This document shows, one piece after another, positions 1-64,000 of a stretch of 64,000 bases of DNA (the first letter of the stretch is position 1; every line of letters starts with the position of its first letter). Origin of the DNA: Deltaproteobacteria bacterium HGW-Deltaproteobacteria-19 (lineage in GTDB: Bacteria; Desulfobacterota; Syntrophia; Syntrophales; PHBD01); NCBI GenBank assembly GCA_002841865.1, contig PHBD01000001.1, forward strand, positions 62,001 to 126,000, written 5' to 3'. A program made the position numbers and the translations under genes. The notes below the pieces were generated by a model. It was not told the origin of the DNA. It made no database searches and saw only the letters and a program-made list of their open reading frames with translations.

Positions 1-304
1 GGAACCCCGCACTCATTGCCGTTCTGATACTGACCAACCATCGGCAATTTTTCAGTTCATCCCAACCTATCGATTTCCGTGGCGATCATGTCTGGTTTCG
101 GTAACGGACGGAGTGGCTGGGGGGGAGCCTGACGGATGGCATTACTGTTGCAATATCATCAAACCGCAATGCCCGTCATTATTGTTGGCGCAGAATACAA
201 CCACCCTATATTGCTAAAGAAATGAAGGATGTGTTTTGGCCTGCGATTGACGGGAGTCATGATTTTGACACAAATTCAGGTTCGGAAAGGAGGCGGACGA
301 ACGT
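1..304. other. Non-coding left edge
   Basis: No credible gene was found here in either strand. The only reading frames are short and lack ribosome binding sites. The last 20 bases hold the GGAGG-type site of the LysM/RlpA gene. Any promoter of that gene should lie here, but I could not identify a convincing -35/-10 pair. Confidence 0.5.
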
Positions 305-931
305 ATGGAAATCAAAGCCACCGGCAATGGTGTAGAGGGCATCAATGGAACCAGGACCCAAACCTCTGCCCGGAAAGCGTCAAAGACATTTTCAGCCGAA
401 TTGGAGACCGCCATGGGACAGGAGTCGGCAAAAACGGCTCCGGTCAGCAACAAGCCGGTTGAATACATTGTCAAGAAGGGGGACAATCTTTGGAATATTG
501 GGAAATCATACAAGATTAACCCTTATCAGATAGCCAGGGATAACGGCCTGTCGAATCCAAATATGATCAGGATCGGCCAGAAATTAATCATAAATTCTTC
601 TTCATCCCAAGCCGCCCAGACCGTACAGACCGTTCAACCCAAAGTGAGCGGGGAAGTGACTGCCAGTTGGTATGGGGCGGAGCATCACAATAAGAAAACG
701 GCCAGTGGACAACGTTTCGATATGCATAAAAACACCTTGGCCCATAAAACATTGCCTCTGGGGACAAAAGTGCGGTTATCCAATCCTGATAACGGAAAGG
801 TTGCCGAAGGAATTGTGAACGACCGTGGACCGTACATCAAGGGTCGGGATGTTGACGTTTCCTATGCGATGGCCAAACAACTCGGCTTCGTCCAAAAAGG
901 AGTTACAAAGCTCACCATCGAAAAGATATGA
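305..931 (+). CDS. LysM plus RlpA-like double-psi beta-barrel protein
   Basis: The 208-residue product has a LysM peptidoglycan-binding domain at about residues 52-97 (VEYIVKKGDNLWNIG through IRIGQKLII). A Ser/Gln/Thr-rich linker follows, then an RlpA-type double-psi beta-barrel at about 112-207 (TASGQRFD, LAHKTLPLGTKVRL, NDRGPYIKGRDVDVS). RlpA-family proteins are septal or rare lytic transglycosylases acting on peptidoglycan. The start is set by a GGAGGCGG site about 8 bases upstream. Unusually, the N-terminus (MEIKATGNGVEG...) has neither a Sec signal peptide nor a lipobox, so the export route is unclear. The gene stands alone and converges on the hybrid kinase gene. The family call is firm; the site of action is not. 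Confidence 0.88.
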   Translation: MEIKATGNGVEGINGTRTQTSARKASKTFSAELETAMGQESAKTAPVSNKPVEYIVKKGDNLWNIGKSYKINPYQIARDNGLSNPNMIRIGQKLIINSSSSQAAQTVQTVQPKVSGEVTASWYGAEHHNKKTASGQRFDMHKNTLAHKTLPLGTKVRLSNPDNGKVAEGIVNDRGPYIKGRDVDVSYAMAKQLGFVQKGVTKLTIEKI

Positions 932-1055
932 GACAGGTTGAAGCCGGCAGGTGCTTCACGCGGTGAAGAGATCGCAGGCGTAGAAGTCAGAATGCCGGCG
1001 GTGCATCTCGGGCTCCCCGGCCTGCTACGGAAATGGGAAAGGGGGTCGGGACACC

Positions 1056-3959
1056 TCATGAACGCGCCAGTTCGTCCCGGATGGCCAGGCCGATCTGCTC
1101 CAGTACATAGGGCTTCCTGACGTATGCGCCCGCTCCCAGCTGCTGGGCCGCTCTGACGCGATCCGTCTCGGAAAATCCGCTGACGATGATCGCCTTCTGT
1201 TTCGGGTTGATCCTGATGATCCTCTGGTAGGTCTCCAGGCCGTCTATGCCCGGATCCATGATCATGTCCAGAACCAGGATGTCGGCCTGGTTGCCCTCGA
1301 GGTATGTCACCGCCTCTTCACCGCTGGACACCGTGTGTACCTCATACCCCAGCTTTGCAAGCAATCCGGCGGCGATATCTCTCTGTTCAGCAATATCATC
1401 GACGACCAGAACCGATTCTCCGTTCCCCATATACCGTTCCATGGGAATCGACTGCCGGGTTGAAGTCATCTCCTCCCGCGTCACCGGGAAGTAGAGTGTA
1501 AACGTGGTTCCATCTCCAATTCTGCTCTGTACATCAATATACCCATTGTGGTCTTTTACCGTTCCCCAGACGATCGCCAGTCCCAACCCGGTCCTGCTTC
1601 TGCCCATCTTCTTCCTTGTATAAAAGGGTTCGAATATTTTATCCCGATCCTCCGGAAGGATGCCCAGCCCCGTATCGGATACGGTCAGAACGACATAATC
1701 GCCCTCCCGAACCTCATCGTAGCCCTTGATTGCCTTGTCGACGTACCGGTTCTCCGTTCTGATGATGACTTCTCCTTCCCCGGAAATGGATTCCGCCGCA
1801 TTGGAAACAAGGTTCATCAAAGTCTTTTCCAGATGGACGGAGGAACCTTTGATGTTGAGCAGATGATCCTGGCACTCCGTCTTGAATGTCACACGGGGAT
1901 GGTAGGATTTCACATTCTCGAACACCGGGGTTTTGAGAAAATCGGAGACGATGTTGTTGAGATTGATCACATCCGATGTTGTCACCCCGCGCCTGGCTAG
2001 GGTGAGAAGATCCTGGATGATGTTGGCCCCCTTCTCCGTGGACTTTAAAATTTTCTCAGCATGTTCCCTTGCCCGCTGCCCCTCCGGAATTTCCAGCAGC
2101 AGCAATTCCGAATACCCGCTCAGTATCCCCAGAATGTTGTTCAGATCATGGGCTACTCCACCGGCCAGCTGCCCGAGTGCCTCCATCTTCTGGGCGCTGT
2201 TCAGCCGCATCTGGAGGGCTTCTCTTTCCGCCTCGGCGTTTTTCCGGTCCGTGATGTCGTATTGGGTAAAGACAATAGCCGGTTTGCCGTTGTATTCGAT
2301 GGTTGCCGCTCCGACTTCCGCCCATCTGGTGCCGCCGTCTTTGGTCAGAACCTGGATTTCATAACTGGCGGGGACCGCTTTTCCCGCCAGTCGATCCTTG
2401 CCCCGATGCATGATGAGATCCCGCGACTCCGGGGTGACAAAATCCCATATGGGCCTGGAGTAGTATTCCTCTTCGCTGTATCCCGACATTCTCAGAACCT
2501 CGGGATTGCAATACAGGAACCGTTCTCCGTCGGTAATCGAAATCCCGACCGTGGATGCCTCCGTCAGATTCCGGAAGTTTCTCTCGCTTTGCCGGAGCGC
2601 TTCCTCCGCCCGCTTGCGGGCCGTAATGTCCCTTGCCGTGATCAGGACTCCCGACGGTTTTCCCTGATCGATCAACAGGGCTGATTTGATCTCCAGCGAC
2701 ATGGAGGTTGGGGCCTGGTCGGGTAAGGGGAGCGTCCATTCATAGGAACGGACTCCTTCATACCCCTGGCTTCGTTCCCGCAGCATTTCCATTTGCGGTG
2801 CCAGGGCATCCGGGGGGATCAGATCCGTCACCCGCATCCCGACAATGTTCCTTCCACCGGCCAGTTGAATCGTTGCCCGATTGGCATAGGTGATGATTCC
2901 GTTGAAATCGATGGTGACTATCAAATCGCTCGCCGTTTCCGCCAGGCTGCGGTACTTGTCTTCGCTATCCCGCAATGCATCTTCGGCACGATGCCGCTTC
3001 TTTTCTTCCTCGATGAAGAACCAGGCCTTCAATCCGTAATAGGAAAACAGAATACCGCCGAGCAGCAGCAGGCCGATGACCATGAAAAGCTTGTTCCGGA
3101 AATTCTCCAGGGAGGCGATGATTTCATCTTCCGATGAGGCGACGACGATGGACCAGAATGTATCCCCGAGTTTGACTGGCATGTAGACGGCATGTTTCGT
3201 TACGTTTTCCACCTGACTCCCGCGGATTTTATCAAACGTGTAGGTGGTCGACCCCTGACGTCCTTTGAGCATGTCCTCCGCCATGATCAGGATGGAGGGA
3301 AAATCCTTGCAGTTCTCAAATACGGAATGCCCCGTGTGCCCGGGGACGGGACAGTAGAGCTCCGTCCCGTCCCTGCTGATCATCCAGGCATAGCCGGAGC
3401 TCCCGATTTTTATGTCCTCCAGGTAGCGTTTTGCCAGGGTCTGGAAATTGATGGTTATGCCGATCGATCCCCTGTAGGTGTTGTTGTGCAGAATGGGCAC
3501 ATGGAGGGCAACGGTGTCATACCCCTGCACGGCGAAGAATACATCGCTGATAACGGGCTTGTGGGTGGTCATTACCTCGCGGAGATGTTTCTGCTGGGAA
3601 ATATTTCTTCCGATAACGGCAGCATTGAATGGATAAGTATAGACAATTCTACCTTCGGCATCCACACGAGTGATCGATCTTATTTTATCTCCACTTGCCG
3701 TATATAGGAATTCAAAGTATTTCTTACCCATCTCATCGAAATTTATAATGGACCCCGCTTTTGACATGGAAACAAGGACGCGCGTCCAATTGTCGAAAAA
3801 GTCTTCGATTGCGTGTGCGGCATGCCTGGCTTGAATGAATTGTTCGTTATTGACGTTCTTGATCGCTTCCTGCTTCGCCTCATCATAAAATGAAGCGAAG
3901 AAATAGACACTCAGTCCAAGAGTGATGATAATCGCCACCAGAACAAATCTATGTTTCAT
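1056..3959 (-). CDS. Hybrid sensor histidine kinase (Cache, two PAS, receiver)
   Basis: This 967-residue membrane sensor has a first membrane helix at about 5-23, a periplasmic double-Cache-like domain at about 30-280 and a second helix at about 290-312. Two PAS domains follow (about 335-450 and 455-575), each ending in the usual DIT-RK linker. The kinase core has the H-box GGVAHDLNN near residue 600 and an HATPase domain with DTGLGI and TGLGLAIV. A C-terminal receiver (about 845-965) contains VVDDIAEQ, the phospho-acceptor region VLDMIMD, and KPY. The Cache domain implies a small extracellular ligand. No response regulator gene is adjacent, so the cognate output is unknown. The gene is monocistronic and preceded by a long non-coding gap. 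Confidence 0.9.
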   Translation of the reverse strand: MKHRFVLVAIIITLGLSVYFFASFYDEAKQEAIKNVNNEQFIQARHAAHAIEDFFDNWTRVLVSMSKAGSIINFDEMGKKYFEFLYTASGDKIRSITRVDAEGRIVYTYPFNAAVIGRNISQQKHLREVMTTHKPVISDVFFAVQGYDTVALHVPILHNNTYRGSIGITINFQTLAKRYLEDIKIGSSGYAWMISRDGTELYCPVPGHTGHSVFENCKDFPSILIMAEDMLKGRQGSTTYTFDKIRGSQVENVTKHAVYMPVKLGDTFWSIVVASSEDEIIASLENFRNKLFMVIGLLLLGGILFSYYGLKAWFFIEEEKKRHRAEDALRDSEDKYRSLAETASDLIVTIDFNGIITYANRATIQLAGGRNIVGMRVTDLIPPDALAPQMEMLRERSQGYEGVRSYEWTLPLPDQAPTSMSLEIKSALLIDQGKPSGVLITARDITARKRAEEALRQSERNFRNLTEASTVGISITDGERFLYCNPEVLRMSGYSEEEYYSRPIWDFVTPESRDLIMHRGKDRLAGKAVPASYEIQVLTKDGGTRWAEVGAATIEYNGKPAIVFTQYDITDRKNAEAEREALQMRLNSAQKMEALGQLAGGVAHDLNNILGILSGYSELLLLEIPEGQRAREHAEKILKSTEKGANIIQDLLTLARRGVTTSDVINLNNIVSDFLKTPVFENVKSYHPRVTFKTECQDHLLNIKGSSVHLEKTLMNLVSNAAESISGEGEVIIRTENRYVDKAIKGYDEVREGDYVVLTVSDTGLGILPEDRDKIFEPFYTRKKMGRSRTGLGLAIVWGTVKDHNGYIDVQSRIGDGTTFTLYFPVTREEMTSTRQSIPMERYMGNGESVLVVDDIAEQRDIAAGLLAKLGYEVHTVSSGEEAVTYLEGNQADILVLDMIMDPGIDGLETYQRIIRINPKQKAIIVSGFSETDRVRAAQQLGAGAYVRKPYVLEQIGLAIRDELARS

Positions 3960-4352
3960 TCCCGGTCTGCTCCCCGAACACGCAGATTTTTGCTGCCAGT
4001 GAAATGATATGTCTGCATCGATTTATGAAATGCAGTTTGCAGCCCTTGCTGCGCTCGCTTTTTCGACATAAAACGAAATTCCACACCTGTCCGGGAAGCG
4101 GGGTTTTTATTCATCGGCCCATGTCATTCACCACAACGGCAGGGGTAGACAGGTGTCATATCTGTAAGCATCATTCATTCGTTGTTTTTAATACATCCAT
4201 TATGCTTAGATATCCATAATGAAAAACAGGTCTGAGGAGAGCGCGTGATACATTCAGGTTTTGTAGCACATAAATTGTGCGGTTGATAAGGAGCCTCCGG
4301 AAGGGGATCATTACAGGGTGTGTCCACAACAAATCATGAAAGGAGGCACGTC
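3960..4352. other. Divergent intergenic region
   Basis: This gap separates the minus-strand hybrid kinase from the plus-strand metallophosphoesterase and must hold both promoters. It is more AT-rich than its neighbours. I see no RNA gene. A 71-codon open frame at 4004-4219 has no ribosome binding site and no recognisable content. A short interrupted repeat (GCACA-TAAAT-TGTGC) lies around 4265. Confidence 0.4.
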
Positions 4353-6134
4353 ATGAAGCGATCATACGAATGCAAGAGATTCTGTTTCATCTTTTTAACG
4401 GGTCTGCTGATTTTCTCTTTATCAGCCTGTTCAGGAGGCATCGTTAAAAATGAAAGTCAGACCGCGGGATATCCGATTGCGTCCGACGTTCAAACGACCG
4501 CTCAAAGGACGATTGTGCCGGGGCCAAAACCTTCGATGGCGATCAATCTGTGGGAGATATCCAAATACAGCCAATACGGTTATGGGAACTGGACCTATGG
4601 CCCGGGGCTTCCCCATGACAAGCGGCTCGATCTCATGCCGACTGCCTACCGCGGTGCGGCCGTCACGAAAAAAACGAAACTTTTGAATTTCTTTACCATC
4701 TCCGATATCCATATCACCGACAAGGAATCTCCCAATCAGTTGATCTATATTCAGCGCCTGCATCCCACGCTGCCGGTGGGGGCCTCCCTGTATTCCGGGA
4801 TCATGCTGTACACGACCCATGTGCTCGACGCCGCCGTCCAGACGATCAACGCCCTGCACAAACAGAATCCAATGGACTTCGGCATCTCGCTGGGCGATGC
4901 CTGCAACACGACACAGTACAACGAGACACGCTGGTATATCGATGTCCTGGACGGCAAGGTCATCCGGCCCAGTTCCGGCGCTCACCTGGGAGCAGCCACC
5001 ATCGTGTATCAGAAACCTTTTCAGGCCGCAGGGCTTGACAAGTCGATCCCCTGGTATCAGACCCTCGGCAACCACGATCATTTCTGGATGGGGTCCATTC
5101 CCGTGGACTACAGCCTCCGCAAGGACCTCCGGCAGTCCTTCATCACCGATGAAGTCTTCGCCACGGGAGATGTCCTTCGCGACCCCCGGAAAATCAACAG
5201 CCGTGATTACTATGTCGGCGTGCTCGACGGCTCGATGCCTTATGGCGACATCCAATACGCGGGGCCTGTCGGCGATTTCAAGAGCCCTCCGAAAGTTGCA
5301 GCCGATCCCGACCGCCGTTCGCTTTTAAGAACCGAGTGGATTGCAGAATTTTTCAAAACATCTTCCCGTCCGGTCGGCCACGGTTTCACTTGGACCGACG
5401 CCCAAAAGGGTTTCGCCTCCTACAGCTTCGCGCCGAAGTCGAATATTCCGCTCAAAGTGATCGTCCTGGACAATACCCAGAAGGAGGACGACGGCTCTGC
5501 CGACATCCATGGGCACGGCTTTCTGGAGCAGGTGCGCTGGGCTTGGCTGAAAAAAGAACTGGCCGAGGGGACGGCGGCAGGACAGCTCATGATCATCGCC
5601 GCGCACGTTCCGATCGGCGTCGAAGTGACGGCGCCTGATTCCGAAATGGGCTGGTGGACGGATCCGCAAAATGCCGTCACCCTGCCGGATCTGATTGCCG
5701 AGCTGCAAAGCCATCCGAATCTGCTGATGTGGATGGCCGGACATCGTCATTTAAGTACCGTCAAAGCCTTTATCTCGCCTGATCCGGTCAATGCGCCCGA
5801 AAAAGGCTTCTGGCATGTGGAAACGCCATCGCTGCGGGATTTTCCTCAGCAGTTCCGGACTTTCGAGATTTATCTCAACAGCGACGAGTCCATTTCCATC
5901 GTGACGACCAACGTGGATCCGGCTGTCAAAGAGGGAACGCCTGCAGCGACGTCGCGCACATATGCCGTCGCGGCAACGCAGATCGTTCAGACCTGGGATG
6001 CTACGACGAAGTGGAATCCAACGAATGATCCAACCGTAAAGCCGATGCCTGCCGGATCTTACAATGCGGAACTGGTCAAACCATTGAGCCCGGCCATGAA
6101 GGCGAAGCTGCGGACGCTGTACCCGACACCGTAA
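4353..6134 (+). CDS. Lipoprotein metallophosphoesterase, TIGR03768 type
   Basis: The start at 4353 is preferred over an in-frame ATG 11 codons upstream. It follows an AAAGGAGGC site and gives a clean lipoprotein signal peptide with lipobox LSAC (Cys26), so the 593-residue product should be membrane-anchored outside the cytoplasm. The calcineurin-like metallophosphoesterase motifs appear in order: FTISDIHITD, GDACNTT, LGNHDHFW, AAHVPIG and AGHRHLS. Together they should form a dinuclear metal site. The long insert and overall architecture resemble the TIGR03768 (PPA1498) family, whose substrate is not established. The gene is flanked by wide gaps and appears to be transcribed alone. Confidence 0.85.
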   Translation: MKRSYECKRFCFIFLTGLLIFSLSACSGGIVKNESQTAGYPIASDVQTTAQRTIVPGPKPSMAINLWEISKYSQYGYGNWTYGPGLPHDKRLDLMPTAYRGAAVTKKTKLLNFFTISDIHITDKESPNQLIYIQRLHPTLPVGASLYSGIMLYTTHVLDAAVQTINALHKQNPMDFGISLGDACNTTQYNETRWYIDVLDGKVIRPSSGAHLGAATIVYQKPFQAAGLDKSIPWYQTLGNHDHFWMGSIPVDYSLRKDLRQSFITDEVFATGDVLRDPRKINSRDYYVGVLDGSMPYGDIQYAGPVGDFKSPPKVAADPDRRSLLRTEWIAEFFKTSSRPVGHGFTWTDAQKGFASYSFAPKSNIPLKVIVLDNTQKEDDGSADIHGHGFLEQVRWAWLKKELAEGTAAGQLMIIAAHVPIGVEVTAPDSEMGWWTDPQNAVTLPDLIAELQSHPNLLMWMAGHRHLSTVKAFISPDPVNAPEKGFWHVETPSLRDFPQQFRTFEIYLNSDESISIVTTNVDPAVKEGTPAATSRTYAVAATQIVQTWDATTKWNPTNDPTVKPMPAGSYNAELVKPLSPAMKAKLRTLYPTP

Positions 6135-6396
6135 CCGGATAACTATTTAAATTTCCGGAAGCCTCTCAAGGTTTCTGTTAGAAGTGAGGGGACAACCGTA
6201 ATAATCTACATGAATTCCAAGCCGGTCCTCAAGTTTCCGGTCCGGTAACAAGTAACCTTGATGAAAGAGGAATTGTTGATTAGAAGATAGCGTAAGATCA
6301 GATTATCATTAAAATAATTGAAAACCCTTCCTCACAGGCTCCACCCGGAGATGCGCTGTGGATCGAGCGCCCAGCAACCTGCCAAAGGAGGCGGCT

Positions 6397-6588
6397 ATGT
6401 CGGGAGCAATGATTGCGGGCTGCCGTGTTCGCAGAAATAACAGGTGCCGCGGACAACGCCGGCGCTTCCCCGAAGACTGCTTGCCTTACTGCCCAACCTC
6501 TGTCTCTCGACACAACCAATCAAACAAATCAGGGCCTTCGAATCATTCGTTCCCATCCATGATCACACCCAACAGGAGGCCGGGATGA
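6397..6588 (+). CDS. Possible Cys/Arg-rich small protein or leader peptide
   Basis: This 63-codon frame starts at an ATG five bases after a strong AAAGGAGG site. Its TGA stop overlaps the ATG of the solute-binding protein gene in an ATGA junction, which argues for translational coupling. The predicted peptide is arginine-rich in its first half and has four cysteines (positions 9, 17, 28 and 32). I recognise no family. It may be a genuine small protein, a leader peptide controlling the downstream operon, or a chance frame. The strong ribosome binding site and exact junction are the only support. Confidence 0.35.
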   Translation: MSGAMIAGCRVRRNNRCRGQRRRFPEDCLPYCPTSVSRHNQSNKSGPSNHSFPSMITPNRRPG

Positions 6589-7457
6589 CGCACTCATTTC
6601 ATCGCGCAACGGTCATCGTCCTGCTGTTCGCCCTTCTCTTTTCCGCCGTGCTGACTTGGCTGCTTCTTCGGGACCATTCCCTGTCCCGCATCCGGGATGC
6701 TGGGGTCATCCGGATCGGGTATTCCATTGAAGCCCCGTATGCCTTCCTGAAACCCAATGGGGAGGTGACCGGCGAATCTCCGGAAGTGGCCCGGCGCATC
6801 GTGGAGCGCCTGGGCATCCCCCGCATCGAGTGGCGATACGTCAAATTCTCATCCCTGATAGATGATCTGGAGGCAGGGCGCATCGACGTCATCGCCGCCG
6901 GCATGTTCATCACCCCGGAACGGGCCAGGCGGATCCGCTTTTCCGAGCCGACGTTTCATGTCCGGCAGGCTCTGCTCGTCCGAAAGGGCAATCCCCTCGC
7001 GCTTCATTCCTACGAACAGGCACGACGGCGACCGGGAACCAGGATCGCCGTGATTTCAGGTTCGGTGGAGGAACAGTTGCTTCGGCAGATGGACTATCCT
7101 AAGGAACGGCTGGTCGCCATGCCGGACGCCCAGTCCGGTCACGTCGTTGTCGAAGTGGGGAGCGCGGACGGACTCGCACTGTCCTCACCAAGCCTCCACT
7201 GGATGATGATGCAGAAGCGGGAGCATCGAGCCGAGATCGCCGTTCCCTTCGATCAGCCGTCGTCGGTGCTGACAGGGCGGCTGGGTTACGGTGCCTTCGT
7301 TTTTCGCAAGAAAGATAATACACTCCAGTCCGCCTGGAACGATGTGCAGAAAGGTTTCATCGGGAGTTCCGAGCACCTTCGACTTTTAAGGAGCTTCGGC
7401 TTCACCGAGGGGGAACTTCCGGGTTCAATCACCACCGCGGAGGTCCTCTCGCCATGA
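6585..7457 (+). CDS. Membrane-anchored family 3 solute-binding protein
   Basis: The start at 6585 follows AGGAGG by five bases. The 290-residue product has one N-terminal hydrophobic segment (about 8-28), then a bacterial extracellular solute-binding family 3 domain: [45 protein letters not shown] and RRIRFSEP. This fold binds amino acids or similar small polar ligands. No ABC permease or ATPase gene is nearby. Instead the stop overlaps the start of a giant histidine kinase by four bases, so this protein probably presents ligand to the kinase, as periplasmic binding proteins do for LuxQ-type sensors. The domain call is firm; the sensory role is inferred from coupling. Confidence 0.87.
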
Positions 7458-10400
7458 ATGCGACCAAGCTTTCATTCGGAGTGGCAGGTGCCCGGCCGGA
7501 CGCATCGCCCCATTTGATCCGCTGGATCCTGATTGTCGTTGTTTTCGCCGCTCTGGTCTACGCCGGCATGGCCTGGTTATACATCCAGCACCGGCAGGCC
7601 GTCCAGCAAGCCACGGCGATATCCGACAGCATAAGCCAGGCGCGGATCGAGCTGGGTAAGGGGTTTCTCCACCTGAGTCAGTCGGGAGATCCGGGTTCGC
7701 CGTTCAACCGCGAAAAGGGGTTGGCACTGCTCCGCCAATCGATGGGCTCCCTCGATGCGGCCTTTGCCGATCTCGGACTTTTTGGTGAGGACACATGGCA
7801 GGATTTCCGCAGAAGCCTGCATTCGTCAGGGACCCGCCTGGCGGAGCTGTCCGAAGCGGGCATGGACGAACAAACCAGACAGACAAACTTACGGATCACA
7901 TTCAATGAGCTGGAAGAACAGGCCCACCTTCTCGGCAACCTGGCGAGAACACGCCTCCAGGATGTATCAAACCACCTTTTCCAGGAATTCTTGACAGCCC
8001 TGTCCACAGCGGTGTTGCTTCTGACCGTTCTGTCCTTTGTCCTGGTCCGCACCGGCCGGGTTACAAACGAGTATGAAGCCGCCCTTGCGGATAGCGAACA
8101 CTTTGCCAGCGACGTCATCAATTCCCTTACCGCGAACATGGCCGTCATCGATCGGCAGGGAATCATCATTGCTGTGAACGAGGCATGGAAGGTATTTGCC
8201 CGGGAAAACGACGCCCCGGACCAGAACGCTTATGTCGGCGCGAGTTACCTGAACGTTTGCGAGGAAGCCTGGCGCCGTGACGGCGACGAACTCGCCGCCC
8301 GGGCTATGCGGGGCATCCGGAGGGTCCTGGAGGGGACAGAGGCCACGTTCACCCTGGAATATCCCTGCCACTCCCCCGCTGTCGAGCGCTGGTTCATCAT
8401 GCACATGGCTCGGCTGCTGGAGGAAGATCAGGGGGCTATCATTACGCATACAGACATCACCGCCCGCCGGATGGCTGAGGACAGCGTCACGCGCTCCATC
8501 CAGCAACGACAACTGGCCCTGGACGCGGCTCGCCTGGGGTGGTGGAGCTATGACCCGGCGACGCGGATGGCGACCTACGACCAGCGTTATCGAGAAATCT
8601 TCGACGTAACGGGGACTCAGAGTCCCAATGATGAGCTTCTCGCCCGGATTCATCCGGAGGACCTGCCCCGGGTGTGGGCGGCGGTCGAGGCGGCCCTGGA
8701 TCCGGACAACCCGGTACCGTACTCGACGGCGTATCGCGTGAACATCCCCGACGGCACCATCCGCTGGGTAAATGCCCACGGATTGGCCGTGTTCGAGGGG
8801 GATGGTGCGGCGAGGCGAGCGATCGACTTCGTCGGGACCGTGGAGGACATCACGGCGCACAAGGCGGAAGAGGCGAGGCATGATGCCCAGTATAGCCTTA
8901 CGAAGATCCTGGCGGAAGCTCTCGACCTCGGAACGGCGGCACCCATCATCGTGGAGATGCTGACCGAATCCCTCGGCTGGGATCATGGCGAATTGTGGCT
9001 CCACGACGCCCGTGAAGACAGAATCCGCCGCGATACGTCCTGGCACCGGGAGGCGGAGGAGATCGCCGTGTTTGACGACGCCAGTCGAGAGTGGACGTTT
9101 TCCGGGATGGAAGGCCTCCCCGGCAAGGCGTTCCACAAGGGCCGTATCATCTGGTCGGAGGACCTGCTCGGAGACCCGGATTTCCTGCGGGTCGACCAGG
9201 CTGCCCGGGCGGGCCTGCAATCGGCCGTCGCCGTTCCCATCCGGGATGAGAAACAGACCAACGGCGTTCTCCTCTTCTTCTCCCGCATTCGGCGCTCGGA
9301 GGATAAATCCATCCTGCAGTTCCTGGAAGAAGTGGGCAACCGAGTAGGAAACTTCGTCGCCCGGAAAAGGGCGGAGACGGCGCTTCTGGAGAGCGAGCGA
9401 AAGTACCGGCTCATCATGGACAACACAGCGGATACCATCACCCTGCTGGATATGAATCTCCAGATCACCTATGTCAGCCCCTCGATTCAGCGGCTTCGCG
9501 GATTCACCGCCGAAGAAGCGGCTGGGCAGACACTAGATCAGATCATGCTGCCGGAATCTCTGGAGAAAGCCTTGCAGATCGCGGCAGAGGAACAGGCCCT
9601 GGAAATGGCAGGGAACGCGGGACCGCATCGAAGCAGAACCACCGTACTGGAGCACTACTGCAAGGACGGAAGGACCATCTGGGTCGATACGACCATGTCT
9701 TTCGTACGGGACGAGAATGGAAAGCCCATCTCCATTCTCATCGCCTCCCGCGACATCACCGACCGAAAGCGCGTCGAGGATGACCTGCGGGCAAGCGAGG
9801 CCCGATACCGGCAGATCATCAGTACCGCCAAAGAGGGCATCGCGATGACGGACGCGGACGACCGCATCGTCTACGTCAATGCCAGCATGCAGGAAATAAC
9901 GGGATATCGGGAGGACGAACTCGTCGGACGGCACGTCCTGTCGATGGTGTTCCCAGAGGAAGTCCCGCAGCACCGGGAGAAGATGAAGCAACGGCATGAA
10001 GGCGGCTCTGAAGTGTACGAGCGCAGGTTCCGGAGAAAGGACGGAGGGGAACTCTGGACCATCGTATCGGCGGCACCCGTCATGGACGAGCAGAACCGCT
10101 TTCGGGGCTCCTTCGCCATGTTTACGGACATCACAAAGCGCAAGGAGACGGAACGGGAACTCGAAAGAGAGCGCCGCTCACTCGAACGCCGGGTCGCAGA
10201 GAGGACAGCAGAACTGGCTCAGGCCAACCGGGAGCTGGAGGATCTTTACAACGGCGCCCCCTGCGGTTACCACTCCCTGGATGCCGACGGGGTCATCATC
10301 CGCATCAACGACACGGAACTCGAATGGCTCGGCTACAGCCGGGAGGAAGTGGTCGGGAAAAGGAAATTCACGGACTGGCTCACGGCAGCCAGCGTGGAAA

Positions 10401-12859
10401 CGTTCGGGAAAAATTTCTCCTTGTTCATGGAACGGGGCTACATCGGCGACCTCGAATTCGATCTGGTCCGAAAAAACGGGACGATCCTCCCAGTGCTGGT
10501 CAGCGCAACGGCCCTGAAGGATGAGTCCGGACACTACATCATGAGCCGGTCGACGGTCATCGATTATTCGGTACAAAAGAAAGCAGCCTCGGCATTGCGG
10601 GAGGCGAAAGAGCTCGCAGAGCAGGCTACCCAGGTGAAGGCAGAGTTCCTGGCGAACATGAGCCACGAGATCCGGACGCCGATGAACGCGGTGATAGGGT
10701 TTTCCGGGCTGGCCCTGAAGACGGACCTGGACCCGAAGCAGCGGGACTACCTGGAGAAGATCCAGGACTCGGGGAGGCATCTCCTGGGCATCATCAACGA
10801 CATCCTGGACTTCTCCAAAATCGAGGCCGGCAAGCTCCCGGTGGAGCGTACGGAGTTCGAGTTGCAGAAGGTCCTGGAGAGTGTTTCCACCCTGATTTTG
10901 GAGAAGACGTCGGAGAAAAGGCTGGAACTGATGATCTTTATAGAAAAAGGGACACCCAACAGCCTCATCGGCGACCCCTTACGGGTAGGTCAGATTCTGG
11001 TGAACTACGCCAACAACGCCGTCAAGTTCACCGAAGAGGGTGAGATCGTCATCTCCGTGCATACGGAGGAGGAAACGGAAGGCGAGGTGGTACTGCGCTT
11101 CTCCGTCCGGGACACGGGGATCGGGCTGACAGAGGAGCAGAAGGGGAAGCTGTTCCAGTCCTTCCATCAGGCGGACACGTCCGTCTCGCGGCAGTACGGC
11201 GGCACGGGTCTGGGGCTGGCTATTTCCAAGGAGCTGGCCCGCTTGATGGGTGGCGAGGTGGGGGTGGAGAGCGAGTACGGAAAGGGGAGTACGTTCTGGT
11301 TTACAGTGCGGCTGGGCAAGGGGAGGGCCGAATCACCGATACTCCTACCCGAACCGGACCTCCGGGGCAAGAGGGTTCTGGTGGTGGACGACAACGAGAT
11401 GAGCCGGATCATCCTGGAGGACCTGCTGAAGGGGATGACCTTCGTGACCAAAAGCGTTGCTTCAGGACGTGAAGCACTGGCAGAGATCCGCTCGTCTGAC
11501 GAGGCAGGCCGACCTTTCGACGTTGTCCTGCTGGACTGGAGAATGAAGGAGATGGACGGGATCCAGACAGCCCGGGCCATCCGGCAGATGCCCATGAAGA
11601 CCTTCCCGCACCTGATCATGGTCACGGCGTATGGACGGGAGGAGATCCTCAGCGCAGCGTCCCGGGACGGATTCGAGCATGTCCTCATCAAACCGGTTAC
11701 CCCCTCGACGCTGTTCAATACGCTGATCCAGGCGATGGGGGGGAAACAGGTCCTGAAAATGGACAAAGATAGGCGGAGAGAGGCGCCGGAGGTCGACCTC
11801 GAATCCATCCGGGGTGCCTCGGTTCTCGTGGTGGAGGACAACGCGGTGAACCGCCAGCTGGTCCTGGAGCTTCTCACCCAGGCGGGGCTTCGGATCGACC
11901 TGGCTGAAGATGGCCGGGAGTCGATCGCCATGCTCAACCGGGGAACCTACGACTTGGTGCTCATGGACATGCAGATGCCGGTCATGGACGGGGTGACGGC
12001 AACCCGGGAGATCCGGAGGGACAATCGTTTTAAGGACCTGCCGATCGTCGCCATGACGGCGAACGTGATGCAGGCTGACATCGATCGTTGCCTGGAAGCG
12101 GGGATGAACGACCACATCGGGAAGCCCATCGACCCGGATGACCTGTTCGGGAAGCTGCTGAAATGGGTCAAGCCGCGTGAGGACAGGCCGGGTGTAGGAG
12201 ACGTCAGGAAGCCTGTGACGGCAATCATGGGAGAAACAGGCCCCGCACCGTCCGGAGAAAAGGCCCTTCCAGAGATCTCCGGTCTGGACGCCACAAGGGG
12301 ACTTCAGCGGATCATGGGAAACCACTCCGCCTATCGGAATCTGCTGAGGATGTATCTGGAGAATCAGGCGCATGTTCCCCGGCAGATACGCCTGAGCCTG
12401 GATGAGGGGGACCGTAAAACGGCATTGCGCCTGGCCCACTCGGCAAAAGGGGTGAGCGCGAACATCGGGGCCACCCATGTCCAGGAGCTTGCGGCCGCCT
12501 TGGAAAAATCGATCGGAGAGGCTCAGCCTCGCGAGGAGATCGATAATGCCTTGGATGCCTTTTCGGTGGCGCAGGTCGATTTTATCTCCAAGCTGAAGGG
12601 GTATTTTCCAAATACGTTTATGCCGGAGTTGGGCGGAGAGGCGGATGAATCAAGGATGGCCGGGGTTGTGGAAAAGATGCGGGAGTTGCTTGCCAACGGG
12701 GACAGCGAGATACCGGAGTACTTCGAGGGTGAATACGGCACGTTGAGGGCCATCCTGGGGGAGGATACTTTTAGCCCGTTTGAAACCGCCATCCGGCAGT
12801 ACGATTTCGAGAAGGCGCTGGAATACTTGGAATCCCGAGTTGGCAAAGGCAGGAAGTGA
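7454..12859 (+). CDS. 1801-residue hybrid kinase (5 PAS, GAF, 2 REC, HPt)
   Basis: Membrane helices lie at about 20-45 and 178-198, bracketing a helical periplasmic region. The cytoplasmic part carries PAS (about 219-340), PAS (350-470), GAF (477-636), PAS (640-774), PAS (777-900), a coiled coil and PAS (930-1040). The kinase core follows (H-box [12 protein letters not shown] near 1071, ATPase motifs DTGIGL and [10 protein letters not shown]). Two receivers come next (about 1302-1435 with [12 protein letters not shown], about 1454-1573 with [12 protein letters not shown]), then an HPt domain with [13 protein letters not shown] near 1661. A C-terminal segment of about 80 residues is unassigned. 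It overlaps the binding-protein gene and precedes the HD-GYP regulator gene, so a multistep phosphorelay ending in that regulator is likely. Confidence 0.93.
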
Positions 12860-12875
12860 AGGAGAGGAGATGATC

Positions 12876-13997
12876 ATGTCTGCAAACAACATGATGGAAA
12901 AACAGACCGTTCTGATTGTGGACGATGCGCCGGAGAATCTGGCTCTAATGAGCAGTGTACTTAAGGATCGGTACAAGATCAAGATGGCCGACAACGGCCA
13001 GCGGGCGCTGAAATTGGCCCTTACCGGAACGTCTCCCGACATCATCCTCCTGGACATCATGATGCCCGTCATGGACGGCTACGAGGCCTGTACGCTACTG
13101 AAAGCCAACCCCGCGACCCGGGACATTCCCGTCATCTTCCTGACCGCCAAGACGGAGATGGAAGACGAGATGCACGGCTTCGAACTCGGGGCGGTCGACT
13201 ACATCACCAAGCCGATCAGCCCGCCCGTGGTGATGGCACGCGTGCAGACCCACCTGCAATTGAAGCGGGTTCGAGACTTTCTTAAGAACCAGAATGAATT
13301 TCTGGAAGCGGAGGTGGCACGGCGTACGAAAGAAGTTGTGGCAGTCCAGGATGTCACCATTCTGGCCATGGCCTCCCTGGCGGAGACACGGGACAACGAG
13401 ACGGGAAACCATATTCGCCGCACCCAGCACTACGTCAAGACACTTGCGGAAAAACTGCGAAATCTCCCCCGGTTCAGCCACTACCTGGACGACGACAAGA
13501 CCATCGACCTGCTGTTCAAGTCGGCCCCGCTGCACGACATCGGCAAGGTGGGGATCCCCGACCACATCCTGCTCAAACCCGGGCGTCTCAACGAAGAAGA
13601 GTTCGAAATCATGAAAACTCACACCACCCTGGGACGGGATGCCATCCATGAGGCGGAGCAGCGTCTTGGGTTCGATCTGCCGTTCCTTACCATTGCCAAA
13701 GAAGTCGCCTACTCGCACCATGAGAAGTGGAACGGGACCGGGTATCCCGAGGGCCTGTCGGGGGATGACATACCGGTCTCGGGGCGTCTGATGGCCATCG
13801 CGGATGTTTACGATGCACTCATCTCTAAACGTGTCTATAAGGAAGGCATGCAGCACGAAAAGGCCGTGCGGATCATCGTGGAAGGCAAAGAATCCCATTT
13901 CGATCCCGACATGGTGGATGCCTTCGTCGAGATCGCCGACGAGTTCCGGGCCATCGCTGAGCAGTATGCCGACACCCAGCACAATGAGGCCGCGTGA
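12876..13997 (+). CDS. Response regulator with HD-GYP phosphodiesterase output
   Basis: The receiver domain spans about residues 8-125, with LIVDDAPENL, acceptor region ILLDIMMPVMDG and KPIS. An HD-GYP domain follows, with the metal-binding motif LHDIGKVGIPDHILLKPG and HHEKWNGTGYPEGL, both intact. HD-GYP proteins hydrolyse cyclic di-GMP. The start at 12876 is favoured because it lies 8 bases from the GAGAGG site; an in-frame ATG at 12870 is the alternative. The gene begins 16 bases after the giant kinase gene and is very likely co-transcribed with it. The module therefore probably converts an extracellular ligand signal into c-di-GMP breakdown. Confidence 0.92.
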   Translation: MSANNMMEKQTVLIVDDAPENLALMSSVLKDRYKIKMADNGQRALKLALTGTSPDIILLDIMMPVMDGYEACTLLKANPATRDIPVIFLTAKTEMEDEMHGFELGAVDYITKPISPPVVMARVQTHLQLKRVRDFLKNQNEFLEAEVARRTKEVVAVQDVTILAMASLAETRDNETGNHIRRTQHYVKTLAEKLRNLPRFSHYLDDDKTIDLLFKSAPLHDIGKVGIPDHILLKPGRLNEEEFEIMKTHTTLGRDAIHEAEQRLGFDLPFLTIAKEVAYSHHEKWNGTGYPEGLSGDDIPVSGRLMAIADVYDALISKRVYKEGMQHEKAVRIIVEGKESHFDPDMVDAFVEIADEFRAIAEQYADTQHNEAA

Positions 13998-14270
13998 GGA
14001 TAAGCAGGTGAAGTCAGCGGTCGGGACTCATTTTAACATTGTCTGCAAAGTCATATGTAGCCCGGGACAATGAAACGCAGCACGACTATTTCTGATTGCC
14101 CGGAGGCGAGGATTGCAAGTCGATCAAGGGATGTGGCATTGCTGATGCCATGTCTATGATTTCTTGTTATGCTGTATTTCACTTCGCGGCCCGTTATGTT
14201 GCAATCCCTGTCTGATCAGCAGGTGTAACCGATTGAATAATTTGACATTCATTGAAAAGGAGGAGCAGCT

Positions 14271-14510
14271 ATGGACGTTCGAGACATGAAAGGCAATCCT
14301 GGGATCTGGGAAAAATTGTCATGGGCAGATCTGAGCACCAAAGAAAAAGAGCTCTGGACTCTCCTCGGCTGGGAAGCGGACAAATGGGACAGAAATGAAG
14401 CGCCTCCAAGCACGGATAAATTCTGGGATGACTTGAATTTCCAGGAACGGAAGGCAGCAGAGGGCCTTGGATTCACGGAGAAGATCTGGAATAATTTTGA
14501 AGATGAATAG
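14271..14510 (+). CDS. Trp-rich small protein with two tandem repeats
   Basis: A strong AAAGGAGGAG site precedes this 79-residue acidic product. It contains two aligned repeats 34 residues apart, at 18-39 (WADLSTKEKELWTLLGWEADKW) in outline and 52-73. Both fit the pattern W-x-D-L-x3-E-(K/R)-x5-LG-(W/F)-x3-(K/I)-W. Seven tryptophans in 79 residues is exceptional. There is no signal peptide, membrane segment or cysteine. I cannot assign a family function; the spacing suggests a small helical repeat fold. It stands alone in a gap between the HD-GYP regulator and a convergent acyl-CoA dehydrogenase gene. Confidence 0.75.
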   Translation: MDVRDMKGNPGIWEKLSWADLSTKEKELWTLLGWEADKWDRNEAPPSTDKFWDDLNFQERKAAEGLGFTEKIWNNFEDE

Positions 14511-14546
14511 CTGGAGAAAGGAAGCTGACTCCCTCTCCCCATCCAC

Positions 14547-15695
14547 TCACAGGCCCATGAGGCGGCCGATGATGTCCTTCATGATCTCCGTTGTTCCCCC
14601 GGCAATGCTGACCGGCCGTAGATCCGTGTACAGGCGCGCCACTTCGTATTCGGCCATGAAACCGTATCCGCCGTACAGCTGCGTGGCATCGTAGGCGATG
14701 CGGTTGACCATTTCCCCCGCGGAGGCCTTCAGCATGGAGATCTCTTTCGTGACGTCAGACCCCTTTGAATACTGAAGGGCGCACTGGTACGCCAGGGCGC
14801 GGTTCAGCTCGATCGCCGTCGCCATGTCCGCCAGTTTGTGCCGGACCACCTGAAATTTCGAGATGGGCTTCCCGAACGCCACCCTCTGGCGAGCGTGCTC
14901 CAGGACCTTCTCCAGGATGTGTTGGGCCGTCGCCACGCACAGCACCCCGATAGCCAGCCGCTCCATCTGGAAATTCGCCATGATCGCGTAGAATCCCTGT
15001 CCCTCGGAGCCGAGGAGATTTTCCGCGGGAACTTCCACCTGGTCGAAGAAGATCTCCGCCGTGTCGGAGGCGTGCGCCCCGATCTTTTCGAGCTTGCGTG
15101 AAGAGACTCCGGGCGTTCCCTTCTCAACGACGAACAGCGAAATCCCCTTGTGGGGCGGGATTGCCTTCATGTCCGTTTTGACCGCCGTGACGAGAACGTC
15201 TCCGTAATGCCCGTTGGTGATGAACGTCTTCTGGCCGTTGATGACGTAGCGGTCGCCGACGCGCTCCGCCCTTGTCGTCAGCCCTGCCACGTCGGAGCCG
15301 GCACCGGGCTCGGTGACGGCGATGGCGCAGACCTTTTCCCCGGCGATGCAGGGGGCCAGCCACTTCATCTTCTGCTCGTGGTTGCCCAGGAGATTGATGT
15401 ACGTCGTGGACATGTCGTTGTGGCCGGTCACGGCGAGACAGAAGCCCCCGGCGCCGCTGCGGGCCATCTCCTCGTTCAGCACGACGCGGTACAGCTCATC
15501 CGCTCCGGATCCACCGTATGCCGGGTCGTAGCAGAACCCAAGGAAACCCAGGCGGCCCATTTCCTGCCAGACCTCCCTCGGGATCCGGCGCTCCCTCGCC
15601 CAATCGTCCGCATGCGGCGTCACCCGGTCCGCCAGAAAACGACGGACCTGCTCCCTGAATTGCTGATGCTCCGGATGAAACACGTTGTAATCCAT
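14547..15695 (-). CDS. Acyl-CoA dehydrogenase, LCAD/IVD-like active site
   Basis: This 382-residue FAD enzyme oxidises an acyl-CoA to the trans-2-enoyl-CoA. FAD/acyl-CoA dehydrogenase signatures are CAIAVTEPGAGSD near 124-135, INGQKTFITNG near 152-162 and YGGYGFMAEYEVARLYTD near the C-terminus. The C-terminal motif is IAGGTTEIMK, where medium-chain enzymes carry their catalytic Glu in an EGT motif. The general base is therefore expected elsewhere, as in long-chain or isovaleryl-CoA dehydrogenases, and Glu245 in NFQMERLAIG is the natural candidate. The ribosome binding site is AAAAGGAGC. Electron-transfer flavoprotein genes are not nearby. The family is certain; chain length is not. Confidence 0.93.
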   Translation of the reverse strand: MDYNVFHPEHQQFREQVRRFLADRVTPHADDWARERRIPREVWQEMGRLGFLGFCYDPAYGGSGADELYRVVLNEEMARSGAGGFCLAVTGHNDMSTTYINLLGNHEQKMKWLAPCIAGEKVCAIAVTEPGAGSDVAGLTTRAERVGDRYVINGQKTFITNGHYGDVLVTAVKTDMKAIPPHKGISLFVVEKGTPGVSSRKLEKIGAHASDTAEIFFDQVEVPAENLLGSEGQGFYAIMANFQMERLAIGVLCVATAQHILEKVLEHARQRVAFGKPISKFQVVRHKLADMATAIELNRALAYQCALQYSKGSDVTKEISMLKASAGEMVNRIAYDATQLYGGYGFMAEYEVARLYTDLRPVSIAGGTTEIMKDIIGRLMGL

Positions 15696-15861
15696 GAAAC
15701 AGCTCCTTTTTCAGATGTGGGGCGTTTCCCCGATAAAGATGCAAGCAATGAATCTGCCAGATTCCCTGTCCGGGCGGTTCATGTTTACCGTTATCATGAT
15801 CCTTTTAATAATGGTGGCTTAGGGCGAATTCCCTGGTTTTGTTCCATGAGGCGGCGCAGAG

Positions 15862-16485
15862 CTATATCTTGAAATACCCGCTGATGCCCATCAGGATGGT
15901 CTGGACGGCCAGGGCGGCCAAGATCACCCCCATGACGCGCGTCACGACATCAATCCCCGTTTTCCCCAGCCATTTCTGAAAGAACGAGGCGCAGAGCAGC
16001 GTCAGCCAGGTAAGGGCAAGGGCCGCCAGCAGGACGCACGCAATCACGGCCTGCTCCAGCGGCGCATACAGATCGTTGTCGGTCTGCAGGACGACGGCCA
16101 TGATCGTTCCCGGCCCGGCGATATAGGGCATGGCGATGGGAAAGACAGCGGGATCGCCCGCCGGTGGCCTGCTTCTGTCTTTTTCGTCCAGGTGAATACC
16201 TTCCACCTCCGCCGCCAGAATCATCCTCAGCGAGACCAGGAGAAGCACGAGGCCGCCGGCAACGCGGAATGCATGAAGCCCGATGCCCAGATAATCGAAG
16301 AGGATCTGTCCCAGAGCAATGAAGAAGATGAGGATGACGGCCGAGACAACAATGGCCCTGGTGGCAATGCGTCGCTGTTCGCCGGTGGTTCTCCCCTGGG
16401 TGGCGGTCAGAAAAAGAGGAACGGTGCCGATCGGGTCGATGACGACAATGAAGATGACAGCAGCCTCGATAATATGCTTTAACAA
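15862..16485 (-). CDS. MarC family integral membrane protein
   Basis: The 207-residue product is almost wholly hydrophobic, with about six membrane helices and the family signatures VIDPIGTVPLFL near the N-terminus and AMPYIAGPGTIMAVVL in the middle. MarC/UPF0056 proteins are inner-membrane proteins sometimes labelled NAAT transporters; their substrate is not firmly known. The start codon is TTG, preceded by GGAG nine bases upstream. It lies on the same strand as the acyl-CoA dehydrogenase gene but 166 bases ahead of it, so co-transcription is possible but unproven. Confidence 0.88.
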   Translation of the reverse strand: MLKHIIEAAVIFIVVIDPIGTVPLFLTATQGRTTGEQRRIATRAIVVSAVILIFFIALGQILFDYLGIGLHAFRVAGGLVLLLVSLRMILAAEVEGIHLDEKDRSRPPAGDPAVFPIAMPYIAGPGTIMAVVLQTDNDLYAPLEQAVIACVLLAALALTWLTLLCASFFQKWLGKTGIDVVTRVMGVILAALAVQTILMGISGYFKI

Positions 16486-16629
16486 TTCAACACTCCGGTG
16501 ACAGGGTCTGCAAATACGGCCACAATCTAGATCATTTCAGCAGAGCAGGCCAGAACAAAAGCATGGGCAGGCGACGGGTCCGGACGGGATTTCGCTGTCT
16601 GCACAAGATCACTCAAACAGGAGGATGAA

Positions 16630-17616
16630 ATGAAAAGATTTTATCTTATTGCGGCCCTGCTGGCCCTGGCTCTGCTCACTGCCTGTGCGGGTCCCCAGGT
16701 CAAGCTTTTCCCGGACGCGAAGGATCCCCTGAAAGAGTTTACCATCGAGGGCACCGGTGCCGACAAGATCCTGCTGATCCCCGTCAGGGGGGTGATTTCC
16801 GACAGTCCCCGGGAGGGGCTGATCACCACCAATCCGAGCCTGGTCCAGGAGGTGGTCTCCCAGTTGAGGAAGGCCGAGAAGGACAAACGCATCAAGGCGG
16901 TCCTGTTCAAGGTCAACACGCCGGGCGGCACCATCACGGCCAGCGACATCCTGTATCACGAGATTTCAGGGTACAGGCAGAGGACGTCGGCGAAGGTCGT
17001 CTCCGCCATGATGGATATCGCAACCTCCGGCGGGTATTATCTGTCTCTGCCGGCCGACTTGATCATGGCGCATCCGACAACCCTGACGGGCTCGGTGGGC
17101 GTCATATTCGTGCAGCCCAAGGCCATGGGCCTGATGGGAAAGATCGGCCTGGGCGTGGATGTGCAGAAGTTTGGGAAGAACAAGGACATGGGCTCGCCGT
17201 TCCGGGAAAGTACGGCGGAAGAGCAGAAGCTCCTTCAGGCAACCGTCGATCGCCTCGGCGATCGTTTTGTGAGCCTGGTAAAGAAGCACCGCAAACTGGA
17301 TGCGCAGGCACTGGCGGAGATGTCCACAGCCCGGATCTTCCTGGCCGAGGAGGCGCTGAAGCTGGGCATGATCGACCGGATCGGCTATCTGACCGACGCC
17401 GTCAAGGAGACGAAAAAGTTGGCCGGCCTGCCGGATGACGCCCGGGTCGTGGTGTATCGCCGGGATGAGTATCCCGACGACAATCTGTACAACGTCGCAG
17501 CGGCCGCATCGGGGAACACAAAGCTGTCGTTGATCAACATCGAGCTGCCGGAGATCCTGAACCTGACGACCGGGTTCTATTACCTCTGGCCGGGAGCAAT
17601 CGGGGGGGAGCGGTAA
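16630..17616 (+). CDS. sppA: S49 family signal peptide peptidase lipoprotein (SppA-like)
   Basis: The protein begins with a lipoprotein signal peptide and lipobox LLTAC (Cys19), so the 328-residue peptidase is membrane-tethered. It matches the short single-domain SppA type. The serine nucleophile is in MMDIATSGGYY (Ser133), followed by TLTGSVGVIF. The catalytic lysine is probably Lys185 in GKNKDMGSP. SppA enzymes degrade cleaved signal peptides in the membrane. A CAGGAGG site precedes the ATG. The lipoprotein anchor replaces the usual N-terminal transmembrane helix, which is a modest variation. The downstream LOG gene starts 87 bases later and may be co-transcribed. Confidence 0.9.
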   Translation: MKRFYLIAALLALALLTACAGPQVKLFPDAKDPLKEFTIEGTGADKILLIPVRGVISDSPREGLITTNPSLVQEVVSQLRKAEKDKRIKAVLFKVNTPGGTITASDILYHEISGYRQRTSAKVVSAMMDIATSGGYYLSLPADLIMAHPTTLTGSVGVIFVQPKAMGLMGKIGLGVDVQKFGKNKDMGSPFRESTAEEQKLLQATVDRLGDRFVSLVKKHRKLDAQALAEMSTARIFLAEEALKLGMIDRIGYLTDAVKETKKLAGLPDDARVVVYRRDEYPDDNLYNVAAAASGNTKLSLINIELPEILNLTTGFYYLWPGAIGGER

Positions 17617-17703
17617 CGGTGAACAGGAAGCAGCGAACGCGGCGAATGCCCATGAACAATTTGCGATTCTGCTCGTTGAGAGAAGGACAAGTCAGGTAAA
17701 GAT

Positions 17704-18735
17704 ATGGGAAGAAGAACCCGAGGTCCGGGGGCTCAGGAACTGAAGAAGCGGATTCAGGAACTGATCGATCTTCAAGGTGGCGGATACAACTCGGACCTGG
17801 TGGCCGATATCGTCGAAAGTGCCCTGAAGCTCCTCACGGACGTGGAGCACCGTGGCGATGTTCGCGTCGTTCAAACGGCAATCCGGGAACTGCGCTACGC
17901 CTTCAAGCTGTTTGCCCCCTATGCCGATACGCGCAAGGTGACTCTGTTCGGGTCCGCTCGAACCCAACAGAGCAAACCGGAGTATCAGCAGGCGGTTGAA
18001 TTTGCGAGACGCATCGCCGAGGAGGGCTGGATGGTCATCACCGGCGCCGGCCCCGGCATCATGCAGGCCGGACACGAGGGCGCCGGCAGTGAAAGAAGCT
18101 TCGGCGCCAATATCCGTCTCCCCTGGGAACAGAATGCCAATCCCGTTATCGAAAAAGACAACAAGCTCATCACCTTCAAATACTTCTTCACTCGAAAACT
18201 GACGTTTATGCGCCATTCCGACGCCATCGTCCTTTTCCCCGGCGGCTTCGGCACACTGGACGAATGCTATGAAGCCATCACCTTGATGCAGACGGGGAAG
18301 AGCCGCCTCATGCCGCTGGTTCTGATCGATCGGCCGGGAGGGACCTACTGGAAAACCTGGGACAAACATATCCGCGAACATCTGTTGAGAAACCAGTTCA
18401 TTTCCCGGGATGATTTCGAGCTCTATGAGATGGTGGACGACGTGGACGCCGCGGTTAGAACCATCACCCGCTTCTACCGCAATTTCCACTCCATGCGGTT
18501 CGTGAAAGACCTCCTTGTCATCCGGATGGAATTCGCTCCTACCGACCATGCGATCGACGGGCTCAACATAGATTTTCAGGACATCATCAGCCGGGGAAGG
18601 GTGCAGCGGATCGAGCCGACACCCGAAGAGCGGGAGGATGGATCGGACCTGGAGTACCCGCGCATCGCCTTCGAATTCAACAGACATGATTACGGCCGGC
18701 TTCGGCAGATGATCCAGGTCATCAACAGTTTCTAA
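17704..18735 (+). CDS. LOG family protein, long form
   Basis: This 343-residue protein has a Rossmann-type LOG domain with VTLFGSART, GWMVITGAGPGIMQAGHEGA and PGGFGTLDECYEA (about 178-190). The GPGIM and PGGFGT signatures are those of nucleotide 5'-monophosphate phosphoribohydrolases (Lonely guy family), which cleave AMP-type nucleotides to base plus ribose phosphate. The N-terminal 75 residues and a C-terminal extension of about 90 residues make it longer than classical LOG proteins and are typical of a bacterial subgroup. No membrane segment is present. A perfect hairpin lies just after the stop. Confidence 0.85.
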   Translation: MGRRTRGPGAQELKKRIQELIDLQGGGYNSDLVADIVESALKLLTDVEHRGDVRVVQTAIRELRYAFKLFAPYADTRKVTLFGSARTQQSKPEYQQAVEFARRIAEEGWMVITGAGPGIMQAGHEGAGSERSFGANIRLPWEQNANPVIEKDNKLITFKYFFTRKLTFMRHSDAIVLFPGGFGTLDECYEAITLMQTGKSRLMPLVLIDRPGGTYWKTWDKHIREHLLRNQFISRDDFELYEMVDDVDAAVRTITRFYRNFHSMRFVKDLLVIRMEFAPTDHAIDGLNIDFQDIISRGRVQRIEPTPEEREDGSDLEYPRIAFEFNRHDYGRLRQMIQVINSF

Positions 18736-18749
18736 ATGAAAAAGCGGCA

Positions 18750-18779
18750 GGGATCGCCACGCTCTCCAATGGCGATCCC
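18750..18779 (+). terminator. Hairpin downstream of the LOG gene
   Basis: A perfect 10-bp stem (GGGATCGCCA paired with TGGCGATCCC) with a 10-base loop starts 15 bases after the LOG stop codon. There is no T-tract, so it may be a Rho-dependent or mRNA-stabilising hairpin rather than a classical intrinsic terminator. Confidence 0.5.
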
Positions 18780-18848
18780 CGGGCTTCAACAACCGTGTCA
18801 TGTCGGGCAAAAATGGAGTATCCGGCAGCACCGAAGGAGGGAATGCAC

Positions 18849-19046
18849 ATGGATCGAAACGTGGGTACCATCGACAGGATCGCCCGGCTCGTGATCGCGA
18901 TATTTTTTATCGTTGCCAATGTCGCGGGCTGGGCAACGGGAATTGCCGGTCTCGTCCTTGCCGTCCTCGCCGGCATGCTTCTCTCGAGCGTCGCCTCGGG
19001 ACACTGCCCGCTCTATAAAATGCTGGGAATCAAGAAAACAGTCTAA
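18849..19046 (+). CDS. DUF2892 (YgaP-like) small membrane protein
   Basis: The 65-residue product starts MDRNVGTIDRIARLVI and has two hydrophobic segments (about 11-29 and 31-47), then the conserved GHCPLYKMLGI end. This is the DUF2892 or YgaP-like transmembrane family, which often accompanies sulfurtransferases; here none is adjacent. The ATG at 18849 is 8 bases from AAGGAGG, so it is preferred over one at 18843. The His-Cys-Pro near the C-terminus is the family hallmark. Function beyond membrane residence is unknown. Confidence 0.85.
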   Translation: MDRNVGTIDRIARLVIAIFFIVANVAGWATGIAGLVLAVLAGMLLSSVASGHCPLYKMLGIKKTV

Positions 19047-19089
19047 CCGGAATGGATCATCCGTAGGATGGAAGAGAAGTCTTCCTGCC

Positions 19090-19243
19090 GTGGGCAAAGC
19101 GATTCGCGCGGTTCTGTTCGATCTGGACAACACCCTCCTGGAAACCAATTGCGAGGGGGCCCCTGGCTGAGTTCGCGGAGTGGTTTCTCGGACCGGGCAG
19201 AGAACAGGCATTCCGTTATGATCCGGACAAGGGAGGTGCCACA
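19090..19243 (+). pseudogene. Probable remnant of a HAD-family hydrolase gene
   Basis: A GTG at 19090 opens a frame reading VGKAIRAVLFDLDNTLLETN, an unmistakable HAD motif I (DLDNT). It stops after 26 residues. Shifting one frame at a GGGGGCCCC run near 19155 continues with about 30 plausible residues up to the nitroreductase start. The intact family is over 200 residues, so this is either the two ends of a deleted gene or a decayed fragment. It has no catalytic domain left. The HAD-like start is clearly seen; the deletion history is inference. Confidence 0.45.
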
Positions 19244-19846
19244 GTGGAATTATCAGATGTTATCGCTTCTCGGAGGAGCATACGCAAATTCAGGGACGAG
19301 GATATTTCGGCTGATACCGTCCGCCTGCTCCTGGACGCTGCCAGGCTTGCCCCTTCGGGGTCAAACGTCCAGCCGGCGCGCTTCGTCGTCGCTCAATCGC
19401 CTGCTGCGAAGGAGGCCCTCGGCCGGTGTACGCCCTACAAGTTCATCGTCAAGGCAGCGGTTGTCTTCGTGTGCTGCGCCGACTTGACGGCCATGACGGC
19501 AAGGGAGGGACGTATCGGAGAACTCCTGAAGGAGGGTGTCTTCGAGGGGGTGGATATCGACATGAACGACCCGGCCGCCGTCAGCCCCGTCATGGACGAG
19601 GAAGCGGTCAAGGCCTACCTTTCCATGAATGTGGCAATCGCCGTGGAGCACATTGTTCTGAAGGCCGTCGATCTGGGACTGGGCAGCTGCTGGCTTGGAA
19701 GGTTCGATCGCAGAAAGGTAAAGATGGAGCTGGCTCTGGATGAGAACGTCCACCCGGTGGTGCTTTTGCCGGTGGGGTATCCCGATCAGTCGCCCAAGGC
19801 AAGGCCGCGCGTTGCCCTGGACAAATTGGTGCTGAAGACAATCTGA
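19244..19846 (+). CDS. Nitroreductase family flavoprotein
   Basis: The product (200 residues, GTG start after GGGAGGTG) shows the nitroreductase FMN-binding pattern: ASRRSIRKFRDEDIS at the N-terminus, APSGSNVQPARFVVA near 43-57 and GLGSCWLGRFD near 145. These enzymes use FMN and NAD(P)H to reduce nitro groups, quinones or other acceptors, usually as dimers. No membrane or export signal is present, in contrast to the exported paralogue at 30229. The gene directly follows a HAD remnant. The natural substrate is unknown. Confidence 0.9.
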   Translation: MELSDVIASRRSIRKFRDEDISADTVRLLLDAARLAPSGSNVQPARFVVAQSPAAKEALGRCTPYKFIVKAAVVFVCCADLTAMTAREGRIGELLKEGVFEGVDIDMNDPAAVSPVMDEEAVKAYLSMNVAIAVEHIVLKAVDLGLGSCWLGRFDRRKVKMELALDENVHPVVLLPVGYPDQSPKARPRVALDKLVLKTI

Positions 19847-19883
19847 GCAACCCCCAAATTTCAAGACCTGAGGAGGTATCGGG

Positions 19884-20225
19884 ATGAGCAATGATTCTTT
19901 GGTCGTTCTCTGGACAAGCGGGGACAGGGAAGTCGCGACGAAAATGGTGTTTATGTATACCTTGAATGCAAAGAAGAAAAAGTGGTGGGGTGCCGTAACA
20001 TTAATCGTCTGGGGCCCTTCGTCGAAATTACTGAGTGAGGATGCCGAGCTGCAACAGAAGATCGCTGAAATGAAGGCGGAAGGGATTAAATTGGAGGCCT
20101 GTAAAGCGTGTTCAGATCAATATGGCGTTTCAAGTTCTCTTGAGAATCTTGGGATCGAAGTAAAATTTATGGGAGTGCCTTTGACGGATTATATCAAGAA
20201 AGGCGAACACATACTGACATTCTAG
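19884..20225 (+). CDS. DsrE family protein
   Basis: The 113-residue protein has the DsrE/DsrF-like fold pattern, starting with LVVLWTSGDREVATKMVF, then VTLIVWGPSSKLLSED, and a pair of cysteines in KLEACKACSDQYGV near the expected active-site position, ending in TDYIKKGEHILTF. DsrE-like proteins handle persulfide sulfur or have general redox roles. The AGGAGG site fixes the start. It sits 37 bases behind the nitroreductase gene and may share its transcript. The specific sulfur role is family knowledge, not shown here. Confidence 0.85.
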   Translation: MSNDSLVVLWTSGDREVATKMVFMYTLNAKKKKWWGAVTLIVWGPSSKLLSEDAELQQKIAEMKAEGIKLEACKACSDQYGVSSSLENLGIEVKFMGVPLTDYIKKGEHILTF

Positions 20226-20272
20226 TGACAACGGGTGTCTGTTACCTCTGTCTTTTCTCTTCGAAAATATTC

Positions 20273-20318
20273 GTCAATATCTTGATATTGACAGTCATTT
20301 CGTTGACGTCACGGTCAA
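20273..20318. repeat. Array of four TTGAC/GTCAA half-sites
   Basis: GTCAATAT-CTTG-ATATTGAC forms a perfect 8-bp inverted repeat at 20273-20292. Eleven bases further, TTGAC-GTCACG-GTCAA (20303-20318) forms a second, shorter one around a perfect TGACGTCA palindrome. The same TTGAC half-site in alternating orientation suggests an operator for a dimeric repressor or activator, though a transcribed hairpin is also possible. Confidence 0.5.
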
Positions 20319-20419
20319 TCAATTTCGTGCGATTACGCAGATAATCTGTGAGTGTCATTATCCCGGCTGAGTCGTCCAGAGTTCCGTCCTTTCATCATGT
20401 TGCATGTGATAATGAGATG

Positions 20420-20440
20420 CTGGAGCTGATTCAGCTCCAG
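20420..20440. repeat. 10-bp inverted repeat with one-base centre
   Basis: CTGGAGCTGA-T-TCAGCTCCAG is a perfect inverted repeat with a single central base. That geometry suits a protein operator better than an RNA hairpin. No neighbouring gene points to the binding protein. Confidence 0.45.
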
Positions 20441-20471
20441 TCTCCATTTGTTGTCCTGTCGCTCGCATATT

Positions 20472-20509
20472 CCAGTGATCCGATCACAAATGGCTGATCG
20501 GATCACTGG
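20472..20509. repeat. Perfect 15-bp stem inverted repeat
   Basis: CCAGTGATCCGATCA pairs perfectly with TGATCGGATCACTGG across an 8-base loop. No T-tract follows on either strand, so it is not a typical intrinsic terminator. The 13-base string ATCGGATCACTGG recurs at 30877-30889 in another gap. Confidence 0.6.
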
Positions 20510-20613
20510 CCGTCTTGGCATTGATTGTGCGTAAGGCTTCCTTTGATTGAAGGCTATGGCTTATGCACTGTCTTTCATGTGAATATTGTGAATTATGTCG
20601 ATAGGGTCTTCGA

Positions 20614-22506
20614 ATGAACCGATTCAGATTTACACTGGCGATTCTTTTAACCGCCTGTATTTTAAGCGGCTGTGCGCTGGTAAAGGTGAGGGAGGACGTT
20701 CAGTTTTCGAAAGACTCTTCCCTCCTTTTCGGAGAAATCGTCAGTAGATCCCCCCTCAAAAAACCCATCTTTGTGATCGCTTACAGCATGGACGACGGCC
20801 GCCTTTCCGTCGGCGATTATGCCGTGCTGTCGGAACCCGGGCCTTACGAACTCCTCGTTCGGCAGGGACGCTACCGGATCTTTGCATTCGAGGATGCCAA
20901 CGGCAATGGTGCCTATGATCCCGGGGAATGGGTGGGCCATTATGAAAAGGGCGCTTCCCTCATGCCCCAGCCGGGAGGGGTCGCGTGGGGACTCGACTTC
21001 GAGATCTCAACGGTCGGTAAGAATCAAGCTCCTCCCCTGTCTGCACCCATGACGCTTTATTCCGGCGGGAAGAAAAAGCATTCGACATCGGCGGGTGCAA
21101 TCGCCGATCTGAACGATCCCTCCTTCTCCGCGGAACAGGGGGAAAAGGGGTTCTGGGAGCCCCTGGATTCTTTTCAATACACCGGTTGCAGCATTTATTT
21201 TCTCGAACCGTACAATCCAGAGAAAATGCCAGTGCTTTTTGTACACGGAGCGGCGGGTTCTCCGCAGGACTGGAAGTATTTCCTCAAGACCCTGGACCGT
21301 TCACGCTATCAGCCATGGATATTTTACTATCCATCCGGGGCCAGGCTCGAAACAACGTCGTTTTTCCTGAGAAAGAAGCTGTACGATCTCTACGGGAAAT
21401 ACCATTTCGACCAGTTGTTTGTCGTAGCGCACAGCATGGGCGGCCTGGTGTCGCGGTCGGCCCTGATCGAGGACGACCTGCACAACCGGAGCGTGAGGCT
21501 ATTTCTCTCGATCTCGACTCCCTGGAACGGGGAAAAACGGGCAAAAACGGGAGTCGAGCACTCTCCCGCCGTCATTCCCAGCTGGAAAGACATGGAACCG
21601 GACAGCGGTTTCATCCGCCATGCCTTCTCCAGGAAAATCCCCGACAACATCCGATATTACCTTTTCTTCGGCCACAGGGGTGGGGGGAGCCTCTTTCGTG
21701 AGAACAACGACAACACCGTGACACTGGAGAGCATGCTTGACCCGCGGGCCCAGGCCGATGCCCTGAAAGTTGTGGGCTTCAACGAAGATCATGTCAGCAT
21801 TCTCAGCAGCCCGGATGTCTTTCAGCATTACATGGCCATTGCGGAGACGACGGAAGCCAACCTCAAGAAAACCATGGCCTCTTCCCGCGGATATGCCGAT
21901 GTCCGGCACAGTTTCCGTCCGCCCGACACGAAGCCCCCCCTGCAGATGTCGCTGGTGCTCGTACCCGCGAAAGGAAATGCCGGGGAAACGCAGTTCAAGC
22001 TCAATCCCTCGACACCCAGGCAGGAAACAGGGGCAATCCCGCCGGGTGACTACGAGGCGACCCTCTGTGCCCTCGGTTTCAAATCCGAGCCGGCCAATCA
22101 CACCGTTTCCATAGCTGCCGGAAAGATCAGCGATCTGCGATATACCCTGGTCCCCCAGGGCATGGCCGCCGGTATCATCACGGCCGCTGCCGGGGCCGCC
22201 GACAGCTATTGGGGATACTTTCTGGAGCTGTCCGGGAAACACAAAGTCCGCTCCGTCACACTGGAGGGCGCGGGGATCCGACGCTCCCTTGCCCCCTCGG
22301 ACAAAATGAGTGAAAAGCAAGTGCTGAAGACATTTCTCTCGTCGAAAGATTTTCTGTGCAGGAACAGCTTTGCTTTCTTTGATCTTCCTGCCGGGGATTA
22401 CACCCTGGCCATCGAAGCGGATGGCTGCGAGCCCTACAAGACAAAGATCACCGTCAAGCCGGGCGAGTTCACCCCGCCGCCGCCTTTCCGGCTCGTCACG
22501 AAATAG
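20614..22506 (+). CDS. Lipoprotein alpha/beta hydrolase with C-terminal beta domain
   Basis: A lipobox (LSGC after residues 1-18) marks this 630-residue protein as a lipoprotein. Residues about 30-190 look like a beta-rich module with a calcium-like DANGNGAYDPGE loop. The alpha/beta hydrolase core begins at PVLFVHGAAGSPQDW and has the nucleophile elbow VVAHSMGGLVSRS (Ser about 274). A likely acid follows in ENNDNTVTLESML and a His in GFNEDHVSILSS. The C-terminal 200 residues carry beta-sandwich, carboxypeptidase-regulatory-like repeats. Lipase or esterase activity on the cell surface is probable. The next gene starts 15 bases after the stop, suggesting an operon with the HD-GYP gene. Confidence 0.85.
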   Translation: MNRFRFTLAILLTACILSGCALVKVREDVQFSKDSSLLFGEIVSRSPLKKPIFVIAYSMDDGRLSVGDYAVLSEPGPYELLVRQGRYRIFAFEDANGNGAYDPGEWVGHYEKGASLMPQPGGVAWGLDFEISTVGKNQAPPLSAPMTLYSGGKKKHSTSAGAIADLNDPSFSAEQGEKGFWEPLDSFQYTGCSIYFLEPYNPEKMPVLFVHGAAGSPQDWKYFLKTLDRSRYQPWIFYYPSGARLETTSFFLRKKLYDLYGKYHFDQLFVVAHSMGGLVSRSALIEDDLHNRSVRLFLSISTPWNGEKRAKTGVEHSPAVIPSWKDMEPDSGFIRHAFSRKIPDNIRYYLFFGHRGGGSLFRENNDNTVTLESMLDPRAQADALKVVGFNEDHVSILSSPDVFQHYMAIAETTEANLKKTMASSRGYADVRHSFRPPDTKPPLQMSLVLVPAKGNAGETQFKLNPSTPRQETGAIPPGDYEATLCALGFKSEPANHTVSIAAGKISDLRYTLVPQGMAAGIITAAAGAADSYWGYFLELSGKHKVRSVTLEGAGIRRSLAPSDKMSEKQVLKTFLSSKDFLCRNSFAFFDLPAGDYTLAIEADGCEPYKTKITVKPGEFTPPPPFRLVTK

Positions 22507-22521
22507 GAGCAAAAGGGAAGA

Positions 22522-23601
22522 GTGTCTTCGATGAACAAGGGAAGGTACATGGCAATTCCTCCGGGTGCGATCATCCCGGGAACGTTGCCGGATTTCAGCA
22601 TTTACGTCCTCACGGCGCAGGGGAAATATGTCCTCTGGGCACTGCAGGGCAATAACGTCAGTTCGGAACAGCTCGACAGGCTTTCCGAGAACGAGACCAA
22701 GGAAGTGTTCGTCAACCTCGATGAAAATTTCAAATATGAACAATATCTTGAAACGAATCTGGGTAATATTCTTGAGAATCAATCGACGCCGGATGAACAG
22801 AAAGCGGAGATATTCACCAGGGTCTCCACCAATGTCGTCAAGGGCGCCTTTGAAACGTCCTATGGGTTGGGTACAATGGGCGCCGCCGACCTCCGGCGGA
22901 CGCGACAATTGATTGAAAACTCCCTGCAATTCATAAAAGAAGCAAGATCCATCAACGCCTTGGCGAAAATGATCGGCCATGACTACCAGACATATGAACA
23001 CGCCACCAAAGTCTTCTGGTTTACCGTGGCGTTCCTGCAACATAACCCGGGTATTCTCGATTCGGTCGTTCCAGGGTATCAGGCGTTGGATGAGACCCAG
23101 AGAACGGATATACTGAGACAATGCGGTGTCGGCGCCCTGCTGCACGATATCGGAAAAGCCTTTGTGTCGCTGCAGATACTGACAAAAAGTGGGCCCCTCG
23201 ACGAAGTGGAGTGGGAAATCATGAAACGCCACCCCCTCAACGGGCTGGCCATGCTGATCGATACGGACCTCCCCATGTTCGTCAAAAAGGCGGTGCTGCA
23301 TCACCATGAGGATTTCCAGGGTGGCGGGTATCCCATGAACCTGGAGGGGACGAACATAAACACCCTGGCCCGTGTGCTGAGGATTATCGACGTGTTCGAC
23401 GCCATGACATCACGAAGGCCTTACAAAGAGCCCACCCCTCCCATGAAAGCCGTGAGGATCATGATCGGAGCGCCGGAGGATGAGGAAAAGAGGGAAGATC
23501 AGGAGCAGGATGATCGTGATCTGGGCATGAGGCGATGCTTCGACAGGGACCTGCTCCAGAGATTTATTGTCTTTCTTGGCAATGTACGGCTGGAGGGATG
23601 A
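22522..23601 (+). CDS. HD-GYP domain phosphohydrolase
   Basis: The 359-residue protein has an N-terminal region of about 140 residues without a receiver signature, then an HD-GYP domain. Its HD motif is LLHDIGKAFVSLQIL, followed by HHHEDFQGGGYP and VFDAMTSRRPYKE. The GYP motif appears as GGGYP, so catalysis is plausible. These enzymes hydrolyse cyclic di-GMP. The start is a GTG at 22522; an ATG at 22531 is an alternative. The C-terminus is shorter and more charged than usual (EDEEKREDQEQDD). It closely follows the lipoprotein hydrolase gene. Confidence 0.85.
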   Translation: MSSMNKGRYMAIPPGAIIPGTLPDFSIYVLTAQGKYVLWALQGNNVSSEQLDRLSENETKEVFVNLDENFKYEQYLETNLGNILENQSTPDEQKAEIFTRVSTNVVKGAFETSYGLGTMGAADLRRTRQLIENSLQFIKEARSINALAKMIGHDYQTYEHATKVFWFTVAFLQHNPGILDSVVPGYQALDETQRTDILRQCGVGALLHDIGKAFVSLQILTKSGPLDEVEWEIMKRHPLNGLAMLIDTDLPMFVKKAVLHHHEDFQGGGYPMNLEGTNINTLARVLRIIDVFDAMTSRRPYKEPTPPMKAVRIMIGAPEDEEKREDQEQDDRDLGMRRCFDRDLLQRFIVFLGNVRLEG

Positions 23602-23767
23602 CATCCGGTCAAGTCCGCTTTATTGCTTTACGGGAAACACCTTCTTAACGTAAGAAGTACCGCGGTGGCTGAACCGGTCGCTGCAGTCTTCTGTCCTTGC
23701 GAACAACTTCCAGAAGCAAATGATCGTATGCTTCACAAAATCATGTCCGAAGAAAAGGGTCTACTCC

Positions 23768-24664
23768 ATGCTGAATTTTCTGCCGTCCAATCTCGTGGGA
23801 GTCATTGCGGTGCTTCTTTTGTCTGTCAACGTGCTGGTATGGGTATCCATCCTGTTTGTTTTCAGCCTTCCGAAATTTCTTTTGCCCATCCCGTCTTTGC
23901 GACGGGTGCTGAACAGGATTCTTCATTGGATCGGGGAAAACTGGATTGCCGGCAACAGCGGATGGATGCGCCTCACACAGAAGACAGAGTGGGATGTCCA
24001 GGGAGTCGAAGGGCTGAATTATGACGGATGGTACCTGGTTGTCAGCAATCATCAGTCCTGGGTTGACATCCTCGTCATGCAGCACCTTTTGAATCGCCGC
24101 ATTCCCCTGCTGAAATTCTTCATCAAGAGAGAGCTGATCAGGGTTCCCTTGATGGGGTTCGCCTGGTGGGCGCTGGATTATCCGTTCCTGTACCGCCACA
24201 GCTCCGAATACCTGGAAAAGCATCCGGAGCAGAAAGGCAAGGATTTTGAGGCAACGCGCCGGGCCTGCGAGAAATTTGCCGAGATTCCCACCAGCGTGAT
24301 GAATTTTCTGGAAGGAACGCGCTTCACGAAAGAAAAGCATGCCCGCCAGAAGAGTGAATACAATTCCCTTCTTCGTCCCAAAGCCGGTGGCCTCGCGCTT
24401 GCCATGAACGTGCTGGGAGAGAAGTTCAACTCGCTGCTGGATATCACCATTTTTTATCCAGACGGAGTTCCGACCTTCTGGGAGTTTCTCTGCGGGAAAG
24501 TCAAGCGGATCACGGTCCGCATGAAGACAATCGAAATTCCACAACATCTGATGCACGGCGATTACGAGGAAGATCCGGCTTTTCGCGATGTGATGCACAA
24601 ATGGGTGCAGCAGTTGTGGAAGGATAAAGACATGGAGATCCAGACGCTCAGGGAAAAGGCCTGA
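23768..24664 (+). CDS. PlsC-type acyltransferase, YihG-like
   Basis: The ATG at 23768, 8 bases after AAAAGGG, is preferred because it places a membrane helix (about 8-35) at the N-terminus; the longer frame lacks a site. The 298-residue product has the HX4D acyltransferase motif in VSNHQSWVDILVMQ (about 92-105), then NFLEGTRFTKEKH, the EGT block. This matches the LPLAT family, in particular the YihG/LCLAT-like branch, which acylates lysophospholipids using acyl-CoA or acyl-ACP. It is a single gene between HD-GYP and two secreted-protein genes. Confidence 0.9.
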   Translation: MLNFLPSNLVGVIAVLLLSVNVLVWVSILFVFSLPKFLLPIPSLRRVLNRILHWIGENWIAGNSGWMRLTQKTEWDVQGVEGLNYDGWYLVVSNHQSWVDILVMQHLLNRRIPLLKFFIKRELIRVPLMGFAWWALDYPFLYRHSSEYLEKHPEQKGKDFEATRRACEKFAEIPTSVMNFLEGTRFTKEKHARQKSEYNSLLRPKAGGLALAMNVLGEKFNSLLDITIFYPDGVPTFWEFLCGKVKRITVRMKTIEIPQHLMHGDYEEDPAFRDVMHKWVQQLWKDKDMEIQTLREKA

Positions 24665-24802
24665 TCGAGGCAGACACCGCTCCTGACCGGCCGCGTCCGT
24701 TCCCCGGGGCAATACTGCATCGGGAAAACAAACGGTTCGCATGGTACATAAACCGGGACAGGCCCGGAGGAAAATGCAACGGCGGCAAGGCAGCATGGGG
24801 GC

Positions 24803-25237
24803 ATGATGAAAAAGATGAATTCATTTGCAGTATCGATGATCATCGCAGCCTTTGCAGCAGCATACTGCCTTCCCGGCTGTGCCTGTGCAGAAGATGTGGT
24901 CTTTTTGGGGAAATCTTCCGGAGGCGATTTTTACTATGCCCGGGACTCCATTCACCGGCTGAAGGACGGAAAGGTCCAGGTGTGGGTGAACCTGGTGTTT
25001 TCGAAAGAGGCGATTGAGTCCATGGGCGGGACCTTCCCCGAGATCAAAGGACAGATGTATCGCGATGTAATCCTCTATGAAATCGACTGCTGGAAAAGAA
25101 GTTATAAGATCATACAGTATGCGATTTACGACAAATCAGGGAACGTCATAAAGAGGGCGACGTCTGACAATCCGACAGTATATGATTGTGCGCCGTCAAC
25201 GGTGTATGACTCGTTGGGACAGGCGGTCTGCCGGTAA
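24803..25237 (+). CDS. Small secreted protein, surface-adhesin-E-like
   Basis: The 144-residue product has a signal peptide with AAYCLPGCACA near 20-30, so it is exported and possibly lipid-modified at a poorly matching lipobox. The mature part (DVVFLGKSSGGDFYYARDSI, VQVWVNLVFSK, YEIDCWKRSYKI) resembles the small surface-adhesin protein E type domain. That assignment is by pattern and only moderate. Conserved-looking cysteines lie at DCWK, DCAP and VCR near the C-terminus. The downstream secreted-protein gene starts 12 bases later, so the two form an operon. Confidence 0.7.
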   Translation: MMKKMNSFAVSMIIAAFAAAYCLPGCACAEDVVFLGKSSGGDFYYARDSIHRLKDGKVQVWVNLVFSKEAIESMGGTFPEIKGQMYRDVILYEIDCWKRSYKIIQYAIYDKSGNVIKRATSDNPTVYDCAPSTVYDSLGQAVCR

Positions 25238-25249
25238 AGGAGGAGAGCC

Positions 25250-25645
25250 ATGAAGGCGCCAGGGAGAAATGCCCGCAGTCTGCAATTCATCGTCTTGCTG
25301 CTTCTGTTCTGTACGGGGATTGCCCACGGTGAATCAGCTCCGCAGGACCTCCGGGCGCAGGCCTGCCAGGCGGTCTTTCAAATCGTCGCTCAATGCCAGG
25401 CATCGGCGGAGACCACGACCAGAAGCTGTGCCGAAATCTCCGGCATCCTGACGTCTCCCGAGACGAAAGGGTCTCTACAGCAGCAAAAGCCGGGCGATGC
25501 AACGAACGCTCTGGTCGAAAAGACGATGGCACAGGTGGCCGGCATGTGCAGCGACGCCTGTCAGAGGGCGAGGGCAGGGAAGTCGTACAAAACCGCGCAG
25601 GAGTGGATGGACGGCGGCGGGTGCACCATCCAGGTTACACCCTGA
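25250..25645 (+). CDS. Small Cys-containing secreted protein, unknown family
   Basis: A strong GGAGGAGAG site precedes this 131-residue protein. It has an N-terminal signal peptide (about 1-27, hydrophobic LLLLFCTGIAHG) and about six cysteines in the mature part (QACQ, AQCQ, RSCAE, GMCSDACQ, GGCT), suggesting disulfides. I recognise no family. It is likely co-transcribed with the secreted protein upstream, so they may work together outside the cytoplasm. Confidence 0.65.
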   Translation: MKAPGRNARSLQFIVLLLLFCTGIAHGESAPQDLRAQACQAVFQIVAQCQASAETTTRSCAEISGILTSPETKGSLQQQKPGDATNALVEKTMAQVAGMCSDACQRARAGKSYKTAQEWMDGGGCTIQVTP

Positions 25646-25917
25646 ACGGATGCAGCCGTCAGCGAAGGATATGGTGACAGAATCCGAAGGCAGAGCCATC
25701 GCCATCGGTTCAGGCACCTGTTCCGTTACCGTACCATTTCAGAGTATGAGCGGCTGACCGGCCAAACTTGCCACAGGCTTTCAGATTCCACTCGCCTGCA
25801 TGTCAGGCTCTTGCTGGAGAAGTCCCTCCCAGGTATGTAAATGTAGGGTTGCTTATGTGCGGAATGACGGCGGATGCGCTTCGTGTTCCCGCGTTGCACC
25901 TGGCGTGAGGAGAAAGA

Positions 25918-26721
25918 ATGAGGAAGTATGAGACACTCCTTTTTGAGGAGATCGAGCCTGGGGTGGGGCTTGTCACGCTGAACCGGCCGAAGCAGCTCAA
26001 TGCAATCAGCGGGGAGATGCTCGATGAATTCAACGAGCTGTTTGCGATCCTGTCGAAGGACGACGCCATCCGGGTCCTGATCATCACCGGGGCCGGCCGG
26101 GGATTCTGCTCCGGGGCGAACCTGGACGACGCGATGATCCGCGCGGAGACGAAGGCTTTTTCCGATCCGGAGCAGTTCCTGAAACAGGTCCAGGAACGCT
26201 TCGCCGGCCTGACCCTGGGGCTCCGGCGCATCCCCCAGCCCGTCATCGCCGCCATCAACGGAGTGGCAGCGGGCGGCGGCTTTTCCATGGCGATGGCCGG
26301 CGACATCCGGGTGGCCACGCCGCAGGCCTCATTCATCGCTTCGTTTGCGAACCTCGGCCTGACCGGCGGCGAATTGGGCTCGTCCTATTTCCTGCCTCGG
26401 CTGATCGGCGTCGCCCGCTCTTCAGAGATCCTCCTGACGGGCAGGAAGGTGGAGGCCGACGAGGCCGAGCGGATCGGCCTGGTCAACCGGGTGGTCCCCC
26501 GAGAGCAACTCATCGAGACGGCCCTCTCCTATGCCCGGCCGATGCTTGCCAAGGGCGTCGGGGCCCTGAAGCTGACGAAACGGGTTCTCGACCAGAACAT
26601 TGATGCGCCGTCGCTTGCGGCGGCAGTGGAACTGGAGAACCGCAACCAGACAATCATGGTCTTTTCCGGCGAATTCTTCAAACTGATCCAGCGTTTCTTC
26701 AAAGGCAGCGGCAAGGGCTGA
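25918..26721 (+). CDS. Enoyl-CoA hydratase/isomerase (crotonase) family protein
   Basis: This 267-residue crotonase has the CoA and oxyanion-hole blocks GAGRGFCSGANLDD and AINGVAAGGGFSMAMAGD. The segment that carries the first catalytic Glu of classical enoyl-CoA hydratases reads SFANLGLTGGELGSSYFLP, without that Glu. The second position survives in SSEILLTGRK. It may therefore be an isomerase, a different hydratase or another crotonase rather than a beta-oxidation hydratase. The start follows GAGGAG. A phytoene-desaturase-like flavoprotein gene follows after a 91-base gap. Confidence 0.88.
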   Translation: MRKYETLLFEEIEPGVGLVTLNRPKQLNAISGEMLDEFNELFAILSKDDAIRVLIITGAGRGFCSGANLDDAMIRAETKAFSDPEQFLKQVQERFAGLTLGLRRIPQPVIAAINGVAAGGGFSMAMAGDIRVATPQASFIASFANLGLTGGELGSSYFLPRLIGVARSSEILLTGRKVEADEAERIGLVNRVVPREQLIETALSYARPMLAKGVGALKLTKRVLDQNIDAPSLAAAVELENRNQTIMVFSGEFFKLIQRFFKGSGKG

Positions 26722-26812
26722 GATTCGTTTCAGCGAGTCATGGACTGGGCCGTGGCAATCCGCACATCTTGATCACATGGGAGCGACAGCAGGAATTCCG
26801 CGGAGGTGAAAT

Positions 26813-28207
26813 GTGACTGCGAAAGATGTGGTTGTAATCGGAAGCGGGGTAGGGGGGAGCGCCGTCGGTGCACTGCTCGCGAACACGGGCAAATACAACG
26901 TGACCCTGATCGAGAAATCAAATCTGATCGGGGGCAGGTTTGCCTCTTACAATAAAGAAGGCTTCAGGCTGGACGTCGGCTGCCACATGCTTGCGAACTG
27001 CGACAAGGGGCACTTCGGCAAGGCGCTCGATGTCTGCGGCTGTTCTGATTATGTGAAATGGCGCTATGCGGTCAAGCCCTCACCGTCCGTCAATTTTAAA
27101 GGGGAAAGGGTGAAATTCCCGTATGACGCCCCCAAAATGGGCTTCACAAAAGAGGAATCCGATCTGTTTTTTAAATTCTTTTTTGATATCTCCCAACTGT
27201 CCGATGAGGACTGCGACCGCTTGAACAATACAAGTATCTCGGATTACGTAAGTTTGTATGTGGATTCGGATCTGGCGAGGGGGTTGATCGGCTTTTTTAC
27301 ATCGATATACTTTGTGACAAGTGACGATGAAACGCCCATCGGTGAGTATGCAAGGTGCCAGAATGAGATATGGAGAAACAAGGCGGTCGGTTATCCCATC
27401 GGCGGCACGGGAGCCGTTCCCGAGGCGTATTGCAGGATCATCCGGGAACGCGGCGGCAGGGTCCTGACGGGAACGGGCGTTCGGAAGATCGTCGTGGAGG
27501 ACCACCAGGCGGTCGGTGTCGTTCTTGAAAACGGCGAAAAATTAAAGGCGGATATCGTGATCAGCAACGCGGCCGTGAAGGACACGGTCCATCATCTCAT
27601 CGGGAAAGATCAATACCCGAAGGAATTCACGGACAAGGTGAACAGTTACAAATATGCCTACAGCACTTCCGTCATTCAAATCGCGCTTGATGAAAAAATA
27701 TCGAATGATTCCATGATATTTTATATCGGACGGAGCGATCTCAGCGAGTTTGAAAAGCAGATCAAGACCACGGGAAATTTGCCTGATGCGGCGCCCTGCC
27801 TGATGATTCCGATTGTGTCGAATATGGACCCCGAAGCCGCCCCGGAAGGGAAGCAGTTGATGATTGTCGGAAGCTCTTCGAAACTGCCGTACAACGCCGG
27901 TGCAGACAAGTGGAAGAAATGGGAACAAGCGATCATGAAATCGCTGGAGGTTGTATTCCCGGACATCCGGCGGCACATCCTGTGGACAGTCTCAACAACT
28001 CCCGAAGACATCAATCGTTTTGGCAGTGAAGACGGCTCCGTGATTGGAATTGGACAGATCATCGGCCAGGTCGGCGAGGATCGCCCGAAGATCGTCGATG
28101 AACATGTCCGGAACCTGTACCATTGCAGCGCCGATACGGGCCTGCACGGCATCGGCGGGGAACTGGCGAGGGATGCGGCGTTCAGGCTCTATGAGCGCCT
28201 GCGTTGA
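26813..28207 (+). CDS. FAD-dependent oxidoreductase, phytoene desaturase-like
   Basis: The GTG start follows CGGAGGTG. The 464-residue product begins with a dinucleotide-binding fold (VVVIGSGVGGSAVGALLA, then IEKSNLIGGRF) typical of the amine oxidase and carotenoid desaturase group. A C-terminal FAD segment reads LYHCSADTGLHGIGGELA. Such enzymes bind FAD non-covalently and act on hydrophobic substrates. No carotenoid genes are near, so a role in carotenoid synthesis is not supported here. Its stop is followed by a perfect hairpin. Confidence 0.85.
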   Translation: MTAKDVVVIGSGVGGSAVGALLANTGKYNVTLIEKSNLIGGRFASYNKEGFRLDVGCHMLANCDKGHFGKALDVCGCSDYVKWRYAVKPSPSVNFKGERVKFPYDAPKMGFTKEESDLFFKFFFDISQLSDEDCDRLNNTSISDYVSLYVDSDLARGLIGFFTSIYFVTSDDETPIGEYARCQNEIWRNKAVGYPIGGTGAVPEAYCRIIRERGGRVLTGTGVRKIVVEDHQAVGVVLENGEKLKADIVISNAAVKDTVHHLIGKDQYPKEFTDKVNSYKYAYSTSVIQIALDEKISNDSMIFYIGRSDLSEFEKQIKTTGNLPDAAPCLMIPIVSNMDPEAAPEGKQLMIVGSSSKLPYNAGADKWKKWEQAIMKSLEVVFPDIRRHILWTVSTTPEDINRFGSEDGSVIGIGQIIGQVGEDRPKIVDEHVRNLYHCSADTGLHGIGGELARDAAFRLYERLR

Positions 28208-28238
28208 GATCAAATGCCGTTGTATGATTCCAGGAAGT

Positions 28239-28270
28239 GAATTACCACCGAGCCTGCTCGGTGGTAATTC
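28239..28270. terminator. Perfect 14-bp hairpin after the flavoprotein gene
   Basis: GAATTACCACCGAG pairs exactly with CTCGGTGGTAATTC around a 4-base loop, 31 bases after the flavoprotein stop. No T-run follows, so termination is probable but the hairpin could equally be an operator for the downstream sensor gene. Confidence 0.55.
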
Positions 28271-28333
28271 ATGAATAATGCAGACAGCCGGATCATGAAA
28301 AACATGCTTTTCCGGCAAACCCGAGAATAAGTC

Positions 28334-29746
28334 ATGCATCATCAGAGCACCATGAAACTGCATCTGCTGACACTGAAATTCTCCGGCGACTCGTCGAACA
28401 TCGAAACATCGTTTCAACGCGAATACTTCCGGTCCTCACTCTCCCACAACCGTGCAGCGATGCTTGTGGGAGCATTCTTCTACTCTGCTTTCGGCATACT
28501 CGATATGCTGCTCATGCCGGAAAACAAATCCACAATGTGGATGATACGCTATGCGATTGTCGACCCCCTGATTATCGCGTTGTTCCTGTTATCGTTTTCC
28601 AAGATATTCGAACGGTATGCAAATCCTCTGATGACTCTTGTCTGCATCCTGGCCGGCGGCGGGATTATCTGGATGATCGTCATTGCCCCCCCACCTGTCG
28701 GATATTCTTATTATGCGGGGCTGCTGCTTGTTTTCATTTGGAGCTATACTTTTGTCCGCATCCCGTTCCTCTGGGCTGCACTCGCCGGTTGGGTAATGGT
28801 GGTCCTGTACGAAATTGCGGCCATCTGGATCAGTCCGACGCCCTTTACCATTCTGCTCAGCAATAACTTCTTTTTTGTCAGCGCGAATATAATGGGAATG
28901 ATTGCCTGTTACTTCCTGGAATACTATGCAAGGCGTAATTTCTTCCTGACGCGACAGATAGATGTGGAGCGGGAAAAGATCGACAGGGTCAACCGGGAAC
29001 TGGAAAGCCGGACGCTGGAGTATCAAAACGTAAATCGAACACTCGAACAGGAGATTGCCGAGCGCCGGAAGGTAGAGGAGGCGCTGCGAAAGAGTGAAGA
29101 ATTGTTCATGAAGCTTGTCGATGCCATTCCTGATGCCATTGTCCACACCGACCTCAATGGAAAGATTCTCTACATCAACGAATATCCCCTTGAGGTAAGC
29201 GGTTATAGCTGGGCTGAGATAGAAGGCCAGAACGTGTTCTCTTTCGTATCTCCCGAAGACCGGGACAGACTGATAAATAATGCATTCCTCATGATGGAGA
29301 GCAGGCAGGGTCCACAAGAATATCAACTGCTTGTCAAAGACGGAGGCAAAATCCCTTTCGAAATTAATGGAGTTGTTTTACGGGATAAAGACGGCACACC
29401 TTTCGGCTTCGTTTTTGTGTGTCGCGACATTACGGACCGTAAGCGGGCAGAGGGGGAACAGTATCACCGTGAAAAGCTTCAGGGCATCCTGGAAATGGCG
29501 GGCACTGTGTGCCATGAAATGAATCAGCCCATGCAGGTCATTTACGGACTTTCCGAGCTTCTCCTGATGAAGACTTCGGAAAATGAACCGAGTTATGGAA
29601 AACTGAGCAGGATTATCGAGCAAATCCAGAGAATGCATGAGATAACAGGAAAGCTGATGGCGATTCGGCACTATAAAACAGAGGATTACGCCGGATTTGC
29701 CAGAATTATCGATATTCATGAGTCCCATGACAATAAAAATACATAG
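28334..29746 (+). CDS. Membrane PAS protein with H-box but no ATPase domain
   Basis: This 470-residue protein has about six membrane helices (roughly 40-210), a coiled coil, a PAS domain (about 255-375, ending in DITDRKRAE) and a dimerisation/phospho-acceptor helix with the H-box CHEMNQPMQVIYGLSELLL. It then stops within about 70 residues, after an IIDIHES tail, with no N, G1 or G2 ATPase boxes. The frame is intact, so this is not an obvious truncation. Such H-box-only proteins may accept phosphate from another kinase. The stand-alone receiver gene 23 bases downstream is the likely partner. Confidence 0.85.
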   Translation: MHHQSTMKLHLLTLKFSGDSSNIETSFQREYFRSSLSHNRAAMLVGAFFYSAFGILDMLLMPENKSTMWMIRYAIVDPLIIALFLLSFSKIFERYANPLMTLVCILAGGGIIWMIVIAPPPVGYSYYAGLLLVFIWSYTFVRIPFLWAALAGWVMVVLYEIAAIWISPTPFTILLSNNFFFVSANIMGMIACYFLEYYARRNFFLTRQIDVEREKIDRVNRELESRTLEYQNVNRTLEQEIAERRKVEEALRKSEELFMKLVDAIPDAIVHTDLNGKILYINEYPLEVSGYSWAEIEGQNVFSFVSPEDRDRLINNAFLMMESRQGPQEYQLLVKDGGKIPFEINGVVLRDKDGTPFGFVFVCRDITDRKRAEGEQYHREKLQGILEMAGTVCHEMNQPMQVIYGLSELLLMKTSENEPSYGKLSRIIEQIQRMHEITGKLMAIRHYKTEDYAGFARIIDIHESHDNKNT

Positions 29747-29769
29747 ACCTGAAGAGAGAGAATGAAAAC

Positions 29770-30168
29770 ATGAAACAGAAAAAGATCTTGATCGTAGACG
29801 ATGAAGTGGAAATTCTGATTCTGTTAAAAGAGGCATTTGAATCGGCGGGCTATGTTGTCTGGACGGCGGAGAATGCGGAAGATGCGCTGAACATCCTTCA
29901 GACACAAAGCATCATGGTTATGTTTCTGGATCTGAAACTGCCGGGCATGAGCGGGATGGAACTCTGTAAAATGATTCGTATAAATAATCAGATCGGGATC
30001 GTTAATGCACTGACTGGATACAGCAACTTCTTCGGCCTTCTGGAGTGCCGGGCTGCGGGCTTTGACGATTTTTTTACGAAACCGGTTTCCCTCAAGGTGG
30101 TTCTTAAAGCAGCGGAAGAGGCCTTTGAGAGACTGGAACGATGGAATTTCGAGCAGTATGATCTGTAG
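29770..30168 (+). CDS. Stand-alone receiver-domain response regulator
   Basis: The 132-residue protein is a complete receiver with no output domain: LIVDDEVEILI, phospho-acceptor Asp in MFLDLKLPGMSG, ALTGY with the conserved Thr, and TKPVSLK. It therefore probably acts by protein binding or as a phosphate relay, as CheY- and Spo0F-like proteins do. It directly follows the H-box-only sensor gene, suggesting a split phosphorelay. The C-terminus (ERLERWNFEQYDL) has no added domain. Confidence 0.9.
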   Translation: MKQKKILIVDDEVEILILLKEAFESAGYVVWTAENAEDALNILQTQSIMVMFLDLKLPGMSGMELCKMIRINNQIGIVNALTGYSNFFGLLECRAAGFDDFFTKPVSLKVVLKAAEEAFERLERWNFEQYDL

Positions 30169-30228
30169 ATCGGAAGACACGCATTTGATGGAAACGTTTC
30201 GTGATAAATCGGAAACAGGAGGGAAATA

Positions 30229-30825
30229 ATGAAAAATATCTGGGTCAGCGTGTTGATGTGCCTGTTTATGGCAGGATCGGCTTATGCCGGGGAGGCTACG
30301 AAGATGAAAGACACATTCTCTGTCATTCATTCAAGGAAGAGCGTCAGGACTTTTACAGGGGCGGAGGTAACCAGGGGCAATCTCGAACAGATCCTCAAGG
30401 CGGGCATGGCTGCACCCACGGCAGTCAATATGCAGCCGTGGTCTTTTGTGGTGATAACCGACAGGAAAATTCTGAATGATCTGGCGGCGGGACTCCCCTA
30501 TGCAAAGATGCTGACCAAGGCGGGGGCAGCGATCATCGTCTGTACCGAAACCGATAAGGCATATGAGAAGGTTAAGGAATTTGCGATCATCGATGCATCG
30601 CTGGCCGGCGAAAACATCCTGCTGGCCATTGAGGCCCTCGGGCTTGGCGGCGTATGGACCGCGGCCTATCCATATGAGGACAGGATGAAGCATGTGAGGA
30701 CGACGCTCGGTATACCCCGGGAAGTCATCCCTTTGAACGTCATCGCCATTGGGGTTCCTGCGGCCGGAGGGGAGAAGCCGAAGGACAAATTCAAGAAGGA
30801 CAAAATTCACTGGGAAAAGTGGTGA
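30229..30825 (+). CDS. Nitroreductase family protein with Sec signal peptide
   Basis: The CAGGAGGG site fixes the start, giving a signal peptide (about 1-20, MKNIWVSVLMCLFMAGSAYA) and a mature nitroreductase domain with SRKSVRTFTGAEVT, AAPTAVNMQPWSFVV and LGLGGVWTAAYP. Most nitroreductases are cytoplasmic FMN enzymes, so export by the Sec pathway is unusual: FMN would have to be loaded outside the cytoplasm. The alternative is a membrane-anchored N-terminus. The gene stands alone after the receiver gene. Confidence 0.85.
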   Translation: MKNIWVSVLMCLFMAGSAYAGEATKMKDTFSVIHSRKSVRTFTGAEVTRGNLEQILKAGMAAPTAVNMQPWSFVVITDRKILNDLAAGLPYAKMLTKAGAAIIVCTETDKAYEKVKEFAIIDASLAGENILLAIEALGLGGVWTAAYPYEDRMKHVRTTLGIPREVIPLNVIAIGVPAAGGEKPKDKFKKDKIHWEKW

Positions 30826-31090
30826 AGCCGTCCGACCCCCGGCGGGTATTGCGACCGGTGCGGATCTCATCTCATCGGATCACTGGGTGTCCAGTCATGA
30901 TAAATGGGCCGCAATCGTCCTTGGGGTCGCTGTAAGCGGATAGAAACCATGGAGGGAAAGCAATACCCGCAATCGGGAACGTTGCTGAGGCATAAGCTGC
31001 CATGACGTGCCGGTCCGCTGCGATACCCGGTGCTGATGGCAATGGAGGATCTCACCGAGCTCTTGTCGAATAGAGCCAATACTGGAATGG

Positions 31091-33208
31091 ATGGACAATA
31101 TGCCTGTTGAATTTGAGAATCCCACCCGTTACCAGGAACTCCTGGAGATGCTGGCAGGGCAGGTCCATCGGGACCTGGTGCGAAAGTATCCGGACGAACT
31201 TTGGAAGGCTCGTTATGAAGAACAACCTTATGTCTCGCTCAACGAGGAGCAGAAGCTACTGGTTCGTGTCGCGGCCAAGGAAAACCTGGACGAGCTTCTC
31301 AAGGCCGGAGTTCGGATTGAGGCTCCTCATACACCGGAATCGGACCTTCAGGAGGAACGTTTCCAGGTGGAGGCTCTCCTGAAACAGGGCGAGCCGATTC
31401 TTGCCTATGACTTTGTCCGCCGCGCCCTGAAGGATTATCCGGACGATGTGCACCTTCGCCAACTCCAGGCCCTGGCCCTGATTCGAACCGGCGGTCCTGC
31501 GGAAGCCCTGGGCATCCTTCGGCAGTTGCTGAAGGAAGGGCATCGGGACCAGGGGACCCTGGCGCCGCTGGCCCGGGCCTTGCGCGATCTCGCTGAACGC
31601 ACAAAGGAACCGGAATCACGCCGGCGATGCCTCCAGCGCTCCTTTGAACTGTACGAGGAGGCCTACCGGTCCAATCGGGGCATGTGGAGCGGCATCCATG
31701 CCGCCTGGCTGGCCCTGGAACTTGGCCGTGAGGACAAAGCCTCCGAACTGGCAGCCTTGATCGAGGCAGGCGTCCGGGAGACTCTGAAGAAAGCCGAGGC
31801 TGAAGGAACGGACACGATGTGGCATCGGGTCATCGCCGGCATCGCTGCGATCCTCCAGAGGCATTTCAGGCAGGGCTTCGAATCCTTCCAGGAACTGGCT
31901 GAGATCAGCCAGGGCCGAAGCGGCGATATGGCTGAAGTGAGGCATATTGCCCGAAGCGTCCTGGAGCTCCTCGGCGAAGATCCGGCTCCCCTGGAGCGGG
32001 TCATGCCTTCGCCAAAGGTGGTTGTCTTCGCGGGTCACATGATCGACTTTGCGGATCGGAAGGAGCCGCGCTTCCCTCCGTCTCTCGTCGACACCGTGGC
32101 GAGTGAGATTCAAAGGTACATTTCCAGCGTTCATGTGGCCGCCGGCTTTGCCTCCGCCGCCTGTGGCGCGCCGATCCTGTTTCACGAGGCGCTGCTGGCG
32201 ATGGGTGGCGAAACCCATGTGGTGCTGCCGTATGGTCGGGAAGAATTTTTCTCGGACAGCGTGGCGATCCGGGAGGATATGGACTGGAAGGACCGATATG
32301 ACCTGGTCCTGGAGAAGGCCAAGCGCGTGATCGTCACCAGTCCTCAAAGGCTGGATGAAGGAAGTGTCGTCTTCCGGTACGCGAACCGCCTGCTCCTCGG
32401 CCTGGCAATGATTCGCGCAAAGCAGCTCCGCTGCGAACTTGTGCCGCTCGCAGTCTGGGACGGCCGGTCCAGCTCAGCGGCGGGTAGCGTTGCCCAGACG
32501 CTGAACGAGTGGAAGAGGCTGGGACATTCCGCGGAAATCATCGATCTGCGGAAGCTTAGGAAGGGCGGCATCGAGATCCGCAGGCAACCTCGCCGCGCCC
32601 GGGTCGCAACAAAGCTTCCGGCAGGACTGACCACGCAGACCATGATCATGCTGTTCGCGGATGTGGTTCACTTCAGCAAGATGCAGGAGCGGCAGATGCC
32701 GAATTTTGTCGCCCACTTCATGGACGCCGTCGGAAGAATCGAAAAGGATCTTGATATCAGACCCACTGCGAAAAACACGTGGGGCGACGGGCTGTTTCTC
32801 GTGTTCCGGAAGGCCGAGGACGCAATCCGGTACGGCCGTTCCCTGCTTGATTGCGTGAACAGGACGGATTGGGCCGCTCTGGGCCTGCCTGCCGATGTAA
32901 ACCTGCGCGTGGCCATGCACGCCGGTCCCGTCTACGTCGGGCGGGATCCCGTGACAGGGCGCCGTACCTGCTATGGCACGCACGTCAACAGTGCCGCACG
33001 CATCGAGCCGATCACTCCGCCGGGAAAAATCTACGTCAGCCAGGCCGTTGCTGCCCTGGTCACAGCCTTGCACCTGGAAGACTGCGCCTGCGAGTACGTG
33101 GGTCAGATGCCACTGGCGAAGAATTTCGGTGTATTTCCGATGTATGTGCTCCAGACGGAAGCGGCCGGCGAGGAAGACACGGAATTTTCCTGCTCCGGGG
33201 TGGAATAG
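31091..33208 (+). CDS. Class III nucleotidyl cyclase with TPR-like and SLOG-like domains
   Basis: The 705-residue soluble protein has three parts. Residues about 95-300 are helical, TPR-like. Residues about 305-480 form a Rossmann-like domain (VVVFAGHMIDFADR, GFASAACGAPILFHEALLA, HVVLPYGREEFF) that resembles SLOG/LOG-type nucleotide sensors. The C-terminal cyclase domain (about 515-690) retains both metal Asp residues (IMLFADVVHFSK, NTWGDGLFLVF), a substrate-specifying Lys in AKNTWGD and Thr in CYGTHVN, plus the Asn/Arg of VNSAARIE. Lys with Thr fits class IIIb adenylate cyclases, so cAMP is the likely product. No membrane helix is present. Confidence 0.85.
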   Translation: MDNMPVEFENPTRYQELLEMLAGQVHRDLVRKYPDELWKARYEEQPYVSLNEEQKLLVRVAAKENLDELLKAGVRIEAPHTPESDLQEERFQVEALLKQGEPILAYDFVRRALKDYPDDVHLRQLQALALIRTGGPAEALGILRQLLKEGHRDQGTLAPLARALRDLAERTKEPESRRRCLQRSFELYEEAYRSNRGMWSGIHAAWLALELGREDKASELAALIEAGVRETLKKAEAEGTDTMWHRVIAGIAAILQRHFRQGFESFQELAEISQGRSGDMAEVRHIARSVLELLGEDPAPLERVMPSPKVVVFAGHMIDFADRKEPRFPPSLVDTVASEIQRYISSVHVAAGFASAACGAPILFHEALLAMGGETHVVLPYGREEFFSDSVAIREDMDWKDRYDLVLEKAKRVIVTSPQRLDEGSVVFRYANRLLLGLAMIRAKQLRCELVPLAVWDGRSSSAAGSVAQTLNEWKRLGHSAEIIDLRKLRKGGIEIRRQPRRARVATKLPAGLTTQTMIMLFADVVHFSKMQERQMPNFVAHFMDAVGRIEKDLDIRPTAKNTWGDGLFLVFRKAEDAIRYGRSLLDCVNRTDWAALGLPADVNLRVAMHAGPVYVGRDPVTGRRTCYGTHVNSAARIEPITPPGKIYVSQAVAALVTALHLEDCACEYVGQMPLAKNFGVFPMYVLQTEAAGEEDTEFSCSGVE

Positions 33209-33251
33209 GCCAGCTCATGATAAAAAAGAAGGAAGATCCTGTCAAAATATC

Positions 33252-33749
33252 ATGTTAAGCCACCAACTGCAGTCGGAAACGGATATCAACGCCTCGCCGG
33301 AACGGGTCTGGGAGATCCTCATGGATTTTGCCGCATATCCGGAATGGAACCCGTTTATTCGGTCCATTCGCGGCGTCCCCCGGAAAGGCGAAAGGCTTGA
33401 GGTGCTCATTCAGACCGGCAATGCCGGGGGCATGACCTTCCATCCGCGGGTCCGGGCGGTGAAGGTCGGGCGCGAATTACGATGGCGGGGCCGCCTTCTG
33501 CTGCCCGGCCTGTTCGATGGCACACACGGCTTCGAGATCCGGCCGGTCGCGGATGGGCAGGTCGTTTTCCGGCAGAGTGAATCTTTCAGCGGACTCCTGG
33601 TGCCGTTCTTCCGGGACCGACTTGACCGGGACACGCGAAAAGGCTTTGAAGAGATGAACCAGGCCCTGAAGGCCCGCGCCGAGGGTGTGGATGCGCCGGA
33701 CGAAGGCTCCGGAGAGGCACATGGTATTGACCTTCTTCCGAAAGTTTGA
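33252..33749 (+). CDS. SRPBCC (START-like) superfamily protein
   Basis: The 165-residue product has the polyketide-cyclase/SRPBCC pattern: INASPERVWEILMDFAAYPEWNPFI at the N-terminus, RLEVLIQTG, then a C-terminal helix with DTRKGFEEMNQALK. Such proteins have a hydrophobic cavity for lipids or aromatics. The ATG at 33252 starts the family match; the long in-frame extension to 32973 overlaps the cyclase gene and has no support. The ribosome binding site is weak. It is probably co-transcribed with the cyclase gene. Confidence 0.82.
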   Translation: MLSHQLQSETDINASPERVWEILMDFAAYPEWNPFIRSIRGVPRKGERLEVLIQTGNAGGMTFHPRVRAVKVGRELRWRGRLLLPGLFDGTHGFEIRPVADGQVVFRQSESFSGLLVPFFRDRLDRDTRKGFEEMNQALKARAEGVDAPDEGSGEAHGIDLLPKV

Positions 33750-33793
33750 AATAACGGTGCGGCTTTGGAAGGTAATGGGGTCATCGTGAGCGC

Positions 33794-34963
33794 ATGAAGG
33801 ACTCGACGATCGGCGGCGGCGATGCGGGGAAAGGTCGGGGAAAGCGGTTTCTCTCCAGCCTGCTGGCCTTCTTTCTGTCGCTGGCCATACTGGAATTCGG
33901 GGGGTTCCTGATCTGGCGGATCTCGGTATCGCCCGTAACCAAAGCGAACGTGCAGGCCCTGTGCCGCTCGGGGGTCGATCAGATCCAGATGCTTCCGAAC
34001 ACCTTCTGGCATCATGAATTCAATCCCCGCCATCCGGCCTACGCGGGACAGGTCAATTCGATGGGTGCCAAGGGCGGGGAATTCCAGCTCCCCAAGCCCC
34101 CGGGCGAACTCCGGATCGTCTGCCTGGGGGACAGCACCGTGGAAGGGACCGGCGTCAAGCCGGACGAGACCTTTCCTCGCTACCTGGAGACAATCCTTCA
34201 AAAATGGATGAATCCCGGCACCGGCTACCGGAGCGTCAAGGTCATCAACGCCGGAATCGGCTCGCACAATTCGGCGTTCAACCTTTCCTACCTGGCGTTT
34301 CGCCTGATCCACTACAATCCTGATATCGTAGTCATCAAGAGCGCTTACAACGACTACCTGCCCTACAGCGTCCCCGGCATGGGGTACGATTACACGCACG
34401 TCTTTCCCAATCCCTACCATCGTGTGCGGCCCTCCGCGTTCTGGACCGCGGCCCGATACAGCCATTTCCTGAAGGTGGTGGGGACGGTCGCCTTCCGCGA
34501 GGAAGTCGCCGTCCCGTTTCGTGACTTCTCGGGACACATCACCATCGAGCAGTTCCGGAACATGGATTTCTCCGCCAACGAGGACCGGTTCTTCGTTTAC
34601 GGGGAGAATATCCGGTCCATGATCCTGCTCTGCAGGGGACGCGGCATCGGCGTCATGCTGGTTGATCTGCCCACCTCGCCCGATCCGGCTCATTTCGGGA
34701 AGGACAGGACGTTCGGTCCGCGTTTCAAGAATCTCGTCGCCCGACTGGAGACGGAATTGAGGCGGGTCGCCGGGGAGGAGCGGATCACGGTCGTCGGCAC
34801 GGGACCTTTCCAGGGGGAGGATTTCTGGGATCACTGCCATTGCACGGCCGGCGGGAACCGGAAGGTGGCGGAAGCCGTGGCCGAAGCGGTCGCAGCCTCG
34901 CTGCCGGGGGGACGGGCCGGGACATCCGGAAAGACCATTCCAGTGGAAGCTGGAAAAAAATAA
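33794..34963 (+). CDS. Membrane-anchored SGNH/GDSL hydrolase
   Basis: One membrane helix near residues 20-42 anchors this 389-residue protein, leaving the catalytic part outside the cytoplasm. SGNH blocks appear in order: VCLGDSTVEGTG (Ser nucleophile), VINAGIGSHN (Gly), SAYNDYLPYS (Asn) and DHCHCTAGGNRK (Asp and His). These hydrolases deacylate lipids or polysaccharide O-acetyl groups. The upstream site is weak. An exported hydratase-like gene follows 18 bases later. Confidence 0.87.
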   Translation: MKDSTIGGGDAGKGRGKRFLSSLLAFFLSLAILEFGGFLIWRISVSPVTKANVQALCRSGVDQIQMLPNTFWHHEFNPRHPAYAGQVNSMGAKGGEFQLPKPPGELRIVCLGDSTVEGTGVKPDETFPRYLETILQKWMNPGTGYRSVKVINAGIGSHNSAFNLSYLAFRLIHYNPDIVVIKSAYNDYLPYSVPGMGYDYTHVFPNPYHRVRPSAFWTAARYSHFLKVVGTVAFREEVAVPFRDFSGHITIEQFRNMDFSANEDRFFVYGENIRSMILLCRGRGIGVMLVDLPTSPDPAHFGKDRTFGPRFKNLVARLETELRRVAGEERITVVGTGPFQGEDFWDHCHCTAGGNRKVAEAVAEAVAASLPGGRAGTSGKTIPVEAGKK

Positions 34964-34981
34964 GAATCGGGAGGGATTGCG

Positions 34982-35848
34982 ATGAAGAGAATCAGACTGT
35001 CATGCGCGGCGTTTTTCAGTGTGCTTCTTGTCATGGCCCTTTGCCAGGGGGCGTTTGCGGCGGGTGAAGGGACGAGGCTCGCGGATTTCTTCCTGAAGAA
35101 GGTCCCCGCGCCGGCGCTCGATCCGTCTCCGACGCTGGACCAGGCCATGAGAATCCAGGCGGAATACAACGGAGCACTCGCGCCGGCTTTCGGAAAGACT
35201 GTCGGATACAAGGCCGGGCTCACGAACCCGAGCGTCCAGAAGGTTTTCGGGGTCAATGCCCCCCTGCGCGGCACCCTGATGGAGAAGATGATCCTGAAGT
35301 CCGGCGCGACGGTTGATGCCGCCTTCGGGGCGCGGCCCCTTTACGAGGGGGACCTGATCCTGCGCGTGGGGAGCGAATTCATCAATACGGCCGCCACTCC
35401 CATGGAGGCCCTGAAGGCGATCGACGCGGCCATTCCCTTCATCGAGCTTCCCGATCTCGTCTATGCGAAGAACGTCAAGATCAACGGCCCCCTGCTTGCC
35501 GCCGTCAACGTGGCCGCCCGGTACGGAGTTGTCGGCGAGCCGATTCCCGTCCGGCCGACCGCCGAGTGGATGGAGCGGCTGAAAACCTTCAAGTGCCAGA
35601 TTTACGACCAGAGCGGGAAGATGCTGGTGGAGGCCCCCGGAAGCAGCCTCCTGGATCACCCGATCAATGTGGTTCTCTGGATCCGGGATTCCCTCAAGAA
35701 GGACGGCATCGCGCTGAAGAAGGGCGACCTCCTGTCGCTGGGTACGATTACGAAGCTGACGCCGACGGCATCCGGCACGACCGTCCGGGCTCGCTACGTC
35801 GGCCTGGATCCGAAGGGACCGGCCGAGATCACCGTAAATTTCAGATAA
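34982..35848 (+). CDS. Exported 2-keto-4-pentenoate hydratase-like protein
   Basis: The 288-residue protein has a clear signal peptide (about 1-26, AFFSVLLVMALCQGAFA) and a fumarylacetoacetate hydrolase/MhpD-type domain: GKTVGYKAGLTNP, YEGDLILRVGSEF, FIELPDLVYAK and SLGTITKLTP. Cytosolic relatives hydrate or decarboxylate keto acids in aromatic meta-cleavage using a divalent metal. An exported version is unusual, and no aromatic-degradation genes are near. It lies between the SGNH and PLD-like genes, all with good ribosome sites and short spacers, so the three form an envelope operon. Confidence 0.84.
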   Translation: MKRIRLSCAAFFSVLLVMALCQGAFAAGEGTRLADFFLKKVPAPALDPSPTLDQAMRIQAEYNGALAPAFGKTVGYKAGLTNPSVQKVFGVNAPLRGTLMEKMILKSGATVDAAFGARPLYEGDLILRVGSEFINTAATPMEALKAIDAAIPFIELPDLVYAKNVKINGPLLAAVNVAARYGVVGEPIPVRPTAEWMERLKTFKCQIYDQSGKMLVEAPGSSLLDHPINVVLWIRDSLKKDGIALKKGDLLSLGTITKLTPTASGTTVRARYVGLDPKGPAEITVNFR

Positions 35849-35864
35849 GAGAGGAAATCGGAAC

Positions 35865-36398
35865 ATGAAAGCAAGATGGATCACCCTTCAGCTGACGGCC
35901 CTGTTGTTCATGGTCTCTTCCGCCGTTGCGGTCGAGACGGTCAAGGGCATTTCCTCCGCCGATTTTTACTTCTCGCCCCGGGGCGGCCTGGTCGAGGCGG
36001 TCATCAAGGAGATCGACAGCGCCGGATCCCGGATCGTAGTCCATGCGCATTCCTTCCCGTCGTACGAAATTGCGAAGGCCCTTGCAGATGCCAAGAAACG
36101 GGGCGTCAAGGTCATCGTACTCGTGGACAGGAGCCAGAAAAAAGAGAAGGATACGACGGCATTCGTGCTGGGAAAAGCGGAAATCCTGATTTATATCGAC
36201 AGTGACCATGTTGTGGCCAACAATAATGTGATGATCATCGACGGGGACGTGGTGATCACCGGATCGTTCAATTTTACGAAAGAAGCGGAGGAGAAGAACG
36301 CCGAGAACATGCTGATCATCCGGTCTTCGAAGGTGGCGGCCCTTTACCTGAAGAACTTCGATCGGCATATGGCACACTCGATGATTTTCAGGCACTAA
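35865..36398 (+). CDS. Exported phospholipase D-like protein, degenerate HKD motif
   Basis: This 177-residue protein has a signal peptide (about 1-22) and the Nuc-type phospholipase D fold: SAGSRIVVHAHSFPSYEIA, IYIDSDHVVAN, then VMIIDGDVVITGSFNFTKEA, EKNAENMLII. In active family members the motif is H-x-K-x4-D, usually as AHNKVMIID. Here it reads ANNNVMIID, so both the catalytic His and Lys are Asn. The remainder is well kept. The product is probably a binding or structural pseudoenzyme. It ends the 33.8-36.4 kb envelope operon. Confidence 0.85.
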   Translation: MKARWITLQLTALLFMVSSAVAVETVKGISSADFYFSPRGGLVEAVIKEIDSAGSRIVVHAHSFPSYEIAKALADAKKRGVKVIVLVDRSQKKEKDTTAFVLGKAEILIYIDSDHVVANNNVMIIDGDVVITGSFNFTKEAEEKNAENMLIIRSSKVAALYLKNFDRHMAHSMIFRH

Positions 36399-36898
36399 CG
36401 GAACATGCAACCCTGTTGCCCATTGAATCGGCCGGACCGGTGAATCGTTCCGCTGCGAACGGGTGGAATGCTCATCGGTCACGGCTGCAGTTTCCGGAGG
36501 CCGGACCATAGAAATCAACAGGACGTCGAACGTCGCACATCTTAAGGGAGTTGACCGGCACAAGAGCGCACTCCCCGACTGGCAGCGAGAGCGGGAAATC
36601 AGCAGCCGACTGCCGACGGTGGAGTCGGTTTCGGATAACGATCGCCGAAATCTCCCGGTTCTTCGAAGCGCCGTTCAGCAGAACATAGCCCGGAATGCAG
36701 GCAACCTCCGGGAAACACCATTGATCGACCTCCGCGATGATTACGAGGGAAACTGGTTCTCCAGGGCACAGGATGTACGGAACGGTTATGTCAAGGTCTT
36801 GGAAAACCATCCGCAAAAGGGCCTCTACATAGACGTTCGGGCATAGCAAAGAGAAAGCCCGCATTCTTTCCCCTTCCGTCGAGGAGTCGAGGCGCTTT
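36399..36898. other. 500-base gap without a recognisable gene
   Basis: Two overlapping antiparallel frames (127 codons on plus, 173 on minus) exist, but neither has a good ribosome binding site or a recognisable motif. The region should hold the promoter of the AtoS-like kinase gene. I see no clear hairpin, tRNA or riboswitch. Confidence 0.5.
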
Positions 36899-38767
36899 AT
36901 GCTGAAATTCAAATTCCCCACCGGCATCCTGCCGCCGACCCTGCGGGGAAGACTGTTCCTCGTTCTGGCGATTGCCATCAGCATCCCCATCATTTCGACC
37001 GGTTACGTTCTGGAGCGGAAAGGCCGCCAGGCTCTGCTCGACGAAAAGACGGCGAAGCTCTTCGGCCTCACGAAAATCCTCGACAGCTACCTGGGAGAGG
37101 GGTTCGACGCAATCCTGAAGGGATACCGCGGCGACCCGGGGGACCGGATGGCGCAGATCCGCTACCTGAACGAACGGCTGCGGGATTTTACCGATCTCAT
37201 CGCCGAGGCCAATCCGGGTGTCGGCGTCGGCTACTATGGCAAGGATCTGAACGCCGCCATCACCTACGGTCCCAGCAGGGAGTACGGCATCAAGGTTGGC
37301 GAGATTCTGCCGGCGGACCATCCGGGGTGGCAGGTCATGGCAAAGGGACTGCCGTCCGTAGAAACCGGGCCGATGGCGCGCGGGCACATCATGAATGCCA
37401 TGTGGCCCATCATCCGGGACGGGCGGGTGATCGGCTACATCTGGGCCAACGAGTTCACGGCAGCGGTCGAGGAACAGGCCCTGGCCATGGACCGGGCCTT
37501 GATCGTGGTCGTCTCCTTCGGGCTGGTCTTGAGCCTGGTCCTGAGTTTCCTCATGGCGAAGCGTCTGACCAGGGACGTTGGCATCATCAAATTCGGCCTG
37601 AATCGAATGAAGCTCGACCTGAGGAAACCGGTCCGATCGCTGAAAGGTGAAATGGGCGAGATCAGCGATGCCGTGAACGAGATGGCAAGGGCGCTCATCG
37701 ACGCCCGATCGCTGAACGAAAACATCCTCTGGAGCATTGCCGACGGGGTCATCACCGTGGACGTCAGCGGCAATGTCACATCCATCAATCCCGCCGGACT
37801 GGAAATCATGGGCCTCGTCCATGAAGAGGTGATCGGCCGCCCCTACGAATCGCTGATGGATCGGGAGGTCAATTTCACGAGTTACCTCCTCAATACACTG
37901 AAGAACGGGAACGAATACGTCAGCTTGAACATCGACGTTCCCCTCCAGGACCGGACTGTGTATGTGAGTACCAGCACCAGCCTCCTCAGGGACGGAAGCG
38001 GCAAGGTCATCGGCGCCGTGGCAGTCTTCAAGGACATCAGCGAGACCAGGCAGCTGCAGAAGCAGGTCATGCGGGCCGACCGTCTGGCCGCCCTGGGTGA
38101 ACTGGTCGCGGGGATCGCCCACGACATCAGGAACCCCCTGACATCCATCCGCGGATTCGTCCAGTACCTGCAGAAAAACCGGGATCCGGAGGAACTCAAG
38201 GAGTACGCTCCCCTCATCATCCGCCAGGTGGACGGCCTGAACCGGACCATCAGCGAACTCCTGAGGTTCACCAAGCCGACTCCCCCCCATTTCGGGCCCG
38301 TGCAGCTGAACGACCTGATCGGAGGGGAAATCATGCGGCTGGTCCGGAACCGGGCCGCGAAACAGAACGTCGAGATCGATCTCCGGCTGGATCAGGATCT
38401 TCCCATGATCCGGGCCGACGGGGAGCAGCTCAAACAGGTCATGCTGAACCTCCTGATCAACTCCGGCCAGGCCATGGCGTCGGGAGGAAGGATCGTCATC
38501 CGGACTTCGGTGGAGACGCCCGGGAAAGTGACCGTTTCCGTCGCCGATGACGGATGCGGGATTCCACCGGAGCATCTCGAGAAGATCTTCGATCCGTTTT
38601 TTTCGACCAAGGCGACGGGGACCGGCCTGGGTCTTGCAGTGGTGAATCGCATCATCAGCGGGCACAATGGCACGATCAGGATCGAGAGCGAGCCGGGAAA
38701 AGGGACGACCGTGACGATCCATTTGCCCGAAATGCCTGCCGAGTTGGAGGAAATGCGGGAAGCATGA
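36899..38767 (+). CDS. atoS: AtoS-like sensor histidine kinase
   Basis: The 622-residue kinase has helices at about 20-38 and 205-227 around a periplasmic sensing region, a HAMP-like linker (about 228-280), a PAS domain (about 285-390), the H-box AGIAHDIRNPLTS and ATPase motifs VADDGCGIPP and GTGLGLAVV. This NtrB/AtoS arrangement typically phosphorylates a sigma-54 activator. The stop overlaps the activator gene start by four bases (ATGA), and a short-chain fatty acid transporter gene follows. The atoS name is by synteny and architecture; the ligand is not shown. Confidence 0.85.
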   Translation: MLKFKFPTGILPPTLRGRLFLVLAIAISIPIISTGYVLERKGRQALLDEKTAKLFGLTKILDSYLGEGFDAILKGYRGDPGDRMAQIRYLNERLRDFTDLIAEANPGVGVGYYGKDLNAAITYGPSREYGIKVGEILPADHPGWQVMAKGLPSVETGPMARGHIMNAMWPIIRDGRVIGYIWANEFTAAVEEQALAMDRALIVVVSFGLVLSLVLSFLMAKRLTRDVGIIKFGLNRMKLDLRKPVRSLKGEMGEISDAVNEMARALIDARSLNENILWSIADGVITVDVSGNVTSINPAGLEIMGLVHEEVIGRPYESLMDREVNFTSYLLNTLKNGNEYVSLNIDVPLQDRTVYVSTSTSLLRDGSGKVIGAVAVFKDISETRQLQKQVMRADRLAALGELVAGIAHDIRNPLTSIRGFVQYLQKNRDPEELKEYAPLIIRQVDGLNRTISELLRFTKPTPPHFGPVQLNDLIGGEIMRLVRNRAAKQNVEIDLRLDQDLPMIRADGEQLKQVMLNLLINSGQAMASGGRIVIRTSVETPGKVTVSVADDGCGIPPEHLEKIFDPFFSTKATGTGLGLAVVNRIISGHNGTIRIESEPGKGTTVTIHLPEMPAELEEMREA

Positions 38768-40134
38768 GACGGATCCTGGTTGTCGATGACGATGAGAGCG
38801 TGCGGAAACTCCTGACCGTGGTCCTGGGAAAGGAGGGGTTCGACGTCACGTGCGCGGATAACGGCCTGACGGGCCTCGAAGCGTTCCGGAGCACCTCCGC
38901 TGACATCGTCATCATGGACATCCGCATGCCTGAGATGGACGGCCTGCAGGCGCTGGAAGAGATCACAAAAATGCGCCGGGGCGCCGCGGTGATCCTGATG
39001 ACGGCTTACGCCGCCGTGGAGACGGCGGTGCAGGCAATGAAGCTGGGAGCCTTCGATTACGTCATCAAGCCATTCGACATCGACGAGATCCTGCTCCTCG
39101 TGGAGCGCGCTCTTCAGCTGCAGCAGATGCGCAGTGATATCAACCTGCTGCATCGCGAACTCCTGCAGAGCTACCGTCTGGACCGAATCCTGACGGACAA
39201 CCCGCAGATGAAGGACCTCTGCCTGACGGTACCCCGCATCGCCGGGAGCAATGCCAGCGTGCTGATCACGGGAGAAAGCGGATCGGGCAAGGAGTTATTT
39301 GCCTCGGCCATTCACTACAACAGCAAACGGTGCAACGGGCCGTTCGTCAAGATCAACTGCGGGGCCATCCCGGAAGGGCTCCTGGAGAGCGAGTTTTTCG
39401 GCCATGAAAAGGGAGCCTTCACCGGCGCCATCGCCCGCCGTCGGGGACGGTTCGAGCAGGCCAACGGCGGTACGATCTTCCTGGATGAAATCGCCGACAT
39501 CACCCCGAATCTGCAGGTGAAACTGCTTCGTGTCCTGCAGGAGCGCGAATTCGAGCGGATCGGCTCCAACGAGACCATCAAGACAGACGTACGTGTCATT
39601 GTCGCCACCAATCGGGACCTGGAGAGCATGGTGCGGGCCGATACGTTCCGGCAGGATCTTTATTACCGCATCAATGTGGTGAGCCTGCACGTGCCGCCCC
39701 TCCGGGAGCGCCCAGAGGACATCCGTCTGCTGGCGGACCACTTCCTGCAGCGGTTCGCAACGGAAAACAACCGGGAAATCGTCACATTCGACGACGACGC
39801 CTATCAGGCTCTCATGGGCTACGGCTGGCCCGGCAACGTGCGGGAGCTGGCCAACGCCGTGGAGAGCGCAGTGATCATGAGCACCGGCAGCATGATTTTC
39901 TCCGAAGACCTGCCGAAACAGATCCTGGGCGGTGAACGCCGGATGGCGGAAGCGGACGCGCCGGATATCCAGGAGAACCAACGGCCACTGAAGGAAATGG
40001 TCAAGGAATTCGAGCGGCTGGCAATTCTCCAGGCCCTTGAGAGGAATCAGGAAAACCGGGTCCGGACAGCACGCGAGCTGGGCATCAGTCGGCGTTCACT
40101 TCTCTACAAGCTTCAGGAATACGATATTTCGTAG
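38764..40134 (+). CDS. atoC: AtoC-like sigma-54-dependent response regulator
   Basis: The true start is the ATG at 38764, overlapping the kinase stop; the longer frame to 38554 is an artefact. The 456-residue protein has a receiver (LVVDDDESV, VIMDIRMPEMDG, IKPFD), an AAA+ sigma-54 interaction domain with Walker A GESGSGKEL, the GAFTGA loop and YGWPGNVREL, and a Fis-type HTH (RTARELGISRRSLLYKLQ). It should activate the sigma-54 promoter of the adjoining transporter gene after phosphorylation by the AtoS-like kinase. Confidence 0.92.
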   Translation: MRRILVVDDDESVRKLLTVVLGKEGFDVTCADNGLTGLEAFRSTSADIVIMDIRMPEMDGLQALEEITKMRRGAAVILMTAYAAVETAVQAMKLGAFDYVIKPFDIDEILLLVERALQLQQMRSDINLLHRELLQSYRLDRILTDNPQMKDLCLTVPRIAGSNASVLITGESGSGKELFASAIHYNSKRCNGPFVKINCGAIPEGLLESEFFGHEKGAFTGAIARRRGRFEQANGGTIFLDEIADITPNLQVKLLRVLQEREFERIGSNETIKTDVRVIVATNRDLESMVRADTFRQDLYYRINVVSLHVPPLRERPEDIRLLADHFLQRFATENNREIVTFDDDAYQALMGYGWPGNVRELANAVESAVIMSTGSMIFSEDLPKQILGGERRMAEADAPDIQENQRPLKEMVKEFERLAILQALERNQENRVRTARELGISRRSLLYKLQEYDIS

Positions 40135-40168
40135 CGCAAATTTTTGCGCAGGTGCGCAAGAATTAGCG
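40134..40168. promoter_or_regulatory. Two tandem inverted repeats, probable AtoC enhancer
   Basis: GCGCAAATTTTTGCGC (40134-40149) and GCGCAAGAATTAGCG (40154-40168) share the pattern GCGCAA-N3-TT-N-GCG. They start 20 bases apart, about two helical turns, and begin at the last base of the activator gene stop codon. They lie about 110-145 bases upstream of the -24 element, the expected position for an upstream activating sequence. Confidence 0.65.
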
Positions 40169-40278
40169 TATCCTCCTCATATGCATCCTCTATAAAACCC
40201 TCCGTACCGTAATCATCCAGACCCAGGCATTTCCAGTATAAACGGCAACATGCATTGATTGCTCCATTCCTCTTCGGA

Positions 40279-40294
40279 TGGCATGTCCATTGCT
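40279..40294 (+). promoter_or_regulatory. Sigma-54 promoter of the fatty acid transporter gene
   Basis: TGGCATGTCCATTGCT matches the -24/-12 consensus, with GG at 40280-40281 and GC at 40292-40293 separated by exactly ten bases. Transcription would start near 40305 and give a short leader before the ribosome site at about 40333-40341. Confidence 0.8.
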
Positions 40295-40348
40295 GTTCTT
40301 GTGGCGTCGGAATGGTACGTCCATATTCTACGAAAGGAGAAAGAACGC

Positions 40349-41731
40349 ATGAGTAAAAAAACCAACAACAACAACGAAGAAACATTTCTTTCCCGCTTCA
40401 CCGAAGGCTTTGCACAGTGGGCCTTCCGGTGGGTGCCGGACGCCCTGGTCTTCGCCCTGATCCTGACGGTGATCGTTTTCTTCGCCGGCTGGGGGCTCAC
40501 GGCCCATGGCCCCGGGCAGCTCGTCGGCGACTGGATGAAGGGGTTCTGGATCCTTCTCACCTTCGCCATGCAGATGTGCCTCCTGATGATCACCGGCTTC
40601 ATCGTCGGCGATTCCAAGTACATCAAGGCCGGCCTCCTGAAATTGGTCGACATCCCCAAGACCAAGACCCAGACAATCCTGTTCTACTCCATCTTTATGT
40701 GCGTGGTCATGTGGTTCCATTGGGGAATCGGCCTGATGGTCGCCATCATCATGGGGCGGGCCATTGCGGTCAAGAAGAGGGGCTTGGGGATCCATTATCC
40801 CTTCATCGCCGCCATCTCCTACGTCACGGCGCTGATGTCGAACGGACCCTCCCAGGCGGCCCAGCTGCTCATGGCCACGCCGGGCAACTTCATGGAGAAG
40901 GCCGCCGGTGTCATTCCGCTCAGCCAGTCGGTGTTCGACATCAAACTGCTCGTAACGAACCTGGTGCTCCTCATCACCATTCCGATCATCCTGATGGCCA
41001 TCGCTCCGAAAAAAGAGCACGCCGTGGAAGTCGACGACGCCACGGCCGCGATCTTCGTACCGCCTCCCGATCCCCCGGTGGACAAGAAAAGCCTCCCGCC
41101 GGCGGAACGCCTGGATCGCTCCTTCGTTCTTCCCATACTGATCGGCGCCGCCGGTGTGTTCGGTTGCGCAAAGCTGTTCGGGATGAAGGGAATCGCCGCC
41201 CTGGACCTCAACACGCTGAACTTTCTGCTGCTGATGGTCGGCCTCATCCTCCACGGCAACTCCAAGAGCTTCATCGAGTCCGTTCAGCGCGGTACCTCCA
41301 CGGTTTACGGTGTCATCATCCAGTTTCCCCTCTATGCGGGCATCTTCGGCATGATCAGCTTCTCGGGCCTGGCCGAGATCATCACGAGGTTCTTCATCGA
41401 AATCTCGACGCCCACGACCTTCACCTGGATCGTATTCATTTACACGGGCATCGTCGACTTCTTCGTTCCCTCGGCGGGATCCAAGTTCGTTATCGAGGCC
41501 CCCTACATCCTGCCCGCTGCCAAGAATCTCGGTGTCGCTTACGGCGATGTGCTGAACGCCTACACCGCCGGCAGCCTCTGGGTGAACATGATCCAGCCGT
41601 TCTGGGCGCTGCCCATCCTGGGCGCCTTCCGGCTCAAGTTCAAGGACATCCTCCCCTATACCTTCATCGGCTGGCTCTGGATGTTCATCGTCATGTCCCT
41701 GTCGTTCTTCATCCTGCCGCAGATTTTCTAA
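40349..41731 (+). CDS. atoE: Short-chain fatty acid transporter, AtoE type
   Basis: The start at 40349 follows CGAAAGGAGAAAG; the frame upstream to 40259 overlaps the sigma-54 promoter. The 460-residue membrane protein has at least ten hydrophobic segments. It carries the conserved WFHWGIGLMVAIIMGRAIA and FFVPSAGSKFVIEAPYI segments of the AtoE/TIGR00366 short-chain fatty acid transporter family. It should import or export acids such as acetoacetate or butyrate. Upstream are the cognate two-component system and an apparent sigma-54 promoter. No acetoacetyl-CoA transferase or thiolase genes accompany it, unlike E. coli ato. Confidence 0.93.
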   Translation: MSKKTNNNNEETFLSRFTEGFAQWAFRWVPDALVFALILTVIVFFAGWGLTAHGPGQLVGDWMKGFWILLTFAMQMCLLMITGFIVGDSKYIKAGLLKLVDIPKTKTQTILFYSIFMCVVMWFHWGIGLMVAIIMGRAIAVKKRGLGIHYPFIAAISYVTALMSNGPSQAAQLLMATPGNFMEKAAGVIPLSQSVFDIKLLVTNLVLLITIPIILMAIAPKKEHAVEVDDATAAIFVPPPDPPVDKKSLPPAERLDRSFVLPILIGAAGVFGCAKLFGMKGIAALDLNTLNFLLLMVGLILHGNSKSFIESVQRGTSTVYGVIIQFPLYAGIFGMISFSGLAEIITRFFIEISTPTTFTWIVFIYTGIVDFFVPSAGSKFVIEAPYILPAAKNLGVAYGDVLNAYTAGSLWVNMIQPFWALPILGAFRLKFKDILPYTFIGWLWMFIVMSLSFFILPQIF

Positions 41732-41763
41732 ACGGCTGAAACACACAGGTTCGAACCCGAAAA

Positions 41764-41799
41764 AAGAGGCCGCCTCTCCTGACCGAGAGGCGGCCTCTT
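41764..41799 (-). terminator. Bidirectional intrinsic terminator
   Basis: A perfect 15-bp stem (AAGAGGCCGCCTCTC with GAGAGGCGGCCTCTT) and 6-base loop lies between two convergent genes. Read on the minus strand it is followed by TTTTTT, a canonical intrinsic terminator for the cytochrome gene. On plus it can still form a hairpin that ends the atoE transcript. Confidence 0.85.
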
Positions 41800-41846
41800 G
41801 CATCTGGTTGACGGTTGACTTAATGCCGATCAAACGTCCCGGTTCA

Positions 41847-42371
41847 TCAGGGCACCTTGAAGTCGAACTTGTGGCACTGGTTGCAGTAATTCTCGTTCTT
41901 GGCGTGCTGTTTGTGGCAGAGGGTGCAGTCCAGCTCCGTCCCGTAATGGGGCGAGGTGTGGGGGTTCTCCGGTTTCACCTTGGCCGTCTTTTCCGCCAGT
42001 TTGGCCGTGGGGCCGTGACAGGAGACGCACTTGTCCATGGCCAGGGGCTCCGGCTGCCCCTTTCCGTGGCATGCTGCGCAGTCTACACCGGAGAATTGAT
42101 GGCGATGGCTGCCGGGCATTTTCCCCACCAGAGACATCTTGCCCTCCGTGTGACAGGCTTGGCAGTCCTTCCACTTCATGTCCTTGACGCCGGGGTGGCT
42201 GTCCGGCAGGACCTTGTCCGCCCCGTGGCAGGCCGCGCAGTCCGCGGCCTTCGCCCCGAGCACCTGCCTGGGCGCCGCCGAGACGGCCCCGACGGCCGCG
42301 ATCAGAAGGAGCAGGCAGCAGCCGGCGAGAACGGCCCACAACATTTTCTTCCGCGTTTCTATTGAAGACAT
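41847..42371 (-). CDS. Exported hexaheme c-type cytochrome
   Basis: The start at 42371 lies 5 bases after GGAGGT and gives a 174-residue protein with a signal peptide (about 1-38). Six CxxCH heme-binding motifs follow: CAACH, CQACH, CAACH, CVSCH, CTLCH and CNQCH. The terminal PHYGTELDCTLCHKQH-type block resembles the heme domain of flavocytochrome c fumarate reductases, but no flavin domain follows. It probably shuttles electrons in the periplasm. Six hemes is more than the usual four of that domain. The gene appears monocistronic. Confidence 0.9.
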   Translation of the reverse strand: MSSIETRKKMLWAVLAGCCLLLLIAAVGAVSAAPRQVLGAKAADCAACHGADKVLPDSHPGVKDMKWKDCQACHTEGKMSLVGKMPGSHRHQFSGVDCAACHGKGQPEPLAMDKCVSCHGPTAKLAEKTAKVKPENPHTSPHYGTELDCTLCHKQHAKNENYCNQCHKFDFKVP

Positions 42372-42542
42372 TTCATACCTCCAGCAATTCAATGAATAAG
42401 TTTATCCGGTCCGAGGTCGCCTGACCAAGGCCTTTTCTTTTGCCGTATTATGGACGGCGATGCGCCCGAAAATGTATTGGGGAGTTCTATAACGTTTCGG
42501 GAATCGTGAAGTCAAACAGGTATTTCGGTCATTGCCACCCGC

Positions 42543-45500
42543 TCATGCCATCCGCTCGAACTCACGGAATTTCTCATCCAGGCGTTTGGGGGAAACCGGG
42601 TAGGGGGTCTTGAGCTCCTGGGCGAAGAGGGACACCTTGTATTCCTCGATCATCCAGTACAGGTCGTCCAGGGCATCCTTCTTTTCCGGAGAGGCGTCGA
42701 CGGACAGGGTGTTCCGGAGATCCTTGAAGCGGGCCAGGATCGCTTCGATCTCCCGGGAGCGGGCCAGGGCCTTCTCCAGGTGCTGGAGCCCCCGCTCCGC
42801 CCGGACGGCCAGCGCCTTCAGGTACCGAAGAATATGCCGTATGCGTTCATTGTCATAGCGGATCAGGAAGTCCGGAGGCAGCAGGCGATGGAATTCCTCT
42901 TCCATGGACTGGAGATAACTCTTTGCGGGCGAATTGCTGCGGTGGGCCTGCTCCAGCGTCCGCAGGGCCTTCCGGGTCTCATGGGCTGCCAGGAAGATCG
43001 GCCCGGCCGCCTCCCGAACCTCCTGTCCCCGTGGCAGAATCCGGGACCGGACCGTGTTGCCATGATGCAGGAAATCCTCCTGCGAGCGGACGGGAACGGC
43101 AAACAGGTCATGCCGGACCTTATCCATGAGCAGCTTTTCCACTTCCCGGAAGCCCCCCAGGGCCTCTGCCCGGGTCTTCATGTCTCCGGCCAGAACCAGG
43201 GCTTTTTTCAGGTGCCGCAACTCCTCGGCGAAGTGCAGCGCGTACAGGGCCTCCACTCCCTGGAGATGCAGTTCGCGGGCCTCCGCACGGTTCTGCAGCA
43301 GCCGGAGGGAGATGCCTTCATTCTCCGGAACGAGCGCGGGGAAGAGGAGGCCGACGTTTTCCACCGCCAGCTCCTCCGGGAGTGTCCCGACCTCCCAGGT
43401 CGTCAGGCCCGTGCGCTCCCATTCCCGCCGCATCCGGTCGAACGCGGTCGACTCGGCGTCAGCCGCCGCATGGGCCTGGAGCGCCCGGATGTCCCGCGTC
43501 TCCGCCAGGGTCTTTCCCTTCTCGTCCACCACGAGGTAGCGGAGCTTCAGGTGGTCGCTCACGGCGTCGGCGGACCAGGCGGACACGGGAACGTGCACGC
43601 CGAAGCGCTCGTGGATGATCCGGCTCAGGGCCGTCAGGAGGGGCGTGTCGGACTCCTCGATGTTTTCCATGATGATCAAAACAGCCTGCGGAACGGGCTG
43701 GAGGCGTCGCCTGTACTCCTTTGGCAGCCCCTTCAGGAGGGCCGAGATCCTCTCCCGGAGCAGCCCCGGGACCGCCCATTCCATGCGACCCGGCGATAGG
43801 GCCGGCAGGGCCTGGACGGGGATCTTCAGGGTCACGCCGTCATCACGGCCGGCGGGATCGAACCGGTAGTCCAGGGGAAAGCGGAGGCGGCCGATGCGGG
43901 CATGATCCGGGAAGGCGACCAGCTCGTCCAGATCGGGCCGGCGGAGGAAGACATCCGCCTCGGACATGCGCAGGAAGGCATCGCCGCCCCGTTCCCGGAT
44001 CTTCTTCTTCAAGAGCGGCCAGCTGTATACGCCCGACAGCCGCTCTTCGTAGAACTGTGCCAGGTCGTTTTCGTCAGCCAGGTACTCCCGACGGCGGAGC
44101 TTCTGCTCCACCGCGGAAGCCTCCTCCACAAGTTCCCGGTTATGGGTCAGGAAGGGCAGGGGATGCCGGACGTTGCCTTCCACCAGGGCCTCCCGGATGA
44201 AAATGCGCGTCGCCTCATCCGGATCGACGGGGCCGTAGGAGACTGTCCGGGCGGGGACGATCACGAGCCCGAAGAGCTGGACCTGCTGTGTCGCCACGAC
44301 CTCGCCCCGGTCCTTCACCCAGCGGGGGTCGGCGTAGGAGGAACGGCAGAGGTCGCCTCCCAGTTCTTCCAGCCAGGCGTTCTCGATGGAGGCAACCGTC
44401 CGGGCAAAGAGGCGGGAGGTCTCCACCATTTCCGCCGCCACGATCCAGGCGCCTCCGCGTCCGAAGAGGCCCGAGCCGGGGAAGAGCATCACCTCCCGGC
44501 CTCGGGTGGCCGTGTAGAGGTTCTTTTCTTTCTTGACGGCGATGTTCGAGAGGTAACCGCTCAGGATCGACTTGTGAATGGCGGCGAAGCGCTCCTCCGG
44601 GGAAGGGGAAGGGAACTGGGAGGGAGACGGTTTCCCGGTCCCGATGCGCCTCTTCCATGATCCGTCTCCGGAAAGGATGCCCCGGATCTGGTCGTATACG
44701 TCCCTCCACTCCCGCATCCTCCGGTACGACAAGAAGTGGAGCTTGCAGAACTTCCGCATCCGGTTCTGCGTCTTGAGGCTCTCCAACTGGCGGTGAAAGG
44801 TGTTCCAGATGTTCCAGAGCGTGAGGAAGTCCGAGGAGGGATCCCGGAACGGCGTGTGCATACGGTCCGCCTCGTCTTCCTTTTCGAGCGGCCGCTCCCG
44901 GGGGTCCGGGATGGACAGGGCGGAGGCGATGACGGCGACCTCCTCGACGCAGTCCAGGCTCGCCGCCTCAAGGATCATCCGGGAGATCCGCGGATCCATG
45001 GGCAGGCGGGCCATCCGGCGGCCCAGGTCGGTCAGCGCATACGGCCGGTCGTCCCCCTCCCGCTCGTCTTTCTTCTTGGCCGCGATGGCGCCGAGCTCCT
45101 GGAGCACGTCGATGCCGTCCTTGATGCTCCGGGGCTGGGGAGGATCTACGAAGGGGAAGGAGTGGATCTTCCCCAGGTTGAGGGAGAGCATCCGCAGGAT
45201 GACCTCCGCCAGATTGGCCCGGGAGATCTCCGGAGGGGTGAAGAGCGGCCGCTCCTCGTACGATCCCTCGTCGTACAGCCGTATGCAGACGCCGCCCTCG
45301 ACGCGGCCGCAGCGCCCCTTCCGCTGGTCGGCGCTGCTCCGGGAGACCTTCTTGACCGGCAGGCTGGTGGTCCGCGTCCGCGGATTGTACTGGAGAAGCC
45401 GGGCCAGCCCCGTGTCCACGACGTAGCGGATCCCGGGGATCGTGATGGAGGTCTCGGCGATGTTTGTGGCGACGACGATCTTCCGTTGGGACGTGGACTG

Positions 45501-46382
45501 GAAGATCCTTTTCTGCTCCCCCCAGGAGAGGCGGGCGAAGAGCGGGAGTACGAGGACGTCCCCGCCGGCCCTGGATTCCAGGAGATCGCAGGCCTCGCGG
45601 ATATCCTGCTCCCGGGGCATGAAGACGAGAATGTCTCCCTGGGGATCCTCAAACAGGAGTTCCTCGACGTTCCGGACGGCGGCGTCGATGTAGGTCAGGT
45701 CGCCTTCCTCCTCGAGGGCCTTGTCGACGGGACGCCAGCGGACCTCCACCGGGAAGAGGCGGCCGGAGACCTCGATGATCGGTGCACCGCCGTAGAAACG
45801 CGAGAATTTCTCCGCGTCGATCGTGGCGGAGGTGATGATGACCCGCAGATCCCGGCGGCGGAGCAGGAGATTCTTCAGGATCCCCAGGACAAAATCGATG
45901 TTCAGGCTCCGCTCGTGGGCCTCGTCCACGATGATCGTGTCGTAGCGGGAGAGGCGCGGGTCCGCCTGGGCCTCCATGAGGAGGATTCCGTCGGTCATCA
46001 TCTTGATCCGGGTGGCGGGACCGGAGCGCTCCTCGAACCGGATCTTGTAGGCCACGGTTCCGCCGGGCTCTTCCCCCAGTTCCTCGGCGATCCGCTGAGC
46101 CACCGTCACCGCGGCCACACGCCGGGGCTGGGTACAGCCGACGAGCCCGCGGCGTCCCCTTCCGGCCTCGAGGCACATCTTCGGGATCTGGGTACTCTTC
46201 CCCGATCCTGTCTCTCCGGTGATGATCACCACAGGGTTCTCCCGGATGGCCGTTACGATGTCCCGTCGGCGCTGGACGATGGGCAGGACACGGGGATAGT
46301 GAAGATCCACGTGGGAAGGGAGGACCGCGCCGGGCGGGGCTTTCGGACGGGCGATGGTTTTTTTGGGGGCCTGCGAATCCAT
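42543..46382 (-). CDS. hrpA: ATP-dependent RNA helicase HrpA
   Basis: The open frame extends far upstream, but the homologous protein starts at the ATG at 46382 (MDSQAPKKT), giving 1279 residues, close to the roughly 1300 of E. coli HrpA. Motifs are TGETGSGKSTQ (55-65), DEAHER, SATIDAEKF and QRKGRCGRVEGG, the DExH-box RNA helicase set, plus a long C-terminal HrpA-specific region. HrpA acts in mRNA processing and ribosome quality control. The GC-rich reverse complement contains long open frames that are not genes. Confidence 0.93.
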   Translation of the reverse strand: MDSQAPKKTIARPKAPPGAVLPSHVDLHYPRVLPIVQRRRDIVTAIRENPVVIITGETGSGKSTQIPKMCLEAGRGRRGLVGCTQPRRVAAVTVAQRIAEELGEEPGGTVAYKIRFEERSGPATRIKMMTDGILLMEAQADPRLSRYDTIIVDEAHERSLNIDFVLGILKNLLLRRRDLRVIITSATIDAEKFSRFYGGAPIIEVSGRLFPVEVRWRPVDKALEEEGDLTYIDAAVRNVEELLFEDPQGDILVFMPREQDIREACDLLESRAGGDVLVLPLFARLSWGEQKRIFQSTSQRKIVVATNIAETSITIPGIRYVVDTGLARLLQYNPRTRTTSLPVKKVSRSSADQRKGRCGRVEGGVCIRLYDEGSYEERPLFTPPEISRANLAEVILRMLSLNLGKIHSFPFVDPPQPRSIKDGIDVLQELGAIAAKKKDEREGDDRPYALTDLGRRMARLPMDPRISRMILEAASLDCVEEVAVIASALSIPDPRERPLEKEDEADRMHTPFRDPSSDFLTLWNIWNTFHRQLESLKTQNRMRKFCKLHFLSYRRMREWRDVYDQIRGILSGDGSWKRRIGTGKPSPSQFPSPSPEERFAAIHKSILSGYLSNIAVKKEKNLYTATRGREVMLFPGSGLFGRGGAWIVAAEMVETSRLFARTVASIENAWLEELGGDLCRSSYADPRWVKDRGEVVATQQVQLFGLVIVPARTVSYGPVDPDEATRIFIREALVEGNVRHPLPFLTHNRELVEEASAVEQKLRRREYLADENDLAQFYEERLSGVYSWPLLKKKIRERGGDAFLRMSEADVFLRRPDLDELVAFPDHARIGRLRFPLDYRFDPAGRDDGVTLKIPVQALPALSPGRMEWAVPGLLRERISALLKGLPKEYRRRLQPVPQAVLIIMENIEESDTPLLTALSRIIHERFGVHVPVSAWSADAVSDHLKLRYLVVDEKGKTLAETRDIRALQAHAAADAESTAFDRMRREWERTGLTTWEVGTLPEELAVENVGLLFPALVPENEGISLRLLQNRAEARELHLQGVEALYALHFAEELRHLKKALVLAGDMKTRAEALGGFREVEKLLMDKVRHDLFAVPVRSQEDFLHHGNTVRSRILPRGQEVREAAGPIFLAAHETRKALRTLEQAHRSNSPAKSYLQSMEEEFHRLLPPDFLIRYDNERIRHILRYLKALAVRAERGLQHLEKALARSREIEAILARFKDLRNTLSVDASPEKKDALDDLYWMIEEYKVSLFAQELKTPYPVSPKRLDEKFREFERMA

Positions 46383-46431
46383 CCGCACGCTTCCTTCCGT
46401 TCGGTCCGATCCCTTCAAAGGGCGGATGTCT

Positions 46432-46460
46432 TTGGAAAACGGGTTCCTGTGTGGTATAAG
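46432..46460 (+). promoter_or_regulatory. Sigma-70-like promoter of the GH57-GT5 gene
   Basis: TTGGAA (46432-46437), a 17-base spacer and TATAAG (46455-46460) match the sigma-70 layout well, 61 bases before the start codon. Confidence 0.55.
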
Positions 46461-46520
46461 GCAGCTATCAGAATCGACCCCGCCTGACAAGGGGATTCGG
46501 GCATTGCACGGGGGACGGAC

Positions 46521-49223
46521 ATGCCGCTTGCTGTTTTCTACTTCCAGCTTCACCAGCCGCTCAGGCTCCACCCGGAGCGGGACAAGTTCCTCTGGGACGA
46601 GCAGAACCAGGCGATTTTCGAGAAGGTGGCGGAGAAGTGCTATCTTCCCGCAGTGGAGATGTTCACGGACCTGATCGCACACTATCCCCGCTTCAAGATC
46701 GCCCTCGGCATGTCCGGCACGTTTATGGAGCAGGCACAGGAGTACCGACCCGAGGTGATCCAGGCCCTCCAGGCTCTTCGTGACGCCGGGCAGGAGGGGG
46801 AGCGGGTGGAGTTTCTCAGCGAGACGTACTACCACTCCCTGACCAGCCTCTTCGACGATCCGCGGAAACAGGAATTCCGGGACCAGGTCTCCCTGCACCG
46901 GGACATGATCCGGAAGCTCTTCGGCGTGTTTCCCACGTCCTTCCGGAACACGGAGCTGATGTATAACAACCGCATCGCCGAGGTCGTGGCGGACATGGGA
47001 TACGCCTCCATTCTCTGTGAGAAGCGGGATGACATGTTCTCCGGGAGCGAGGTCCCGATCTCCCCCAACGCCGTCTTCCGGGCTGCCGGCTCGCCCCTCA
47101 TCGTTCTTCCCCGCAACCGGGAGCTGAGCGATGACGTTGCCTTCCGCTTTCCCCACCAGCCCATCCTGCCGGAGGTCTACGCGTCCTATATCGCGAAGAT
47201 CGACGGGGAGGCGGTCCTCCTGGGATACGATTTCGAGCACATCGGGGAGCACATCTGGGCCGACAAGGGGATCTTCGATTTCTGGCGCGGACTTCCGGAG
47301 GCCCTGGAGGCTTACGATAACATCATTCCATCCACCCCGACGGAAGTCGCCTCCCTCTTCCGTGAGGCCGACTGCCCCACCGTCGACATTCACGACCTCT
47401 CCACATCCTCCTGGGCCGATGCGGGCAGGGACACCTTCGGATGGCTCGGCAACCCGACCCAGTACGACCTGTTCCAGGACATCCAGATGATGGAGCATCG
47501 GGCCCGGCGGGCCGGGGGGGAGCTGCTCACGAAATGGCGTCAGCTCACCACGTCGGACCACGTCTACTTCATCCACGAGCGGATCGGGGAGGACCATGCC
47601 GTTCACGCCTACTTCAACCCCTACGGGGGCTCCATCGCCCGGCCCACACAGATCCTGACCCGGAAAATCGACGATCTCCAGGTTGCCATGGTGCGCTTCG
47701 AGGTTCTCAGGAAGCGGGAAACCACGGCCATTCTGATGATCACGCCGGAAACTGGGCGGCTGCCCGAGGAAATGGGGGCGCTGGCAAAGTACGTCTCAGG
47801 GAAAAGCGGTGGTCTCGGGGAGGTAGTGTCCGCACTGTGCGAAGGGTTGACGGAGCGCGGAATCGACGTGCACCTGGCCACCCTGAATCTGAAGAAGCGT
47901 TTCCAGCGGGAATCACGACTGGACGATCGGGAGTGGCGGGAAATCCGGTACAAGATCGATGCCGGTCGGATTCACCTGATCAGTTCCTCCATCTTCGAGA
48001 ACAATGCCGGCGCCTATGCCGGAGACATCCTGCGCACGGCTGCGGAGTTCCAGCGGGAGATCGTCAACAGCCTCATCAAGGAAATCCGTGCCAGGCACAA
48101 GGGAAGGCTGATCATCCACAGCCACGACTGGATGGCCGGGGGAGCGATCACGGCTTACGCAGCGGCCACGGGCCTCCCGATCCTTCACACGGTCCACAAC
48201 ATTTTTACCGCCGATCTTCCCCTTGAATACCTGAGTGGAGTGAACCTGTCGAATCTGGAGCCCCTGCTCTACATCAGCGAGGCCTTCGGTCGTCGCTGCA
48301 TCGACTGCCAGGCCACGGCGATAAAGAATGCAACAATCGTCAATTTCGTCGGGGAGAGGTTTCTTCGGGAGGTCGTGGGGGACTATTTCCTGGACCGGCC
48401 CATCGTTCCCCCGAGCGTCCGCCGGGAAGTGAAGGAAAAATATTACTTCGATGCCACACGGGCGATCATCAACGCCCCGGCCTCGAACATGTATCCGGAA
48501 AACTGTGATCTCCTCCCCCGGAAATACGGTCCCGAGGACGATATCCTGGAAGCGAAGCGGGCCAACCGGGTGGAGTTCCAGCGCCGGACGGGCCTGAACG
48601 TAGACCCCGACGCCATCCTGTTCTACTGGCCGTCGCGGCTGGACACCGTTCAGAAGGGGGTGGAACTCCTGGAGGCCGTGGCCGGGCATTTCACGGGGGT
48701 CCACAAGGATGCCCAGATCGCCGTCGTCGCCGATCCCGTGGGCACCGACCGTACCCATGCGGACATCCTGGGGCGGATCGCCTGGAGCTCGGGAGGGCGC
48801 ATCACCTTCCAGCCCTTCAGCGAGGAACTGTCCATGCTCGGATTCGCCGCCGCCTGCGATGTCTTCGGCGCTTCCCTCTACGAGCCCTGCGGCCAGATCG
48901 ACCAGGTGGGCAACCTCTTCGGCTGCACCGCCACGAATCGGGATACGGGAGGATACCACGACAAGATCCGGGAGCTGAGGCTCAAGGTCGACGGCTCACC
49001 CCTTGACGTGGGCAACGGATTTCTCTTCCGGGACTACGACGCAGGAGGGCTCTGGTATGCCCTGGAAAAGAGCCTGGCCTTTCACCGGAAGCCCCCGGAA
49101 GTCCGGGAGGCGCAACTCCGGCGGATCATGCGGGAAGCCCGGGAGCGATACGACCTGGGCGGCATGATCGCCGAATACATGCGGATATACGAACGGCTGA
49201 ACGGAGGCCGGCCCATCTATTAA
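46521..49223 (+). CDS. Fused GH57 glycoside hydrolase and GT5 glycogen synthase
   Basis: The 900-residue protein joins two enzymes. Residues 1 to about 390 are a GH57 alpha-amylase-type domain with FQLHQPLRLHPE, FRNTELMYNN, the nucleophile region GYDFEHIGEH (Glu about 239) and DLSTSSWADAG (Asp about 292). From about residue 415 it is a GT5 glycogen/starch synthase with the ADP-glucose loop KSGGLGEVVSAL, NLKKRF, SHDWMAGGAITA and LYEPCGQIDQ. It probably makes and trims alpha-1,4-glucan. Both active sites look intact. It is divergent from hrpA with its own promoter, and a TiaS-like gene follows 10 bases later. Confidence 0.9.
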   Translation: MPLAVFYFQLHQPLRLHPERDKFLWDEQNQAIFEKVAEKCYLPAVEMFTDLIAHYPRFKIALGMSGTFMEQAQEYRPEVIQALQALRDAGQEGERVEFLSETYYHSLTSLFDDPRKQEFRDQVSLHRDMIRKLFGVFPTSFRNTELMYNNRIAEVVADMGYASILCEKRDDMFSGSEVPISPNAVFRAAGSPLIVLPRNRELSDDVAFRFPHQPILPEVYASYIAKIDGEAVLLGYDFEHIGEHIWADKGIFDFWRGLPEALEAYDNIIPSTPTEVASLFREADCPTVDIHDLSTSSWADAGRDTFGWLGNPTQYDLFQDIQMMEHRARRAGGELLTKWRQLTTSDHVYFIHERIGEDHAVHAYFNPYGGSIARPTQILTRKIDDLQVAMVRFEVLRKRETTAILMITPETGRLPEEMGALAKYVSGKSGGLGEVVSALCEGLTERGIDVHLATLNLKKRFQRESRLDDREWREIRYKIDAGRIHLISSSIFENNAGAYAGDILRTAAEFQREIVNSLIKEIRARHKGRLIIHSHDWMAGGAITAYAAATGLPILHTVHNIFTADLPLEYLSGVNLSNLEPLLYISEAFGRRCIDCQATAIKNATIVNFVGERFLREVVGDYFLDRPIVPPSVRREVKEKYYFDATRAIINAPASNMYPENCDLLPRKYGPEDDILEAKRANRVEFQRRTGLNVDPDAILFYWPSRLDTVQKGVELLEAVAGHFTGVHKDAQIAVVADPVGTDRTHADILGRIAWSSGGRITFQPFSEELSMLGFAAACDVFGASLYEPCGQIDQVGNLFGCTATNRDTGGYHDKIRELRLKVDGSPLDVGNGFLFRDYDAGGLWYALEKSLAFHRKPPEVREAQLRRIMREARERYDLGGMIAEYMRIYERLNGGRPIY

Positions 49224-49233
49224 GGAAAGGCAC

Positions 49234-49953
49234 ATGCGCATTTACATCGGATTTGACGATACGGACAATCTGGAGGCGGATTTCGGAACGGGAAAGGTGG
49301 CCCGCCGATTCGCATCACGCGTACCGGCGGAGGCCGGGATCTGGGGCGTCGTCCGCCAGCAGCTTCTGGTGGACCCCCGCATTCCCTATACGTCGCACAA
49401 CAGCTCCGCCTGCATGGTCCTGGATCTCCCCGACCCGTCCGCGCTGGATGATCTGGTGCGGCAGGCGGCGGAGCACATCGAAGCGGTTTCCTCGCCGGGA
49501 AGCGACCCGGGGCTCTGCATCGTCCGGGAAGGGGATCCGGTCCTGGCGGCGCTGATGGAACTCGGCCGTAGCTGCACCATGCGGCTGGTGAAACAGGGCG
49601 AGGCCGTCGAAGCCGCAGGAAAGGCCCATCTATCCGGGCACGGCGGGACAAACGATGGAATTATCGGCGCCGCGGCCGCCGTCGGCCTCACCGCCTCAGG
49701 CTGGAGCGGCCGCTTCATCGAATATGCATTGCTGCGATCCATGCCGGACCCGGTCACTGTTTCGGCGTTGGAAGGGAAGGGAATGCGAGTGGTTTCGCTC
49801 GATCGGGACGCCCTGTTTCCCCGTCCCGAAGATGTCGTGCACACGAAGGGCTGGCTCAGGCCAAGGCTGTGGGGATCCGTCGCCGTCCTGCCGGTCTTGC
49901 CGGCGGGGCCCGGCGAGTGGGTGACGATGGGAGAGAAGAGAAACAAATCGTAA
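49234..49953 (+). CDS. TiaS-like DDTD-motif protein
   Basis: The 239-residue protein begins MRIYIGFDDTDNLEADFGTG, with the (I/G)-DDTD-x-GT motif of the phosphate-handling domain of archaeal tRNA(Ile2)-agmatinylcytidine synthase (TiaS). Next come RIPYTSHNSSACM and HGGTNDGIIGAAAAVGL, typical of small bacterial relatives that lack the other TiaS domains. TiaS uses ATP to put agmatine on C34 of tRNA-Ile2; bacteria use lysine and TilS instead, so the function of these homologues is unknown. It is 10 bases from the fused glucan enzyme gene and 18 bases before the 72-residue gene. Confidence 0.75.
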   Translation: MRIYIGFDDTDNLEADFGTGKVARRFASRVPAEAGIWGVVRQQLLVDPRIPYTSHNSSACMVLDLPDPSALDDLVRQAAEHIEAVSSPGSDPGLCIVREGDPVLAALMELGRSCTMRLVKQGEAVEAAGKAHLSGHGGTNDGIIGAAAAVGLTASGWSGRFIEYALLRSMPDPVTVSALEGKGMRVVSLDRDALFPRPEDVVHTKGWLRPRLWGSVAVLPVLPAGPGEWVTMGEKRNKS

Positions 49954-49971
49954 GAAAGAGGAGGTGCAACC

Positions 49972-50190
49972 ATGGCAGGGAAGATTTTTTACCGGGAGCG
50001 GAGGAAGGTCGGCGAAAAGGAGAAGAAGCCCCGTTTCAAGCTCGTCGCCATCGCCGGCGTTGACATGCGGTTTTACAGCGAGCATCTCCGGAAGAAGGAA
50101 CTGGAGGACATCGCGAAAGCCGTGGGGGCGGAGCTTGTCCTCCTGGAGTCGGGCAAGGACAAGGACGACGAGATCGAGCTGAAGGACTGA
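49972..50190 (+). CDS. Small basic protein preceding the Mo-storage-like gene
   Basis: A very strong AGAGGAGGTGC site precedes this 72-residue product. It is highly charged (17 Lys/Arg in the first half, an acidic tail SGKDKDDEIELKD) and has no cysteine, membrane helix or signal. The middle, FKLVAIAGVDMRFYSEHL, looks like one beta-alpha unit. I do not recognise a family. Because it directly precedes the storage-like gene with a 16-base gap, it may be a partner or assembly factor, which is inference. Confidence 0.7.
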   Translation: MAGKIFYRERRKVGEKEKKPRFKLVAIAGVDMRFYSEHLRKKELEDIAKAVGAELVLLESGKDKDDEIELKD

Positions 50191-50206
50191 AGGAGAGACG
50201 AAATCC

Positions 50207-51037
50207 ATGGCCCTTTTCAGAGAACGGGACGGACGACGTCTCCATGTGAAGAGTCGATTGATGGGGGAGAGCCTCGTGGGGAAGGCCTTTCTGGAAGGCC
50301 TGAAGGTCGCACCGCAGCAGAGGCTCTTCCCCGACGTGAATGTGATCAAGATCGGCGGGCAGTCCATCTGCGACCGCGGGATCAAAGCCCTGCCGGAACT
50401 GATCCGGGAGATTGTCGCCTGCAAGAAGAAGCACAAGATGCTCGTCACCACCGGCGGCGGCACCCGAAGCCGGCATATCTATTCCATTGGCCTGGAGCTG
50501 GGCATGCCCACGGGGATCATCGCGAAGTTCGGAAGCTCCATCTCCGAGCAGAACGCGCTTCTGGTCTCCACCCTCCTTTCTTCCTGGGGCGGCATCAAAA
50601 TCGGCCATGACGAGGTCATCAAGCTGTCGACCTACTTTGCCCAGGATTGCATCCCCGTCATGCACGGGATGCCGCCCTACGACTATTTCGCCCTGCCGTC
50701 ATCGAAGAGCAGGATCCCCATCCACCGGACGGATGTGGGCACACTGATCCTGGCGGACCTGATCGGCGCCCGGAGCTGCATCTTCGTCAAGGACGAACGG
50801 GGGCTCTACACGGACGACCCGAAGAAGAACGACAAGGCCGAGTTCATCCCCAAAATCAGCGTCGGGGAACTCTTGGAGCGAAACCTGGAGGACCTGATCA
50901 TCGAGCGGCCCTGCCTCGAGATCCTCCGGAACAGTGAGGTTTTGGAAAAAATCCAGGTGATCAACGGCCTGGAGAAGGGGACCCTCACGAAGGCCCTTGC
51001 CGGAAAACCGGTCGGTACGGTGATTTCCAAGACATGA
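50207..51037 (+). CDS. Molybdenum-storage-like amino acid kinase fold protein
   Basis: The 276-residue product matches the Azotobacter molybdenum storage protein and UMP-kinase superfamily: VNVIKIGGQSICDRG, LVTTGGGTRSRHIYSIGLELG, GMPPYDYFALPSSKSRIPIH, DERGLYTDDPKKND, and at the C-terminus VINGLEKGTLTKALAGKPVG. These blocks recur in the MoSto alpha and beta subunits. In Azotobacter these form a cage that stores polyoxomolybdate or tungstate with ATP. Only one such gene is present here, so it may form a homomeric cage. The stop overlaps the next kinase gene. An ordinary uridylate kinase is the alternative but lies further in sequence. Confidence 0.82.
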   Translation: MALFRERDGRRLHVKSRLMGESLVGKAFLEGLKVAPQQRLFPDVNVIKIGGQSICDRGIKALPELIREIVACKKKHKMLVTTGGGTRSRHIYSIGLELGMPTGIIAKFGSSISEQNALLVSTLLSSWGGIKIGHDEVIKLSTYFAQDCIPVMHGMPPYDYFALPSSKSRIPIHRTDVGTLILADLIGARSCIFVKDERGLYTDDPKKNDKAEFIPKISVGELLERNLEDLIIERPCLEILRNSEVLEKIQVINGLEKGTLTKALAGKPVGTVISKT

Positions 51038-52224
51038 AGAAGCAGGCTCTTGAACAGAACACCGGTGACGCCGCAAAGACCGGTCGGCCGCTGATGGAGG
51101 AGATCCGCCGACTCAAGCGGAAGGTTGCCCGCCTGGAAAAAGCGGAAATGGAGCGCGGCAGGGCGGAGGCGGCACGGCGGGAGAGTGAGGAAAAATACCG
51201 GACCCTCATCGAGTCGACAGGGGACCTGATTTTCATCGTCAACGAAAAAGGGATCTACACCTACGTCAACCCGCAGTTCGAGCGTGCAACGGGCTATTCC
51301 GTCCGGGATCTCATCGGCCAGCCGTTCACGTTTCTCGTTGCTCCGGAGCACATCGAAAGTACGATCCGCCGCTTCAGGAAAGGCATCCGGGGAGAATATA
51401 CGCTCCCCTACGATGCGCACCTCGTCCACCGGAACGGGGAGAAGATCCCCGTCGAATTCCTGGTCACGACCCAGTATGACGCGACGGGCCGGGCCGTGGG
51501 GCGATTCGGCATCGGGCGCGACATCACCGAGCGAAAGCGAGCCGAGGAGATCCTGCGGCAGCAGAGCCGGCAGCTCCGGATTCTCTCCGCGAGGCTCACG
51601 GAGGCGGAGGAGTCGGAGCGGAAGCGGATCGCCCGGGAGCTGCACGACCAGGTGGGGCAGAACCTGACGGTGGTGGGAATCAACCTGAGCATTGTGAGAT
51701 CGAAGCTTCCGGCGGAAGAGATGAAAATGCTCCGCGCCCGGCTGGAAGACTCGATGGTCCTGGTCGAGGAGATCACCGAATTCACCCGAGGTCTGATGAG
51801 CGATCTCCGGCCGCCGGACATGGACATCCTGGGACTGGTCGCATCCATCGGCTGGTTTGCGGAGCGTTTCTCGATGCGGACCGGTGTGGACGTCGTTGTG
51901 GAGGGAGAGGAAATCCAGCCCCGGCCCAACCCGGACGTGGAGAACAACGTGTTCCGGATCGCCCAGGAAGTCCTGAACAACGTTGCCAAACACGCCCGGG
52001 CGAGACGTGTCGGGATCCGGATCGAGGCCTGCGACGCCATTCTCCGGGTCGTCATCACCGACGACGGCATCGGGTTCGATCCGTCCCGGGTGCGAAGAAT
52101 GGAAGAGCAGGGCGGCTGGGGAATCATGACCATGACCGAGCGCGCCGAGTCGATCGGCGGACGTTTCGTCCTCGAATCGGAGCCCGGCAAGGGAACGTGC
52201 GTGACCTTGGAGGTTCCGCTGTGA
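51034..52224 (+). CDS. Soluble PAS sensor kinase, NarX-type
   Basis: The start overlaps the storage-like gene by four bases (ATGA), so the two are translationally coupled. The 396-residue kinase has a coiled-coil N-terminus, one PAS domain (about 55-165), a HisKA_3 dimerisation region with H-box ARELHDQVGQNLTVVG and an ATPase with DDGIGFDPS and GWGIMTMTERAE. There is no membrane helix, so the signal is intracellular. Its regulator gene overlaps it in turn. Coupling to the storage gene suggests a link to molybdate, tungstate or redox state, not proven. Confidence 0.9.
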   Translation: MKKQALEQNTGDAAKTGRPLMEEIRRLKRKVARLEKAEMERGRAEAARRESEEKYRTLIESTGDLIFIVNEKGIYTYVNPQFERATGYSVRDLIGQPFTFLVAPEHIESTIRRFRKGIRGEYTLPYDAHLVHRNGEKIPVEFLVTTQYDATGRAVGRFGIGRDITERKRAEEILRQQSRQLRILSARLTEAEESERKRIARELHDQVGQNLTVVGINLSIVRSKLPAEEMKMLRARLEDSMVLVEEITEFTRGLMSDLRPPDMDILGLVASIGWFAERFSMRTGVDVVVEGEEIQPRPNPDVENNVFRIAQEVLNNVAKHARARRVGIRIEACDAILRVVITDDGIGFDPSRVRRMEEQGGWGIMTMTERAESIGGRFVLESEPGKGTCVTLEVPL

Positions 52225-52865
52225 CGATTACGGTTTTGCTGGCCGACGATCACACGATCGTCCGCGACGGTCTCAAGTACCTTCTGGAAGCCGACGGCGA
52301 CATCAAGGTCATCGGCGAGGCCGCCAACGGCCGGGATGCGGTCCGGGCCGTCCGCAAACTGCAGCCCGATGTCGTGATCATGGACATTCTCATGGCGGAC
52401 CTGAACGGCATCGAGGCGACGGAGGAGATCTGCCGGGAATCGCCGCAGACGCGGGTCGTGATCCTCTCGATGCAGTCCTCGTCGGAGTCCATCCTGCGGG
52501 CCCTCCGGGCAGGAGCCAGGGGATACCTCTTCAAGGAGTCCGCCGGCCGGGAACTGATCCAGGCCATCCATGCCGTCTGCGCCGGGCATCGCTACCTGAG
52601 CGCCAAGGTCTCCGATCAGGTCGTAGGCGCGTACCTGAAGGAGGAAGGGTTCAAAGATCCCCTGGCCGTGCTCAGCAATCGGGAGCGGGAGGTCCTGCAA
52701 CTGGTGGTGGAGGGCAGGACCAGCGCCCAGATCGCCGGAACCCTCTTTCTCTCGGTGAAAACCATCGAGACCTATCGAAGCCGCCTGATGCAGAAGCTGG
52801 GCATCCGCGACATCCCCGGCCTCATCAAGTTTGCCATCCAGCAGGGAGTCACCTCCCTGGAATAA
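52221..52865 (+). CDS. NarL/FixJ family response regulator
   Basis: The GTG start at 52221 overlaps the kinase stop (GTGA) and follows TTGGAGG by seven bases. The 214-residue product has a receiver (LLADDHTIVRDGL, VIMDILMADLNG, FKESAG) and a LuxR-type HTH (LSNREREVLQLVVEG, SVKTIETYRSRLMQKLGI). It is the natural partner of the upstream kinase and ends the run of coupled genes. Its target promoters are unknown. Confidence 0.92.
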   Translation: MTITVLLADDHTIVRDGLKYLLEADGDIKVIGEAANGRDAVRAVRKLQPDVVIMDILMADLNGIEATEEICRESPQTRVVILSMQSSSESILRALRAGARGYLFKESAGRELIQAIHAVCAGHRYLSAKVSDQVVGAYLKEEGFKDPLAVLSNREREVLQLVVEGRTSAQIAGTLFLSVKTIETYRSRLMQKLGIRDIPGLIKFAIQQGVTSLE

Positions 52866-53035
52866 CCCCTCCAGCGTTTTTCCTGTTTCCCCCTCACGGA
52901 TTGTCAAGGTTACCCGACAGACAGGGTGACGATTCCGGAGTATCTGGTCATGGATTCCAATCCTGCGCTTTGCAGCCATGCGGAAGCCGTGCCGGCACGG
53001 CAGGCGCGGGAGCAACCAGCCACAGGAGGAAAGCC

Positions 53036-53500
53036 ATGTCGAAAGAATACGAGTACCTGGACGACTATGTCCTGGGCGAGAAGATGGTCTCGCCCGCCAG
53101 GACCGTGACGGAGGCGGACATCATCACCTTTGCCGGCCTCACCGGAGACTGGCACCCGCTGCACACGGATGTGGAATACGCCGCCGGAACGCCCTTCAAG
53201 GGCCGGATCGCCCACGGCATGCTGACGCTCTCGATCGGGATGGCCCTGCCGTTCCGCCTGGGACCCTACTCGAGCTACCTGCCGAAGTCGTTCATTGCTT
53301 TTTACGGGATGGAAGAGGTGCGATTCACGGCGCCCACGCGGATCGGCGACACCATCCACTGCGAGGTGGAGGTCGTCGGGATCACGCACAAGGGAAACGA
53401 AAAGGGAATCCTCACCATCCAGAACCGGATCAAGAACCAACATGGGGAAACGGTGGTTTCGTTCGTGATGAAACTCTTCTGCGGGAAGAGACCGCACTGA
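53036..53500 (+). CDS. MaoC family dehydratase
   Basis: The ATG at 53036 follows ACAGGAGGAAAG; the longer frame to 52901 has no support. The 154-residue hot-dog fold protein has the hydratase motif LTGDWHPLHTDVEYA with the conserved Asp and His, then GRIAHGMLTLSIGMAL. MaoC-like enzymes hydrate enoyl-CoA. It precedes the acyl-CoA carboxyltransferase gene by 66 bases, suggesting a shared acyl-CoA pathway. Confidence 0.9.
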   Translation: MSKEYEYLDDYVLGEKMVSPARTVTEADIITFAGLTGDWHPLHTDVEYAAGTPFKGRIAHGMLTLSIGMALPFRLGPYSSYLPKSFIAFYGMEEVRFTAPTRIGDTIHCEVEVVGITHKGNEKGILTIQNRIKNQHGETVVSFVMKLFCGKRPH

Positions 53501-53566
53501 CCGTTACGGATGGAATGGAAAGAGCCGGCCGCCGTTGTGCGGCCAATGACGGAAAGGAGAGCGAAG

Positions 53567-55210
53567 ATGGCTGAGCAACCGGACAAGAAACTGTCCAGGG
53601 CGCAGAAGAAGGAGGCGGAGCACGAGGAGAACCGGCTGTACTGGATGGAAGAGGAGAAGAAGATACACGCCCTCTGGGAGAAGGCCTACAACCCCGGCGG
53701 CGACGTCCAGAACCAGCGCCTGGCCAAGCAGGGGAAAAAGCCCCCGCGCCAGCTCATCCGCCAACTCATCGACCCGGGAACCGAGTTCTTCGAGCTCTCC
53801 CGGGGCGCCGGATTCGGGATCGGCTACGAGGGCGTCGAGGACGTCCCATCCGCCGGCCTCGTGACGGGGATCGGCAAGATCCACGGCAACTGGGTCATGA
53901 TCCTTGCCAACGACAGCCGGGTCACCGCCGGGGCCTACTATCCCATCAGCTGCAAGAAACACCTCCGAGCCCAGGAGATCGCCGAGCGGTGCGGGCTCAA
54001 CTTCGTCTACATCGCCGACTCGGCGGGTGCCTACCTGCCCCTGCAGGACCGCATCTTCCCCGGCCGGAACCAGTTCGGCCACTTCTTCTACAATATGTGC
54101 CGCATGTCGGCGAAGGGACTCAAACAGTATACGCTCAGCACCGGCGGGAACACCGCCGGCGGTGCCTATATCGTCTACCTCGCCTGCGAATCCATCATGA
54201 TCGACGGCATGTCCTACTCCTTCCTTGGCGGCCCGCCCATGGTGAAGTCGGCCATCGGCGAGACCGTCTCCATGGAGGACCTGGGGGGCGCCAAGGTCCA
54301 CACACACATCTCCGGAGGGGCGGACCACTTCGTGAAGTCCCAGGACGAGGGCATCGAAAAGCTCCGGGAACTTTTGGCATTCGACCCGCAGCAGACCCTG
54401 TACGCCGACCGGCGCAGGCCCGCCGACCCGAAGGTTCCCGCCGACCACCTCTACAGGGTCCTGCCGAAGGAGACAAATAAAGGAATCAACGTGCGGGAGG
54501 TCATCGCCGCCATCGCCGACGACAGCTGGTTCAGCGAGTACAAGCGGCAATACAACATCGGACGCGGGGACAACATCGTCTGCGGAAAGATCTTCCTGAA
54601 GGGCCTGCCCGTGGGTGTCATCGCCAGCAACAACAACGGCGTCATCTTCGTGGACTCCGCCCGCAAGGCCATCGAGTGGGTGATCCGGTGCTGCACCATG
54701 AAGATCCCCCTCCTCTACATCCAGAATTCCCCCGGCTACATGGTGGGCACGGCGGAGGAGTACGCCGGCATCGGGAAGTACGGTTCCGGCATGGTCCGGG
54801 CCTGCGCCTGTGCGGAAGTGCCCCGGATCCAGTGGATCATCGGGCCGGACCACGGGGCCGCGAACTTCGGCATGTCCGGACGCACCTTCGATCCGCTCTT
54901 CATCTTCGCTACCATGCGGTCGCGGACCTCGGTCATGTCGGGAGACACGGCAGGCTTCATCCTCACCAGCCTGGAACGCGTCAACCGGAAGAAGCGGGGC
55001 GAGGAGATGGATGAAGACGCGGCGGCGAAGTTCCGGCAGATGATGATCGACAAGTACAATCGGGAGGCGCACCCCTTCTACATGGAATCGCGGCTTTTCA
55101 ACGACGGAACGCTGCCCCTCGGCCAGTGCCGGGACGCCCTGGCGCTGGGGTTCGAGGTGGCGCTCTTGCAGCCGATTCGGGAGTCGAATTTTGGCAACTT
55201 CAAATTCTGA
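53567..55210 (+). CDS. Acyl-CoA carboxylase carboxyltransferase subunit
   Basis: The start at 53567 follows GGAAAGGAGAG. The 547-residue protein matches the carboxyltransferase (beta) fold of propionyl-, methylcrotonyl- or glutaconyl-type enzymes: RAQEIAERCGLNFVYIADSAGAYLP in part, GGNTAGGAYIVYLACE and NSPGYMVGTAEEYAG near 400. It transfers carboxyl between biotin and an acyl-CoA, or acts in a decarboxylase. The biotin carboxylase, biotin carrier and sodium-pump subunits are not in the window. The N-terminal 25 residues are highly charged and not part of the domain. Confidence 0.88.
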   Translation: MAEQPDKKLSRAQKKEAEHEENRLYWMEEEKKIHALWEKAYNPGGDVQNQRLAKQGKKPPRQLIRQLIDPGTEFFELSRGAGFGIGYEGVEDVPSAGLVTGIGKIHGNWVMILANDSRVTAGAYYPISCKKHLRAQEIAERCGLNFVYIADSAGAYLPLQDRIFPGRNQFGHFFYNMCRMSAKGLKQYTLSTGGNTAGGAYIVYLACESIMIDGMSYSFLGGPPMVKSAIGETVSMEDLGGAKVHTHISGGADHFVKSQDEGIEKLRELLAFDPQQTLYADRRRPADPKVPADHLYRVLPKETNKGINVREVIAAIADDSWFSEYKRQYNIGRGDNIVCGKIFLKGLPVGVIASNNNGVIFVDSARKAIEWVIRCCTMKIPLLYIQNSPGYMVGTAEEYAGIGKYGSGMVRACACAEVPRIQWIIGPDHGAANFGMSGRTFDPLFIFATMRSRTSVMSGDTAGFILTSLERVNRKKRGEEMDEDAAAKFRQMMIDKYNREAHPFYMESRLFNDGTLPLGQCRDALALGFEVALLQPIRESNFGNFKF

Positions 55211-55528
55211 GGAGGCAACCTCGGAAAAAACCCGGATGCTTCTTTGCGCTTCGTCCTTCGTCGTTGCGACGTATTGAGAGGCCGCGCCCGGCTAATGTCC
55301 GTTCGCCTGGGGCGCGGGGGCTGTCACGGGGGCTTCCGCCGTCGCGGCCTTTTTTTCCGCGATCCCTCGTCGACGGTCAGGAAGGCTGGAGGAATGGAAA
55401 AAAAGTCCCAATTGCTCCTCTGGAAACCCCCGGCCGCGCCCCCGCGAATGTCGGGGAGAGGCTTCCCGGGCGCAATCCGGAATGGATTCAAGTCTTTCCT
55501 TTTCCAGGTAACAGAGAGGAGATGACCC
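55211..55528. other. 318-base gap, possible decayed sequence
   Basis: No intact gene is seen. The last 20 bases hold the GAGAGGAG site of the next gene. On the minus strand a short stretch reads like an Ala/Pro/Lys linker, but it lacks a ribosome site and a recognisable domain. Confidence 0.4.
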
Positions 55529-56725
55529 ATGACTGAATATGACTACTGGAAGATATTTCCCCGCATGCCCCGGAAGGTCATGATTGGTGACATCACGATC
55601 CGCGACGGCTTTCAGCACGAGGAAAAGTTTCTCTCCACGGCCGCCAAGATCTTCTACGGTGAAGAGATCATCCTGGCGGGCTGCCGGGAGCTGGAGGTCA
55701 CCAACCTTGGAAATCCCGCAGCCATTCCCCAGTTCCGGGACGCCGAGGAGGTCCTGGCCCACTTCCGGAGCGATCGCTTCCGGAAGCGCTGCACCCGGCA
55801 GAGCATCCCTTACGAAGAGCTGGTCTTCAGCGCCGTAACGATCCGCGAGAACGCGGTGGACCGGGCCATCGAGCTGAAGAAGCGGGGCATCGGCCCGGAC
55901 CGTGTCCTGATGATGGTCTCTACGGATCCCGAGCACCACTTCGCGAACTCCGGCACAACCCTGTCCCAGTACTGGCGGGAGGCGGAGCGGTGCATCCGGA
56001 AGTGCCGCGACGTGGGCATCAAGATGTGCGGCGTCGTGAGCACCATCTGGGGAAGCCCCATCAGCGGCGCCACGAGGCTGGAAGACGCTGTGGAATTCAC
56101 GAAGCGCTGGTTCTCCATCGGCGCCAACGACATCGAGCACGCGGACCACGACGGCTCCGCCTCGGCGGCGGAGGTCTACCGGTACTTTTCCATGGTCATG
56201 GACGCCATGCCGGACCCGGAAGCCCACCTCTGCCATCTCCACGAGACGAAGCGGGTCGCTTCCTCCTCCATCCTCGCGGCACTCCATGCCGGGATCGCCC
56301 GGTTCGAAGGGACGCTGGGAGGCCTGGGAGGGCAGCCGGCCAACTTCCTCGACGACTGCCCCGTCCGGGGTACCGGGGAATACTACTACAAGGACCACCG
56401 TTACGTGGGCCTCATCACGATGGAGGACCTGCTCGTCCAGATCGACGAACTGGGAATCGAGCACGGCTACGACGTGGACCGTGTTCTGTGGCTGGGCAAC
56501 AAGATGGAGAAAACCATCGGCCGCCGCCTCCGATCGGAGGCCATCTACAACGGGAGGACGGAGAAGGGAGGGAATCCCCAGTTCCGCCGGCTCGGCCTTG
56601 GGAAGCTGATCGAGAAAGCAGGGGAGAAGCCGGGGCAGTTGGTCCCGTCCGAGTGGCCGCCACAGGCCGTCCTGCCGGAGAAATGGGGACCCGGGGCATG
56701 GGAGGTCCCGCCTATTTCCGGATGA
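55529..56725 (+). CDS. HMG-CoA lyase-like TIM-barrel protein
   Basis: The 398-residue protein has the HMGL-like signature block GDITIRDGFQHEEKF near 20 and the metal-binding H-x-H in LCHLHETKRVAS, where most relatives have HND. It then has a glycine-rich GTLGGLGGQPANF. These TIM-barrel enzymes cleave or condense acyl-CoAs with keto acids. The substrate is not clear; HMG-CoA lyase, citramalate synthase or a pyruvate carboxyltransferase-like role are possible. It ends 14 bases inside the convergent ABC ATPase gene on the other strand. Confidence 0.8.
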   Translation: MTEYDYWKIFPRMPRKVMIGDITIRDGFQHEEKFLSTAAKIFYGEEIILAGCRELEVTNLGNPAAIPQFRDAEEVLAHFRSDRFRKRCTRQSIPYEELVFSAVTIRENAVDRAIELKKRGIGPDRVLMMVSTDPEHHFANSGTTLSQYWREAERCIRKCRDVGIKMCGVVSTIWGSPISGATRLEDAVEFTKRWFSIGANDIEHADHDGSASAAEVYRYFSMVMDAMPDPEAHLCHLHETKRVASSSILAALHAGIARFEGTLGGLGGQPANFLDDCPVRGTGEYYYKDHRYVGLITMEDLLVQIDELGIEHGYDVDRVLWLGNKMEKTIGRRLRSEAIYNGRTEKGGNPQFRRLGLGKLIEKAGEKPGQLVPSEWPPQAVLPEKWGPGAWEVPPISG

Positions 56726-57803
56726 GATGGACCGCCGTGGCTTTGAAAGAGGAGCAGACCGCACTTCCTTCCGCGAGCGTGAGGTTCTCCACGGAAGATG
56801 CCGTCACGTAGGCCGTAAGCGGAAAGCCGCAGTCGATGTTTACCTTGTAAAAAAGTCCCATGGGGATCACCTTCACGATCCGGCCGGGAAGGACGTTCCG
56901 GGCGCTGGCCGACTCCGTCGGACTTCCCGTTGAAAGCGTGACCAGTTCGGGCCGGATGCAGCAAAGCACCGGATCTCCGACCTGGCCGACTCCGACCGAT
57001 TCGATTTTCCCACCCGGAACCTGAACGGTCACCGTACCCGCGCCCGACCCGACGATCTTCCCGCTCAGAACCGTTTCCACTCCGACGAACGAAGCCACGA
57101 ATTCATCCTGCGGCCGGTTCATGACGTCCCCGGGATCGCCGATCTGAACGATCCGGCCGTCCTTCATAATCGCCATCCGGCTGGATAGTCGAAGCGCTTC
57201 GACACGGTCGTGGGTGGCCATCACGGCTGTGGTTTTCGTCTCCCGGAGGATTCTCTGAAGATCTTCCATCAGGCCTTCCCGGGTGGGCGGATCGAGGGAG
57301 GAGAAAGGCTCGTCCAGAAAAATGACTTCCGGCCCCACGGCGAAGGCGCGGGCCAGGCTCGTCCTCTGGGCCTCACCGCCGGAGAGCTTCCGGGCATGGC
57401 GCCCCTTCAGGTTCCCGATGCCGAAGCGCTCCATGCATTCGCCGACGATCCGGCCGATGTTGCTGCGGTTTACGCCGTGAAGTCTCAGTCCGGAAGCCAC
57501 GTTGGACTCCACCGTTCCGTCGAATAGAAGCGGTTCCTGAAATACCATGGAGATCTTGCGCCGGTACCCCATCAGGCCGTTTCCCTCCATGACGGATGCT
57601 CCCCTGAACGACAGGGAGCCCCGATATCTGGGAAGCAGGCAGGCCAGCACCAGAAGGAGGGTCGATTTCCCGGCCCCGTTGGGACCGATGAGAGAGAGAA
57701 ACTCTCCGTCCAGGACTTCGAAGCCGGGGATGTCCAGAACCCGGACCCCTCCCCGCCGGACTTCGAGATCGCGAATCTCCAGAATGGAAACGGCGTTTAT
57801 CAT
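56712..57803 (-). CDS. tupC: Tungstate/molybdate ABC transporter ATPase (TupC/ModC-like)
   Basis: Walker A GPNGAGKSTLLL, signature LSGGEAQRTSLARA, Walker B VIFLDEPFSSLD and H-loop ATHD are intact. A C-terminal extension from about 230 to 363 includes TOBE-like oxyanion-binding modules (VLSGKIVGSGAGTVTVQV, CCIRPELVTL). The ATG overlaps the permease stop by four bases. It energises the permease TupB and the binding proteins upstream. The tup name rests on operon context and the Tup-type binding proteins; molybdate specificity is possible. Confidence 0.85.
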   Translation of the reverse strand: MINAVSILEIRDLEVRRGGVRVLDIPGFEVLDGEFLSLIGPNGAGKSTLLLVLACLLPRYRGSLSFRGASVMEGNGLMGYRRKISMVFQEPLLFDGTVESNVASGLRLHGVNRSNIGRIVGECMERFGIGNLKGRHARKLSGGEAQRTSLARAFAVGPEVIFLDEPFSSLDPPTREGLMEDLQRILRETKTTAVMATHDRVEALRLSSRMAIMKDGRIVQIGDPGDVMNRPQDEFVASFVGVETVLSGKIVGSGAGTVTVQVPGGKIESVGVGQVGDPVLCCIRPELVTLSTGSPTESASARNVLPGRIVKVIPMGLFYKVNIDCGFPLTAYVTASSVENLTLAEGSAVCSSFKATAVHLIRK

Positions 57804-58498
57804 CGCGGCCTCTGCTGCTGCTGGATTGCTGTGAGCAGGGAGTTGATGGCGAAGGCCAGGAGAAGGAGAATGATCCCCAGCGCAATTGCGATGTCGAAGT
57901 TCCCCTTGCCCGTTTCCATGACCGTCGCCGTCGTCAGGACGCGCGTGTATCCTTTGATGTTGCCACCGACCATGATGGAGGCGCCGACCTCGGAGATGAC
58001 ACCGCCGAACCCCGCCATCACCGCCGCGAGCAGGGGGAGCTTTGCCTCCTTCATGAGCATCCAGACCATCTGGAGCCGGGTGGCGCCCAAGGCAAGGATC
58101 TGGAGGCGCAGGTTTCTCGGGAGGTGCTGAATGGCTGCCAGCGTAATGCCCATGACGATCGGTGTGGCGATGATCGCCTGGGCGAGAACAATGGCCGTTG
58201 GCGTGTAGAGGATCTCCATGAACCCCAAGGGGCCGTTCCGCCAGAGGAAGATGGAGACGAAGAGGCCCACGACGACGGGGGGGAGTCCCATGCCTGTATT
58301 GATGAGACTGATGACGAACCGCTTACCCGGGAACTCCGTCAGGGCAACGGTGGTGCCCACGGACATGCCGAAAATCAGGCTGATCCCCGTGGCCGCTCCG
58401 GATACCGCCAGGGAAAGCCAAGTGATGCCGAGAACTTCCGGATCGAGTGTGAAGAGCAGAGAGATTGCCTGTTTGATGCCCTCAAGAATCAGGTCCAA
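57800..58498 (-). CDS. tupB: Tungstate ABC transporter permease (TupB-like)
   Basis: The TTG start follows GGAAGGT. The 232-residue protein has about five to six membrane helices with the ABC permease EAA-type loop LGATRLQMVWMLMKEAKLPLLA and the C-terminal GGVISEVGASIMVGGN segment typical of TupB. It forms the membrane channel of the transporter and is translationally coupled to the ATPase gene. A terminator-like hairpin lies between it and the first binding protein gene. Confidence 0.87.
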   Translation of the reverse strand: MDLILEGIKQAISLLFTLDPEVLGITWLSLAVSGAATGISLIFGMSVGTTVALTEFPGKRFVISLINTGMGLPPVVVGLFVSIFLWRNGPLGFMEILYTPTAIVLAQAIIATPIVMGITLAAIQHLPRNLRLQILALGATRLQMVWMLMKEAKLPLLAAVMAGFGGVISEVGASIMVGGNIKGYTRVLTTATVMETGKGNFDIAIALGIILLLLAFAINSLLTAIQQQQRPR

Positions 58499-58526
58499 AA
58501 TGTACCTTCCATCATTGACGGTTCAC

Positions 58527-58570
58527 AGAAAAACCCGCCGCGACGAGATGTCGTGCATCGCCGCGACGGG
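58527..58570 (-). terminator. Terminator-like hairpin between tupA and tupB
   Basis: On the minus-strand transcript a 13-bp stem (58558-58570 with 58534-58546, two G-U pairs, 11-base loop) is followed by UUUUUCU (58533-58527). This is an intrinsic terminator in form. Inside the operon it could reduce transporter expression relative to the binding proteins. Confidence 0.7.
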
Positions 58571-58638
58571 CACGGCCTCAGTCCTGCCCTGATCGGGTTA
58601 AAAACAGGCCGGGGGATGGGCCGCCGAAGTCGAAACCG

Positions 58639-59511
58639 CTACTTGCCCAGGGACTCCTCCTTTTTTCCGGCGTCCGGGAAGAACAGGGGCGATCCGAATT
58701 TCTCCACACCGAACTTGCCGATGATCTTCTGGGTATCTTTGGAAAGAATAAAATCGGCGAAGGCCTTGGCGCCGTCTGCGTTGATCTTCTTGAACTTGGT
58801 CGGATTCACCGGGATTACCGAGTAGACGTTCAGCAGGATCGCGTCTCCCTGGTTGAGGATATCCATCCCCAGATTCTTCTTCAGGGCCAGGTACGTCCCA
58901 CGGTCCGCCAGGGTGTAGGCCTTTTTCTCGGCGGCAACGTTCAGGGTCTGTCCCATGCCGAGGCCCGTCTGCTGGTACCACTTTTCCTTCTCGGGATTGA
59001 TGCCGGCGGCTTTCCAGATACCCTTCTCCTTTGCGTGGGTCCCCGAGTTGTCACCCCTCGACATGAAAAGGGATTTCGAGAGGGCGATATTCTTGAAGGC
59101 GGCCGTTGCGCCCTTGGTCATTTTGATTGTTGCCGGATCCGCCGGGGGGCCGACGACGATGAAGTCGTTGTGCATGACCAGGGTCCGGGCGGTACCGTTC
59201 CCCTGGGCCATGAACGCCTTCTCCGCCGCAGGAGAGTGGACCAGGAGCACATCCGCTTCGCCCTTTGCGCCCATGGCCATGGCCTGGCCGGAGCCGACGG
59301 CGATGGTTTTCACGAAGTAGCCCGTCTTCTTCTCGAAGATGGGAATCAGGACGTCCAGAAGGCCCGAGTCCTGGGTACTGGTCGTGGTGGCCAGGATCAG
59401 GTTCTTCATTTTTCCCGGTGCCGCGGAGGCGTTTGCTGCCATTCCAACGGCCAGGACCAGCGTGAGGAACACGGCCAGCACGGCCGTCCGGACATAGGAT
59501 CGTTTCATCAT
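58639..59511 (-). CDS. tupA: Tungstate-binding protein TupA, canonical
   Basis: The 290-residue precursor has a signal peptide (about 1-30) and the TupA ligand motif TTSTQDSGLLDVLI (43-56), then GSGQAMAMGAKGEADVLLVH and NDFIVVGPPADPA. This is the hallmark set of TupA family binding proteins, which capture tungstate with very high affinity. It follows TupA-like paralogue two by 21 bases and has its own GGAGG site. Molybdate affinity cannot be excluded. Confidence 0.9.
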   Translation of the reverse strand: MMKRSYVRTAVLAVFLTLVLAVGMAANASAAPGKMKNLILATTTSTQDSGLLDVLIPIFEKKTGYFVKTIAVGSGQAMAMGAKGEADVLLVHSPAAEKAFMAQGNGTARTLVMHNDFIVVGPPADPATIKMTKGATAAFKNIALSKSLFMSRGDNSGTHAKEKGIWKAAGINPEKEKWYQQTGLGMGQTLNVAAEKKAYTLADRGTYLALKKNLGMDILNQGDAILLNVYSVIPVNPTKFKKINADGAKAFADFILSKDTQKIIGKFGVEKFGSPLFFPDAGKKEESLGK

Positions 59512-59532
59512 TGTTTTGACCTCCTTGATGGG

Positions 59533-60375
59533 TTATCGCTTCGATTTCCACTCGTCGGAATTGGGGAAGAACAGCGGACTGCCATACTTGTCCTTGCCGA
59601 AGTCCCGAACAATGAGCTGCCCTTTCCCCGGTGAGGTCAGCCAGGCGATGAAGGTCGCCGCATCTTTCGCGTTGACCTGCGGGAACTTCTGCGGGTTGAC
59701 CGGAATCAGCGAGATGAAGTTGAGAAGCGCTTCGTCGCCCTCGACCAGCACAGCCAGTTTGATGTCCTTCTGCAGGGACAGGTAAGTCGCCCGGTCGATG
59801 AAGGTGTAGGCCTTCTGCTGATCGGCATAACGCAGCGTGGCGACGTTCCCCTCGGAGCCCTTCTCGTAGATTTTATACCAGGCGCCGGCAGGTTTGATGC
59901 CGGCCTTCTCCCAGATGACCATCTCCGCCACGTGGGTTCCCGATTTGTCGCCGCGACTGATGAAGAGAACATTCTTCGAGGAGAGTGCCTTCAGGGCTTC
60001 TGCGGCCTTTTTCATTCCCCTGATCCCCGCCGGGTCCGCAGCCGGGCCGACAATGATGAAATCGTTGTACATGAAGGGAATGCGTTTCGTGCCGTACCCG
60101 TCTTTGATGAATTTCTCCTCGAGGGACTTGGCATGGACCATGACGAGATCCACGTTTCCCTTCGTGGCGATTTTCAGGGCCGCACCCGTCCCGGCCCCTA
60201 CATGACGGACCCGGATGCCCGTATCCTGCTCGAAGCGGTCTTCCAGGAGAGACACGATCCCGGAATCGATCGGACCGATCGTGCTGGAAAGGAGAAGGAA
60301 ACCCTCACCCGCCAGGCACGGCCCGGTAAAGAGAAACAGAAGGAAGAGGACGGATGTGAAAACGGCTTTTTTCAT
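59533..60375 (-). CDS. Divergent TupA-type binding protein
   Basis: This 280-residue paralogue has a signal peptide (about 1-22) and the same body (GAGTGAALKIATKGNVDLVMVH, NDFIIVGPAADPAG). Its ligand loop reads SSTIGPIDSGI (30-40) instead of TTSTQDSGL, so ligand preference may differ. It lies between the regulator gene, which stops four bases upstream of its start, and the canonical TupA gene. Its ribosome site AAAGGAGC sits within the regulator's last codons, so translation is coupled. Confidence 0.85.
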   Translation of the reverse strand: MKKAVFTSVLFLLFLFTGPCLAGEGFLLLSSTIGPIDSGIVSLLEDRFEQDTGIRVRHVGAGTGAALKIATKGNVDLVMVHAKSLEEKFIKDGYGTKRIPFMYNDFIIVGPAADPAGIRGMKKAAEALKALSSKNVLFISRGDKSGTHVAEMVIWEKAGIKPAGAWYKIYEKGSEGNVATLRYADQQKAYTFIDRATYLSLQKDIKLAVLVEGDEALLNFISLIPVNPQKFPQVNAKDAATFIAWLTSPGKGQLIVRDFGKDKYGSPLFFPNSDEWKSKR

Positions 60376-60378
60376 GAT

Positions 60379-61311
60379 TCAGCTCCTTTCGGGATCGATG
60401 GTGTGCAGAACCAGGCCTGCACGCTGGAAATCGTACCCTCCCAGCTTTTCCACGTTTTGCTGGAAGGACCGGCTCTGCAGGCCCTCGAGAAAGGCCTGAA
60501 CGCCCCTGCTGAAAAAGGTGGCCTTCCTGAGGACCATGTCGAAGCTCTCAGTGGCCAGGGTTGCCATATGCAGACCCAGAAGCCGTGCCACGGCGGTGGA
60601 GGCGATTCCTGTGTCCGCCTCCCCCGTCAGTACGGCCAGGCCGACGTCCATGTGGGTGAATACCTCCCGGTCATAGCCGGGGAGAGAGTCCGGAGACAGA
60701 TTAGCCTTCTTGATCTGATAATCCAGCAGGATGCGTGTTCCGGCGCCGGGCTGGCGATTCACGATCCGCGGCCGGATCCGGAGAAGGTCATCGAATCCCC
60801 GGATTTCGAGGGGATTTCCTTTCGCTGCTACCAGGCCGATCTCCCGGTTGAAGAGGTGGACCACGACCCAGCCGGCGCCCTGCAGGTGGGGAGCAAGGGC
60901 CGCAGGCGTGTTGTATTCCCCGCTTTCCGGATCGATGAGATGTGTCCAGGCGAGATCGGTATAACCGTTACCCAGCGCCCTCAAGCCATCGGCACTCCCG
61001 GTGCTGGCCGTGAAGACGTAAAAATCGGGATGAGCGGCCTTCAGACTTGCCAGGAGCATGTCGAGAACGGGATCGTTGCTTCCCGCTGCGAGCAAGGCGC
61101 CCTCGATCCGGGTACTCTTCCGGCGTGCCTCCTGGAGAGCTTCGCCGGCCTGGCTCCGGATCCACTCGTCGATCAGCGCCTTGGGGAAGAGCCATTTGCC
61201 CGTCACCCGGGTCGCCGGGATACGGCGCGCTTTGATGAGGGCGTAGACCTGCTTTTCGTTGATATCCAGATAGCCGGCCACTTCCTTCGTATTCAGAAGC
61301 TCGTTCGGCAT
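60379..61311 (-). CDS. Excisionase-HTH regulator with PBP-like ligand domain
   Basis: The ATG at 61311, six bases after GGGGAG, is preferred to one at 61368. The 310-residue protein has an excisionase-type winged HTH (LLNTKEVAGYLDINEKQVYA) and a PBP-like domain from about residue 70: ASTGSADGLRALGNGYTDLA, then NRQPGAGTRILLDYQIKKA and GYDREVFTHMDVGLAVLTG. This layout is seen in oxyanion-responsive regulators; the fused periplasmic-binding-like domain probably senses molybdate or tungstate. It is the first gene of the tup operon and likely controls it. Confidence 0.85.
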   Translation of the reverse strand: MPNELLNTKEVAGYLDINEKQVYALIKARRIPATRVTGKWLFPKALIDEWIRSQAGEALQEARRKSTRIEGALLAAGSNDPVLDMLLASLKAAHPDFYVFTASTGSADGLRALGNGYTDLAWTHLIDPESGEYNTPAALAPHLQGAGWVVVHLFNREIGLVAAKGNPLEIRGFDDLLRIRPRIVNRQPGAGTRILLDYQIKKANLSPDSLPGYDREVFTHMDVGLAVLTGEADTGIASTAVARLLGLHMATLATESFDMVLRKATFFSRGVQAFLEGLQSRSFQQNVEKLGGYDFQRAGLVLHTIDPERS

Positions 61312-61391
61312 GGCATCTCCCCGCGTGAGGTTTGCCCCGTCTATAACGAAAAAGAGAACGGGAATCAAGACAAAGACCGACTTATTATTAC

Positions 61392-61401
61392 AAGATATCT
61401 T
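61392..61401. promoter_or_regulatory. AAGATATCTT palindrome upstream of the tup regulator gene
   Basis: A perfect 10-bp palindrome in an AT-rich stretch 80 bases upstream of the regulator start is a candidate operator. It is short, and chance occurrence is possible. Confidence 0.3.
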
Positions 61402-61580
61402 AAATCACGACAGATTGTTCCATAAATGGGATGGCCTGTTTCTGTCGTGACCCCGGGATGGATCCTTTATTTCAGTGAAACGGCTCGGATCAGGAACGAC
61501 TGTCCCTTGCACAGGCCGCGATTCCCGGCAGATCGCGATCAACCATCCGGCGGGAAAGGGTGGTTGGCAGGCTAAACTTC

Positions 61581-61609
61581 TTGACATATTGGACATTTTG
61601 CCCGATAGT
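61581..61609 (+). promoter_or_regulatory. Sigma-70-like promoter of the dehydrogenase gene
   Basis: A perfect TTGACA (61581-61586), a 17-base spacer and GATAGT (61604-61609) stand 55 bases before the GTG start. The -10 matches the consensus at four of six positions. Confidence 0.6.
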
Positions 61610-61663
61610 TCCCGAGTCCTTGAACCGGTGCAGCATTTCAGGCCGGCACTTCGGAGGTTTTTC

Positions 61664-62539
61664 GTGGAGAGAATCGGCTGGATCGGAACCGGCGTCATGG
61701 GCCGTTCCATGGTCCTGCACGTCCTGCAGGGCGGCCATCCCGTTTCCGTTTTCAACCGAAGTCGCGACAAGGCCGACGATCCGTGTCGGCAAGGCGCAGC
61801 CTGGTGCGAGACCCCGGGAGAGGTAGCGGCCCGGAGCGACATCGTTTTCACCATGGTCGGGGAACCCTCGGACGTCGAAGAGGTCATCCTGGGGGGAGAT
61901 GGCGTGCTTGCCCGGATCCGGAAGGGATCCGTCATCGTCGACATGACCACCTCCGAGCCGTCCCTGGCCGTTCGGATATACGGGGAGGCAAAGGCGAAAT
62001 CCGTCTTTTCCCTGGACGCTCCGGTTTCAGGGGGCGATATCGGGGCGAAGGAAGGAACCCTGGCGATCATGGCCGGTGGTGACGAGGAGGCATTCAGGCG
62101 TGTCCTTCCGGTATTCGAGCGGATGGGCGGAAACATTGCGATCATGGGCGGACCCGGCATGGGCCAGCACACGAAGATGAGCAATCAGATCCTGGTCGCC
62201 TCGACAATGATCGGCGTCGTGGAAGCCCTTCTTTACGCCAGGCGTGCCGGCCTCGATCTGAACAGGGTCATCGAGGTCGTGGGGAAGGGAGCTGCAGCCT
62301 CCTGGGCCTTCAACAAGTTGGGGCCGAGAATCGTGAAGGGCGACACAGCCCCGGGTTTTGCGATCCGCCATTTCGTGAAGGACATGGGAATCGCCCTGAC
62401 CGAGGCGAAAAGAATGAAACTGGCCCTCCCGGGTCTCGCCCTGGTGAACCAGTTTTACCTGGCCGCCGTGGCGGAGGGACTGGAAAATGAAGGGACGCAC
62501 GCCCTCTTTCGTGTTCTCGACAGGATGAACAGTCCCTGA
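61664..62539 (+). CDS. Beta-hydroxyacid dehydrogenase family (HIBADH-like)
   Basis: The GTG at 61664 after CGGAGG is the natural start; the extension to 61475 covers the promoter. The 291-residue protein starts with the NAD(P) fold IGWIGTGVMGRSMVLHVL and has DAPVSGGDIGAKEGTLAIM plus the catalytic Lys in GMGQHTKMSNQI. These are the signatures of 3-hydroxyisobutyrate and tartronate-semialdehyde reductase enzymes. The exact substrate is unclear. A small hairpin follows the stop. Confidence 0.92.
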   Translation: MERIGWIGTGVMGRSMVLHVLQGGHPVSVFNRSRDKADDPCRQGAAWCETPGEVAARSDIVFTMVGEPSDVEEVILGGDGVLARIRKGSVIVDMTTSEPSLAVRIYGEAKAKSVFSLDAPVSGGDIGAKEGTLAIMAGGDEEAFRRVLPVFERMGGNIAIMGGPGMGQHTKMSNQILVASTMIGVVEALLYARRAGLDLNRVIEVVGKGAAASWAFNKLGPRIVKGDTAPGFAIRHFVKDMGIALTEAKRMKLALPGLALVNQFYLAAVAEGLENEGTHALFRVLDRMNSP

Positions 62540-62564
62540 AGGCCGAGAAAAAGAGGGGGCGTAA

Positions 62565-62584
62565 AAAGCCGGGAACCCGGCTTT
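62565..62584 (+). terminator. Short hairpin after the dehydrogenase gene
   Basis: AAAGCCGGG and CCCGGCTTT are complementary around a two-base centre, so about eight pairs form with a four-base loop. A T-tract is lacking, so termination is uncertain. Confidence 0.4.
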
Positions 62585-62647
62585 CGGCATAGGCTTCGCT
62601 GGCAGCGAAGATGGAAAGAAACAAACAAACCGAGGAGAAAAGAAAAC

Positions 62648-64000
62648 ATGCAGGAAGAAGGAAAAGAGAACGATTCAACGGCCGGCGTCCCGGAAGTTCC
62701 GGGCGTGGAAGACCGCGGAATAAACATGAATGAGGATGAGCGGATTATCGAGCCGGCGAACTCCCTGCCGGAAGTGAAGCTGGAGGACCTCCCGGAGCAG
62801 CTGCAGACAGCCTGCGCCCGGGCGGGATGGGCGCGACTCCTGCCGGTTCAGTCCCGGGCGATCCCGTATGTGCTGGCGAAGCGGAACCTGATGGTTCAGT
62901 CGCAGACCGGAAGCGGCAAGACCGCGGCTTTCGTCCTGCCGATCCTCGCGCGGATCGATCCCGGAAAGCGCGCCTGCCAGGCCCTGGTTCTGGTTCCCAC
63001 CCGGGAACTGGCCGGCCAGGTATCCCGGGAAGCGGAAACGCTCGGGGCCGAGATGGCGATCCGCACTGCCGTCGTATACGGCGGGGTCTCCTACGGACCC
63101 CAGCTTGAGGCCTTCAAGGCAGGCGCCCAGTTTGTCATCGGCACGCCGGGCCGCATCCTGGATCATCTCATCCAGGGAACCCTTTCCCTCCGGGAGTTGC
63201 AGATCCTCGTATTCGACGAGGCCGACCGCATGCTCTCCATGGGCTTTTACCCCGACATGAAGCGGATCCAGCAGTTCATGCCCAAAAAGCCGATCAGCGG
63301 TTACATGTTTTCGGCCACGTTTTCCCCCGATGTGCTGCGCCTCGCCAGCCAGTTCCTCCAGGATCCGGAGTTCCTGAGCCTCAGCCAGGACCGGGTCCAT
63401 GTCACCGGGACGGACCACGTGTACTACCTTGTCCCGGGAATGCAGCGGGAGCGGTCCCTGGTCAGGATCATCGAAATGGAAAACCCCACCTCGGCAATCA
63501 TTTTCTGCAATACCAAGGCAACGGTGCATTTCGTGACGATCGTCCTGCAGCGGTTCGGGTATGACGCCGACGAGCTCAGCTCCGACCTCTCCCAGGCCGC
63601 GCGCGAAAAGGTGATGGGCCGGGTCAAGAAGCGGATCCTCCGGTTCCTGGTAGCGACCGACGTCGCTGCCCGGGGAATCGACATCCAGGACCTTTCGCAC
63701 GTAATCCAGTACGAGCCGCCGGAGGATACGGAGCTTTACATCCACCGCGCGGGACGGACGGGACGGGTCGGGGCGACCGGCACGGCCATCTCGATTGTCG
63801 CCGGCATGGAGCAGTTCAAGCTCAAATCCATCGCCAAGACCTACCAGATCAATATGGAAGAGCGGATATTGCCTTCTGAGGAGGACGTCGAGGCGGTCGT
63901 GTCGCAGCGGATCACCGCGGCGCTGGAAGCGGATCTCCGGGGACGGGACCGGGTGCAGGTAGAGCGGATGCAGCGGTTTGTCGCCCTGGGCAGGAGCCTG
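62648..64000 (+). CDS. DEAD-box RNA helicase, cut by the window edge
   Basis: From the ATG at 62648 (AGGAG ten bases upstream) the frame stays open for all 451 codons to the edge, so the C-terminus lies outside. Motifs in order: Q-motif LLPVQSRAIPYVL, Walker A SQTGSGKTAAF, PTRELA, TPGRIL, DEADRM, SATF, ATDVAARGID and HRAGRTGRVG. This is a standard DEAD-box RNA helicase core that unwinds structured RNA with ATP. An acidic extension of about 40 residues precedes the core. Confidence 0.93.
   Translation, partial: MQEEGKENDSTAGVPEVPGVEDRGINMNEDERIIEPANSLPEVKLEDLPEQLQTACARAGWARLLPVQSRAIPYVLAKRNLMVQSQTGSGKTAAFVLPILARIDPGKRACQALVLVPTRELAGQVSREAETLGAEMAIRTAVVYGGVSYGPQLEAFKAGAQFVIGTPGRILDHLIQGTLSLRELQILVFDEADRMLSMGFYPDMKRIQQFMPKKPISGYMFSATFSPDVLRLASQFLQDPEFLSLSQDRVHVTGTDHVYYLVPGMQRERSLVRIIEMENPTSAIIFCNTKATVHFVTIVLQRFGYDADELSSDLSQAAREKVMGRVKKRILRFLVATDVAARGIDIQDLSHVIQYEPPEDTELYIHRAGRTGRVGATGTAISIVAGMEQFKLKSIAKTYQINMEERILPSEEDVEAVVSQRITAALEADLRGRDRVQVERMQRFVALGRSL

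Follow-up and report, generated by a model that had tools for sequence, protein, structure and literature searches.

What a metal-storage protein might do with half of its usual genes, and which neighbouring genes act with it, is the question raised by a locus of Deltaproteobacteria bacterium HGW-Deltaproteobacteria-19 (Desulfobacterota). Classical MoSto is an (alpha-beta)3 assembly of two paralogous subunits, a closed hexameric cage that holds about 100 Mo or W atoms and is loaded in an ATP-dependent manner. The window analysed here, a stretch of 64,000 nucleotides to which all coordinates refer, carries a single MoSto-like gene. The original prediction grouped this gene with a 72-aa protein of novel type and a histidine kinase-response regulator pair as a self-contained metal storage and sensing module. 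All four reading frames were recovered where they had been placed, with sensible ribosome-binding sites, and so were the overlaps ATGA (51034-51037) between the MoSto-like and kinase genes and GTGA (52221-52224) between the kinase and regulator genes. The earlier account had left out a further member of the group formed by the 72-aa and MoSto-like genes: a TiaS-like gene, which ends 18 bp before the former begins. The features of the locus are the following.

49234..49953, plus strand: TiaS-TCKD-like protein of 239 aa with a DDTD motif (NCBIfam, PDB and homologue matches)
49972..50190, plus strand: small protein of 72 aa, a conserved family without Pfam, NCBIfam or PDB relative
50207..51037, plus strand: single-subunit MoSto-family protein of 276 aa with amino-acid-kinase fold (PDB sequence match, VIA, tree)
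51034..52224, plus strand: PAS-HisKA_3-HATPase histidine kinase of 396 aa (domain profiles)
52221..52865, plus strand: NarL-type response regulator (Response_reg, GerE) with a GTG start at 52221 (domain profiles)
53036..53500, plus strand: MaoC-type hydratase, the opening gene of the block that includes the kinase-regulator pair (synteny)
53510..55210, plus strand: acyl-CoA carboxyltransferase, mmdA-like (synteny)
56712..57803, minus strand: TupC/WtpC-like ABC ATPase with a TOBE domain (Pfam and NCBIfam profiles)
57800..58498, minus strand: TupB-like permease (NCBIfam)
58639..59511, minus strand: first TupA-like tungstate-binding protein (NCBIfam)
59533..60375, minus strand: second TupA-like tungstate-binding protein (NCBIfam)
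60379..61368, minus strand: HTH_17 and PBP_like regulator (domain profiles), recurring near clade I loci (defined below)

The TiaS-like gene is preceded, at a distance of 10 bp, by the gene of a 900-aa protein (46521-49223) whose C-terminal part is glycogen-synthase-like; this gene is kept in the sister species. A search of positions 40000-64000 against Rfam for riboswitches gave no matches.

Family, copy number and residues of the 276-aa protein

Compared with PDB sequences, the 276-aa protein scored 229 bits against MoSto beta and 155 bits against MoSto alpha, while UMP kinases reached at most 33 bits. Its AlphaFold2 model (pLDDT 83) aligned with MoSto beta at a VIA Z of 32.5 (2.0 Å over 239 residues) and with alpha at a Z of about 31, against 24 for UMP kinases; identity to MoSto beta in the aligned structures, where the window's side is the predicted model, was 44-45%. 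A maximum-likelihood tree set the UMP kinases apart with support of 100/100 and placed the clade of the window protein (100/97) within the MoSto family. This clade, which contains the window-type single MoSto-like loci, is called clade I; a second single-gene clade, clade II, with proteins 47-50% identical to the window protein, joined it at 94/77. Scores, structure and tree thus agree with the assignment first made from the sequence, to MoSto and not to the uridylate kinases, and the homologues did not group with the latter. PyrH was also tried as an identity and rejected, as the protein obtained 32.6 bits against a model cut-off of 243.9 and the tree places it elsewhere; PyrH shares the amino-acid-kinase fold but forms a separate branch, and the source genome encodes a true PyrH (309 bits) in a separate gene.

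That there is one such gene, as originally proposed, was confirmed by a search of the source genome, in which no second paralogous subunit of the (alpha-beta)3 kind was found. The copy number was likewise one in each of the 40 genomes of the class that gave a match. On one contig (L070:7184-10214) both clades are represented, each by a MoSto-like gene with its own small-protein gene.

The window protein has in common with MoSto (MosA/MosB of Azotobacter vinelandii and Azospirillum) its family, its fold, the ATP-site residues and the Mo/W theme. The ATP-site lysine is kept as K48 (K45 in alpha, K42 in beta) and is invariant across clades I and II, and the motifs GGGTRSRH, PPY and RTD are also kept. 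The metal ligands differ. Alpha His140, which we take to belong to the three-histidine W3 (tungsten) site, aligns with Tyr in the 49 clade I sequences compared. Alpha Glu129 and His156, reported to bind the metal-oxide cluster (a Mo8 polyoxometalate) covalently (PMC4504029), are replaced in the same 49 sequences by Gly or Ser and by Asp, respectively. Clade I has invariant or near-invariant histidines of its own, H13, H134, H153 and H173, of which H134 aligns with alpha His130. Judged from its sequence, the window protein is a member of the MoSto family, yet one that departs from two classical features, the pair of subunits (mosA plus mosB) and the alpha cluster ligands. Since these ligands are not conserved, metal storage is a role that we infer from ancestry and gene context.

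The small protein and the TiaS-like protein

The 72-aa reading frame is a real gene, because 63 homologues could be aligned with invariant columns and a comparison of the two genomes of the genus gives a dN/dS of about 0.02. The family follows the pattern M-x-G-K-I-F-Y-R-E-R ... P-R-F ... H-L-R-K-x-E-L-x-x-I-A, with M1, F6, R8, R10, P20 and H38 invariant. Searches against Pfam, NCBIfam, PHROGs and PDB sequences returned no relative, and no TOBE match was obtained. A beta-beta-alpha-beta fold is predicted with moderate confidence (pLDDT 75); structure searches with this model gave scattered weak rows only (TsaB, NDUFS4, YciH), with a best Foldseek E of 0.15 and a best VIA Z of 4.3.

Counting clade I loci whose sequence extends 400 bp or more in both directions, 77 of 78 have the small gene within 1.5 kb of the MoSto-like gene. 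Where strand and spacing were measured, the two genes shared a strand in every one of 78 loci, with a median gap of 54 bp. Clade II loci also have it next to the MoSto-like gene (8/8), arranged tail-to-tail, so that proximity holds in two different arrangements. The two genes co-occur as well. In a sample of 395 genomes from across the source phylum, 22 contain a single full MoSto-like gene, and all 22 encode the small protein (Fisher p 4e-34, a value that ignores shared ancestry). The predicted link between the 72-aa and MoSto-like genes therefore extends to nearly every genome (77/78, 8/8, 22/22). At the level of the class, the small protein is encoded in 38 of 40 MoSto genomes; in the other two, the MoSto match is partial or lies at a contig start. 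In two loci (L142:8316-8929 and L072:9320-9959) the small-protein gene is doubled in tandem beside one MoSto-like gene.

The TiaS-like protein was present in 21 of the 22 single-MoSto genomes, sometimes on another contig (Fisher p 8e-27, again with shared ancestry ignored); in the remaining one, G509, the small and MoSto-like genes occur and the TiaS-like gene was undetected. The same phylum also contains tandem loci with two paralogous MoSto-family genes (L130-L133), some with TupB/TupC nearby, and in contrast to the window their genomes have neither the small protein (0/4) nor the TiaS-like protein (0/4). Clade I loci with the small gene span Desulfobacterota, Synergistota and one Bacillota MAG. 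Culturable carriers include Desulfosarcina widdelii (L094) and Desulforhopalus singaporensis (L082). Four loci whose record titles place them outside Desulfobacterota (three from Synergistota, one from a Heliobacteriaceae MAG) each contain the small, TiaS-like and MoSto-like genes, and TupA genes are found at three of them.

TiaS is the archaeal tRNA-Ile2 agmatidine synthetase, with a TCKD domain, and it uses ATP. The window's TiaS-like protein shares with it about 164 N-terminal residues and the DDTD motif, but it is only 239 aa long, matches over residues 1-164 alone and falls far below the TiaS cut-off (NCBIfam TiaS: E 5e-6, 25.2 bits against 600; PDB TiaS: E 2e-5). Pfam gave no match above cut-off, TiaS_TCKD scoring 12.8 against 27. 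The protein is conserved in its own right, with a mean column identity of 67% over 13 homologues and D8, D9, T10, D11, G18, T19, G20 and K21 invariant among them. In clade I its gene is adjacent in 35 of 54 loci. At clade II loci and at loci that lack MoSto (L117, L119, L120, L121, L134, L138 and L140), the TiaS-like and small genes are separated by a gene on the other strand, recognised by eye from its sequence as that of a PadR-like regulator.

Metal context and possible function

A TupABC-like tungstate transporter is encoded on the minus strand near the MoSto-like gene (56712-60375), and the source genome has five AFOR_N (AOR-family) genes. The HTH_17 and PBP_like protein beside the transporter is probably an oxyanion-responsive regulator of the Tup genes. 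Two adjoining TupA-type binding proteins per TupBC pair (58639-60375, minus strand) constitute a doubling that is repeated in many relatives. Among clade I loci flanked by 5 kb or more in both directions, 25 of 45 had a Mo/W gene within 10 kb, counting TupA/B, ModA, ModE, the PBP-like regulator, MOT1, FdhE, formate dehydrogenase and FmdE. TupA was rejected as a specific marker of the locus: 112 of 155 genomes in the class carry it, and its presence alone is thus not specific.

From ancestry and gene context, the best reading of the locus, and one that we hold to be fairly probable, is a single-subunit, ATP-using store or buffer of tungstate or molybdate with a dedicated small partner. Tungstate and/or molybdate would enter through the Tup (or Mod) transporter, and the MoSto-like protein, most likely a homo-oligomeric cage as in MoSto, would take up the oxyanion with ATP, tungsten being the favoured metal. 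The 72-aa protein would contact it as a dedicated partner (cap, adaptor or assembly/loading factor), present where the second MoSto subunit is missing, and the TiaS-like protein would be a third member, probably ATP-using, that contributes an ATP-dependent step. The buffered metal would then be released to cofactor synthesis and so serve pterin metalloenzymes, among them formate dehydrogenase and the AOR-family enzymes. A bolder version, which we offer tentatively, is that anaerobes have an ATP-driven tungstate store made of three proteins, one that has spread between phyla. A homomeric MoSto cage would, together with the 72-aa protein, replace the MosA/MosB heteromer, the TiaS-like protein would be an ATP-using factor for loading or release, and the metal-oxide chemistry would be a different one that proceeds without the known alpha ligands.

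Such a store would differ from the systems described so far. Azospirillum mosBA genes are not accompanied by the small and TiaS-like partners, and the branch of the window protein occurs in anaerobes with tungsten transporters, unlike the diazotrophs that host MoSto. In W-dependent anaerobes, the one protein for which tungstate buffering is known is Tub, a TOBE protein (PMC11980592). The TOBE-domain storage proteins of the Tub/Mop type (PMC11980592) resemble our proposal in the putative W-storage role in anaerobes with TupABC, but their fold is unrelated and they do not use ATP. According to a 2019 paper, no homologues of MoSto were known from databases (PMC6448029); the literature searched, with subscription papers and preprints outside its scope, yielded no report of MoSto homologues in Desulfobacterota. 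The single-gene branch with its new small partner points to a new version of the machinery for W/Mo handling. Found in syntrophs, sulfate reducers and Synergistota, it is a candidate tungsten store for organisms reliant on W enzymes, and it prompts the question why classical MoSto has a second subunit.

The absence of the known cluster ligands could also mean that the protein builds no metal-oxide clusters and instead acts as an ATP-dependent chaperone or sensor of oxyanions that binds single tungstate or molybdate ions. The small and TiaS-like proteins would then hand the metal on to cofactor synthesis or gate the transporter. The conserved Mo/W gene context would suit this, as would two MoSto-less genomes in which the small and TiaS-like genes persist beside Tup genes (L117 of G143 and L134 of G418). 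We nevertheless find it somewhat unlikely, given the close overall kinship to MoSto, including MoSto beta, which is itself without the alpha ligands.

As G143 and G418 keep the small protein without MoSto, it may act with something else. Its partner could be the TiaS-like protein or the Tup transporter, with shared regulation as the only link to the MoSto-like gene, and in most clade II loci the small gene indeed lies on the strand of the TiaS-like gene, opposite to MoSto. This explanation appears unlikely: adjacency in clade I is tighter to the MoSto-like gene than to the TiaS-like gene, and G509 combines small and MoSto-like genes with no TiaS-like gene detected.

It is improbable that the protein is a metabolite kinase of the amino-acid-kinase superfamily, akin to UMP kinase, that lies near metal genes by chance. 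The fold would allow it, and public plasmid records (NZ_CP032327 and others) annotate related MosB genes of Azospirillum as 'uridine kinase', but the low PyrH score, the separate PyrH gene, the tree and the recurrence of Tup, Mod and formate dehydrogenase neighbours all argue against it. This annotation implies that members of the MoSto family may hide under kinase names in databases.

The kinase-regulator pair

The domain content of the pair (PAS, HisKA_3 and HATPase_c in the kinase; Response_reg and GerE in the regulator) agrees with the NarX/NarL type proposed for it. Its coupling to the MoSto-like gene, in contrast, did not hold up. Of 54 clade I loci outside the window with 2.5 kb or more of sequence in both directions, a single one, that of the sister species, has the kinase-regulator pair within 3 kb of the MoSto-like gene. 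Kinase orthologues in four other genomes (76% identity in G005 and G143, 65% in G089 and 59-65% in G116) are followed by the regulator and then by MaoC in all four cases (L166, L167, L168 and L170), with the carboxyltransferase after MaoC in the three stretches long enough to include it; none of the four contains a MoSto gene. Hence, of the four-gene adjacency suggested as a check in related genomes, the small/MoSto-like part is kept widely and the kinase-regulator part is restricted to the sister species.

As the pair sits elsewhere with the MaoC and carboxyltransferase genes, the ATGA overlap is best seen as the junction of two separate conserved blocks. On the strength of synteny we reject the two-component system as a part of the module and judge it a chance neighbour, unrelated to metal handling, that belongs with the downstream acyl-CoA genes. 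The kinase-MoSto overlap is seen in this genus only, in both of its genomes, and may at most reflect genus-specific co-expression of the MoSto-like gene with the pair. Although the ATGA and GTGA overlaps could provide such co-expression there, a self-contained storage-and-sensing unit made of the MoSto-like store, the small protein and the two-component system is highly improbable in view of this distribution.

In several relatives (among L161-L165, from G116, G006, G085, G076 and G088) the kinase orthologue gave two matches in a single open frame, covering residues ~9-181 and ~139-396, which suggests a second PAS domain or an insertion.
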